Source: a virus
IMG/VR virus record: IMGVR_UViG_3300042868_007671
Coordinates: 1-42,704 of that record
DNA: 42,704 nt
Reading direction: 5' to 3' (one strand)
The notes under the pieces are model-generated. The model was not told the DNA's origin. It searched no databases and saw only the letters and a program-made list of their open reading frames with translations. Positions 1 through 42,704 of this stretch are shown here, piece after piece; position 1 is the first letter of the stretch; every line of letters starts with the position of its first letter. Position numbers and translations under genes: made by a program.

Positions 1-113
1 TATTGTACATCCAATGGATTTTTTGGTATTGGTCTTTGTTCTAGTACATCCAGGAACCCACCAAATGTTTTAGTAGTGTAATACGGACTAAATTTGTTGT
101 ATTCTGCAGCCAT
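1..113 (-). CDS. Baseplate wedge protein, gp53-like (partial, N-terminus only)
   Basis: Only the first 37 codons are in the window; the gene runs off the left edge. The ATG overlaps the stop of the preceding minus-strand gene (TAATG), so the two are translationally coupled. The visible protein starts MAAEYNKFSPYY and continues with a Phe-Leu-Asp stretch followed by RPIP. In many contractile-tailed phages a gp53/LysM-type wedge protein starts the same way, with a YY-x-T segment, a hydrophobic FLD-like segment and RPIP, before a conserved block on phage geometry. The call rests on this short resemblance and on the neighbouring baseplate gene. The rest of the gene would be needed for a firm name. 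Confidence 0.5.
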   Translation of the reverse strand, partial: MAAEYNKFSPYYTTKTFGGFLDVLEQRPIPKNPLDVQ

Positions 114-886
114 TATAGGAATCCTCTGTCTGTAAGCTCACCAGCAGCAAATCCGTCCAAACTAAAGTTGTCAGCAATGTTCCGCTTGCTGTAAACTGGT
201 TGTAACTGAATACTGAACTGACTTATTGTAGGAACACGAGTGGCACCTGAACTTACATAATCAACATCTGCAGGCATGGTGTGATTGAATTGTGTGACCA
301 CACAAGGCACGTGCGGAAAATAATGATCTCCATACCCGTCCAGGTAAACCAATGGTGGAGGATTGCCAGCATTAGAACTGTTGGCAAAAAACATCTTTGT
401 AGACGCTCTAAAGAAATAAATACATCCTAGTACATATGCTGCTTCGTCAGCTGTTTGAACAGTCATTTCTGCTGTGATTTGTATATTTTGCACTTCACTG
501 TTTTCGTAGGAATAGTGCGGATAATTGCTATGGGTGTAGCGTTGTGCTGAGTAGTTGGCCTGGTGTGTGACACTAATCTGAGGAGTGTGTGGAAATATAA
601 CCCCACCCACTGTACCCAAGGGAGACATTACTCCAGCAAAGCCCAACACCGGGCAACTGATTTTTACACGCCAGTCTCGGCCGGCGCCCGGGGATCCACT
701 AAAATTAACGTCCTCCGATCCTATATTAGTAGAACCCAGCCGCGATCCGCCCAATCTTAAACCTGCAGATTCTAATCGAGCCAGCGCTGGATTGGCAATG
801 TAACTGATGGCATTGGTAGCTGTTTTAACGCCAAGGCCAACTGCTCGACCCACTGCCTTATTGGTAATTTCTTTGAACCAGGACAT
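113..886 (-). CDS. Baseplate/tail-tube junction protein (gp48/gp54-type)
   Basis: 257 aa. The N-terminal 50 residues are Ala/Gly-rich and probably helical. Residues about 70-235 are beta-rich with a tail-tube-like character: a PHTPQISVTHQANYS segment, then a YPHYSYENSE segment, a hydrophobic AAYVLGCIYFFRAST helix and a final beta stretch. T4 gp48 and gp54 cap the baseplate hub and start tube polymerisation, and each has a tube-like domain. This protein has the size and position of such a junction protein but cannot be assigned to one of the two. It is translated from ATG 886 with an AAGGGG Shine-Dalgarno, just downstream of a perfect late promoter, and is coupled to the gp53-like gene. A tail tube protein proper is a less likely alternative. 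Confidence 0.55.
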   Translation of the reverse strand: MSWFKEITNKAVGRAVGLGVKTATNAISYIANPALARLESAGLRLGGSRLGSTNIGSEDVNFSGSPGAGRDWRVKISCPVLGFAGVMSPLGTVGGVIFPHTPQISVTHQANYSAQRYTHSNYPHYSYENSEVQNIQITAEMTVQTADEAAYVLGCIYFFRASTKMFFANSSNAGNPPPLVYLDGYGDHYFPHVPCVVTQFNHTMPADVDYVSSGATRVPTISQFSIQLQPVYSKRNIADNFSLDGFAAGELTDRGFL

Positions 887-904
887 AGTATTCCCCTTAT
901 GTTA

Positions 905-912
905 TATTTATA
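905..912 (-). promoter_or_regulatory. T4-type late promoter, TATAAATA
   Basis: Read on the minus strand this is the exact T4 late consensus TATAAATA. It lies 19 bp upstream of the ATG of the minus-strand baseplate gene, with the AAGGGG ribosome-binding site in between. The gp55 that would recognise it is encoded on the opposite strand immediately to the right. Confidence 0.8.
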
Positions 913-1005
913 GAAATCAAAATATGTAGTTTTAATAGACCTGGTTGCAATATTAAAACAAATATGTTACATTAGTTCAGCAGAGACTCTGCCAAGGAGA
1001 TCAAA

Positions 1006-1905
1006 ATTAAACACAATTATCTAAACAACAAAGACATCCTCAAGGAGATACATCGCAGTAAAAACACATATTGTTCGTATGCAGATCCTGAGTGCAGCGA
1101 TTACGATATTATCATACACAAAATGGATCAAATAACCCAAGAGACCATTGATCAAGCTAGAGAAAACAGAGCCGACAGACTTGCTCGATTGGCGCTTGAA
1201 ACTGCCACAGCCGGAGGAGAAAAACGAAAACTAGACGAATTTGCTATTCCTGTAGAAAGTATTCTTGCAACCGATGTGGTTTTTAGAGTAATGACTTGGG
1301 ATCATGTGCCGGTTAACGATGTAGCAACCAAAAAAGCAGCAGATGCACTGGCAGAAGCAGCAGAAGACGAAGCTGCACATACAGAATACGATGACGACGA
1401 CATTGAAATAGTAAAAGCGCCAGTGTCTACTATAAAGTATGTAAAATGCAACTTTCCTCCGTTCCAACATTTCAAACTGCAAGACACCAACCAACCTTAT
1501 TGTGTTGGCAAAAGTCACTGGAAAGGTGACTTAGAAACTGGTGAATGGTCGAGAGACCACGGATCAATGACCAAAAAGCTGGCACTGATGTTTATGAAAC
1601 TGTGTGAGCGTTATGCCACAAGAAGCAACTGGAGAGGATACACCTACAATGACGAAATGCGAAGCCAAGCCCTGCTGCAACTCAGCCAAATCGGACTGCA
1701 ATTTGACGAGTCCAAATCGCAGAACCCTTTTGCGTATTATACTGCCGCTATCACTAATAGCTTTACTCGTGTCTTGAATATCGAAAAGCGCAATCAAAAC
1801 CTGCGTGACGATATTTTAGAAATGAACAACTTCAATCCCAGCTACACTCGTCAAGGAATGAGCAGCGGTGGTGGTTATGTGGGTGGTGATGGAGATCACG
1901 ATTAA
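1006..1905 (+). CDS. gp55: Late-transcription sigma factor gp55 (probable ATT start)
   Basis: 299 aa if started at ATT 1006; the first ATG is at 1123 and would give 260 aa. gp55 is the T4 sigma-like factor that directs host RNA polymerase to TATAAATA late promoters. The C-terminal half has the family core: LALMFMKLCERYATRSNW, then RSQALLQLSQIGLQFDES, NPFAYYTAAITNSF and an RNQNLRDDILE end. The start matters. Codons before ATG 1123 are open back to TAG 973 and encode HNYLNNKDILKEI, which matches the N-terminal YNYVNNKELLQAI of T4 gp55. No ATG, GTG or TTG lies in that frame. AAGGAG at 994-999 sits six bases before ATT 1006, so ATT is the best start. Residues about 100-135 are an acidic Ala-rich insertion absent from T4 gp55. 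Confidence 0.88.
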   Translation: MKHNYLNNKDILKEIHRSKNTYCSYADPECSDYDIIIHKMDQITQETIDQARENRADRLARLALETATAGGEKRKLDEFAIPVESILATDVVFRVMTWDHVPVNDVATKKAADALAEAAEDEAAHTEYDDDDIEIVKAPVSTIKYVKCNFPPFQHFKLQDTNQPYCVGKSHWKGDLETGEWSRDHGSMTKKLALMFMKLCERYATRSNWRGYTYNDEMRSQALLQLSQIGLQFDESKSQNPFAYYTAAITNSFTRVLNIEKRNQNLRDDILEMNNFNPSYTRQGMSSGGGYVGGDGDHD

Positions 1906-1976
1906 CAGTTCGACAAAACTGCTGTTGAATTACTCATTGGTATTATGTTAAACTATGATCAGTATAGGACTATCCA

Positions 1977-2993
1977 ATGAGTAATTTATTTAAAAAAGCC
2001 GCAGTGTTTACAGATATACATTTTGGACTCAAATCAAACAGTGCATTACACAATGAAGATTGTTTGAATTTTGTCAAATGGGCCACTGCCAAAGCCAAGT
2101 CCGAAGGATGCGAAACTGCAATGTTTCTCGGCGATTGGCACAATAACCGTGCTTCGATCAATATCGTAACTTTGAATTACAGTTTGAAGGCACTGGAACA
2201 TCTTAACGAAAATTTTAGTCAGGTATTTTTTATTCCCGGCAATCACGATCTTTATTATCGAGACAAACGAGACATTCAAAGTGTTGAATGGGCTCGACAT
2301 CTTGCCAATGTGCATATATGCAACGATTGGCTTGAATCAGGTGATGTAATTATTGCACCCTGGTTGGTGGGTGACGACTACAAAAAGATACCCAAGCTCA
2401 AAGGCAAATACATGTTTGGGCACTTTGAGCTGCCGGGATACATGATGAATGCCATGGTTGAAATGCCAGATCACGGCGAAGTCAAACGTGAAGACTTTAA
2501 CAACTTTGATCATGTGTTTACCGGGCACTTCCACAAACGACAAACAAAAAAGAATATTACCTATATCGGCAACTGCTTTCCGCACAACTATGCCGATGCT
2601 GGCGACGACGATCGCGGAGTAATGATCCTTGATTGGGGGCAAGATCCAGTGTATCATGCTTGGCCCGATCAACCCAAGTACAGAGTTTACAACTTGAGTA
2701 CTGTGCTAGACAATCCCGATGCTTTGCTGACCACAAACATGCATACCAGGATCAATCTTGATATTGATATCAGCTACGAAGAAGCCAGTTTTATCAAGGA
2801 TACGTTTATGGAAAGCCATAAACTTAGAGAAATAAAACTGATACCGCAGCACACTGCTGAATTGGATACCATGGTTGCAAAAGGCAACATTGCGTTTCAA
2901 AGCGTGGATCAAATTGTATCAGGCCAATTGACCAACATCACCAGCGAACACTATAATACAAAGCTATTGCTTGAAATTTATCAGAACCTTTAA
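1977..2993 (+). CDS. gp47: Recombination endonuclease subunit gp47 (Mre11-like nuclease)
   Basis: 338 aa, about the length of T4 gp47. It is the metallophosphoesterase subunit of the gp46/gp47 complex, which resects DNA ends for recombination-dependent replication. All metal-binding motifs of the Mre11/SbcD family are visible: D13-I-H15, G52-D-W-H55, G88-N-H-D91, H149 in the GHFEL segment, and G183-H-F-H186. It starts at ATG 1977, 71 bp after gp55. Its stop shares a base with the ATG of gp46 (TAATG at 2990-2994), so the two subunits are translationally coupled, as expected for an obligate complex. Confidence 0.96.
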   Translation: MSNLFKKAAVFTDIHFGLKSNSALHNEDCLNFVKWATAKAKSEGCETAMFLGDWHNNRASINIVTLNYSLKALEHLNENFSQVFFIPGNHDLYYRDKRDIQSVEWARHLANVHICNDWLESGDVIIAPWLVGDDYKKIPKLKGKYMFGHFELPGYMMNAMVEMPDHGEVKREDFNNFDHVFTGHFHKRQTKKNITYIGNCFPHNYADAGDDDRGVMILDWGQDPVYHAWPDQPKYRVYNLSTVLDNPDALLTTNMHTRINLDIDISYEEASFIKDTFMESHKLREIKLIPQHTAELDTMVAKGNIAFQSVDQIVSGQLTNITSEHYNTKLLLEIYQNL

Positions 2994-4759
2994 TGATCAA
3001 AATAAAATCCGTAACTGCAAAAAACTTTTTATCAATTGGCAACGTCACACAAAGTGTAAACTTGGATCGCAGCGATCTAACGCTGATCCTAGGAGAAAAT
3101 TTAGATCTAGGTGGTGACGATTCAGGCGCCCGAAACGGTACAGGCAAAAGCGCACTGTTGAATATTGTCAGCTATGCGCTATACGGGCATGCATTGACCA
3201 ATATCAAAAAAGATAACCTGATCAACCGCACCAACGGCAAAGCCATGTTGGTCACTGTTGACTTTGAAAAAGATGGCATAGATTATCGTATTGAGCGTGG
3301 TCGCAAACCCAACATTATGAAATTCTATGTGGCCGATGTTGAACAGCAGGTTACAGACGAAAGTCAAGGCGATTCAAGGGAAACGCAAGCTGAAATTGAA
3401 AAATTGATATGCATGAGCCACGACATGTTTCAACACATTGTGGCTCTCAACACATATACTGCTCCGTTTTTGAGTTTGAAGGCCAACGAACAACGAACCA
3501 TTATCGAGCAGTTGCTGGGTATCACACTGCTGTCTGACAAAGCTGATGCTTTAAAAGAAAGATCCAGAGGCACAAAAGAAAGTATACAAACTGAAGAGCT
3601 TCGTATACGAGCAGTAACTGATGCCAATCGTCGCATCGAAGAACAAATTGCTGCACTAAAACGCAGACAGTCGTTGTGGATTACCAAACACAACGAAGAA
3701 GTTGATCAACTAGGAGTTGCATATGATCAGCTGAATCAAATCGACATCGACGAAGAACTTGCTGCACATCGTGCGTTGGATTTGTATAACAAAAAGACAA
3801 AAGACTTGGCAGATTTGACCAAGGCAATCAAACGAGCCGAACTGGATCTGGCAAGAGAAGAAAAATCTGGATCAACCCTGGTAACTGAAATCACCAGTCT
3901 CAAGAATCACACATGTCACAGTTGCGGGCAAAGCTGGCACAATGATCAACAAGATCTACAACTCAAAGACAAACAACATCTACTAGAACTGTGCGGCGAA
4001 CACATTGTTGAATACCGGGCACAGATACACGAATTAACCGCTGCAATCACAGACATCGGCAATGCAGGCGCACAACCGCAGGTGTTCTACGACAAAGAAT
4101 CCGACGCAATTGAGCATAGAAGTACACTGGCCAATTTGAAATCCAACTTGGAAAGAAAATTACAAGACCAGGACCCTTATGCAGAACAAATCGAAGACAT
4201 GACAAAAACTGCTCTTGAAGAGATCAGTTATGATGTGTTGAACGAGCTTACTAAGGTTCGTGATCATGAAGAGTTCCTGCTAAAATTGCTTACTAACAAA
4301 GACAGCTTTATTCGTAAAAAGATTATTGATCAGAACTTGAGTTACTTGAATACCAGACTCAGTTACTATTTGGAAAAAATAGGTTTACCACACCAGGTAT
4401 CATTTCAAAATGACCTGAGTGTGAGCATCACTGAATTGGGTCGAGACATGGACTTTGACAACTTGTCAAGAGGTGAACGCAACAGACTTATTTTGAGTCT
4501 CAGCTGGGCCTTCCGTGATGTTTGGGAAAACTTATATCAAAAAATCAATTTGCTTTTTGTCGACGAGCTGGTTGATTCAGGACTGGATGCCAGTGGAATG
4601 GAAGGGTCTCTTGCTATACTAAAGAAAATCAGCAGAGACAGCAAGAAAAGTGTTTGGTTGGTAAGTCATAGAGACGAACTGGTTGCTCGAGTAGAAAACA
4701 TACTAAAAGTTACAAAAAGCAACGGTTTTACAACTTACAGTACCGATAGTGAAAGTTAA
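2993..4759 (+). CDS. gp46: Recombination endonuclease subunit gp46 (Rad50-like ATPase)
   Basis: 588 aa, close to T4 gp46. This SMC/Rad50-type ABC ATPase pairs with gp47. In order: Walker A GARNGTGKS (residues 45-53); a long coiled coil (about 170-290); the zinc hook C308-H-S-C311, which dimerises the coiled-coil apex; the returning coil (about 330-440); the ABC signature LSRGE (491-495); and Walker B LLFVDE (520-525), with a SHRDE segment near the end. All catalytic elements are present, so it should be active. It overlaps the gp47 stop by one base. No clear intrinsic terminator follows; a 10-bp inverted repeat does. Confidence 0.96.
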   Translation: MIKIKSVTAKNFLSIGNVTQSVNLDRSDLTLILGENLDLGGDDSGARNGTGKSALLNIVSYALYGHALTNIKKDNLINRTNGKAMLVTVDFEKDGIDYRIERGRKPNIMKFYVADVEQQVTDESQGDSRETQAEIEKLICMSHDMFQHIVALNTYTAPFLSLKANEQRTIIEQLLGITLLSDKADALKERSRGTKESIQTEELRIRAVTDANRRIEEQIAALKRRQSLWITKHNEEVDQLGVAYDQLNQIDIDEELAAHRALDLYNKKTKDLADLTKAIKRAELDLAREEKSGSTLVTEITSLKNHTCHSCGQSWHNDQQDLQLKDKQHLLELCGEHIVEYRAQIHELTAAITDIGNAGAQPQVFYDKESDAIEHRSTLANLKSNLERKLQDQDPYAEQIEDMTKTALEEISYDVLNELTKVRDHEEFLLKLLTNKDSFIRKKIIDQNLSYLNTRLSYYLEKIGLPHQVSFQNDLSVSITELGRDMDFDNLSRGERNRLILSLSWAFRDVWENLYQKINLLFVDELVDSGLDASGMEGSLAILKKISRDSKKSVWLVSHRDELVARVENILKVTKSNGFTTYSTDSES

Positions 4760-4761
4760 CC

Positions 4762-4832
4762 GCGTACAGGGACGAACATATAATATAATAAAAAATTACA
4801 GGAATGGTAAAATCATAACCCACCCTGTACGC
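4762..4832. repeat. 10-bp inverted repeat between gp46 and the nuclease gene
   Basis: GCGTACAGGG at 4762-4771 is exactly complementary to CCCTGTACGC at 4823-4832, enclosing a 51-base AT-rich loop that contains TATAATATAATA. The second arm is followed by AGTTATTTT. The loop is long for an intrinsic terminator. It could be an operator-like or RNA element, and the TATAAT runs could be host-type -10 boxes. No function can be assigned. Confidence 0.5.
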
Positions 4833-4890
4833 AGTTATTTTAACATATCAACACAAACACATAAGTAAAACACAAGGCATATAATCACAC

Positions 4891-5409
4891 ATGAGCGGAT
4901 CAAAAAGCAAATCTAAAGGAAACAGTTGGGAACGGACAGTATCTAAATTTCTGTCAGAACAACACAATGCATCCTTTATTCGTGCTCCGCACAGTGGCGC
5001 TTATATCGGTGGAACAAACTCATATAGAAAAGCAACACTCGACCAAAGTCAAGTCAAGAGTTTCAAAGGAGACATCGTTCCGCCAGAGGACTGGAAATAT
5101 TTCAATGCAGAAGCCAAAAACTATGCAGATTTTCCATTCCATCAGCTATTTCAAGGCCCAGTGTTGATCCTTGAAAAGTGGCTCGGTCAACTATTAGAAG
5201 TCGCTAACCCCGACGACATAAATGTGTTGATCATGAAATTTAACCGTAAAGGCAGTTTTATAGCCATACAACCGACACCAAGTCTAATACACAATCAAAA
5301 TCATCTAACATACAAATCATCCACATACGGCAGCTGGGTAATCCAGGACTTTGAGTCATTTTGGATTGCCAACACAGATACTATACAAAAACTAGCCACC
5401 AAGGCATGA
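4891..5409 (+). CDS. PD-(D/E)XK nuclease, Hjc-type Holliday junction resolvase-like
   Basis: 172 aa. The catalytic pattern of PD-(D/E)XK nucleases is visible: E14 in a KGNSWERTVSKFL helix, an FIRAPHSGA strand, K59-G-D61, and E74-A-K76 (E-x-K). An HQLF helix follows. Archaeal Hjc and related phage resolvases have the same spacing, with an N-terminal Glu helix, then Asp, then E-x-K. Resolving branched DNA would fit a position directly after gp47/gp46. The C-terminal half (a beta-rich IQPTPSL region and an FESFW segment) has no domain I recognise. It could also be a restriction-like or repair nuclease of the same fold. A TATAAT sequence lies just upstream of the start in the AT-rich leader. Confidence 0.65.
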   Translation: MSGSKSKSKGNSWERTVSKFLSEQHNASFIRAPHSGAYIGGTNSYRKATLDQSQVKSFKGDIVPPEDWKYFNAEAKNYADFPFHQLFQGPVLILEKWLGQLLEVANPDDINVLIMKFNRKGSFIAIQPTPSLIHNQNHLTYKSSTYGSWVIQDFESFWIANTDTIQKLATKA

Positions 5410-5892
5410 CATAACTTACAGTTCAGTTTGATCGAGGAACCTCGATCCCCATTGAGGATATGTGCGATACCATATTCGGACTTGGGTACTGTACGGTAGG
5501 CGCTAACGTAAGGCGCTAAACGATTCGGGCTCTGCGAAACAGATACAACCCGAGCACTCTCCGGCTAGCTAACTAGGGCAGGATGCAGTGTACCGTCATA
5601 ATCGAATCTAGAGTAGGGAGTACAGGATGACCGCTTCCGTGTGTAACAACACAATCTCTTATAGTTAGTGTGTAGAAAGCACTCAGATAATGCTTTGATC
5701 ACTTTTTGGCCTGTTGGGCCGAATTGTGATCTACATCTAGATAATATGTTCTAAAGAGTTAGAGTTAGATAACAGTTTCTAGATTAAACAGATTGGCGAA
5801 GCAATTAATTGCTGAGCGCAAGCGAAAGCAATAGACTAACGAAGTTAGTCTTGATAGTCGAACGCAAGTATAAATGCCATGTTGCGACTATA
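5410..5892. other. Gene-free, hairpin-rich intergenic region between convergent genes
   Basis: 483 bp with no credible ORF on either strand, but with many stems: GATCGAGG/CCTCGATC (5430-5447); TCGGG/CCCGA enclosing TCTG-CGAAA-CAGA (5525-5553); AAAGCA/TGCTTT (5676-5696); GATCAC/GTGATC enclosing TTTGGCC/GGCCGAA (5697-5731); the palindrome AGCAATTAATTGCT (5800-5813); AGACTAAC/GTTAGTCT (5833-5851); and ATAGTCG/CGACTAT (5854-5891). AGGCGCTAA is repeated at 5498-5506 and 5511-5519. Longer-range pairs are possible, such as ACGGTA (5493-5498) with TACCGT (5591-5596). The region is richer in GC and structure than other spacers here. It may encode a structured non-coding RNA, bidirectional terminators, or both. 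I found no tRNA, tmRNA, RNase P or group I intron signature. Confidence 0.6.
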
Positions 5893-6126
5893 TCAAAAGA
5901 ATGGTAATCTAGTTTCTTTGGTAGTTTCCAAGTTGCTCTTGATTATATCTGCAATGATAGATCTTTCTGTTTGACTCATTTCCAACAGTTCAGGGTATGT
6001 GATACCACCTCGCATGTACCAGCACATACGCAATACTTCTTCTTTTAAGGCTTTTACTTCGTTATCATAGCGATCCAAGAACGCTATGACTTCTGCGTCG
6101 GTATTTAAAGTTAAAAGCCTTGTCCG
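5893..6126 (-). CDS. -1 frameshift extension of gp26 (small baseplate-hub/tail-chaperone-like ORF)
   Basis: 77 codons in the -1 frame relative to gp26, ending in RLPFF. The segment contains a charged helix (NEVKALKEEVLRMC), then PELLEMSQTERSIIADII and a final helix. It has no ATG or GTG; the first standard start is TTG 6078, which lacks a Shine-Dalgarno. The open frame runs back without a stop past the T TTT TTC heptamer inside gp26 (6132-6126), with its first upstream stop at TGA 6144-6142. It is therefore best read as the C-terminal part of a gp26 fusion of about 355 aa made by programmed -1 frameshifting, as in the lambda G/GT and P2 E/E' tail chaperones. Independent initiation at TTG, giving a 61-aa protein in the place of T4-family gp51, is the alternative. 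Confidence 0.65.
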   Translation of the reverse strand, partial: RTRLLTLNTDAEVIAFLDRYDNEVKALKEEVLRMCWYMRGGITYPELLEMSQTERSIIADIIKSNLETTKETRLPFF

Positions 6127-6959
6127 AAAAAATTTGCGTAATCAAAGGTTAAATCTATTTTGTAAGTTTTGGTACAAGCCTGGCATGCCAGTTCCAGGCT
6201 GTCGGGCTTGGCGTGTTTGGTGTATTCGTTGATGCGTTCTTGTAGGCTCTTGATCAATCCGCTTTCGGCATTTTGCAAAAATTCGTTGATAAATTCTTCA
6301 TCATCTACACGATTACCATTGACCAACTCCACGTATTCTATACTTTGAGTACAAGCAGCTATACCAAATTTGTACAGTCGATCCATGCTTTCCGTCAGTT
6401 CTTTTGCTTTGTCTTCGGGTGACATGTTGACTGCATTCAACAAGTTTAGAATCTTTTGTTCTTCAAATTCCAACATGTTTGACTTGTTTACTGAAAAATA
6501 ATGTTGTGGTTTGAATCTGATTTTTAGATCCTTGTACAGCAGGGGTGTAGTAAAGTCGGGGCAGGTCAAACTGCTCAACGGACCGCTGAGTTCTATTTCG
6601 TGAGTGTTTTCGTCGTTGCAGTGAGCACATTTGCTGTCAAACTTCATGTTGTTGCCGTAGGTGGCAATTCTAATGGCAATCAACACAGCATCTACGTCTA
6701 CACTGGGCATGGCCCATGCATTTTTGATACTGGGGCAGCAGCTTTGTATCACATCAACAATGCCTTGTCCGTTCAACAGTGCGTCTGGAGTTCGCAACAG
6801 TATTTCGTCTTTGGTGCTCATTGGATAAATGGCAATTTCTCTGTTGACCGGCATATCTATTGCATCTTTGCCCCACCATTGCCCATCACTGGGCAATCTG
6901 AGATAAATTGCAGGCTGACGAAAATGTCCAGCAAGAGGATTGTGGCGCTGATTTTCCAT
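6111..6959 (-). CDS. gp26: Baseplate hub protein gp26-like (T4_baseplate family)
   Basis: 282 aa, longer than T4 gp26 (208 aa). The N-terminus carries YLRLPSDGQWW, followed by DEILLRTPDALLNG, a pattern typical of this family. Two possible zinc-binding CxxC pairs are visible: CAHC near residue 111 and CQAC near residue 262. It ends in the characteristic FDYANFFGQGF. gp26 acts in hub and tail-tip assembly. ATG 6959 has an AGGA ribosome-binding site; it is divergent from the tape measure gene and shares a 57-bp spacer with it. Its fourth- and third-last codon region holds a T TTT TTC heptamer in frame, the probable frameshift site. Position and arrangement suggest a tape-measure chaperone role, which is inference. 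Confidence 0.8.
   Translation of the reverse strand: MENQRHNPLAGHFRQPAIYLRLPSDGQWWGKDAIDMPVNREIAIYPMSTKDEILLRTPDALLNGQGIVDVIQSCCPSIKNAWAMPSVDVDAVLIAIRIATYGNNMKFDSKCAHCNDENTHEIELSGPLSSLTCPDFTTPLLYKDLKIRFKPQHYFSVNKSNMLEFEEQKILNLLNAVNMSPEDKAKELTESMDRLYKFGIAACTQSIEYVELVNGNRVDDEEFINEFLQNAESGLIKSLQERINEYTKHAKPDSLELACQACTKTYKIDLTFDYANFFGQGF
6126..6132 (-). promoter_or_regulatory. Candidate programmed -1 frameshift site, T TTT TTC
   Basis: Reading minus-strand gp26 in frame as AAT TTT TTC GGA, the last base of AAT with the next two codons forms the heptamer T TTT TTC, an X XXY YYZ slippery sequence in the correct phase. A -1 slip puts the ribosome in the frame that runs to 5893. Phage P2 uses the related T TTT TTG in its E/E' tail chaperone gene. 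I see no strong stimulatory hairpin just downstream. Confidence 0.65.
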
Positions 6960-6970
6960 GATTGAATTCC

Positions 6971-6978
6971 TATAAATA
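6971..6978 (+). promoter_or_regulatory. T4-type late promoter, TATAAATA
   Basis: Exact late consensus, 38 bp upstream of the tape measure ATG and in the spacer between the divergent gp26 and tape measure genes. On the minus strand the only related octamer in this spacer is GGTAAATA (7000-6993), a weaker candidate for gp26. Confidence 0.8.
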
Positions 6979-7016
6979 TAATTGAGTAAGTATATTTACC
7001 AGGAAAATCAACCACT

Positions 7017-10013
7017 ATGGATGAAACTAAACTAGCAGAAGCGATTGTCAATGCGTTGAACGCAGCTGACAATAATCGTGCTGATGCTGCTAAAGCTGCC
7101 GAAGAAATAAGAGCCAGACAAAAGAGTATCGAAAGTCTGATGAAATTCACCAAAGACCTTAAAGAATCTGCATCGGCAAGCAAGGTATTGGGCAACATAC
7201 TCAAAGAACAACGTCAGGAATACAAAAAAGTTGAAGACCAGCTGGACGAACTGGCAAAACAATATGAAAAAGCCAATACTTGGGAAGAGCGTAAAATTAT
7301 TGCAGACCGTGAGCGTGAGGTCAAACGTTCACAAGCGTCCAGTATTTTTACTACATCACTGACCAATGCTGGCGTTGGTCTTGTCAAGTTTGGTCGAGAT
7401 TTAGGCGACACCGTGGCCATGGCCGGCGGGCAACTGGTCAAAGGTCTACAACAAAACACCAACAGCATTGCACTCAGTGCCAATCTGTTGGGAGCAGGTG
7501 TTACTGCTGCAAATTCAGCAGCCCAATTGGTTGCTGGTGGCCTAACAGGTCTTGGAACCGCAGCAATGGTTGCAGGGGGCAAGCTTAAAATACTTGGTGT
7601 AGGTTTAACTGCAATAGGAACAGTACTTGGATTCACAGCAGCCAAAGCATCTCAGTTGGCCAAATTTGGTATAGAAGTCTTAAGTGTTGAATTGGAAAAG
7701 ACCGTTGCTGGATTCCGTGCCACAACCAATGCAGGAGCATTGTTCAGCGACGGATTAACAGGCATGCGTAATGCAGCTGGAGCAGCTGGACTTAGAGTCG
7801 ATCAATTTGCAAACGTTTTGTCAGCGCACAGTGCCGACTTGGCACAGTTGGGCATGGGTGTTACACAAGGTGCTATAAAAATGGGACGAGTTCTCAGCAC
7901 TGGTGGCGACACTATGAAACGACAGTTGTTGAATCTGGGCTACGGATTTGAAGAACAAGCTGGCCTGGTTGCAGAAACCATGTCCGCAATGCGAGGACTT
8001 GGTGGCCCGTTGGGTGCCACCAATCAAGAGATCGTGCAGCAGACCACCAAGTATGCAGAAAGTTTGCGATTGATCAGCGCAATCACTGGTGAAGATGCCA
8101 AGAAAAAGATAGAACAGGTAAGACAGCAGAATCAGATTCTTGCATTCCAACAATATTTAACCAGTAAGAGTCCAAAGCAACGTGCTCAAATTGAAGCTGC
8201 TATGGCTACCATGACTGAACTAGAAAAAAAGAATTTCAGAGACCGGGCGGTTCTTGGTACAGTTATAAACAAAGAAGGTGCAATTGCAGAAGCTACGGTC
8301 AGAGGATTGAGAAGCAAGGGCGAAGAACAATTTAGGCAGGCCGAGCTGGGATTATGGACAGCTGAATCAAATGCAAAGCTTAATGCAGAACGTGGCGAAG
8401 AGATTAAAAATAGCATATTGGCAAATAAAGATCTAGCCATTGCTGGTTATGTGCTAGGCGGGTCAATTGGTGAAGTGTCAGCAGGCATGTTAGATCTGGC
8501 TCAGCAAGCTACAGTTTATATGAAAGATGCAGTTACTGCTGCGGCTGATGCAGTAAAAGGGCAAAAAACAACAACTGATGAGTTAACTGAAAGTCTAAGA
8601 GGTGCCCAAATAGCTGCTCAAAAGCTAGCACAAGCATTGGAGAGACTCATTGATCCGTTCCTGGCGATGTATGCAGGTATAAGTGACAAAATGTTAACGG
8701 AAATTGAGTCCACATTTGAAGCAATACGTAAAGAAGCAACAGCTATAGCAAAAGGTGAAAAAGAAATACCTGGCAAAGATGCAATGACCAAAGTTGGCGA
8801 ATCGGCCAAAGAAGGCGCAACAGTAGGTACAATAACTGGTGCAGTTGCAGGCGCAGTTGTAACTGGAATAGCAGCTGGAGTTGCGGGCGGTCCTTTAGGT
8901 ATGCTCTTGGGTGGGCTTACTGGTGCAGCAATTGGAGGCTTAGGTGGCGGCACAGTTGGAGCACTTGGATTTGGTGGAGTCGAAGCAATTAAACAATGGT
9001 TTGACTCTCGAGAAGGCAAAGCATCAGGCGGTATTGCTAGAGGGCCCGGATCCGGATTTATTGAAAAACTACACGGAACAGAAGCTGTAGTACCACTGCC
9101 AGACGGCAAAACTATTCCAGTTAAAATGGATTTGGCAATTCCAGAATTTGGCGGACAGTCGGCAAAGCTGGATCCAGCAGCAATGCAGCCAATCAATGAC
9201 ATGTATGATAAAATACTGGACTCCAGTTTTATTCTCAAGGATGTGTTGCATTCTAGTGCAGACCGATTCAAACTGGCACTAGAAGCATCTGACTCACCAG
9301 GATTGGCTGCAAAATTTACAAACCTGGCAGGCATGTTTGTTGGCAGTGTGTTGGCAAAATTGCCAGACAGTAACACCGCACTGGCAACCATGACAGAACA
9401 GGAAAAACAGAATCTTAAAGATCGTGCAATGTTTGGTGCAGTTATCAACAAACAAGGCGCAATTGCAGAAGCCATGGTCGAAGGCCTAAGAAGCAAAGGC
9501 GAAGAAATTAAAAATAGTGTCATGGGCCAGAAAGACATAGCTATTGACGCAAATCAATTTGCACAGTCTATTGCTTCGCTACTTAAAGGCAATTCTGCTG
9601 CAGAAAAAATGGATGATCGCACAGCATCTTTGCTCAATGTAGCATCATCCCTGCAAGAGCAGTCAAAAAACAATACCGATACTGATTTCAACATAAACGA
9701 AGTTACAGGTCAGACTTTTAATACTGACCTGTTAAAAGTACAATGGTCTGAGTTGATAGAAGATTTAAAATCTAAAAATACTCAGACTGCAACATCGTCG
9801 TATGTGTCACCTGCATCACCGGCACCTGTTAACAGCAAAGAAATAGCAGACATGATTGGGCAGACTATTGCCCAATCAAACGAAGCACTACGCGGAGTTT
9901 TAGAACAACAAACAGATATCTTGAGATCAAACATGAACCGACTTGATGATTTGGTCAGTGCTGTTGACAGTGGAACAAATGTCAACAGACGTATGTATTA
10001 CGAATCTACTTAA
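7017..10013 (+). CDS. Tail tape measure protein (functional counterpart of gp29)
   Basis: 998 aa, much longer than T4 gp29 (590 aa). The tape measure sets tail length, forms the core of the tail tube and takes part in DNA ejection. Residues 1-105 are a highly charged coiled coil. Residues about 110-230 are Ala/Gly-rich and hydrophobic. Residues about 601-655 form a Gly-zipper, membrane-like stretch. SGGIARGPGSGF (about 670) followed by LHGTEAVVPL (about 685) is a motif pair common in tape measure proteins. A block near residues 397-475 recurs near 790-845 (DNA 8205-8446 and 9384-9556). The C-terminus is again coiled coil. It is expressed from its own late promoter and lies opposite the gp26-like chaperone candidate. 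A gp29 homologue and a different tape measure family cannot be told apart here. Confidence 0.82.
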   Translation: MDETKLAEAIVNALNAADNNRADAAKAAEEIRARQKSIESLMKFTKDLKESASASKVLGNILKEQRQEYKKVEDQLDELAKQYEKANTWEERKIIADREREVKRSQASSIFTTSLTNAGVGLVKFGRDLGDTVAMAGGQLVKGLQQNTNSIALSANLLGAGVTAANSAAQLVAGGLTGLGTAAMVAGGKLKILGVGLTAIGTVLGFTAAKASQLAKFGIEVLSVELEKTVAGFRATTNAGALFSDGLTGMRNAAGAAGLRVDQFANVLSAHSADLAQLGMGVTQGAIKMGRVLSTGGDTMKRQLLNLGYGFEEQAGLVAETMSAMRGLGGPLGATNQEIVQQTTKYAESLRLISAITGEDAKKKIEQVRQQNQILAFQQYLTSKSPKQRAQIEAAMATMTELEKKNFRDRAVLGTVINKEGAIAEATVRGLRSKGEEQFRQAELGLWTAESNAKLNAERGEEIKNSILANKDLAIAGYVLGGSIGEVSAGMLDLAQQATVYMKDAVTAAADAVKGQKTTTDELTESLRGAQIAAQKLAQALERLIDPFLAMYAGISDKMLTEIESTFEAIRKEATAIAKGEKEIPGKDAMTKVGESAKEGATVGTITGAVAGAVVTGIAAGVAGGPLGMLLGGLTGAAIGGLGGGTVGALGFGGVEAIKQWFDSREGKASGGIARGPGSGFIEKLHGTEAVVPLPDGKTIPVKMDLAIPEFGGQSAKLDPAAMQPINDMYDKILDSSFILKDVLHSSADRFKLALEASDSPGLAAKFTNLAGMFVGSVLAKLPDSNTALATMTEQEKQNLKDRAMFGAVINKQGAIAEAMVEGLRSKGEEIKNSVMGQKDIAIDANQFAQSIASLLKGNSAAEKMDDRTASLLNVASSLQEQSKNNTDTDFNINEVTGQTFNTDLLKVQWSELIEDLKSKNTQTATSSYVSPASPAPVNSKEIADMIGQTIAQSNEALRGVLEQQTDILRSNMNRLDDLVSAVDSGTNVNRRMYYEST
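8205..8446 (+). repeat. Internal duplication in tape measure gene, copy 1
   Basis: Encodes ATMTELEKKNFRDRAVLGTV, INKEGAIAEATVRGLRSKGE and, after a 25-residue interruption, EEIKNSILANKDLAI. Copy 2 (9384-9556) matches closely but lacks the interruption, joining RSKGEE directly to IKNSV. Confidence 0.85.
9384..9556 (+). repeat. Internal duplication in tape measure gene, copy 2
   Basis: Encodes ATMTEQEKQNLKDRAMFGAV then INKQGAIAEAMVEGLRSKGE and IKNSVMGQKDIAI. It is the shorter partner of the block at 8205-8446. Because the tape measure length sets tail length, such duplications would lengthen the tail. Confidence 0.85.
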
Positions 10014-10034
10014 AAACCCAGCTGTTTGATTCAA

Positions 10035-10042
10035 AATAAATA
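10035..10042 (+). promoter_or_regulatory. Late promoter-like octamer, AATAAATA
   Basis: One mismatch from TATAAATA, 41 bp upstream of the gp20 ATG, with a TAGGA ribosome-binding site between. Likely start of the head transcript. Confidence 0.6.
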
Positions 10043-10082
10043 TAGTATGGTATTACAGAATGCAGAATAATAGGAATATAAC

Positions 10083-11825
10083 ATGACATGGCGAAAGTAT
10101 TTTAAAGCCACTAATCCGTCTCTGATGAGTCCGATTGGTGGCAGCTTGCCACAAAGCAGCCCTAGCTATCGTAACTATCAGAGCACACTGCCTGAAGTTT
10201 ATATTGGGCATCCAAATCGGTTGGAACGATACAATCAGTATGAGCAAATGGATGCAGATTCTGAAGTCAATGCTGCACTGGATATCTTGGCTGAATTTAG
10301 TAGCCAACCTGACTCTATCAGTGGCATGCCTTTCAAAGTAAATTACAAAGAAAAACCAACAGATACTGAAGTTGATATCATAAAAGAACAGCTACAGCAG
10401 TGGGTTACTTTGAACGAATTTAACAAAAGAATATTTAAAATTGTTCGCAACACATTAAAATACGGCGATCAAGTGTTTGTTCGAGATCCAGAGACATTCA
10501 AATTGTACTGGACCGAAATGAGCAAAGTGGTCAAAATCATTGTAAATGAAGCCAAAGGCAAAGAACCAGAACAATACATTGTCAAAGAAATTGCACCCAA
10601 CCTGCAGAATCTTTCAGTTACAGCAGTAACCACCAGCGACTCCTATACCAATCATCCGCAAGTGGGTGGACCCAGCGGCAGTTATATTCAGCCCAATGCA
10701 CCATTTGCAGGCGGTAGTAGATTTCAGCGTTCTGAGAACGAAACAGCAATTGATGCCCAGCATGTGTTGCATCTGAGTCTAACAGAAGGTCTTGACTTGT
10801 TTTGGCCATTTGGCAACAGTGTGTTGGAAAACATTTTCAAAGTATTCAAACAAAAAGAACTACTAGAAGACAGCATTATCATTTATCGTGTGCAACGTGC
10901 ACCAGAGCGTAGAGTATTCTATGTCGACGTTGGTAATATGCCAAGTCACATGGCCATGGCTTTTGTTGAACGAGTAAAAAACGAAATACACCAGCGTAGA
11001 ATTCCTACACAAACAGGCGGCGGCGCAAACATGATGGATGCTACATACAATCCACTCAGCACCAACGAAGACTTCTTTTTCCCACAAACAGCAGAAGGTC
11101 GCGGCAGCAAGGTTGAAACATTACCAGGCGGCACAAACCTAGGCGAAATTACAGACTTGCGTTTCTTTACCAACAAGTTGTTTCGTGGCCTAAGGATCCC
11201 CAGCAGTTATTTGCCCACAGGCAACGAAGACGGAACTCAAAGTGTCAGCGACGGTCGTGTTGGTACTGCACTGATACAGGAATGGCGCTTCAATAGGTAC
11301 TGTATCAGATTACAAAAAATGATCTGCGGTACATTGGATAAAGAATTCAAAATGTTTATGCGATGGAGAGGTATAAACATTGACAGTCAGCTGTTTGAAT
11401 TAGAACTTAACGAACCGCAAAACTTTGCTCAATATCGTCAAACAGAAGTAGATGCAGCTAGAATATCTACTTACTCCCAATTGGAACAGTATCCATACTT
11501 TAGCAAGCGTTTCTTGATGAAGAGATATCTGGGATTGGATGAGGAAGAAATGAAAGAAAACGAAACCATGTGGCTAGAGGAACAAGGCGAAACTCGATCT
11601 GCACAGGAGCAAGCAGATGTAGGGTTACGCAGTGTTGGTATTACTCCGGGGTCTATCAGCGGTGATCTAGCCAGCGCTGAAGTGATGCCCGGGGAACCTG
11701 GCGGCCCAGCTGACATGATGGGCGGCAATGTGGGCGCACCAGGTACAAATCCTGGCGTTGCACCGCCGCTGGGCGGGGTACCCATGGGACCTGGCGGAAT
11801 TCCATCTGGGCCCATGGGAATATAA
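10083..11825 (+). CDS. gp20: Portal vertex protein gp20
   Basis: 580 aa, in the usual range for T4-family portals (T4: 524 aa). The dodecameric portal nucleates the prohead, docks the packaging terminase and later joins the neck. Family segments are clear: IGHPNRLERYNQYEQMDADS near the N-terminus, AALDILAEF, a WPFGNSVLENIFKVFKQKEL core helix, YRVQRAPERRVFYVDVGNMP, and RGLRIPSSYLPTG. The last about 60 residues are Gly/Pro/Met-rich and probably disordered. The spacer to the next gene is only 20 bp. The gene opens the head cassette and follows the tape measure gene. Confidence 0.97.
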   Translation: MTWRKYFKATNPSLMSPIGGSLPQSSPSYRNYQSTLPEVYIGHPNRLERYNQYEQMDADSEVNAALDILAEFSSQPDSISGMPFKVNYKEKPTDTEVDIIKEQLQQWVTLNEFNKRIFKIVRNTLKYGDQVFVRDPETFKLYWTEMSKVVKIIVNEAKGKEPEQYIVKEIAPNLQNLSVTAVTTSDSYTNHPQVGGPSGSYIQPNAPFAGGSRFQRSENETAIDAQHVLHLSLTEGLDLFWPFGNSVLENIFKVFKQKELLEDSIIIYRVQRAPERRVFYVDVGNMPSHMAMAFVERVKNEIHQRRIPTQTGGGANMMDATYNPLSTNEDFFFPQTAEGRGSKVETLPGGTNLGEITDLRFFTNKLFRGLRIPSSYLPTGNEDGTQSVSDGRVGTALIQEWRFNRYCIRLQKMICGTLDKEFKMFMRWRGINIDSQLFELELNEPQNFAQYRQTEVDAARISTYSQLEQYPYFSKRFLMKRYLGLDEEEMKENETMWLEEQGETRSAQEQADVGLRSVGITPGSISGDLASAEVMPGEPGGPADMMGGNVGAPGTNPGVAPPLGGVPMGPGGIPSGPMGI

Positions 11826-11845
11826 CAAAATGGTAAATAAGCTAT

Positions 11846-12079
11846 ATGTTTATCACTGAGTTATATGATTTAAAAAACAGAGAAGGTTACCGCACAGAAA
11901 AGGATGACAATTCTGTGCAGAAACTGTCTGACACCCGCAAGAGCAGACTTACTCTTGCCCAGATCAAACGACTGCGAGTTATGAATGACTTGAGAAAGTT
12001 TGAACATCAAAAAGAGGTCGAGGATATATCAAAACAATATCGACCAGCCGCTCCTCCGGGCGGTATGCCTGGCCTTTAA
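11846..12079 (+). CDS. Small head-cassette protein of unknown function
   Basis: 77 aa. The protein is charged: a YDLKNREGYRTEK start, a basic helix SRLTLAQIKRLRVMNDLRKF, another charged helix, and a Pro/Gly tail (PAAPPGGMPGL). It sits between the portal and the gp67-like gene, where T4-like phages of this type often carry a short basic protein. It might be a minor prohead core component. I do not recognise a domain. GGTAAATA (11832-11839) lies too close to the ATG to be a convincing promoter for it. Confidence 0.7.
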   Translation: MFITELYDLKNREGYRTEKDDNSVQKLSDTRKSRLTLAQIKRLRVMNDLRKFEHQKEVEDISKQYRPAAPPGGMPGL

Positions 12080-12110
12080 GGCTTAATACTTCAAAAAACC
12101 ACCATTTAAC

Positions 12111-12132
12111 ACATAATATTACAATATTATGT
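12111..12132. repeat. Perfect inverted repeat upstream of gp67-like gene
   Basis: ACATAATATT (12111-12120) and AATATTATGT (12123-12132) are exact complements separated by two bases. The second arm overlaps the TGTAAATA promoter-like octamer. It could be an operator-like site or a weak AT-rich hairpin. Confidence 0.55.
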
Positions 12133-12137
12133 AAATA
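12130..12137 (+). promoter_or_regulatory. Late promoter-like octamer, TGTAAATA
   Basis: One mismatch from TATAAATA, 34 bp upstream of ATG 12172, which has a strong AAGGAG site (12161-12166). This could give extra transcription of the core, protease, scaffold and capsid genes. Confidence 0.5.
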
Positions 12138-12171
12138 TCTTTAAGCGAACACTTTATTCCAAGGAGCTCTT

Positions 12172-13110
12172 ATGAACCAATATGAAAAACTCATTGAATT
12201 TATCATCAATGAGAATGAAGACAAAGCACGTGAACTATTCCACCAAATCGTGGTAGAAAAGTCACGCGAAATTTATGAAAATATCATAGACGAAACAGAT
12301 TTTGACGAATCCGTTGATCAAAGCGATCAAGTTGAAGATTTGGTCAATGACGTTGAAGTAGACAATCAAGGTCTGCCAGAAGCCAACGACGATGAAGCCG
12401 ATGCAGGAGCCGAAGAACTAGACAGCGACGACATGGGCATGGACGACGACATGGGCGGCGATGACATGGGCGGCGATGACATGGGCGGCGACGACATGGG
12501 CGGCGACGAAGGTGGATCGGTAGAAGATCGTGTAATGGATTTGGAAACAGCTCTAGACGATCTTAAAGCAGAATTTGATGCGTTGATGTCTGACGAAGGC
12601 GGCGATGACATGGGCATGGACGACATGGGCATGGACGACATGGGCGGCGATGACATGGGCATGGACGACATGGGCGGTGATGACATGGGCAACGATGCTA
12701 TGGTTCGTGAATATGTTGAAAAAGTATCCGACGGTCACGGCGTTGAGAAAAAAGGCGCAGGCGAAGGTCATGAAATTGGTAAAGGCGGCAGCGCACCAGT
12801 TAACAAGCAAAGCATTGTAGCCAAGCCAAACAAAATGGGCGGAACAGCTAGTAACATCGTCAAAGGTGGTACAGAGTCTGCACCAGATGGACAGCGTCCA
12901 ACAGGCAAAGCAGGTGGTTTCTTGAAGAACCCACAAGAGATTGATGTTGCCAAGCGCAATGTAAACAAGCCAGGTGGCAACAAAGGCGCACAAAACTATT
13001 TCAGTAAGAAAGAAACATCTTATGAAAAAGCCAAAGGCGCAGAAGGTCAAACCACTGACGGCAAGCTACCAGTAAACCCTAAGAGTTTATCTGGCGGTAA
13101 AGTTCGTTAA
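12172..13110 (+). CDS. gp67: Prohead core protein gp67-like (enlarged, acidic repeats)
   Basis: 312 aa, about four times T4 gp67 (80 aa). The N-terminus YEKLIEFIINENEDKAREL followed by FHQIVVEKSREI resembles the start of T4 gp67 (GLIEAIKSNDLVAARKLF) in pattern, and both continue into a very acidic region. Here that region holds repeats of DDMGG and DDMGM at about residues 86-113 and 144-176, separated by a short helix (VMDLETALDDLKAEFDAL). The C-terminal 120 residues are basic and Gly/Lys-rich. T4 gp67 is an internal core protein cut to small peptides by gp21. Position between gp20 and gp21 supports the call. The extra length suggests a larger internal head component. Confidence 0.72.
   Translation: MNQYEKLIEFIINENEDKARELFHQIVVEKSREIYENIIDETDFDESVDQSDQVEDLVNDVEVDNQGLPEANDDEADAGAEELDSDDMGMDDDMGGDDMGGDDMGGDDMGGDEGGSVEDRVMDLETALDDLKAEFDALMSDEGGDDMGMDDMGMDDMGGDDMGMDDMGGDDMGNDAMVREYVEKVSDGHGVEKKGAGEGHEIGKGGSAPVNKQSIVAKPNKMGGTASNIVKGGTESAPDGQRPTGKAGGFLKNPQEIDVAKRNVNKPGGNKGAQNYFSKKETSYEKAKGAEGQTTDGKLPVNPKSLSGGKVR
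12427..12510 (+). repeat. 15-bp tandem repeats encoding DDMGG, block 1
   Basis: Tandem GACATGGGCGGCGAT-type units within the gp67-like gene. They encode Asp-Asp-Met-Gly-Gly pentapeptides and look prone to slippage. Confidence 0.85.
12601..12693 (+). repeat. 15-bp tandem repeats encoding DDMGM/DDMGG, block 2
   Basis: A second run of the same pentapeptide repeat, alternating DDMGM and DDMGG, about 90 bp after block 1 in the same reading frame. Confidence 0.85.
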
Positions 13111-13121
13111 TTGAGACTGTA

Positions 13122-13760
13122 ATGGCAACATACCTAAAAGAAAGTATTACCTTTGATCATGCCAAGATGGAAGTCCTCTTTGAGGACAACAAGTCTGGCT
13201 CTGGTAAAGATCTTTACATGAAGGGTATATTCATTGAGGGCGGGGTAGAAAATCACAACAAGAGAGTCTACCCTGTTCAAGAGATAGGACGTGCCGTTTC
13301 TACAATCAATAAACAGATCAAAGAGGGCCACAGTGTCCTTGGGGAACTCGACCACCCCGACGATTTAAAGATTAATCTTGACCGTGTTACTCACATGATT
13401 GAACAAATGTGGATGGACGGCCCTTGTGGCCACGGCAAGCTAAAAGTTCTACCAACACCAATGGGACAAATTGTCCGCACCATGTTAGAAAGTGGTGTCA
13501 AGTTGGGTGTTTCAAGCCGCGGTAGCGGTAACGTTAACGAAGGATCTGGGCACGTCAGCGACTTCGAGATAGTCACGGTTGACATTGTAGCGCAACCTAG
13601 CGCACCGCATGCATACCCAACAGCCATTTACGAAGGGCTGATGAATATGCGACACGGGCACAGGGCGTTGGATATGGCTCGTGATGTTCAAGGCGATCAA
13701 AAAGTGCAAAAGTATTTGAAAGAGCAGGTAACTCGCTTGATCAAAGACTTAAAATTATAA
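13122..13760 (+). CDS. gp21: Prohead core protease gp21
   Basis: 212 aa, matching T4 gp21 in size. This serine protease matures the prohead by cutting scaffold, core and capsid proteins after (L/I)-x-E. Visible landmarks: GIFIEGGVENHNKRVYP, catalytic His78 in GELDHPDD, Ser131/Ser132 in LGVSSRGSG (nucleophile), and the VSDFEIVTVDIVAQPSAPHA strand that contributes the acid. It starts 11 bp after the gp67-like gene and ends 11 bp before the scaffold gene. Confidence 0.95.
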   Translation: MATYLKESITFDHAKMEVLFEDNKSGSGKDLYMKGIFIEGGVENHNKRVYPVQEIGRAVSTINKQIKEGHSVLGELDHPDDLKINLDRVTHMIEQMWMDGPCGHGKLKVLPTPMGQIVRTMLESGVKLGVSSRGSGNVNEGSGHVSDFEIVTVDIVAQPSAPHAYPTAIYEGLMNMRHGHRALDMARDVQGDQKVQKYLKEQVTRLIKDLKL

Positions 13761-13771
13761 GGGGAACAGCT

Positions 13772-14869
13772 ATGTTTGATGCTATCAAACCATTGCTAGA
13801 CAACGGTATCATAAACGAGGACACTCGCAATGCTATTAATGAAGCCTGGGAAACCAAGCTAAGTGAAGCTCGCGATCAAATTCGTGCAGAATTGCGCGAA
13901 GAAATGTCTAGTCGTTATGAGCACGATAAAAAGCTAATGGTCGAGGCCCTAGACAAAATGGTCACTGAAAGTCTCACTGCCGAAATTGAAGAATTCGTCG
14001 TTGAGAAAAAAGCTGTCGTGGAAGATCGTGTGCGAGTAAAAGAGCACATGATGGAAAGTGCTGGGCGATTTGACAATTTCATGGTTAATAAATTAGCCGA
14101 AGAAGTTAGAGAATTGCACAAGGATCGTCAAATTCAGAAAGAAAATTATCAGCGTCTTGAGCGTTTTATCGTTCGTGCGTTGGCAGAAGAAATCAAAGAA
14201 TTTGCACAAGATAAGCAAGCTGTAGTTGAAACTAAAGTTCGTTTGGTTGCCGAAGCCAAAAAGAAATTAAACGAATTACAAACTCGCTTTATTGCCAACA
14301 GCGCACGACTAGTTAAAGAATCAGTTTCCACCAAACTAGGTGCTGAATTAACACAACTCAAAGAAGACATCCAAATTGCTCGAGAGAACATGTTTGGTCG
14401 TCGTATATTCGAAGCGTTTGCTGGTGAATTTTCGTTGACTCACCTCAATGAAAACCGCGAGCTACACAAATTAAAACAAGTAATTGATCAACAACAAGCT
14501 AAACTAATTGAGGCCACAAAAGCCAAAGTAGAAGCTAAACAACTTGCAGAGTCAAAGGACCGCGAGATTCGTGTGATCAAAGAGAGTATCGACCGCAAGG
14601 ACGTGGTAAACGGCTTGTTGAATACTCTAAACAAAGAAAAGCAAGCGGTTATGCGTGAGCTGCTCGAGAATGTTCAGACTGAAAAATTAAAGTCTGCGTT
14701 CGATAAATATCTACCAGCAGTGCTGACTAATGGTTCAGCTGCAAAAGACAAACCAGTCTTAGCAGAAAGTCGTAGTGAAGTTACTGGAGATAAAGCTGCT
14801 GCAAAAGGCACAGGACATAATGTTGATACCAACGTTATTGAACTTCGCCGTCTAGCAGGGTTGAGATAA
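13772..14869 (+). CDS. gp22: Prohead core scaffold gp22
   Basis: 365 aa, longer than T4 gp22 (269 aa). Almost the whole protein is charged helix or coiled coil, as expected for the major internal scaffold, which gp21 removes during maturation. The family landmark is in the C-terminal third: FGRRIFEAFAGEFSLTHL followed by NENRELHKLK. The last residues (ELRRLAGL) are a typical tail. Two internal copies of a REL.KDRQ / EIKEFAQDKQAVVE helical unit suggest duplication within the coiled coil. GGGGA before ATG 13772 is the ribosome-binding site. Confidence 0.93.
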   Translation: MFDAIKPLLDNGIINEDTRNAINEAWETKLSEARDQIRAELREEMSSRYEHDKKLMVEALDKMVTESLTAEIEEFVVEKKAVVEDRVRVKEHMMESAGRFDNFMVNKLAEEVRELHKDRQIQKENYQRLERFIVRALAEEIKEFAQDKQAVVETKVRLVAEAKKKLNELQTRFIANSARLVKESVSTKLGAELTQLKEDIQIARENMFGRRIFEAFAGEFSLTHLNENRELHKLKQVIDQQQAKLIEATKAKVEAKQLAESKDREIRVIKESIDRKDVVNGLLNTLNKEKQAVMRELLENVQTEKLKSAFDKYLPAVLTNGSAAKDKPVLAESRSEVTGDKAAAKGTGHNVDTNVIELRRLAGLR

Positions 14870-14896
14870 TTATAGTTAAACCTTAAAGGAAAGAAA

Positions 14897-16072
14897 ATGA
14901 CACAAGAACTATTAGAAAGCCGTTGGGGCGAGACTAAAGATGCCCTGCTTGAAGGCCTACAAGGTACCAAGCGCACTTCGATGAGCGTGATCCTTGAAAA
15001 CACTCGCAAAAACTTGATGGAAACAGCAACTGCTGGTGCTACCACTTCTGGTAACATGGCAACACTTAACCGTGTTATTCTGCCAGTTATTCGTCGCGTT
15101 ATGCCTACAGTTATTGCTAACGAAATCGTTGGTGTTCAGCCAATGACAGGACCTGTTGCACAGATCCACACTCTACGTGTTCGTTATGCTGACAATGCTG
15201 TTGCAACTACTGCTGCTGACGGCGCAACCGCTGGCGATGAAGCATTGAGCCCATTCCGTATTGCTACTGCATACTCTGGTAATTTAGGAACCAGCCGCGC
15301 TGATTCCACTTCTACACTAGAAGGTGTACCAGGTCGTCGTATCAACGTCCAAATCTTGAAGCAAGTTGTCGAAGCTAAAACTCGTAAACTAAGCGCACGT
15401 TGGACATTTGAAGCTGCTCAAGACGCACAAGCCATGCACGGTTTGGACGTTGAAGCAGAAATCATGGCTGCTTTGGCACAAGAAATCACAGTTGAAATCG
15501 ACCAAGAAGTTCTAGCTTCTTTACGTGCTCTATCTGCAACAGAAGCAACATACAACCAAGCTGCTGTATCTGGTACTGCTACATTCGTTGGTGACGAACA
15601 CGCTGCTCTAGCTGTTCAGATCAACCGTGTTGCTAACTTGATCGCTCAGCGTACCCGTCGTGGTGCTGCTAACTGGGCCGTTGTAAGCCCAACAGCATTG
15701 ACAGTATTGCAATCTGCTACTACAAGCGCATTTGCTCGTACAACAGAAGGTACATTCGAAGCTCCTACAAACACCAAGTTTGTTGGTACATTGAACGGTG
15801 CTATGAAAGTGTACGTTGACAGCTATGCCAGCGACACACAAGCTGTTCTAGTTGGTTACAAAGGTTCGTCTGAGGCCGATGCCGCAGCGTTCTATTGCCC
15901 ATATGTTCCGTTGATGAGCTCTGGCGTTGTACTAGACCCAGCAACATTCGAACCAGTCGTAGGCTTTATGACTCGTTACGGTTATGTTGAATTGACAAAC
16001 ACTGCATCGTCTCTAGGTAATGCTGGTGACTATGTTGGTGAAATTGCAATGCAAAACTTGAGCTTCCAATAA
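14897..16072 (+). CDS. gp23: Major capsid protein gp23
   Basis: 391 aa, short for the family (T4: 521 aa). Conserved blocks: GNMATLNRVILPVIRRVMP, TVIANEIVGVQPMTGPVAQI, the ARWTFEAAQDAQAMHGLDVE spine-helix region, and YCPYVPLMSSGVVLDPATF near the end with FMTRYGYVE. N-terminal residues 1-42 look like the propeptide: L40-M-E42 fits the gp21 cleavage rule just before the flexible TATAGATTSGN leading to the conserved core, which would give a mature chain of 349 residues. AAAGGA precedes the ATG, and a strong terminator follows. Its Ala/Thr-rich codons look highly expressed. Confidence 0.97.
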   Translation: MTQELLESRWGETKDALLEGLQGTKRTSMSVILENTRKNLMETATAGATTSGNMATLNRVILPVIRRVMPTVIANEIVGVQPMTGPVAQIHTLRVRYADNAVATTAADGATAGDEALSPFRIATAYSGNLGTSRADSTSTLEGVPGRRINVQILKQVVEAKTRKLSARWTFEAAQDAQAMHGLDVEAEIMAALAQEITVEIDQEVLASLRALSATEATYNQAAVSGTATFVGDEHAALAVQINRVANLIAQRTRRGAANWAVVSPTALTVLQSATTSAFARTTEGTFEAPTNTKFVGTLNGAMKVYVDSYASDTQAVLVGYKGSSEADAAAFYCPYVPLMSSGVVLDPATFEPVVGFMTRYGYVELTNTASSLGNAGDYVGEIAMQNLSFQ

Positions 16073-16090
16073 TATTGGAACACAAGAATA

Positions 16091-16116
16091 AAAAAGCGCC
16101 GAAAGGCGCTTTTTTG
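16091..16116 (+). terminator. Intrinsic terminator after gp23
   Basis: AGCGCC (16095-16100), GAAA loop (16101-16104) and GGCGCT (16105-16110), followed by a T run. A-residues on the 5' side pair with the T run. It ends the head transcript 19 bp after the gp23 stop. Confidence 0.92.
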
Positions 16117-16127
16117 TTGGATACAAA

Positions 16128-16135
16128 GATAAATA
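16128..16135 (+). promoter_or_regulatory. Late promoter-like octamer, GATAAATA
   Basis: One mismatch from TATAAATA, directly after the gp23 terminator and 75 bp upstream of the next gene. It gives that gene its own late unit. Confidence 0.65.
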
Positions 16136-16209
16136 TATTGTTCGCTCGAAAGAGAGTTTATGCGGTCCCCGCCGCGTAGGCCTAGAACGCCAACATAAGG
16201 AGAAAACAA

Positions 16210-17442
16210 ATGGGAAGACCTCTAAACAAAAAATATTTTGGTAACCGTAATATCGGTACCACAGGCACCGGCGATGATAACCTGGGTGGAGAAGGTGTAG
16301 GTAGTGTAACAATCGATGCATCGGGTGGCTACACATCTGGATTACCAACAGCAACATTCAGTGTACCAGACTTAGGTGGTGTCGGTGGTGTACGTGCTAC
16401 TGGTATTGTTCATGGTAATGGATTATCAGCCGCTACTACAACTAACGGTACAGGATATCAAGTAGGCGATGTATTAACTGTAGTAGGTGGCACAAGAACT
16501 TCAGCCGCAACTTTTCCAGTTGCCAGAATTGTAGGTCTTGGTACACCTGGTATCACTGACGGTGGTACATTATACGATGTAACAGATGTAAACGTTGGCG
16601 ACCTAGTTACATTTACTCACGCTAATTTTCCAGTAACTCCATTAATAGTTCGTATTACCGCAGTTACTGGTAGCACTGCTACTGCCATTGCAGTTGAACA
16701 GCAGGGTATTTGGACAGGTACAGGAGCATTTCCAACAAGCATGGCCGACGGTGTCAACGGTTTCACTGCTACAACAACAGCAAGAAGCGGTGGCGATGAT
16801 AACGGTAATGGTCTAATATTAAGCTTCACCGGTTCAAACTGGGGCTTATACTCATTTGGTACAGTTGCAGTTCAAGGTGATTATACTGTAGCGGCAACTA
16901 ACCCAGTTAGCTTTACTGGTGGTACTGGTACAGGCGCTGCCGCAACTATCAATTTTGGTGTTAGTGGTATTGAAATTACAGAAAAAGGTTCTGGTTATAT
17001 ATCAGTGTCTGATGCGGCTATTACATTCGGTACTGTTGCCGACGGCGGCGCTGCCGCTACTCCGGTATTAACAACTGAAAACGGCACTCTATACAGTGCA
17101 GGTAATCAAGAGAATGCTATTGTTCCTTACGCAAAAACTACTTCAGGTGGTACAAGTAAAGTGGCAGATATTATTCGCCAAGCTAGTGCTACTCGCTTCC
17201 AGGTCAGAACAGCAGATGGAACAGCAGTTTGTGCGCTAAAAGCTAGTGCAGTTTCTGCACAAGGCGAAATGACTATCACAGCAACTGACAGTGATGGTGG
17301 CACATATTTTGTTACTAAAATTGGTAACGGAAAAGCAACTATTGCACAAGACACCGGAACTCAGTTTGCTGATGGCGCAAGCGTAAAGTGGGTACTTGGT
17401 TCAGCACAACAAGGTTATTCTGTCAAGTTAAGCAATGCTTAA
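16210..17442 (+). CDS. Virion structural protein, possible capsid decoration protein
   Basis: 410 aa, beginning MGRPLNKKYFGNRN, a start I associate with structural proteins next to gp23 in aquatic T4-like phages. It is Gly/Thr/Ala/Val-rich and beta-structured, with repeated GTGYQVGDVLTVVGGT and GSGYISVSDAAITFG segments typical of small beta-domains in phage surface proteins. The last 130 residues (VADIIRQASATRFQVRT onward) form a separate domain. It is framed by its own late promoter and terminator, so it is a single-gene transcript and probably abundant. This would fit a head outer or decoration protein. A tail fibre role is possible. No enzymatic motif is seen. Confidence 0.6.
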   Translation: MGRPLNKKYFGNRNIGTTGTGDDNLGGEGVGSVTIDASGGYTSGLPTATFSVPDLGGVGGVRATGIVHGNGLSAATTTNGTGYQVGDVLTVVGGTRTSAATFPVARIVGLGTPGITDGGTLYDVTDVNVGDLVTFTHANFPVTPLIVRITAVTGSTATAIAVEQQGIWTGTGAFPTSMADGVNGFTATTTARSGGDDNGNGLILSFTGSNWGLYSFGTVAVQGDYTVAATNPVSFTGGTGTGAAATINFGVSGIEITEKGSGYISVSDAAITFGTVADGGAAATPVLTTENGTLYSAGNQENAIVPYAKTTSGGTSKVADIIRQASATRFQVRTADGTAVCALKASAVSAQGEMTITATDSDGGTYFVTKIGNGKATIAQDTGTQFADGASVKWVLGSAQQGYSVKLSNA

Positions 17443-17500
17443 TTAACAAAAGAAACTTTGGTATCAATACCAACACAGAGTAATTTTTACTTCGATAGCA

Positions 17501-17527
17501 AATAGCACCTTCGGGTGCTATTTTTTT
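17501..17527 (+). terminator. Intrinsic terminator
   Basis: AATAGCACC (17501-17509), TTCG loop (17510-17513) and GGTGCTATT (17514-17522), then further Ts. A perfect 9-bp stem with a UUCG tetraloop, 59 bp after the preceding stop codon. Confidence 0.93.
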
Positions 17528-17531
17528 AGAT

Positions 17532-17539
17532 GATAAATA
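17532..17539 (+). promoter_or_regulatory. Late promoter-like octamer, GATAAATA
   Basis: Same GATAAATA octamer as at 16128, placed immediately after a terminator and 20 bp before ATG 17560. It probably starts a long fibre-gene transcript. Confidence 0.68.
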
Positions 17540-17559
17540 TCTAATAATAGGATTTGTAT

Positions 17560-18192
17560 ATGGCAACGGTTGACCGTGTATCTGGTGATTGGTTTTTAAG
17601 AAGCCTTGGCGGAAATATTTATATTGATGCAGCAGGCGGAACCGGCACAACCAGCATTTTTGGTAATCTTGTTGTCATAGGTAGACAAACAAATATTGGA
17701 TCAATTGAAACACTGATCAGTGATAATATCATCACGCTGTCGGCCAATGTTACATCGGGCGATCCAGTGCTCAATGCTGGTATTGAAGTCAGACGTGGCA
17801 ATCAACCCACCGTCGGTGTACGATGGAACGAAGAAGTAGATAGGTGGCAAATAACCACAGATGGTTCATTTTGGGGCAATCTAATGGTTCGGGTCAAAGA
17901 TGATCCTGATCCACACCTGGGCGGAAATTTATATGTTGATGGGTACGAAATTAGATCTGATGCCAATGTCAACATTGTGTTTCATCCTGGATTCTCGGCC
18001 AACTCAACTCCCAATGCAGGAATTGAGATAAAGCAAATCAACAATAATCTAGTACCAGTTAGCGGTGCAACAGTGTTATCAGCACGCTCGCCTGGCAACG
18101 GGCACGCTGGATTATATGTTACAAATACAAAATCAAACAACCAAGAGTTGATCACCAAGCACAAAGCAGTGGTATATTCTTTGGTTTTATAA
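17560..18192 (+). CDS. Fibre-like virion protein
   Basis: 210 aa from ATG 17560 (TAGGA six bases upstream); a TTG two codons earlier is less likely. The sequence SGDWFLRSLGGNIYIDAAGG leads into a GNLVVIGRQTNI segment, then ISDNIITLSANVTSGDPVLN and AGIEVRRGNQPTVGVRWNEE. The same module occurs in long fibre proteins of aquatic T4-like phages, and a related one occurs twice in the collagen-like fibre at 36332-39334. It is likely a trimeric beta-rich fibre segment or a fibre base component. No enzymatic residues are seen. It is the first gene of a closely spaced group running to 20791. Confidence 0.6.
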   Translation: MATVDRVSGDWFLRSLGGNIYIDAAGGTGTTSIFGNLVVIGRQTNIGSIETLISDNIITLSANVTSGDPVLNAGIEVRRGNQPTVGVRWNEEVDRWQITTDGSFWGNLMVRVKDDPDPHLGGNLYVDGYEIRSDANVNIVFHPGFSANSTPNAGIEIKQINNNLVPVSGATVLSARSPGNGHAGLYVTNTKSNNQELITKHKAVVYSLVL

Positions 18193-18202
18193 TAGGACAA
18201 AA

Positions 18203-19528
18203 ATGGCATTCACTAGCACAATACTTGATGTTGCACCTACAAGCGTTTTTACCAGCAATGGTAACACTGCAATCACGACTATGTATATCTGCAACACTGG
18301 CGACATAGAAGTTCAATTTAGTATATATGCAGTTCCTAATGGTCAAACTTCAACCAGCGACCGAGCAATTTATTACAAAGTACCATTGACATCACATGAC
18401 ACATACGTAATAGACACAGAAAAATTGATACTGGAACATGGCGATGCATTGTATGCAGATGTTTTAGATCCGTTTTCAGTGCGTACTGTGGCGTTGATGG
18501 AAACAGCATGGCAATCCAATCCTGGAACAATTACAACATTGCATTGGTCGTCAGATTTGTCACAATACATGATTGGTGGCGAAAATGGAAAGTTGGCCAC
18601 TAGTCCAACAGCAGAAAGTTGGACTTATCAATCAGGTCTGACAGACATAGGATGGGCTGCTAACATTGCTGTTAATGCAATTACTCGAATCCCTGGAGGA
18701 AAATATATTGCAGTCGGTAACAGTGGACACATGGCCATTTCGGACAACGGTGTTGTTTGGGCCAATTTAAACGCAATTGCGTTGACGTCATGGGGACTGT
18801 CTAACATCAATGACATTACCAACAATGGATCTATATACATGATGGTGGGCGACGATTCATTGGTTGCATCAAGTATAGATGGTATAAATTGGACAGTGCA
18901 TCCTGGATTAACTGGCTTGGCCTGGGGAACAGCTCATGTGTATTCTGTTATCTGGGATGGTGTACAGTTTGCGCTTGGTGGCGAGGGTGGTAGGATTGCA
19001 TTTACCATCGATGGTACCTTGTTTGTTTATAAAAATAGTTTGAGAAATAATTTGGCCTGGGGAGCAAATACCAGACTGACATCATTGATATATTCTGGAT
19101 ATCCTGACGTTGGGTATCTGGCCTTGTCAATTGACAACAACAAATCGGCCTGGAGTCTCAACGGCACCACCTGGGCATATGACGCAACCTTGGCAGCACT
19201 AGGGAGTAACACATCTCCGGGTATCAGCGGAGTTACGTATCAACCTGGATATGGATTTTATGCAATCGGATTGAACTCAGAAATTTACAACTACGATGCT
19301 GGCAGAACATGGTACAAAAATATTTCGTTGTCTACACCGCCTTGGAACGGTATAGCTGGAACAGATATACTGTGGAACCCATTCAGAGCCGAATTCTTGG
19401 TTGCTGGTGTTAATTCAAGACTGGCAACCAGTAGGGATGTAGACCAGTGGACATACAGAACAGATTATATTTCTTCAAATCTTGCTCTACCTAATGTGGT
19501 TGTTACAGTATCCAGCATTGGTATATAA
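18203..19528 (+). CDS. Seven-bladed beta-propeller virion protein with small N-terminal cap
   Basis: 441 aa. Residues 1-95 resemble the 118-aa protein at 35974-36330: an N-terminal beta-domain with YICNTGDIEVQFSIYAV, then IYYKVPLT and EHGDALYADV. From about residue 110 there are seven repeats of about 45-50 residues built on an (I/V)GG/GNxGxLATS...W pattern, for example YMIGGENGKLATSPTAESW, YIAVGNSGHMAISDNGVVW and FLVAGVNSRLATSRDVDQW. These resemble BNR/Ycf48-type propeller blades, so a closed seven-bladed propeller is likely. Such domains in phage tail proteins usually bind glycans or other surface ligands. The ATG follows TAATAGGA, 10 bp after the upstream stop. Confidence 0.65.
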   Translation: MAFTSTILDVAPTSVFTSNGNTAITTMYICNTGDIEVQFSIYAVPNGQTSTSDRAIYYKVPLTSHDTYVIDTEKLILEHGDALYADVLDPFSVRTVALMETAWQSNPGTITTLHWSSDLSQYMIGGENGKLATSPTAESWTYQSGLTDIGWAANIAVNAITRIPGGKYIAVGNSGHMAISDNGVVWANLNAIALTSWGLSNINDITNNGSIYMMVGDDSLVASSIDGINWTVHPGLTGLAWGTAHVYSVIWDGVQFALGGEGGRIAFTIDGTLFVYKNSLRNNLAWGANTRLTSLIYSGYPDVGYLALSIDNNKSAWSLNGTTWAYDATLAALGSNTSPGISGVTYQPGYGFYAIGLNSEIYNYDAGRTWYKNISLSTPPWNGIAGTDILWNPFRAEFLVAGVNSRLATSRDVDQWTYRTDYISSNLALPNVVVTVSSIGI

Positions 19529-19530
19529 TC

Positions 19531-19944
19531 ATGGGCAGACTTGTAAAAAACAAAGAATTAAAGTCTGGCAGTTACAGCACTCGATTGCCAATGGGCAGCA
19601 ATGCAGTTGGGCCAAATGCACCAGTCGATGGGTTGATACGATTCAACATTGATCGTAATGAAATGGAATTGTATTCAAGTCGACGCTGGAAAACAGTTAA
19701 AGTTGTCCTTGAATCAGAAAAAGCAACAGCCAAGGATACATTCTACGGCGATGGTACTACAAGAAATTTTGGTCCTCTTAGATTTGTATATCCAACAGGA
19801 CAAGAAATTAAGATTTTGGTATTTGTGGGAAACGTTTTTCAAAATCCCGGAGTTGCATATATTGTTGACGATGACAGTATACTGTTTTCTAGTGCTCCGC
19901 CAGATGGCCAAACAATTGTAATATTACACGGATTCGCAGGATAA
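19531..19944 (+). CDS. Small tail/fibre structural protein
   Basis: 137 aa, two bases after the propeller stop and so translationally coupled. The N-terminal half includes GLIRFNIDRNEMELYSSRRW, a short module found in phage fibres. The C-terminal half follows the pattern of a common phage virion domain: DTFYGDGTTRNFGPLRF, then ILVFVGNVFQNPGVAYIV and ILFSSAPPDGQTIVILHGF. That domain recurs in baseplate and fibre proteins of T4-like phages. It is probably an accessory fibre subunit. No catalytic residues are apparent. Confidence 0.6.
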   Translation: MGRLVKNKELKSGSYSTRLPMGSNAVGPNAPVDGLIRFNIDRNEMELYSSRRWKTVKVVLESEKATAKDTFYGDGTTRNFGPLRFVYPTGQEIKILVFVGNVFQNPGVAYIVDDDSILFSSAPPDGQTIVILHGFAG

Positions 19945-19948
19945 GCAC

Positions 19949-20791
19949 ATGACAATAGGACGCATATCTGGACCAATGCTGGTTCCAAATCTGGAACGCC
20001 AAGGCATTAATTTATCGTTTGATGGAAATCTTGTTTATTTAGATGTAACACAACGGCGTGTTGGTATCAACACTTCTACACCCACCGTTGAATTGGATGT
20101 TGTTGGGTCTGCCAATATAAGTTTACATGCCAACTTGGGTGGTAATTTATATGTAGGCGGCGGCAACGTGACAGTTGGATCATTGTACAGCTTGCCAACC
20201 ACTGCACCAGCTGGTCCTGGGCAAACAATCTATTCAATTGGTCTTGACAGTTTGGAAACTGTGTGGGGACCAGGAGACCCTGAAGGGGCAATTCGTAGAA
20301 GAAAATTTGAAAAGTCATATGACGGTTTGCTGGGCTACGGCTATCTTGATTTTGAATTGAATTTAGGTATCAGCGTGATAGTGTACGGGATAACAGTCAG
20401 TAGGCCAGTCAAGATTGAAGTATTTGGAACTCCTGACAGAGGAGAACCCAACCCTTACACATTTATTGCAACACCTGATCATTTGCACGACGACGGTACA
20501 GTAGTATTGAATGACGGCAGCAGTTTCCAAAGCAGGCAGTACAGCATATTTGCCAATTTGGAAGAACCACCCAAACCCAATGTGTATGTCAGAATGAGCA
20601 GTCTTAGTTCGTATTTGGCAGCAACACCTGTTACATTGACTCTTTATTATTATCCTGGTGTGACAGACAGTCGTCCTGGAATGGAAATGTTGGAATACCT
20701 GCCATCTGTGGCATACGAAGGCAAAACAGTGTTTCTTAGCACAACTAACAGATTGTATATATTCTCTCAGGGAAGTTGGGTCTCTATATAA
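19949..20791 (+). CDS. Fibre-like virion protein
   Basis: 280 aa. It begins MTIGRISGPMLVPNLERQGI and continues LVYLDVTQRRVGINTSTPTV and ELDVVGSANI, a repeat-type start seen in T4-like fibre proteins, where GINT-x-P and GNL(Y/T)V motifs mark triple-beta-spiral or related shafts. The middle (about 100-250) is a beta-rich domain of unknown fold, perhaps jelly-roll, with YGYLDFELNLGISVIVYGI and a TPVTLTLYYYPG strand. The C-terminus (TVFLSTTNRLYIFSQGSWV) is compact and hydrophobic, as in a trimer tip. It lies 4 bp after the preceding gene. No clear family assignment is possible. Confidence 0.55.
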   Translation: MTIGRISGPMLVPNLERQGINLSFDGNLVYLDVTQRRVGINTSTPTVELDVVGSANISLHANLGGNLYVGGGNVTVGSLYSLPTTAPAGPGQTIYSIGLDSLETVWGPGDPEGAIRRRKFEKSYDGLLGYGYLDFELNLGISVIVYGITVSRPVKIEVFGTPDRGEPNPYTFIATPDHLHDDGTVVLNDGSSFQSRQYSIFANLEEPPKPNVYVRMSSLSSYLAATPVTLTLYYYPGVTDSRPGMEMLEYLPSVAYEGKTVFLSTTNRLYIFSQGSWVSI

Positions 20792-20821
20792 AATTACGCA
20801 TAAACTAATAGGAAACAAATT

Positions 20822-20829
20822 GATAAATA
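20822..20829 (+). promoter_or_regulatory. Late promoter-like octamer, GATAAATA
   Basis: GATAAATA in the 92-bp spacer before the paralogous pair, 54 bp upstream of ATG 20884, which has a GGAG site. Confidence 0.65.
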
Positions 20830-20883
20830 ACTTTATATTTAAACAACACTTGGACATAGCGTCTGGGGCAGGAGAAAAATAAA

Positions 20884-23103
20884 ATGGCAATCAGTACAAT
20901 TTATGAGGTTTCAAAACCCACATATCAATTTTACTCTGTTGAAAGATCGGGATACACAAATGTAGGTACGTTGGTTACGGATACAGTTACCGACATGACA
21001 ACCCAGGGTGAATTTTCATTCAAATCAGCAAAATTAACAGATGTCAACAACTTTGTATTGACTACTCCAGAGTGGCCAATAGTGGAAAGAATGATAGAAA
21101 TACTTGACCCTGGTATTGGTTACAGGATTGGTAATGTATTGGAATTGAAATTACCAATTGGCTCAAATATTAAATTAACTGTTTCTAATGTGGTAACACG
21201 AACAGGTGCTATAAGTAATGTTGCAGTTACCTGGCCAGGTAACTACGAAGCCAATGTTATTACTAGCAATTCTGCTAATAGGATAGCATCATATGCAATA
21301 GATTATACACCTGTTAATAAAAACGTAATTGTTGCCAACACTGTACCGTCGTCGACTACAGGCCATATAATACTAGGCAACGTTACAAACAGTGTAGGTA
21401 CTCCTACTCCTATTCCGAGCCCAGCTAGCGGTGTTGACCCTACTCAATGGAACATGGACTATGGTACTGGAGGATCGGGCGGTGCCCTAGGTACCAGGTG
21501 GCCAGCTACCGGTATATGGTTTCAAGCAAATATTGTCACTGGAGCATTTACACAAAGAATATTCAACGGCCAATTGGTAGAATTGGATGTAGAAAAAATC
21601 AACAGTGCTAATAGTGTTATACCCGCTGGCACCACTGTGGTTAGTGTAGTTCCAATGAAATTCATTAAGGGGACCGAAGGAGTACCGTTCAGTCCCGGTA
21701 GTTACAGAGAAGCTCTAGGTGATGGCACTTATATAATCTTAAGTAATGCTGTTACTCTGAAAAGAGGGGACAATGTAATATTTAAAGGCACCGGTGCATC
21801 CTTTACAAACAACAAAACTCAATCACCAAAAGCATGGCAAGTGACAGTTGAAGCCAATGGGGCAGTTGATCCTCTCAATGATCCATTGGGTGTAGTTGGC
21901 GATATACGAGTGTCGGGTACAAATTCTAAATATATAGAGATAACTAGCATCAGCAATGCTGGTAACGGCGTGCGTTATCGCCCGCGCATACATGAAGGGC
22001 AGTCAATAACAAGCACAGTGCAAAACGGCAGTATTGGTCCGGGCGATTCTGTTTATGTTTCAGCAATCACCATGGACAACACTGGAACTATTGCGAATAT
22101 TGAAATGAGCAGACCGTTGAGTAGTTTTACTGCTGGCGAAACATTGCAATTTAAATTTGATCAATTGCAACCATGGCGAATGGCATTTGATATTAAAGAA
22201 AATAAAACCAAACCCGAAGCTGGTCCACAGTCAGTGGTGGTATATGCTGCAACTGAATTACAACTTCAAGACAATGGAAACATTGCTAATATATATCTTG
22301 CAGCCTCTACTGGTACAGCTTTTACGTTGACAGACCGTTCGGGCATTTTAGGTTCGTTGCCAACAGGAACAGCAGCTTCGCCAAACGTAGCAGATCCAAC
22401 ACAAGGTTTTATAAATCGTGAAGCCAGAGTGCAAACTGATCCCGAAGCGTATCCGTTTAATTATGCATTGACCATGACTGACCGCGGTGTTTTCTGGGGT
22501 GTATGGGAAGGCACATGGAGTACCATGCAAAAAACCAAGCGTATAGGTGCCGGCGGCGATAGCTTTTTTAATTGGGTTTTGATCCAACGTCCGGCCAATA
22601 GAAATACTGGAAAAGTTCTAACCAAAGGTCGTGCTCCTGTATTTTGTATTAATTCCGTTGGATACCAATATTGGAAATTTATTCTCAGAGAAGAAGATGT
22701 ATTGCATCCAACCACAGGTGATCCTCAAAATACAAAGTTGTCATGGGTGTTTTCAAACTCTACGATTATATCGCAGTCGGTGCCGCATCGTGTTCCAGCT
22801 GATGCCAACACACAAGATAGTTTTGCAATATTGAATACAACCAATCAGGTTGCACTAACAGAAGACAGTAAGTATTTGGTTTCATTCTTGCACAATTTGT
22901 CTACACCTAGATTCAGATATTCTGAAGAATTGGATATGATTGGCCAAACATCTGCAGACGTTTGCATGGCTGGTACAGATATATCTATTACTGCATACAA
23001 CGAAGCAGGCGCTAGGACATATAGAGCATTGCCGGCTAACAATCCTTACAACACAGGATTAAGAATATCTGTTCTTAAAGATATTCCGCAAGTAGAACCA
23101 TAA
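20884..23103 (+). CDS. Virion structural protein, long member of a tandem paralogue pair
   Basis: 739 aa. Residues about 428-735 align with residues about 92-420 of the next protein. Shared landmarks are ATELQLQDNGNIANIYLAAS versus ASSLQLDDNGVIAQL, AYPFNYALTMTDRGVFWGVW versus AYPMSYQMTLTNRGIFLSIW, and FLHNLSTPRFRYSEELDMIG versus FLNNLSTPRYRYADELDMLG. The extra 330 residues near the N-terminus are beta-rich, with GIGYRIGNVLELKLP-type segments, and look inserted. Conserved Trp/Arg/Pro residues in the shared domain indicate a compact fold, not a simple fibre shaft. It is likely a baseplate- or fibre-attached structural protein. No enzymatic motif is seen and I do not recognise a named family. 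Confidence 0.55.
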   Translation: MAISTIYEVSKPTYQFYSVERSGYTNVGTLVTDTVTDMTTQGEFSFKSAKLTDVNNFVLTTPEWPIVERMIEILDPGIGYRIGNVLELKLPIGSNIKLTVSNVVTRTGAISNVAVTWPGNYEANVITSNSANRIASYAIDYTPVNKNVIVANTVPSSTTGHIILGNVTNSVGTPTPIPSPASGVDPTQWNMDYGTGGSGGALGTRWPATGIWFQANIVTGAFTQRIFNGQLVELDVEKINSANSVIPAGTTVVSVVPMKFIKGTEGVPFSPGSYREALGDGTYIILSNAVTLKRGDNVIFKGTGASFTNNKTQSPKAWQVTVEANGAVDPLNDPLGVVGDIRVSGTNSKYIEITSISNAGNGVRYRPRIHEGQSITSTVQNGSIGPGDSVYVSAITMDNTGTIANIEMSRPLSSFTAGETLQFKFDQLQPWRMAFDIKENKTKPEAGPQSVVVYAATELQLQDNGNIANIYLAASTGTAFTLTDRSGILGSLPTGTAASPNVADPTQGFINREARVQTDPEAYPFNYALTMTDRGVFWGVWEGTWSTMQKTKRIGAGGDSFFNWVLIQRPANRNTGKVLTKGRAPVFCINSVGYQYWKFILREEDVLHPTTGDPQNTKLSWVFSNSTIISQSVPHRVPADANTQDSFAILNTTNQVALTEDSKYLVSFLHNLSTPRFRYSEELDMIGQTSADVCMAGTDISITAYNEAGARTYRALPANNPYNTGLRISVLKDIPQVEP

Positions 23104-23117
23104 TTAGGAGTTTTTAA

Positions 23118-24425
23118 ATGGCTTGTTATTCAGTTACAAAATTTGGCTTTACAACCGTTGATGCCATCCTGGCTGATATTTTGTCCGAAATTACCGGCAC
23201 CAGCACTGGTAATTCAACACAATATTTTCAAACAGCATACGATTCTGCAGTAATGGGACTGCCCACTGCTGGATCGGCAAAAACCAGCAACGGTGGTGCA
23301 ACGGCAAAATTTGTTCATATATTAAAAACAACAACCAACGTTGACCCATTGGCAAATGCAGCAGTAGTTGGTGCAAATACCTCATTGGCTGAACCAGGTT
23401 GGAGATTGTGTTTCCATCAAATTGACGATTACCGTCTGGCAGTGCATGCAGCGTCGTCGTTGCAATTAGACGATAACGGAGTTATTGCGCAACTAAATAA
23501 CCGATCATCCAACGGTAACGTGACGTTACGAGAGCCAGCAGGTAACATAGGTAGCGATTGGGGCAATGCAACAGTGGTGGCCACTGCAAACATTGGTAAT
23601 CTATCCACATCTGGAACTACTATTATTTCTGGTGGAATTGGGGTTTCGCCTGCAACAGCTGAATTTAATAGGATTTGGTTAAACAGGTATTCTAGTAAAA
23701 GTTCTGAATCGGCATATCCAATGTCGTATCAAATGACTCTGACAAACAGAGGAATATTTTTATCTATTTGGGAAGGTAGCCAGGAAGAAGTTCCGCAACG
23801 AACATTTGACAGCACCATTCCCAATCCTGACGGAACACAAGGAAATTCACCCTTGCGATGGTTCTTAATTCAGCGGTCAGTTGAGCGCACGACCGGACAC
23901 GTAAGAGGCGGTTCAAAGCTTAGAGAAGACAGTAACCCTCGTGCAGAAACCAGCAGATGTCCTGTGTTTTGTGTAAGTGGTACTTCATCGCCACAGCAGT
24001 TTCAAAAATTTGTTGTTCGAGAAGTTGACATTCTTACACCAAGTACCAAAAGACCAGCAGCTTTTGACACTGAGGACAGTCCAGCGTTGTTGAATCCGTT
24101 CCCACAACAATCATTGACAGAAAGCGGAGAGTTTGTTGTTACATTTTTGAACAATCTTAGTACTCCACGTTATCGTTACGCTGATGAACTTGACATGTTG
24201 GGCACAGTTGGAGCTGAAGTAATAGGTGCAGGTACTGCTGTTTTAGTCAATGTATATGAAGAAACCTACAAAAGAGAATACACAGCCTTGTATTCAACAG
24301 AACGATTTGGTACTGGTATGCGATTGATGGTTTTAACCAGAATGGGTTATGACCCAAATGCAACAGATCAACAAAACCTACTTCAAAATATTCAAATTGA
24401 AAACAGCCACGTCAACTATCCTTGA
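23118..24425 (+). CDS. Virion structural protein, short member of the paralogue pair
   Basis: 435 aa, 14 bp after its longer paralogue, with TTAGGAG as ribosome-binding site. Nearly the whole protein corresponds to the C-terminal domain of the upstream one; the N-terminal 90 residues are short and Thr/Ser-rich. Conserved positions include the Trp in SIWEG, the LRWFLIQRSVERTTGH strand, RCPVFCV, and the FLNNLSTPRYRYADELDMLG block. The pair probably arose by gene duplication, and the two may assemble together. Function is unknown; surface or baseplate structural protein is an inference from the neighbourhood. The stop codon lies in a 12-bp palindrome, CCTTGATCAAGG (24420-24431). Confidence 0.55.
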   Translation: MACYSVTKFGFTTVDAILADILSEITGTSTGNSTQYFQTAYDSAVMGLPTAGSAKTSNGGATAKFVHILKTTTNVDPLANAAVVGANTSLAEPGWRLCFHQIDDYRLAVHAASSLQLDDNGVIAQLNNRSSNGNVTLREPAGNIGSDWGNATVVATANIGNLSTSGTTIISGGIGVSPATAEFNRIWLNRYSSKSSESAYPMSYQMTLTNRGIFLSIWEGSQEEVPQRTFDSTIPNPDGTQGNSPLRWFLIQRSVERTTGHVRGGSKLREDSNPRAETSRCPVFCVSGTSSPQQFQKFVVREVDILTPSTKRPAAFDTEDSPALLNPFPQQSLTESGEFVVTFLNNLSTPRYRYADELDMLGTVGAEVIGAGTAVLVNVYEETYKREYTALYSTERFGTGMRLMVLTRMGYDPNATDQQNLLQNIQIENSHVNYP

Positions 24426-24472
24426 TCAAGGCAGAATCAGCGTTGACTATATTAAACTAATGGGACCGCAAC

Positions 24473-27400
24473 ATGTTCAGCAGTGTATCGGGCTGCGTCC
24501 CTAATAGTCGAATCAGGCTAAGTTTTGTTTCATTAATCAATCAAGATCTGGGTATCTCAGCAACAGACGTAATAGTCTATGTTGGTATTGCTCAGGTAAT
24601 TACTCGTCCTGTACCATTGGCCGTTGGTGACATTGTTGAGATAGAACTCGACACACCACCAGGTTATTTGGGATATAAGTTTTACGAGTATACACTCAAT
24701 GATATTCAACATTCATTTGCTGTAGTTAACCAAAACGACTATCGTCCAACACTTAAACCCAATGACGCTCCTAGGAAATGGTTTAATTATTTTCCTAGAG
24801 AAATACGTACAAGTTTTTATGATGCCAATAGTGATATAACCAGACCCCTGGGCCGCGGCATAAATTTTGTCAACATTGATGCAACTCATGTGGTGTTGGA
24901 TCACACAAAAGAACAGGTGAATTTTTATTCTCCCAATAGAGAATTAGTCACAAGTGTTTACTTGCCGTCAGGACCAGTTGAGTACAAAAAATCTGGATAT
25001 GTTGATTCAAACAACATATCTAGAGTTGAACTGTTTGTTATATGTAACGATAAAAAATTATATAGAATCAGATTTGACAATCAATTCAGTGAATCGTCTG
25101 AGTTTTTTCCTACTATAACTTTTATACGATCGTTGGAACTGATATGGTACGAAGCAGACTTGCCAACTGGCGAATCTTATATTGACAACAGACGAAATTC
25201 ACTGAGATCAAAAATCAACCCGCCAATGACTGCACTTGATGTGTTTGGCGGGTTGATATGGGTAGCTGGGTACGATACTGTGTATGTACTCAATAAGAAT
25301 TTTCAAACTCTAGCAACTGTACGAATAGGCACAGAAAGCATTGTGTCTATATCGTGTTTAACAGAAACTACTGCATATGCAATTACTCGAGAAGGAAAAA
25401 TATATCAAGTAACTGCTGCAGGCAGCTTTACTATGTTTTACAATGCAGCCAGGCCACTGGGCGTTCCTGCAAGAGTTGACACATTTGGGCCCACTCCGGT
25501 CATTGTAGTACCTGATCCGCATCATCAACGACTGTTGAAAATAGTTGGTCCGGTTCCACCGGTGTTGGCAAATTCTGTTGCAACACCAGGTTATGCACCG
25601 GCCTATGCAAGAGTTTTTGATGACAATCTGTTGATCACATCATACGACAACAATAAAGTGTTAAAATACACAAGTTGGAGCGATCAAACTGTTTACGATT
25701 TTAGTGAAAAAGTCACAATAGCATCTTGGGTAAATCACACATTGTTGGCTGTGCATTATCTTAAAGATTATGTAACATTAGATTTAGCAGGAATAGAAAA
25801 AGTTATTCCTATAAACATTAGACCCGTCAAAGGGCCAGTGACACACATAGGAACTGAACCTGTCAAGTTAATAATGCTGGGGCAGGAAAGTATAATTTTG
25901 CATGGCGGACCAGGAGTTACCTGCTGGGTAAACGGAATCAAAGACGAACCAGCAAACACTGGAGACAATTTTAGTATAAGTTATAAAGCAGGTGGCTCGG
26001 GGTTGCATAGAGTATCATATATACTTGGTGACCAAGCATATGACATAGACATTGAAGCGGTCGGGGATGGAGAATATTTAAATTCTTACAAAGCTGGTGC
26101 GGTTGGAATCAATAGATTATCAACATTGTCAAATGTAACGTCTTTGCTATTACCAACAACAGGTAATGCTCAAACTGGAACAACACTGCTGAATTTGGGG
26201 TTGACCTGGAACTTTTTTGGTAATGCTTATACACAAGTCAATGTAAGCACCAATGGATTTATATCGTTTGGCAGCAGTATTCCAACAGGGCTGTTTACTA
26301 CTGTTGGTGGATTAAACATTGATGCACTGTATGTGGAGCTCACTGACCTGTATCAAGGATTGGCATTAAACAACACTGACCCTAATAATATTACATTCTT
26401 TCCGCTGACCACTGGAGAACTTCCGGCAGTGAGCTATGAATCTGGGTCCAATTTGGGAGTTGGTTATGCCAGGATTCGATGGGCCGGAATAAAAGGAAAT
26501 CCAGATCCCGCTGGTAATACAATCACAGCAAGAACATCATTGTCTAGTTCTGTTGATATACCAAGTGCAGTACCAGAATTCAGCAAAGCATCAACTGGTG
26601 ATTATGTATCTGGTGCAGGTATTGTGTTGCCAACTAGAGTAGTTGGCAACTATTTGACTCCAATATTTGAATTTTTAATATACAAATTTTTATCAGGTAG
26701 TCGTGTAGCAGTTACCTCCTATAATTCTAATGTTTTGTCTGTGGCAAGATACAGTGCAGTTGATGGCGCTGTGTCATATGTGACATCAAAATCTCGTACT
26801 TTGAGTGTTGCACCAACTAGACCTGTAACCACTCAGACCAATCATTTGCTTGCTATTTTTGATAAAACTGCAATAATTGATGGAAAAATTGATTCCAGGG
26901 TGACCAATGATTGGTCAATTCGTATTCCCACGTTTGGGGCACAACCCAATTTTGTATACCAAACTGGTATAGCTTCTATTACAGAAACAACTGATACAAT
27001 AACCTGCCTTGGCATATACACTGAGTTTGACGGCAACGGAAATATATCATTGGTAGATCCTCAAAGGATGTTTGTTTCTTCTTCGGATTTTGATTTGCTC
27101 TATGTTAATCAATATTTGATAGGCATACCCACAGGTGCTACGTTTGTAACAAACAAACAAATTATTGGAAATAGTTATGTTATTGGATCAAGTATTGTAC
27201 ATCTATTATCTTCTGGTGATACATTTACTATTGAAACAACCACTGTCACCACAGTAAGCAATATGCCAACTCTGGCAAATGATGGAGTTGAACTGAATAA
27301 ACCGGTGTCGTTTGAATTTTCTACTCTGACATTGAGTACAATTTTTGGACTTGCATTAACCAACATAACAGTTCAAGGCGCATTCATTACCGTTGATACC

Positions 27401-30400
27401 CCGGTGTCGGTAGCATCGGGTACAACAATAACATTTAAAAGCGGAACCCCACCAGACGAGTTCATGTACGAAGTTGGATTTTATCAAAATAACAAATACC
27501 AATTTATTGAATATTTTTACGACAATACCTCACATTCTGCCACGTCGAATATTGGAATGTCCACAGCAGCAAGACCACTGGGTAAAAAAATTCTATTAAA
27601 TACTGCACCTGCTGGCAGCAGTATTGTGTATTATAGTGAAATAGGTACAGGAATATTTAAACCACTGGGCTTAGGAAGTTTTGACTTCTATTTGTCGTTG
27701 GGCATTGTTGCGCCCAAGATCGCAAAAGGTGTAATCAAAAGCGACTACGATTACACAGTTGAATTTTATGTTGACCAAGACTTGACACCACAATCCAATG
27801 TGTACCTGGCAGCATCGTACGGGCAGTTGCACTTGAATGGTAGCAAATATACCATTGATAAACCTATCAAGAAAAACGATCTGATTCAATTGACAACTCC
27901 GTTTAATCGAGCATTGAGAGCAATTGCTCCTATATTGAGTCTTGGTACCAGTCAATTTCCTATCCCGATGATGGCCAGTGCTGCAATCAACACACTAACT
28001 CGTCACAATTTTCTATTTGACAATCTTATTACAAATGTTCTAGTGTCTGTAACACTAACAGTTCCGGCAAGTGACAACTATTATGTTCCCGATCTGTATA
28101 GATATGGACTTTCGTTATTTCCGGAGTTTGAATATATTGTTACCAGGGCAGGCAACAATATTACTCTTCAATCTGGAAATACTTACGATTTATTTGTAGG
28201 CGACCAATTGACTATCACTGGTATTCTGACATCTGCAGTGGCAGCAGACACCAGGGACATTGTATTGATTGGACAAAACAATGCCATCATTGCAACAGCC
28301 AAAACTTCAGGTCCGCAGTTGGTTGATCAATTGACATTTGATACATTGATACATCCTTACACTGACAATTATTATTATATTTTTAGTAATGTTGCTGCAC
28401 CGTATGTTGAAGAACTAACAGGCTATGAAACAGCCAATATTGTATTAACTGCGGCGTCTGGTATCACAACAGCAAATCTTTATATTGGGGATGTACAGAC
28501 TGATTTTGTGATCAATGGAACTCGACTTGGTAATTATGTTGCCAATGTTCCAATTGGGTCAAATATCTCAATACGCAGAAGTTTTATTGACTACTTTCAA
28601 AGCAATGTTGTAATTTATCAAGTTGAATTTGATTCAGCAGCTGATAGCAATATATATCTTCCAGTCGGTCAATGGAATGTTGACAACAAAATAATATCTG
28701 GCGGGGACCTTCTACAAAATAATATATCAACAGCCAAGTTAGACGCACAGTTTGCTAGTACATTTAACAGTTTTGATTTTGCATTAACACCTAACAATAC
28801 TCTGCCTACCATGTTTGAGCTAGGTGAAATTCTGCCATTGGCAAGTCGACCTACTACTTTTGCGTCTGACAGAATTCTTGAAGAGTTTGTAAGAGTTGGC
28901 ACATACAATCTTTTTGCAATATCGTCGCGAGTTGCTGGCAGCGATCTATCAGTATTACTAATAGATCGGATATATCAAAATTTCTTAGAACCTAACTATA
29001 TCAAAATAAGTTCAATTACTCACCAATATGTTGATGCTGGTGCTTATAATTTGATAGATAGCATACGCGAAGACTCAATTGATTCGGCGACATTTTCTAC
29101 TGGCAAAATTCAGGACAGCGTTTCCTCCAATCATACGGAATTATACATTTCTGAGATTAATGGAATAGTGGGGTACGGTTCTACTTTTTCATTGACTTCA
29201 ATTGATTCGGACTTGCTGGCCAATTATTCAATATTGACAGTTGAAACTGCTGCTCGACTAATTGAGTTGTTTAGTTACATTGATACTAAATTTATTTTTA
29301 TTCTTGAAGAAATTGTATCATTTGTTGAATCAAGTCTTGAAGAAGACATAGAGAATCTTTACACTTTTAATTTGATTGATCCACCTGAGGCAATGTCCGG
29401 CATTGTTGGAAATTATGGTGTGCTGGCTTCGCAAATTGCCAGCTGGGAGGAGTCTTTTAATTATTTGTCTACAGCAACACAAGCAGACCTTGAAAAGTTG
29501 ATTCAAATTTTTAGCAGCAAACTTGAGTTTCTAATACTTGACAGGCATTCGGAATTTTCGTCGATTAATAATAGTCTGCATGAACAAATTGCTACAAGTT
29601 TTAAAAGCCGACATGAGTTATCTACCTTTGCAAAAATACAAGAAATAACTAATCGTATAAGATCATTACGGGAAAAACTTGTTAGCGAATTTCGATCAAA
29701 TGTTCAAAGTTTGCACGAAGCTGACTATACATTTTTTAATTTTAGCAATACTCTGTTGATGGACCTGTCGAAAACTGAATTGGTGTTTACAATAGGGTCC
29801 GGGGAATTAAAACAAAGTTGGACAGATGTGCCGCAATTTGAATTTGATAAAATCTTTCCTCAAGTTGAACACTTTAATCCTATTGATGCAGAAAAAGATT
29901 ACATCAATTTGATTATATCATCAGCCGATAGAGCAGAGTTACCGGAACGTTCAACTGAGTCACTGATACCGGTAACGACAACAACAGCAATGTTTACTGA
30001 ATTAATGGCAGTTATGTTACCATTGGTAAAAGCATTTACAGTTCTGAATATTCCGTTTATCCCGCTGAGAGATCTTCCACCAGTGTACTTTATTCCTTTT
30101 GATCCGCTATTGAATCAGCCGTTACAAATACTGATTCCGTTGACTGTGATGTTGGATATAGTACCAGACCAACTTATTCCTTTTGATCCTGTGTTGTTCC
30201 AAGATATTATTTGGACCATGGAAGACTCTATTCCTAGCGTGGGCGCAGTTAGTACTTATATACATTACTGGGCAGATCAAGGGCAGTTTAATGACAAATG
30301 GAATTTGAGAGATTTCAATGCCAACAATTATACTCGAGCATACACGCCGTTGGTGTTGTATACCAAAGAATACATATACCAGCCTGGCGGCTTTTACAAC

Positions 30401-30565
30401 GACAATGACGCCGAAGATGAGAAGGTTAAATACTACAATGCAGGGATATTACAAATTCCAGGAACTGATTTCTGGAATTACAGAATTTATTTCAAAGATC
30501 GCCACTTTTGTGTTCCTAGGAAAGGAAGAATATTCCCTGTCACATGGTATATACGCGGAGGCTAA
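24473..30565 (+). CDS. Giant virion protein (2030 aa), probable long-fibre or baseplate adhesin
   Basis: 2030 aa, the largest gene here. Residues about 140-460 contain short WD/NHL-like strands (LIWVAGYDTVYVLNKNFQTL, TTAYAITREGKIYQVTA, LLKIVGPVPP), suggesting an irregular beta-propeller. Residues about 545-690 hold a domain with LTWNFFGNAYTQVNVSTNGF followed by ISFGS, which looks like the NIDO-like domains of large surface proteins. The middle (700-1450) is a long series of beta-domains. Residues about 1575-1765 turn strongly helical and charged (for example LIELFSYIDTKFIFILEEI). The last 110 residues, rich in Tyr and Trp and ending in VTWYIRGG, look like an attachment domain. It overlaps nothing and is followed at once by the GTG of the next giant gene. 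Name and exact place in the virion are unknown. Confidence 0.6.
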   Translation: MFSSVSGCVPNSRIRLSFVSLINQDLGISATDVIVYVGIAQVITRPVPLAVGDIVEIELDTPPGYLGYKFYEYTLNDIQHSFAVVNQNDYRPTLKPNDAPRKWFNYFPREIRTSFYDANSDITRPLGRGINFVNIDATHVVLDHTKEQVNFYSPNRELVTSVYLPSGPVEYKKSGYVDSNNISRVELFVICNDKKLYRIRFDNQFSESSEFFPTITFIRSLELIWYEADLPTGESYIDNRRNSLRSKINPPMTALDVFGGLIWVAGYDTVYVLNKNFQTLATVRIGTESIVSISCLTETTAYAITREGKIYQVTAAGSFTMFYNAARPLGVPARVDTFGPTPVIVVPDPHHQRLLKIVGPVPPVLANSVATPGYAPAYARVFDDNLLITSYDNNKVLKYTSWSDQTVYDFSEKVTIASWVNHTLLAVHYLKDYVTLDLAGIEKVIPINIRPVKGPVTHIGTEPVKLIMLGQESIILHGGPGVTCWVNGIKDEPANTGDNFSISYKAGGSGLHRVSYILGDQAYDIDIEAVGDGEYLNSYKAGAVGINRLSTLSNVTSLLLPTTGNAQTGTTLLNLGLTWNFFGNAYTQVNVSTNGFISFGSSIPTGLFTTVGGLNIDALYVELTDLYQGLALNNTDPNNITFFPLTTGELPAVSYESGSNLGVGYARIRWAGIKGNPDPAGNTITARTSLSSSVDIPSAVPEFSKASTGDYVSGAGIVLPTRVVGNYLTPIFEFLIYKFLSGSRVAVTSYNSNVLSVARYSAVDGAVSYVTSKSRTLSVAPTRPVTTQTNHLLAIFDKTAIIDGKIDSRVTNDWSIRIPTFGAQPNFVYQTGIASITETTDTITCLGIYTEFDGNGNISLVDPQRMFVSSSDFDLLYVNQYLIGIPTGATFVTNKQIIGNSYVIGSSIVHLLSSGDTFTIETTTVTTVSNMPTLANDGVELNKPVSFEFSTLTLSTIFGLALTNITVQGAFITVDTPVSVASGTTITFKSGTPPDEFMYEVGFYQNNKYQFIEYFYDNTSHSATSNIGMSTAARPLGKKILLNTAPAGSSIVYYSEIGTGIFKPLGLGSFDFYLSLGIVAPKIAKGVIKSDYDYTVEFYVDQDLTPQSNVYLAASYGQLHLNGSKYTIDKPIKKNDLIQLTTPFNRALRAIAPILSLGTSQFPIPMMASAAINTLTRHNFLFDNLITNVLVSVTLTVPASDNYYVPDLYRYGLSLFPEFEYIVTRAGNNITLQSGNTYDLFVGDQLTITGILTSAVAADTRDIVLIGQNNAIIATAKTSGPQLVDQLTFDTLIHPYTDNYYYIFSNVAAPYVEELTGYETANIVLTAASGITTANLYIGDVQTDFVINGTRLGNYVANVPIGSNISIRRSFIDYFQSNVVIYQVEFDSAADSNIYLPVGQWNVDNKIISGGDLLQNNISTAKLDAQFASTFNSFDFALTPNNTLPTMFELGEILPLASRPTTFASDRILEEFVRVGTYNLFAISSRVAGSDLSVLLIDRIYQNFLEPNYIKISSITHQYVDAGAYNLIDSIREDSIDSATFSTGKIQDSVSSNHTELYISEINGIVGYGSTFSLTSIDSDLLANYSILTVETAARLIELFSYIDTKFIFILEEIVSFVESSLEEDIENLYTFNLIDPPEAMSGIVGNYGVLASQIASWEESFNYLSTATQADLEKLIQIFSSKLEFLILDRHSEFSSINNSLHEQIATSFKSRHELSTFAKIQEITNRIRSLREKLVSEFRSNVQSLHEADYTFFNFSNTLLMDLSKTELVFTIGSGELKQSWTDVPQFEFDKIFPQVEHFNPIDAEKDYINLIISSADRAELPERSTESLIPVTTTTAMFTELMAVMLPLVKAFTVLNIPFIPLRDLPPVYFIPFDPLLNQPLQILIPLTVMLDIVPDQLIPFDPVLFQDIIWTMEDSIPSVGAVSTYIHYWADQGQFNDKWNLRDFNANNYTRAYTPLVLYTKEYIYQPGGFYNDNDAEDEKVKYYNAGILQIPGTDFWNYRIYFKDRHFCVPRKGRIFPVTWYIRGG

Positions 30566-30568
30566 TTA

Positions 30569-33500
30569 GTGTTACTGGTACCCAATCATCGTGTCATTGT
30601 CCCGACTACAACCGATCTTGCTATAGAAGTAACCGGCGTAGCACATCAGCTGTCTGATCTTGTTTATGTTGAATTGTATGGCGACAGTATCATGTGCGGC
30701 AGTGATCCAGACCTAGAAGACGATCCCTGCGGTTGCAGCTCAAAAAATATAAAAGGTCGAGTTCCGCAACCTCCGGCTCGACTGATCGAAACGTTTTTAC
30801 CACAGTATAAACTTGTTGTTACCTCTCGGTCGTCGGGTTTTAGTACTTCCGGTGAGCTATTAGATGGCAACGACGGAGTAAACGGACCGTGGCCCGATTA
30901 TCAAGAAGCAAACGTTGTAGTAATCAATCATGGCATGAACGATGCTCGTTATGATGTGCCTGTAGCAGAGTACGAATCCAACTTGCGTGAACTTAGAGAA
31001 AAGTTGCCGGCAGGCACAGTCATGGTGTGGCAAACTCCAACTGTGGTCAGGGGCATCAACACAACTGAGTATGCAGAGGCCATGCGCCGTGTGGCCACCG
31101 ATTACCAAGATATAATTGCAGATGCTCACAAAATAAGCAGATGGTTAGGCGAATTGCCCGACGGCGTACATCCTAGACAACTTGGTTACGTGGAACTGGT
31201 TGACTTGTGTTTGGCCAGTGCCATCAATAAAGCCATAATAAAACACTTGGGAGTAGAGTCTGAAATTCATCATAAGTTTTTAAGAAAAGATTATCAAGAA
31301 AAACATGTGATGGAAGAACAAAATTGGGTACAACTAGATTTTAAACCCAAGTCACACAGCTGGGTAGAAGTATATCATAGAGATAATGTATCTTACCGAG
31401 CAGTGTCTCGCGGGCTGCTTGACACCAAGGGAATCCTGACAGCTGGAATATGGAATGGTGACACAAGTGAAAAATTAGTCGATACTGGTCGCAGTTACAA
31501 TCTTACAAAAATAAAAAGAGATAGTGGCAGAATTGTATACAACAAAAATTACGATGTGTTCGGTGACGTAGAACAAGCAAATCAGCTGGCCAACGATCTC
31601 AATGAAACCAATAGTGATTACATAGTTGTAATCACAACCTATGACGAACCTCAAGCCAACAGATTGACCCAACGATTGTTGGATGCAATGTATCGTTGTG
31701 GAGCAAGCGTTGATATTTACAGTTCTGTCAATTTTAAATACAGATCGTCGTATATATTGGTTGGAGTTCCAGGGCAAGGGCCTGGAAATGGTCTTGAAGC
31801 ATACAATGGAATAGTTGATGGGTATCCTGACACAGTTGCAAATCTGATTGTTGATACTACTCAAGTTGAATTTCCTGACCGAAAATATTACAAACACGGC
31901 GGAACCAATCCAAATTGGTCAACACTGTTAAACACTTACAGCATATGGGAAGAAGAATTATCAGCTGATGTAGTTGATGTACTGAGAACTGCAGATGTGG
32001 AGTTTTTGGGAGATGCAGATACCAATACTATCAAGTCAGACGGAATGCTAAACACCGGAGGAGTTAAACCTATTGCCAGATGGTTTGTTATGCAGTCAGG
32101 AGAAATCAAAGAAATCATTGAACCAATTGCAGCAGATATAACTTATGTCAACACACTGGTAGTAGAAACACCAGACTGTGCAGACACAAGTATGCAATTT
32201 GGAATTCAAGGAATAAGTTATGTGTCTACATCCAGTGTACCAAAATTGCAATTAACAACCGATGTAGCACAACCATTTACAATTGAAGCAGTTGTCTGGC
32301 CTTTGGAAGGCGGCAATGGCGGAATGATCATCAACAAAGATTCTGAATACGAGATGGCATTGAATACTGATGGAAACATAATGGTTGCGCTGGATTGGGG
32401 AGCGGGTACAGACACAAGTCTCCCAGGCGGCGGCTGGTATTATACCAATGTAAATATACCATGGAACACTCGATCGCATATTGCATGGGTAGTAGACAAA
32501 GATACATTTTATCTTTATGTAAACGGTTTATTGATGCACATCGAAACCGGGCTTGACCGAGTAAATTCGCCAAGTAATAATCCTGTAGTCATTGGCAATA
32601 GGCCAGGTGAGGGTCAACAATTCACAGGTTACATAATTGATGTCAGGTTATGGGATGTGGGATTTGGTGCAATTGATTTCAATATAACCAAAAACTATCT
32701 TGAGTTAACTGATATTCCGTTTTATGTGGGTGTGGCACCCATGCTAGAAAATTTTGTCCCTGATTACGGCACCAAGCCAGACGCTGATATAGTTATCATT
32801 GGAAGTGCTGTAACGCAGAACGAGTTGTTGACTTATGGAATTTATTCAACCATGGCAGACTTGTTTAGGGGAGCACCAGGTACAGAAATCAATTGGAGGT
32901 CTAGATTTACAGCAGAAAAAAATATCAAGATTGGTTACTGGCAATGGGATATAAGAAGATATCCAACAGTTACTGCCCCTAACGTACTGTACGAACGTCA
33001 ATTTGCAAGCCGTACAACAGCTACAGCAAGTGGGTCTCTTGTGCTGGATCAGACTTTCACTGATAAATCTATCATAGTGTTAGGAGTCGGAGACTGGGAT
33101 CCAGCACCACCGACTGGTTTACAAAATGTATTCTTGGAACTAAAAGGAATTGGTAATCAAGTTACATGGTCGGGCAACTACTATACTTGGCAAGTTTTTA
33201 TTCCAGCTGGCGGCAATTACAAATTTGAATTGAGTGCAGACAACACTGCGTACCTTGATTTAACAATAGACCGTACAACAATTCCATATGAAAGAATTGT
33301 TTCTGCAGAAGAAAAGTGCAAAGGGTACGGAACCGTTGCTGAAGCAGTATATTTGATTCTCAGATGCGGTTGGTACAATGTAAGGATATATGCTGAAAAT
33401 GAAAGAGATCGAATCCTAGCACCTATATATTATGATGCCATTAATTTACAAATACTTAGGCCAATTTCAAATTGGAGTTCATTGATCCAAAACTACTGTA

Positions 33501-35875
33501 TTGAAGGAGACACAAATCAGCAATGGGAAGTGTACCTGCCCAACAACGACATATATACCACCGAAGTTTCAGTATCCACGGAAGCTTCTGTTAGATTTTT
33601 TAAACTGGATTCATCGTATACAAATCAAGATAATTCTGATACAAGTCTGTCAGAAACACAGTTTACCAATTTGGTATCAACTAACCCATATGATACAACA
33701 GACACAAATACAAGAGAGGCAAATGCATTAACATCATTCAGTGGTTTCAGATCGTTGTCCCAAGGATGGTATATTATTAGCGTCAAGTCCGGTTTTGACA
33801 GTGATCTACCCTTGGTATTCCGCCCAGGAGTAGCTGCTAGAATAAAAACCAGTTCTGGAATAGTAGTTTGGTCAACCAGATCCCCACGAAACCCTAGATC
33901 CCTTGACAAGAAAAGTGTTGCAGCATCGATTAGTACAATGAGCGGACGATTGGTATGGCATACTAGAAATGCATACAATGAAAGAGAGACAACTGAATTC
34001 AACCGACGACGAATACTGGATCCAACAGACACCTATAGCGAAATAGAATTTGAATTGGCACCCAATGGTATGCCGTTCCCTGTGGATATACACCCTCCAC
34101 GTCCAGAATACTTAGATGAGTTAAATGAAATACAGCTGATGCGCCCTAGTGCTAGTTATGATATTGTATCAAATGTTCCACCAGTCAATGGAACCAGGAT
34201 GGTCAATGCTCGATACAACAAACTGGACTTTGCCGCAGCACCTGATACATTTAAAATTACTCATGACAACAGATTGATATTTACCAGGCCCCTCAGTGGA
34301 GTAGTCACTGTGGTCAGTGATAACACTTATCTCATGCCTAGAAATTCAGTTCAGGTTGATTTTACCAATCTGCAAAGCATTGAGTATTATCGACAACGAT
34401 TCAATCCGGCACGATATGCAGCAGGCTACGACTTTGCTTCTGATTTAAATACCACGTTTGGTGTAGCAGCCACTGGAAACAATGCACCAAAGCAAGCCAA
34501 CAGTGTTACAATGACCACACAGGTTCTTGCTTCTGCAAATGTATTTAATTCTGGTTTAAACAAAAGAGTTGGCGCAAGCCATTTTGCAGAGCCTGTGGTG
34601 ATATCACAACCTCAGCACGGGTATGCCAAAATAAGCAATGACCGTACATCTATTGTGTATGTTCCGTTTCCTGATTATGCAGGACTTGACAGTTTCAGTT
34701 ACACATTGTTAAGCCAACATGGACAGGCTGGTATGACAAAAGGTATATATGTTGAGGTGATTGGTGGTACCAAACCACCACCACCAACAAGTCGCATAAC
34801 AATTGTACCCAGAAACCTGAGAGTAAATGAATTGGCACCATATTTTGAATGGGTAGTTAGCACAACAACAGCCAACATTAAAGTTGTATTCAGTACTGAA
34901 GGAACAGTAAGTGCCGGGCAGGATTATATTGATGTGTTGTCATATGCTAGTTTGGCCAACGCGGCTGTGTCTTCGTTTACAGTTATTTCAGAACGAACTC
35001 CTGTTATGATGACAGAGCTTGTTTATGTGGTTAGAGTGGGCCCAATTATCAACGACACTATCATTGAAAGCGAAGAATTCTTAACCCTTAAAGTTTTAGA
35101 AACTGATACCAGAGTAGTCACAAAGGCAACTGTTGGTCTAATAGATGCACCACCACCACCACCAACTTATACTCTGACTCCGGCAGCAATTAGCGTCAAT
35201 GAAGGAAGCAGCTTAACAATTAATGTGGGCGGCACAAATATTATCGACGGCACGTATTATTGGAGTATTGCTGCAACAAACTCTGGAGATTTTGGTACAA
35301 CCAGCGGCTCATTGACAATTACTGGTAATTCTGGATCATTTAGCGTTACGCCAACTGCTGACACCACCACTGAAGGTCCGGAACCATTTACTGTAACACT
35401 GCATAGTACCAGTACCACCGGTACAACATTGGCAACAAGCTCTACAATCATTATCAATGATACAAGTCAAACTCCAGCTTCTCCACCACCTCCACCACCT
35501 CCACCACCGGTGTTGACTTCTATTTTAATTGGTGCTGCAAGTGGCGATCATATTGCTGGTGAATCTAAGCAATATACTGTTGTTACTGATGGCCCAATTG
35601 GGCAACTTTTGTATTGGAAAATTTTGTCAGGTGCTCCCAATATTGGTGGCGGCACGTCTCCTGAAACTCCACTCAGTGACTTTGTTGCCACTTCTGGATC
35701 TTTTACAATTTCAACAACAACTTCAATTGGAACAAGAGGAACTTTTCAAGTACAATTAAAACCAGTTATTTCTATCCCAACAACGATGTATTACACATTA
35801 CAAGTGGGATCACAACCTGGCGCCACTGGAGTAACCGGCCAAGAAAGTTCTTGGGTAAACTATGGTGTAATTTAG
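30569..35875 (+). CDS. Giant tail adhesin with SGNH hydrolase, GG/ILEI and LamG-like domains
   Basis: 1768 aa from GTG 30569, with GGAGG inside the end of the upstream gene. Residues about 30-220 form an SGNH/GDSL hydrolase: G38-D-S40 nucleophile block, Gly90 block, G122-M-N-D125, and D198-G-V-H201. All four catalytic blocks are intact. Residues about 306-405 resemble the GG (ILEI/FAM3) domain known from T4 gp35, the long-tail-fibre hinge connector: FGDVEQANQLANDLN, YIVVITTYDEPQ, YILVGVPGQG. Residues about 540-700 look like a LamG jelly roll (FTIEAVVWPLEGGNGGMIIN, HIAWVVDKDTFYLYVNG). Near the C-terminus are a cadherin-like repeat (about 1325-1400), Calx-beta-like repeats (1407-1640) and Pro runs. 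It probably deacylates or esterolytically trims a surface polysaccharide while binding it. Fibre position is inferred. Confidence 0.72.
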   Translation: MLLVPNHRVIVPTTTDLAIEVTGVAHQLSDLVYVELYGDSIMCGSDPDLEDDPCGCSSKNIKGRVPQPPARLIETFLPQYKLVVTSRSSGFSTSGELLDGNDGVNGPWPDYQEANVVVINHGMNDARYDVPVAEYESNLRELREKLPAGTVMVWQTPTVVRGINTTEYAEAMRRVATDYQDIIADAHKISRWLGELPDGVHPRQLGYVELVDLCLASAINKAIIKHLGVESEIHHKFLRKDYQEKHVMEEQNWVQLDFKPKSHSWVEVYHRDNVSYRAVSRGLLDTKGILTAGIWNGDTSEKLVDTGRSYNLTKIKRDSGRIVYNKNYDVFGDVEQANQLANDLNETNSDYIVVITTYDEPQANRLTQRLLDAMYRCGASVDIYSSVNFKYRSSYILVGVPGQGPGNGLEAYNGIVDGYPDTVANLIVDTTQVEFPDRKYYKHGGTNPNWSTLLNTYSIWEEELSADVVDVLRTADVEFLGDADTNTIKSDGMLNTGGVKPIARWFVMQSGEIKEIIEPIAADITYVNTLVVETPDCADTSMQFGIQGISYVSTSSVPKLQLTTDVAQPFTIEAVVWPLEGGNGGMIINKDSEYEMALNTDGNIMVALDWGAGTDTSLPGGGWYYTNVNIPWNTRSHIAWVVDKDTFYLYVNGLLMHIETGLDRVNSPSNNPVVIGNRPGEGQQFTGYIIDVRLWDVGFGAIDFNITKNYLELTDIPFYVGVAPMLENFVPDYGTKPDADIVIIGSAVTQNELLTYGIYSTMADLFRGAPGTEINWRSRFTAEKNIKIGYWQWDIRRYPTVTAPNVLYERQFASRTTATASGSLVLDQTFTDKSIIVLGVGDWDPAPPTGLQNVFLELKGIGNQVTWSGNYYTWQVFIPAGGNYKFELSADNTAYLDLTIDRTTIPYERIVSAEEKCKGYGTVAEAVYLILRCGWYNVRIYAENERDRILAPIYYDAINLQILRPISNWSSLIQNYCIEGDTNQQWEVYLPNNDIYTTEVSVSTEASVRFFKLDSSYTNQDNSDTSLSETQFTNLVSTNPYDTTDTNTREANALTSFSGFRSLSQGWYIISVKSGFDSDLPLVFRPGVAARIKTSSGIVVWSTRSPRNPRSLDKKSVAASISTMSGRLVWHTRNAYNERETTEFNRRRILDPTDTYSEIEFELAPNGMPFPVDIHPPRPEYLDELNEIQLMRPSASYDIVSNVPPVNGTRMVNARYNKLDFAAAPDTFKITHDNRLIFTRPLSGVVTVVSDNTYLMPRNSVQVDFTNLQSIEYYRQRFNPARYAAGYDFASDLNTTFGVAATGNNAPKQANSVTMTTQVLASANVFNSGLNKRVGASHFAEPVVISQPQHGYAKISNDRTSIVYVPFPDYAGLDSFSYTLLSQHGQAGMTKGIYVEVIGGTKPPPPTSRITIVPRNLRVNELAPYFEWVVSTTTANIKVVFSTEGTVSAGQDYIDVLSYASLANAAVSSFTVISERTPVMMTELVYVVRVGPIINDTIIESEEFLTLKVLETDTRVVTKATVGLIDAPPPPPTYTLTPAAISVNEGSSLTINVGGTNIIDGTYYWSIAATNSGDFGTTSGSLTITGNSGSFSVTPTADTTTEGPEPFTVTLHSTSTTGTTLATSSTIIINDTSQTPASPPPPPPPPPVLTSILIGAASGDHIAGESKQYTVVTDGPIGQLLYWKILSGAPNIGGGTSPETPLSDFVATSGSFTISTTTSIGTRGTFQVQLKPVISIPTTMYYTLQVGSQPGATGVTGQESSWVNYGVI

Positions 35876-35916
35876 ATTTACAATCCCTGGGGCATTATGA
35901 TACAAGATACACAACA

Positions 35917-35924
35917 CATAAATA
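35917..35924 (+). promoter_or_regulatory. Late promoter-like octamer, CATAAATA
   Basis: One mismatch from TATAAATA in the 98-bp spacer after the giant adhesin, 50 bp upstream of ATG 35974. Confidence 0.6.
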
Positions 35925-35973
35925 TATAAACGAGCAAATATTGCTTGACTTTGCATAAAATACTGGATACAAG

Positions 35974-36330
35974 ATGGCAGCACCCAATTTAATAACTACA
36001 ACTTCTATTATAGGAAAAACCAAAGCCGAATGGGTGTCTGCGTCAATGTCGGCAATTTTGACAAATCCTATAAACAGTTCTCAGGCCTATAGGGTCAATG
36101 TGCTGTACATTACCAATTTGGGAGTGTCGGACAGCGTGGCCACAATTGACCTGTATAGAAATTCTATCAGTTACAAAATAGCCAGTGGAGTTCCAGTACC
36201 AATTGGTAATTCATTGGTTGCAATTGCCAAAGATACCAGCATTTATCTTGAAGAAGGTGACTCAATACGAGTATCTGCATCCGCAGCAGGAGTATTGCAG
36301 TATGTTATTTCATATGAGATCATGAGTTAA
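35974..36330 (+). CDS. Small virion surface protein (cap-domain family)
   Basis: 118 aa, a single beta-rich domain: [20 protein letters not shown], then [37 protein letters not shown] and a closing strand. It is a stand-alone version of the N-terminal domain of the propeller protein at 18203. The truncated gene at the right edge (MAVAINIFKTVTANV) may be a third member. The pattern of a small domain binding at a symmetrical surface, with a YLEEGDSI turn, is common in aquatic phages. Function is unknown. It ends 1 bp before the collagen-like fibre gene and is probably co-translated with it, so a cap or adaptor for that fibre is plausible. Confidence 0.6.
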
Positions 36331-36331
36331 C

Positions 36332-39300
36332 ATGACTATCAGATACTTACGACAACCGCCAGTTCTACAAAACTTTGCAAATGGTAGCAATGTTACTGCT
36401 ACTGTTCTAGGCACGACTCTAAGTATTACCAATGCTGGTACTAGCACGTCAACTACAACAGGAGCATTAAAGGTCTCGGGTGGTGTTGGCATAGCAGGTA
36501 ATTTACATGTTGACAACATCATTGGATCCAGTATTACTGGAACAATACAGACTTCGTCGCAGCCAAATATTACTCAAGTTGGTATTCAGAATGCACTAAC
36601 TGCTATAGACCTGACAGTAACTGGTAATTTGGTTCTGTCTGGCACACTAAACACAGTAAATGCACAGGATTCAACAGTTGATGATTCGCTGATACAGTTG
36701 CATACCAATGGAAACATACTCACCGTTGACGACGGCAGAGACATTGGTGTAGCGTTTAATTATTACAAAAGCAGTACTGGAGCCCAAACTGCATTTTTGA
36801 TTTGGGACAACTCTACCGGAAGATTAACATATTATTCCGACGCTACTGTAAGCAACGGTGGTGTTGTCAGCGGCAACCTTGGGGACATAGAAACAGGTGG
36901 ATTGATTGTTTCTGGCAATGTAAATGCGGTCAGTACCACAACTGGCGCTTTGGTTGTTGCAGGAGGCATTGGTGTTTCCGGTGCTGCACATCTTGAAAGC
37001 GTTTACACTGATACTATTTTTTATGCCAACGGAGCACCATATGGTGCAATGGGTGCAACAGGTGCACAAGGTCCTACAGGAGCAACAGGACCAAGCGGAG
37101 AAACTGGTAACGATGGCGCAACTGGCGCACCAGGAGTTCGTGGATTTACAGGTAGCATAGGATTAACAGGCGGCCTGGGTCCGTTGGGTTACACAGGAAG
37201 TCGTGGTAGCCAAGGATTGCCAGGAACTGCAGGCTCAGATGGCGCATCTGGTGCTACTGGTCCACGTGGTACAACAGGCGAAGCAGGTCCACCGGGCGCA
37301 ACAGGTCCGCGTGGTTTTACTGGTACAGATGGTGTTGACGGCGCAGCCGGTGCAACAGGACCAAGAGGTATAACAGGTGAAGCAGGGTCCCAAGGTGCCA
37401 CAGGTCCGCGTGGTTTTACTGGTACAGACGGTGTTGACGGCGCAGCCGGTGCAACAGGACCACGTGGTATAACAGGTGAAGCAGGACCGCAGGGGGCCAC
37501 TGGTAGTCAGGGAAATGCAGGTACCAACGGAGCCGATGGGTCAACTGGAGCAACAGGTCCACGTGGTACAGTTGGTGAAGCGGGCCCCCAGGGTGCTACT
37601 GGAATTCGTGGATTTACTGGTACCGACGGAGCTGATGGGTCAACTGGAGCAACAGGTCCACGTGGTATAACAGGTGAAGCAGGCCCACAGGGTGCAACCG
37701 GTAGTCAAGGAAATGCAGGTACCGACGGAGCTGATGGGTCAACTGGAGCAACAGGTCCACGTGGTACAACAGGCGAAGCAGGCCCACCGGGTGCCACTGG
37801 AATTCGTGGATCAGCTGGCTCAGATGGAGCAGACGGCGCAGACGGCGCAACTGGCGCTCGTGGTACAACAGGTGAAGCAGGTAGCACAGGTGCCACAGGC
37901 CCAAGAGGTTTTACTGGTACAGATGGTGTTGACGGATCAACTGGAGCAACAGGTCCACGTGGTATAACAGGCGCAGCAGGTATTCAGGGTGCCACAGGCC
38001 CGCGTGGTTTCACAGGCACCGACGGAGTTGACGGGTCAACTGGCGCAACAGGGCCACGTGGTATATCTGGCCTTGAAGGCTCAACAGGTCCAATTGGTTT
38101 TGTTGGTAGCCGAGGTGCAACCGGACTCAAAGGTGATGCTGGTGATCCAGGTGGTGCAACTGGTGCAACCGGATCCCGGGGCCCCACTGGCTTGCAGGGT
38201 GCAACCGGTGTAGAAGGCGCCACTGGTCCCAGAGGGTTAACAGGCGATCAAGGAATTCAAGGTTTTACTGGCAGTCGCGGATATACAGGAAGTATAGGCG
38301 CAACTGGTACAATACAGGATATTGTTTATCATACTGTCAACTTTGCAAACACTGATCCTTCTTTCAATTCTACTACTGGTGCATTTATAGTAGCAGGCGG
38401 TGTTGGCATTGGCGGTAATTTAAATGTTGCAGGAACCGAGTCCACAGTTCGTGGTAACTTGGGCGTATTTGGCAATCTGACAGTGCAGGGCAACACCTTT
38501 GTAGTCAACAGCAGAGAAGTAACCTACGCTGACAGCATATTAGAATTACACACCAGTGAAGATGGCGAACCGCTGATCACCGATGACGGACGAGACATTG
38601 GTGTAAAGATAGCTTACTACAAAGGCCAGCCTAGAACAGCATTTTTTGGTTGGAGTAACGAAACCGGCACTTTTACTTTTTACGAAGAAGGGTATGAAGT
38701 AAACGGCACTTTTGTTGGCGACTACGGTGATATACGTGCTCGTAAGCTTATTTCAACCGAAATCAACGGTTTTGCTCCTTTACAAGTTGCATCTCGCACA
38801 GAAGTTGTCAACCTAAATGCAAATTTTGCAAATATAGTAACTGGAAGTACTCAACCAAACATTACCAAAGTTGGTAATTTATCTAGTTTAACAGTCAACA
38901 CCAGTGTTACTGCTGACAGCATTTATGCCAATGGATATTTTGACCTGAGTGGCAACGCAATAACAGCACTCACTGTTGATCTGTTGAAGATAGGCGGAAA
39001 CGTAGCCAACACCGTATCCAGTGTTTCCACATTGAGATTCGATGAAGACAGCGGATTTGATGTGACCAATTTGGGCAATGGTATTGCCAAGATTGGTATG
39101 AACAGCACATTCAAATTTTGGGAAGTCGAAGGACAAGAAACACTGATTGCCAGCGGCTTGGACACTATTCAGATAGTTGCTGGTAGAGGAATAATACTAG
39201 AAACAAATGCAAACTCTGTTCCTAAAGCATTAACAATCACCGCAGACCCGTACATAAACTTGGACGGTGGATCGCCTACATCAGTATTTGGCGGAGTACC

Positions 39301-39334
39301 GTCTATTGATGGCGGCGGAGTAGTGATGATTTAA
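36332..39334 (+). CDS. Collagen-like tail fibre protein
   Basis: 1000 aa. Residues about 238-660 are Gly-X-Y collagen-like triplets dominated by GATGPRG, which would form a trimeric triple helix. A 99-nt higher-order repeat lies inside. On each side is the same globular module: residues about 106-195 ([45 protein letters not shown]) and about 722-810 ([44 protein letters not shown]). The N-terminus has [18 protein letters not shown], also found in the fibre at 41121. The protein ends [14 protein letters not shown], related to the DGGT(F/Y) ends of the next two proteins. It is an elongated adhesive fibre, probably with a conserved distal module. No enzymatic domain is seen. Confidence 0.8.
37241..38070 (+). 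repeat. 99-nt tandem repeat within the collagen-like region
   Basis: Units start at about 37241, 37340, 37439, 37538, 37637, 37736, then 37934 and 38033, each of 33 residues (11 Gly-X-Y triplets) of the type [19 protein letters not shown] followed by [10 protein letters not shown]. One unit is 36 residues and the next 30, so the 66-residue phase is kept. Copies differ in a few codons. Recombination between copies would change fibre length without breaking the frame. Confidence 0.88.
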
Positions 39335-39338
39335 ATAG

Positions 39339-39346
39339 GATAAATA
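39339..39346 (+). promoter_or_regulatory. Late promoter-like octamer, GATAAATA
   Basis: GATAAATA in the 30-bp spacer between the collagen-like fibre gene and ATG 39365. GTTAAATA (39822-39829), in the next spacer, is a weaker relative. Confidence 0.6.
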
Positions 39347-39364
39347 GAGAATAACGGAATAATT

Positions 39365-39814
39365 ATGGCGATTCAGATACAGTTAAGACGCGGAACAGCA
39401 GCAGAATGGTCTTCGGTTAACCCTGTTCTAGCACAGGGCGAACTTCTGCTGGAGCTGGATACTGGTCGCCTGAAAATAGGCAATGGCATTGGTCGCTGGA
39501 ATGATTTACCTTATTCAGGATTTACCAGTCAAGGCACCGATCCCAGTAACTGGGATCAAAACAACCGCCTGGGATTGTATTTTGTAAATAGGCAAAGTTG
39601 GTCTGGTACCTCGGGTACCCCTACAGAAACATCAACAATTGGGTTATTAACTGTGTTTACCAGTGGCGATATTATAGTGCAAAAATATCAACCCTATGAT
39701 GTAGGCAGCACATACGGCTCAGAATACATCAGGACCAAGTTAACTTTAGGCAACTGGTCTGAATGGAACAAGACCTTGGGCGAAGGTGGATTTTTAGATG
39801 GTGGTACTTTTTAA
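39365..39814 (+). CDS. Short fibre protein: Mtd_N-type cap plus pyocin-knob-like domain
   Basis: 149 aa. Residues 1-55 (IQIQLRRGTAAEWSSVNPVL, then AQGELLLELDTGRLKIGNGI) are the N-terminal domain known from the Mtd tropism determinant and many phage fibres, which anchors the fibre to the baseplate. Residues about 60-135 fit a pyocin-knob pattern (NNRLGLYFVNRQSWSGTSGT, LLTVFTSGDIIVQKYQPY, KLTLGNWSEWNK). The end, FLDGGTF, matches the ends of the neighbouring fibres. It is probably a compact tail-tip fibre or connector. It has its own late promoter-like octamer. Confidence 0.72.
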   Translation: MAIQIQLRRGTAAEWSSVNPVLAQGELLLELDTGRLKIGNGIGRWNDLPYSGFTSQGTDPSNWDQNNRLGLYFVNRQSWSGTSGTPTETSTIGLLTVFTSGDIIVQKYQPYDVGSTYGSEYIRTKLTLGNWSEWNKTLGEGGFLDGGTF

Positions 39815-39852
39815 AAAATAAGTTAAATATATAAACAGGAGTTTTTCTTAAA

Positions 39853-41010
39853 ATGGCAAATAAAATTATAATCAAAAGGACCAGCGTTCAGGACAGAGTT
39901 CCAGTAACTGGTGATCTGGATCTGGGCGAATTGGCAATAAACACATACGGTGGTAGATTATATGCCAAGAAAAACGACGGATCTGCTAGTATCGTTGACT
40001 TGACAGAAAACGATACTGTATCGCTAAGTGGTGATGCAACCGGATCTGGTAAAACCAGTATTACTGTAACACTGGCCAATACCGCAGTCAGTGCAGGTAC
40101 ATATGGTGGTGTGGCATCCGGTGTTGTCAATGTTCCCAGAGTCACTGTTGACAGCAAAGGTCGAGTAACCAGTGTTACAACAGAGGCATTTTCGGCTGCG
40201 GCAAACTTGGGCACAATGGCAAGCCAGAATGCCAATGCAGTGGCAATCACAGGTGGTTCTATAGACGGTACCGCCATTGGAGCCAGTTCAAGAGCAGCGG
40301 GTAATTTTACCGACGTTGACACATCGGGCAACGTTAATGTACAGGGCACATTATTCAGCAATGACATTACTTCTGCCAGTGTTACTGTATCTGGTGATGC
40401 AGTAATTTCTGGTAATTTGACAGTTCAAGGGTCAACTACCACAGTCAACAGTACAACTGTTTCAGTTGGTGATTTGAATATTGAATTGGCCAAAGACGCT
40501 GCTAGTGCTGCTCAAGCCAACGGCGCAGGTATAACGGTCAAAGGTCCTACTACCAGTGCTACATTTAGCTATGCCAGTGCCGACGACAGCTGGAACGTCA
40601 ACAAGACATTAAAAGGTACAGATTTAAACTTTGGTGGCAATGTAACGGTTGGTAATCTAACAATTGACGGAACTACCAGCCTATCTGGAGTAACTAGCTC
40701 TAGCGTCAGTGCAACACAGTTGGTCTATGGTGGCACAGGTGGCACGTTCAAAGGTGAAGCTGCCCTGACCTACAACGAATCTACTAACACATTGTCGGTA
40801 GATAATATTTCGGGTCAAACTGTTGCGTTGGCAGGTACAACAGCATATACACAAGGCACATACAATACCGGTGCTTTACATGTTGCCGGTGATGTTAGTT
40901 TTGCAGCCAACTTACAAGTTCAAACAAACATACGTGTAGCTGGAACAATTTTTAAAAATAACAACGAAGTTTTAAACACGGTTGACACAATCGACGGCGG
41001 TACTTATTAA
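39853..41010 (+). CDS. Tail fibre protein, Mtd_N-like cap and beta-repeat shaft
   Basis: 385 aa. Residues 1-50 are an anchor domain (IIIKRTSVQDRVPVTGDLDL, GELAINTYGGRLYAKK), of the same type as in the two flanking fibres. The rest is a Gly/Ser/Thr/Val shaft with VSGDAVISGNLTVQGSTTTV, VGDLNIELAKDA and similar strands. A TTVNSTTVSVGDLNIELA segment resembles a module in the collagen-like fibre. The end VLNTVDTIDGGTY shares DGGT(F/Y) with its neighbour. The protein looks like a trimeric fibre with no enzymatic part. A perfect hairpin terminator follows the stop. Confidence 0.7.
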   Translation: MANKIIIKRTSVQDRVPVTGDLDLGELAINTYGGRLYAKKNDGSASIVDLTENDTVSLSGDATGSGKTSITVTLANTAVSAGTYGGVASGVVNVPRVTVDSKGRVTSVTTEAFSAAANLGTMASQNANAVAITGGSIDGTAIGASSRAAGNFTDVDTSGNVNVQGTLFSNDITSASVTVSGDAVISGNLTVQGSTTTVNSTTVSVGDLNIELAKDAASAAQANGAGITVKGPTTSATFSYASADDSWNVNKTLKGTDLNFGGNVTVGNLTIDGTTSLSGVTSSSVSATQLVYGGTGGTFKGEAALTYNESTNTLSVDNISGQTVALAGTTAYTQGTYNTGALHVAGDVSFAANLQVQTNIRVAGTIFKNNNEVLNTVDTIDGGTY

Positions 41011-41045
41011 AGACTAAATAATAGTATTGAAGTTCATATCTAACG

Positions 41046-41080
41046 ACTAGGAGAACTTTGTGTTCTCCTAGTTTCGTTTT
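41046..41080 (+). terminator. Intrinsic terminator
   Basis: ACTAGGAGAAC (41046-41056), TTTGT loop (41057-41061) and GTTCTCCTAGT (41062-41072), then CGTTTT. A perfect 11-bp stem, 36 bp after the fibre stop. Confidence 0.9.
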
Positions 41081-41120
41081 ATAGTCTGGCTATATAGCTT
41101 TTTGAGAGACACCCATTACT

Positions 41121-42647
41121 ATGGCAAATACGATTAAATTAAAGCGCAGTTCGGTTCCTGGACGGGTACCTGATGCCAACGACCTTGAAGTAGGTGAATT
41201 GGCAGTCAACACTGCCGATGGAGTGTTGTACACCAAACACTCTGACAACACAATTAGAACAGTTTCTAACGTCAGTGCTTTTATCAGCAACGTCAGCTTG
41301 GACACTGTGGTACAGCAAGGAAATACAACCAGCAGAGCAATCAGCATCACCAGCAACACTGCTAGTACCAGTACAACCACAGGTGCACTGGTAGTAGCAG
41401 GCGGGGTTGGTGTAACGGGAAATGTGGTAGCCTCCACAGTATACACCGACGGACTGTATCGTATTGATGGAACACCGTTTGTTCCCAGTGTAAGCGGAGT
41501 TGCCAACATACTGTATGTTGCTAAAAATGGCAACGACAGCAACAGCGGTACAATAAACGCACCCAAATTAACAATCAAATCAGCTTTAACAGCAGCAACT
41601 CAGGGCAGTTCGGTATTTGTTGCACCTGGTACATATACTGAAAATAACCCAGTGACTATACCAGCTGGAGTCAGTCTCAAAGGCGACGACTTGAGAGCTG
41701 TTACTATTATTCCTCAAACTCCTGCTAGCGACTTGTTTTATGTAAAAAATGCCAGTTATGTTTGGGGTATCACAATCAAAGATTACGCCGCCAATGGATT
41801 TGCATATGATCCAGCTACCACCACTCAAAACGTGTTTGTGAGTCCATATATTCAAAACGTGACCAGCACAACCACTGCAAACACTGCTACCGCAGTCAAA
41901 ATTGACGGAAGCGCAGTCAGCTCAATCAGTACCAAGGCCATGATCCTGGGCTTCTTTACTATCATTAATCGAAGCGGCAAAGGTGTGCACCTGGTCAATC
42001 GGGCCTATAGTCAAGCTGTCAATATCTACACCATTGCTACTGATGTGGGCGTCTTGGCTGAAAGTGGTTCGTTTATTACCTTAAACGGCAGCGACAACAG
42101 CATTGGCAACTACGGATTAAAAGCCATTGGCAAAGGCCCTGAAGCGTTATCGGGTACTACTTTTGGAACCAGTATAGCTGGAGTATTTCTAATTAGAGAT
42201 CTGGCCAGCCAGCCCAAAGTCAATCAGACCATGACCATTGACGGCGATGCCAACTACTACGGCATTGACACAGTGGTTGAAATTGACAGCTTGACCTGGC
42301 AAGTTACAGTACAAGAAGTGTATGCAGGCACTTTGGCTGGCAATACCACAGTCAGGTTTTACCAACGTAGTGCTATCATTGCCAGCGCACACACATTTGA
42401 ATATGTGGGTGCAGGAACCAATCCAGCAACGGCCCTGCCTCAATACGGTGGTATACCGATTGAAGCCAACGAAGTTACGCAGGCCGACGGTGGTAGAGTA
42501 ACATTTACCAGCACAGATCACAAGGGCAATTTCAAAATTGGTGCCAACTTGGTCATCAATCAAGCAACAGGAATTATCAATGGTGACAGCTTTAACCGAA
42601 GCATGTTTGCCCTGATGACTCCATACATATTAGCATTAGAAGGTTAA
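41121..42647 (+). CDS. Tail fibre with right-handed beta-helix-like domain
   Basis: 508 aa. Residues 1-45 are the anchor cap (IKLKRSSVPGRVPDANDLEV, GELAVNTADGVLYTK). Residues about 85-125 carry [18 protein letters not shown] and a VYTDGLYRIDGTPF segment, both shared with the collagen-like fibre. Residues about 133-330 begin YVAKNGNDSNSGTINAPKLT, then AATQGSSVFVAPGTYTEN and GVSLKGDDLRAVTIIP, the pattern of pectate-lyase-like/DUF1565 beta-helices, which often bind or cut polysaccharide. No catalytic triad can be assigned. The last 60 residues (GRVTFTSTDHKGNFKIG to the end) are a conserved tip type. No late-promoter octamer was found between the terminator and the ATG. Confidence 0.72.
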   Translation: MANTIKLKRSSVPGRVPDANDLEVGELAVNTADGVLYTKHSDNTIRTVSNVSAFISNVSLDTVVQQGNTTSRAISITSNTASTSTTTGALVVAGGVGVTGNVVASTVYTDGLYRIDGTPFVPSVSGVANILYVAKNGNDSNSGTINAPKLTIKSALTAATQGSSVFVAPGTYTENNPVTIPAGVSLKGDDLRAVTIIPQTPASDLFYVKNASYVWGITIKDYAANGFAYDPATTTQNVFVSPYIQNVTSTTTANTATAVKIDGSAVSSISTKAMILGFFTIINRSGKGVHLVNRAYSQAVNIYTIATDVGVLAESGSFITLNGSDNSIGNYGLKAIGKGPEALSGTTFGTSIAGVFLIRDLASQPKVNQTMTIDGDANYYGIDTVVEIDSLTWQVTVQEVYAGTLAGNTTVRFYQRSAIIASAHTFEYVGAGTNPATALPQYGGIPIEANEVTQADGGRVTFTSTDHKGNFKIGANLVINQATGIINGDSFNRSMFALMTPYILALEG

Positions 42648-42653
42648 CCACTC

Positions 42654-42704
42654 ATGGCAGTCGCAATTAACATATTCAAAACGGTCACAGCCAATGTGAC
42701 CACC
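42654..42704 (+). CDS. Small virion surface protein (partial, N-terminus only)
   Basis: Seventeen codons from ATG 42654 to the window edge, starting MAVAINIFKTVTANV. This start resembles small single-domain surface proteins of aquatic T4-like phages, perhaps the family of the 118-aa protein at 35974. It begins 6 bp after the upstream stop, so translation is probably coupled. Too little is visible for a firm call. Confidence 0.4.
   Translation, partial: MAVAINIFKTVTANVTT

Follow-up and report, generated by a model that had tools for sequence, protein, structure and literature searches.

In phage lambda, the chaperones G and GT come from a locus beside the tape measure gene, where ribosomes slip by -1 close to the end of the first open reading frame and so yield both forms. 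Frameshifting in several groups of T4-like phages was reportedly described by Vladimirov, Gautam and Davidson in 2022, with T4 genes 26 and 51 named. A passage in PMC10885494 refers to tail assembly chaperones (TACs) of T4-like phages as already reported, citing Vladimirov et al. 2022 (Virology 566:9-15), and a passage in PMC12846349 that cites the same work mentions poly-T slippery sequences in the TAC-N genes of these phages. While frameshifted chaperones are thus already known for T4-like phages, the covarying long-range stem and the lineage described here may be new.

The window that we analysed is an entire IMG/VR virus record of 42.7 kb. It contains a T4-like portal gene, and its gene order is partly common to jumbo phages of the RaK2/GAP32/Phosso type. 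The nearest isolates are distant: full-length matches to gp26 are at most 30% identical, and in a megablast search of the first 25 kb of the window DNA similarity was found only in the capsid gene stretch, with Pseudomonas phages. An Rfam match to freshwater-2 RNA (RF02980; positions 16141-16212, plus strand; 52 bits, above the gathering threshold) directly follows the likely major capsid gene (14897-16072). Farther along, a 1000-aa open reading frame (36332-39334, plus strand), probably that of a tail fibre, has long Gly-X-Y repeats like those of collagen (GATGPRG...).

Gene gp26 (6111-6959, minus strand) encodes a protein of 282 aa that matches Pfam family PF12322 (T4_baseplate) at E=1.3e-12, above the cut-off, and phrog_150; it is the candidate short chaperone form, TAC-N. 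On the minus strand the gene ends ...GCA AAT TTT TTC GGA CAA GGC TTT TAA, with its stop codon at 6113-6111, and re-reading these codons confirmed the T_TTT_TTC heptamer at 6132-6126, in phase with gp26, that had been noticed in an earlier sequence-only reading of this DNA. The same reading had the -1 frame open to 5893 with a gain of 77 residues, and this too was borne out: starting at the heptamer and running to its stop at 5893 (5893-6132, minus strand), the frame encodes an extension (RTRLLTLNTDAEV...LPFF), the candidate TAC-C, of 77 residues past the two phenylalanines, and the fused product, TAC-NC, would have 355 aa. We propose, with a probability of about 0.9, that this locus makes a tail assembly chaperone in two forms, the short one from gp26 alone and the long one from gp26 with its -1 extension, through a programmed -1 slip on T_TTT_TTC that is aided by a downstream stem; here we infer the slippage, its frequency and the chaperone role. 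Between the extension and a convergent endonuclease-like open reading frame (4891-5409), positions 5410-5892 hold 480 bases without a clear gene, and a long gap past the extension is also seen in several relatives.

The junction was read in 17 isolate jumbo phages, located through gp26, and in 44 uncultured contigs, located through the extension protein; the latter count covers uncultured relatives whose junction lies on the contig. In-phase T_TTT_TT(C/T) followed by a homologous open -1 extension was present in 17/17 and 44/44, respectively, and this holds at the 20-30% identity of the farthest relatives; XacN1 carries T_TTT_TTT in place of T_TTT_TTC. Among 47 non-redundant gp26 genes (<85% similar) every one reads NNT_TTT_TT, ending in C in 46 and in T in one. 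The base preceding the phenylalanine pair is T in all 47 even though the residue that it helps to encode differs (N, D, S, T, H, R, Y or A). Given codon usage, T-ending codons followed by TTT in all 47 genes would arise by chance with a probability of about 1e-18, a figure that is only indicative because it counts the loci as independent, and that leaves out the preference for TTC at the heptamer (46/47, versus 25% of phenylalanine codons elsewhere). T_TTT_TTC is also found at the gp26-gp51 junctions of 83 cyanophage or KVP40-type loci. The sequence-only reading had proposed comparing the heptamer, its phase and the missing start codon among relatives; heptamer and phase were kept wherever the junction could be read, many relatives had no start, and in the jumbo-phage gp26 family no case was found of a second frame with a good start codon and Shine-Dalgarno sequence and no slippery run. 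The heptamer is missing in one distant ackermannvirid only, Vibrio phage SD25 (L069, about 2990-3050), whose gp26-type gene ends GTT TTT CGC TAATG and overlaps the beginning of a homologous-looking small open reading frame. That lineage may therefore use another slip site or coupling.

It had been stated earlier that no strong downstream stimulator was visible, but this was wrong. Folds of single sequences, a scan of every possible helix and counts of paired positions with covariation converge on a 10-bp stem that begins 4 nt past the heptamer in the window (4-6 nt across relatives). Its 5' arm (AAGGCUUUUA; 6112-6121, minus strand) reaches into the gp26 stop codon and its 3' arm (UAAAAGCCUU) lies at 6047-6056, minus strand; an inner hairpin (6064-6090, minus strand) is predicted inside the loop from the window sequence alone. 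The same stem appeared in single-sequence folds of many relatives, including Atu_ph07 and Phosso, and in 37 codon-aligned sequences no other of the 15,110 possible 8-bp helices paired as well. Over 36 sequences and 10 pairs, 81.4% of cells were paired, compared with 71.9% in shuffled alignments and at most 57% when the arms were slid. In the same 36 sequences double changes occupied 40 cells, against 17.9 in the shuffles, and the covariation score was 0.270, against 0.144 (sd 0.014); neither value was reached in any of 500 shuffles. The commonest changes in the 5' arm are synonymous in the -1 frame (CTT/CTC, TTA/TTG), while at the partner positions K becomes R, or V becomes S, T or A.

A second set consisted of 64 further sites obtained by a DNA pattern search of viral contigs, a few of which may overlap the first set; in this search the extension was present at 80/80 kept sites. 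Among the pairs left free by the pattern, 20/76 was a standard one at all 64 sites (GC 51, AT 12, GT 1), and strong covariation was found at 21/75 and 22/74; the covariation of the free pairs was reached in 0/2000 shuffles. The stem is missing in several distant relatives (L040, L043/L050/L053, L057 and L062/L064). RNAalifold predicted no consensus structure from the alignment of the first set (A2), perhaps because the loop of the stem is long, and among the enterobacterial jumbo phages (RaK2, CBB, PBECO4 and others; 11 sequences) no comparable covarying helix was found, the top helices having at most 2 double changes.

In cyanophages a compact 12-bp hairpin is found 4 nt past the same heptamer, with 97% of cells paired and a compensatory change in two contigs. 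Phage S-RIM8 (L070, 3181-3217) shows a possible other stem, GCCCTC/GAGGGC, where other cyanophages carry the GTATGTCTCA hairpin. The motif GAGGG precedes the heptamer by about 9 nt in S-SSM7 gp26, and the EGL that it encodes is common in cyanophage gp26 (L067, L071-L150); by analogy with dnaX, this motif could act as an internal Shine-Dalgarno stimulator. We consider it probable that the jumbo phage lineage, which takes in Agrobacterium and Sinorhizobium phages and many uncultured ones, uses a stimulator not described before, a covarying stem of about 10 bp that overlaps the gp26 stop region and encloses a loop of about 50 nt, and that the compact hairpin takes its place in cyanophages. The same slip site would hence have kept different stimulators across the T4-like radiation, with T4 having swapped the frameshift for two paralogous genes.

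The family relationships connect the extension with T4 gp51. PF12322 and phrog_150 contain T4 gp26 as well as its paralogue T4 gp51, and hhalign aligns the gp26 of the window with T4-type gp26 at an E value of about 1e-9. In hhalign, columns 39-73 of the extension also align with columns 219-253, in the C-tail of T4 gp51, at a score of 31.2, compared with a maximum of 19.8 after shuffling (0/100 column shuffles reach the observed score); the extension alone against cyanophage gp51 is barely above shuffles (21.2 versus 21.0). The gp51 annotated in cyanophages and KVP40-type phages (or the KVP40.0327 homologue) sits in the -1 extension of gp26. Membership of gp26 in PF12322 together with the match of the extension to the gp51 tail points to a TAC-N/TAC-NC tail assembly chaperone pair, which supports both the earlier suggestion of a chaperone and frameshift-chaperone pair and the link that had been drawn between a small gp51-like segment and gp51. 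By the same argument T4 gp26 would be the short form and T4 gp51 the long form, encoded by two genes. T4 gp26 (L020, 5803-6429, minus strand) ends KEFFELL with the codons TTC TTT, which look like the remains of a Phe-Phe slip site.

Structural comparisons were made with AlphaFold2 models of gp26 (pLDDT 86) and of the extension, which is modelled as a helical domain (pLDDT 88). VIA-align matched the gp26 model to the HK97 tail assembly chaperone 2ob9 (Z 6.4, 102/107 residues, rmsd 4.6), a match that is suggestive only because unrelated helical matches give similar Z values; the other matches were mostly partial and dominated by helices. A plain Foldseek search of the PDB gave nothing significant, and a sequence search of solved structures gave no gp26 relative, only two weak hits at chance level. 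The extension model has a weak structural match to the tape measure chaperone of Moogle. In BFVD, uncharacterised and often longer proteins of the jumbo phages phiEaH2, RSL1, RP12 and PaBG match the fold of the gp26 model at E<1e-4, and from the models it is possible that they are chaperones in those phages.

The downstream frame could instead be a separate gene of 61 aa, translated from the TTG at 6076-6078 (minus strand) or by re-initiation past the gp26 stop. This TTG is the first possible start in the frame and, as had been noted before, has no Shine-Dalgarno sequence. In a few relatives (L006, L011, L012) a start overlaps the stop or an ATG lies close by, and the annotation follows this, but the heptamer is kept even where such a start overlaps the gp26 stop. 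Many relatives have no usable start codon near the junction, a Shine-Dalgarno sequence is almost never present, and the 75-codon extension of PA5oct contains no ATG, GTG or TTG anywhere. Protein-level homology begins at FFR (FFRxRLL...), at the heptamer and upstream of the TTG. Translation from the TTG would leave out the extension's first 18 codons, and these are conserved. In the codons between the gp26 stop and the TTG, changes favour the third position to the same degree as in the remaining codons (78/49/150 versus 501/287/996 changes). The missing starts and the conservation upstream of the TTG argue strongly against a separate gene, which we rejected as highly improbable; the same conservation, with that of the heptamer and its phase, supports the programmed -1 frameshift proposed at the outset. 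The same fusion could also be obtained without ribosomal slippage if RNA polymerase slipped on the run of six T residues and added a base to some transcripts. The run is present, but six T residues followed by C are short for transcriptional slippage; the strict codon phase and the TTC ending fit tandem tRNA slippage, and an RNA stem that covaries and stands 4-6 nt downstream is the kind of signal that acts on ribosomes. We regard polymerase slippage, too, as having very little chance of being the explanation.

A different doubt concerns function rather than decoding, since the frameshift may be real and gp26 and its long form may be parts of the baseplate hub and not chaperones of the tape measure protein. 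The hub name is used by phrog_150 and by T4 records, and the CBB record calls its gp26 a 'structural protein'. A T4 review (PMC3004832), however, gives gp26 and gp51 as hub assembly chaperones, with gp51 absent from the particle, and the same review also cites genetic work that places gp26 in the hub. Unlike its neighbours, gp26 bears no mass-spectrometry note in the PA5oct record, and the attribution of T4-like TACs to Vladimirov 2022 in PMC10885494 likewise speaks against a hub component. We therefore think this alternative unlikely, and the chaperone reading remains the preferred one.

If gp26 and its extension are such a chaperone pair, most ribosomes would terminate at the gp26 TAA and yield TAC-N of 282 aa. 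The stem 4-6 nt downstream would pause ribosomes, a minority of which would slip back one base on T_TTT_TTC and continue to 5893, yielding TAC-NC of 355 aa. By analogy with lambda G and GT, TAC-N and TAC-NC may coat or hold the tape measure protein, which sets the length of the tail, during assembly of the tail tube and then depart. Their tape measure partner is probably encoded by the divergent neighbour of gp26 (7017-10013, plus strand; 998 aa), a candidate that matches phrog_167 weakly (E=3.8e-5). A large divergent neighbour of gp26 is also present in most of the isolate relatives, and that of Serratia phage BF matches three tape-measure families at about 3e-6.

The analysis names a likely tail assembly chaperone pair for many jumbo and uncultured phages, a large group in which the extension has so far gone under the name of hypothetical protein or been overlooked (RaK2, PA5oct). 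The recoding site with its covarying stimulator is open to direct testing, and the locus is a clear example of a frameshift pair for which T4 has two paralogous genes.

Compared with known systems, the locus shares with the T4-like TACs attributed to Vladimirov 2022 the PF12322 family, as far as this can be judged from the citing passages, as well as the poly-T slip site and the short and long forms; it differs in that the chaperone gene is here divergent from the putative tape measure gene. T4 itself has two paralogous genes in place of a frameshift. The gp26/gp51 loci of cyanophages and KVP40-type phages have the same in-phase T_TTT_TTC with gp51 just downstream in the -1 frame, but there the pair lies on the same strand as the next large gene and directly upstream of it; the cyanophage stimulator is a compact 12-bp hairpin, whereas the jumbo phage lineage has a long-range stem. 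In the TAC genes of Vandenendeviridae and Andersonviridae (PMC12846349) a -1 frameshift is likewise conserved near the 3' end of TAC-N, beside the tape measure gene, although on a GTTTTT motif and not on T_TTT_TTC. Lambda G/GT differs both in its heptamer, which is not the same, and in its arrangement, since the putative tape measure gene of the window is, unlike that of lambda, divergent from the chaperone gene.
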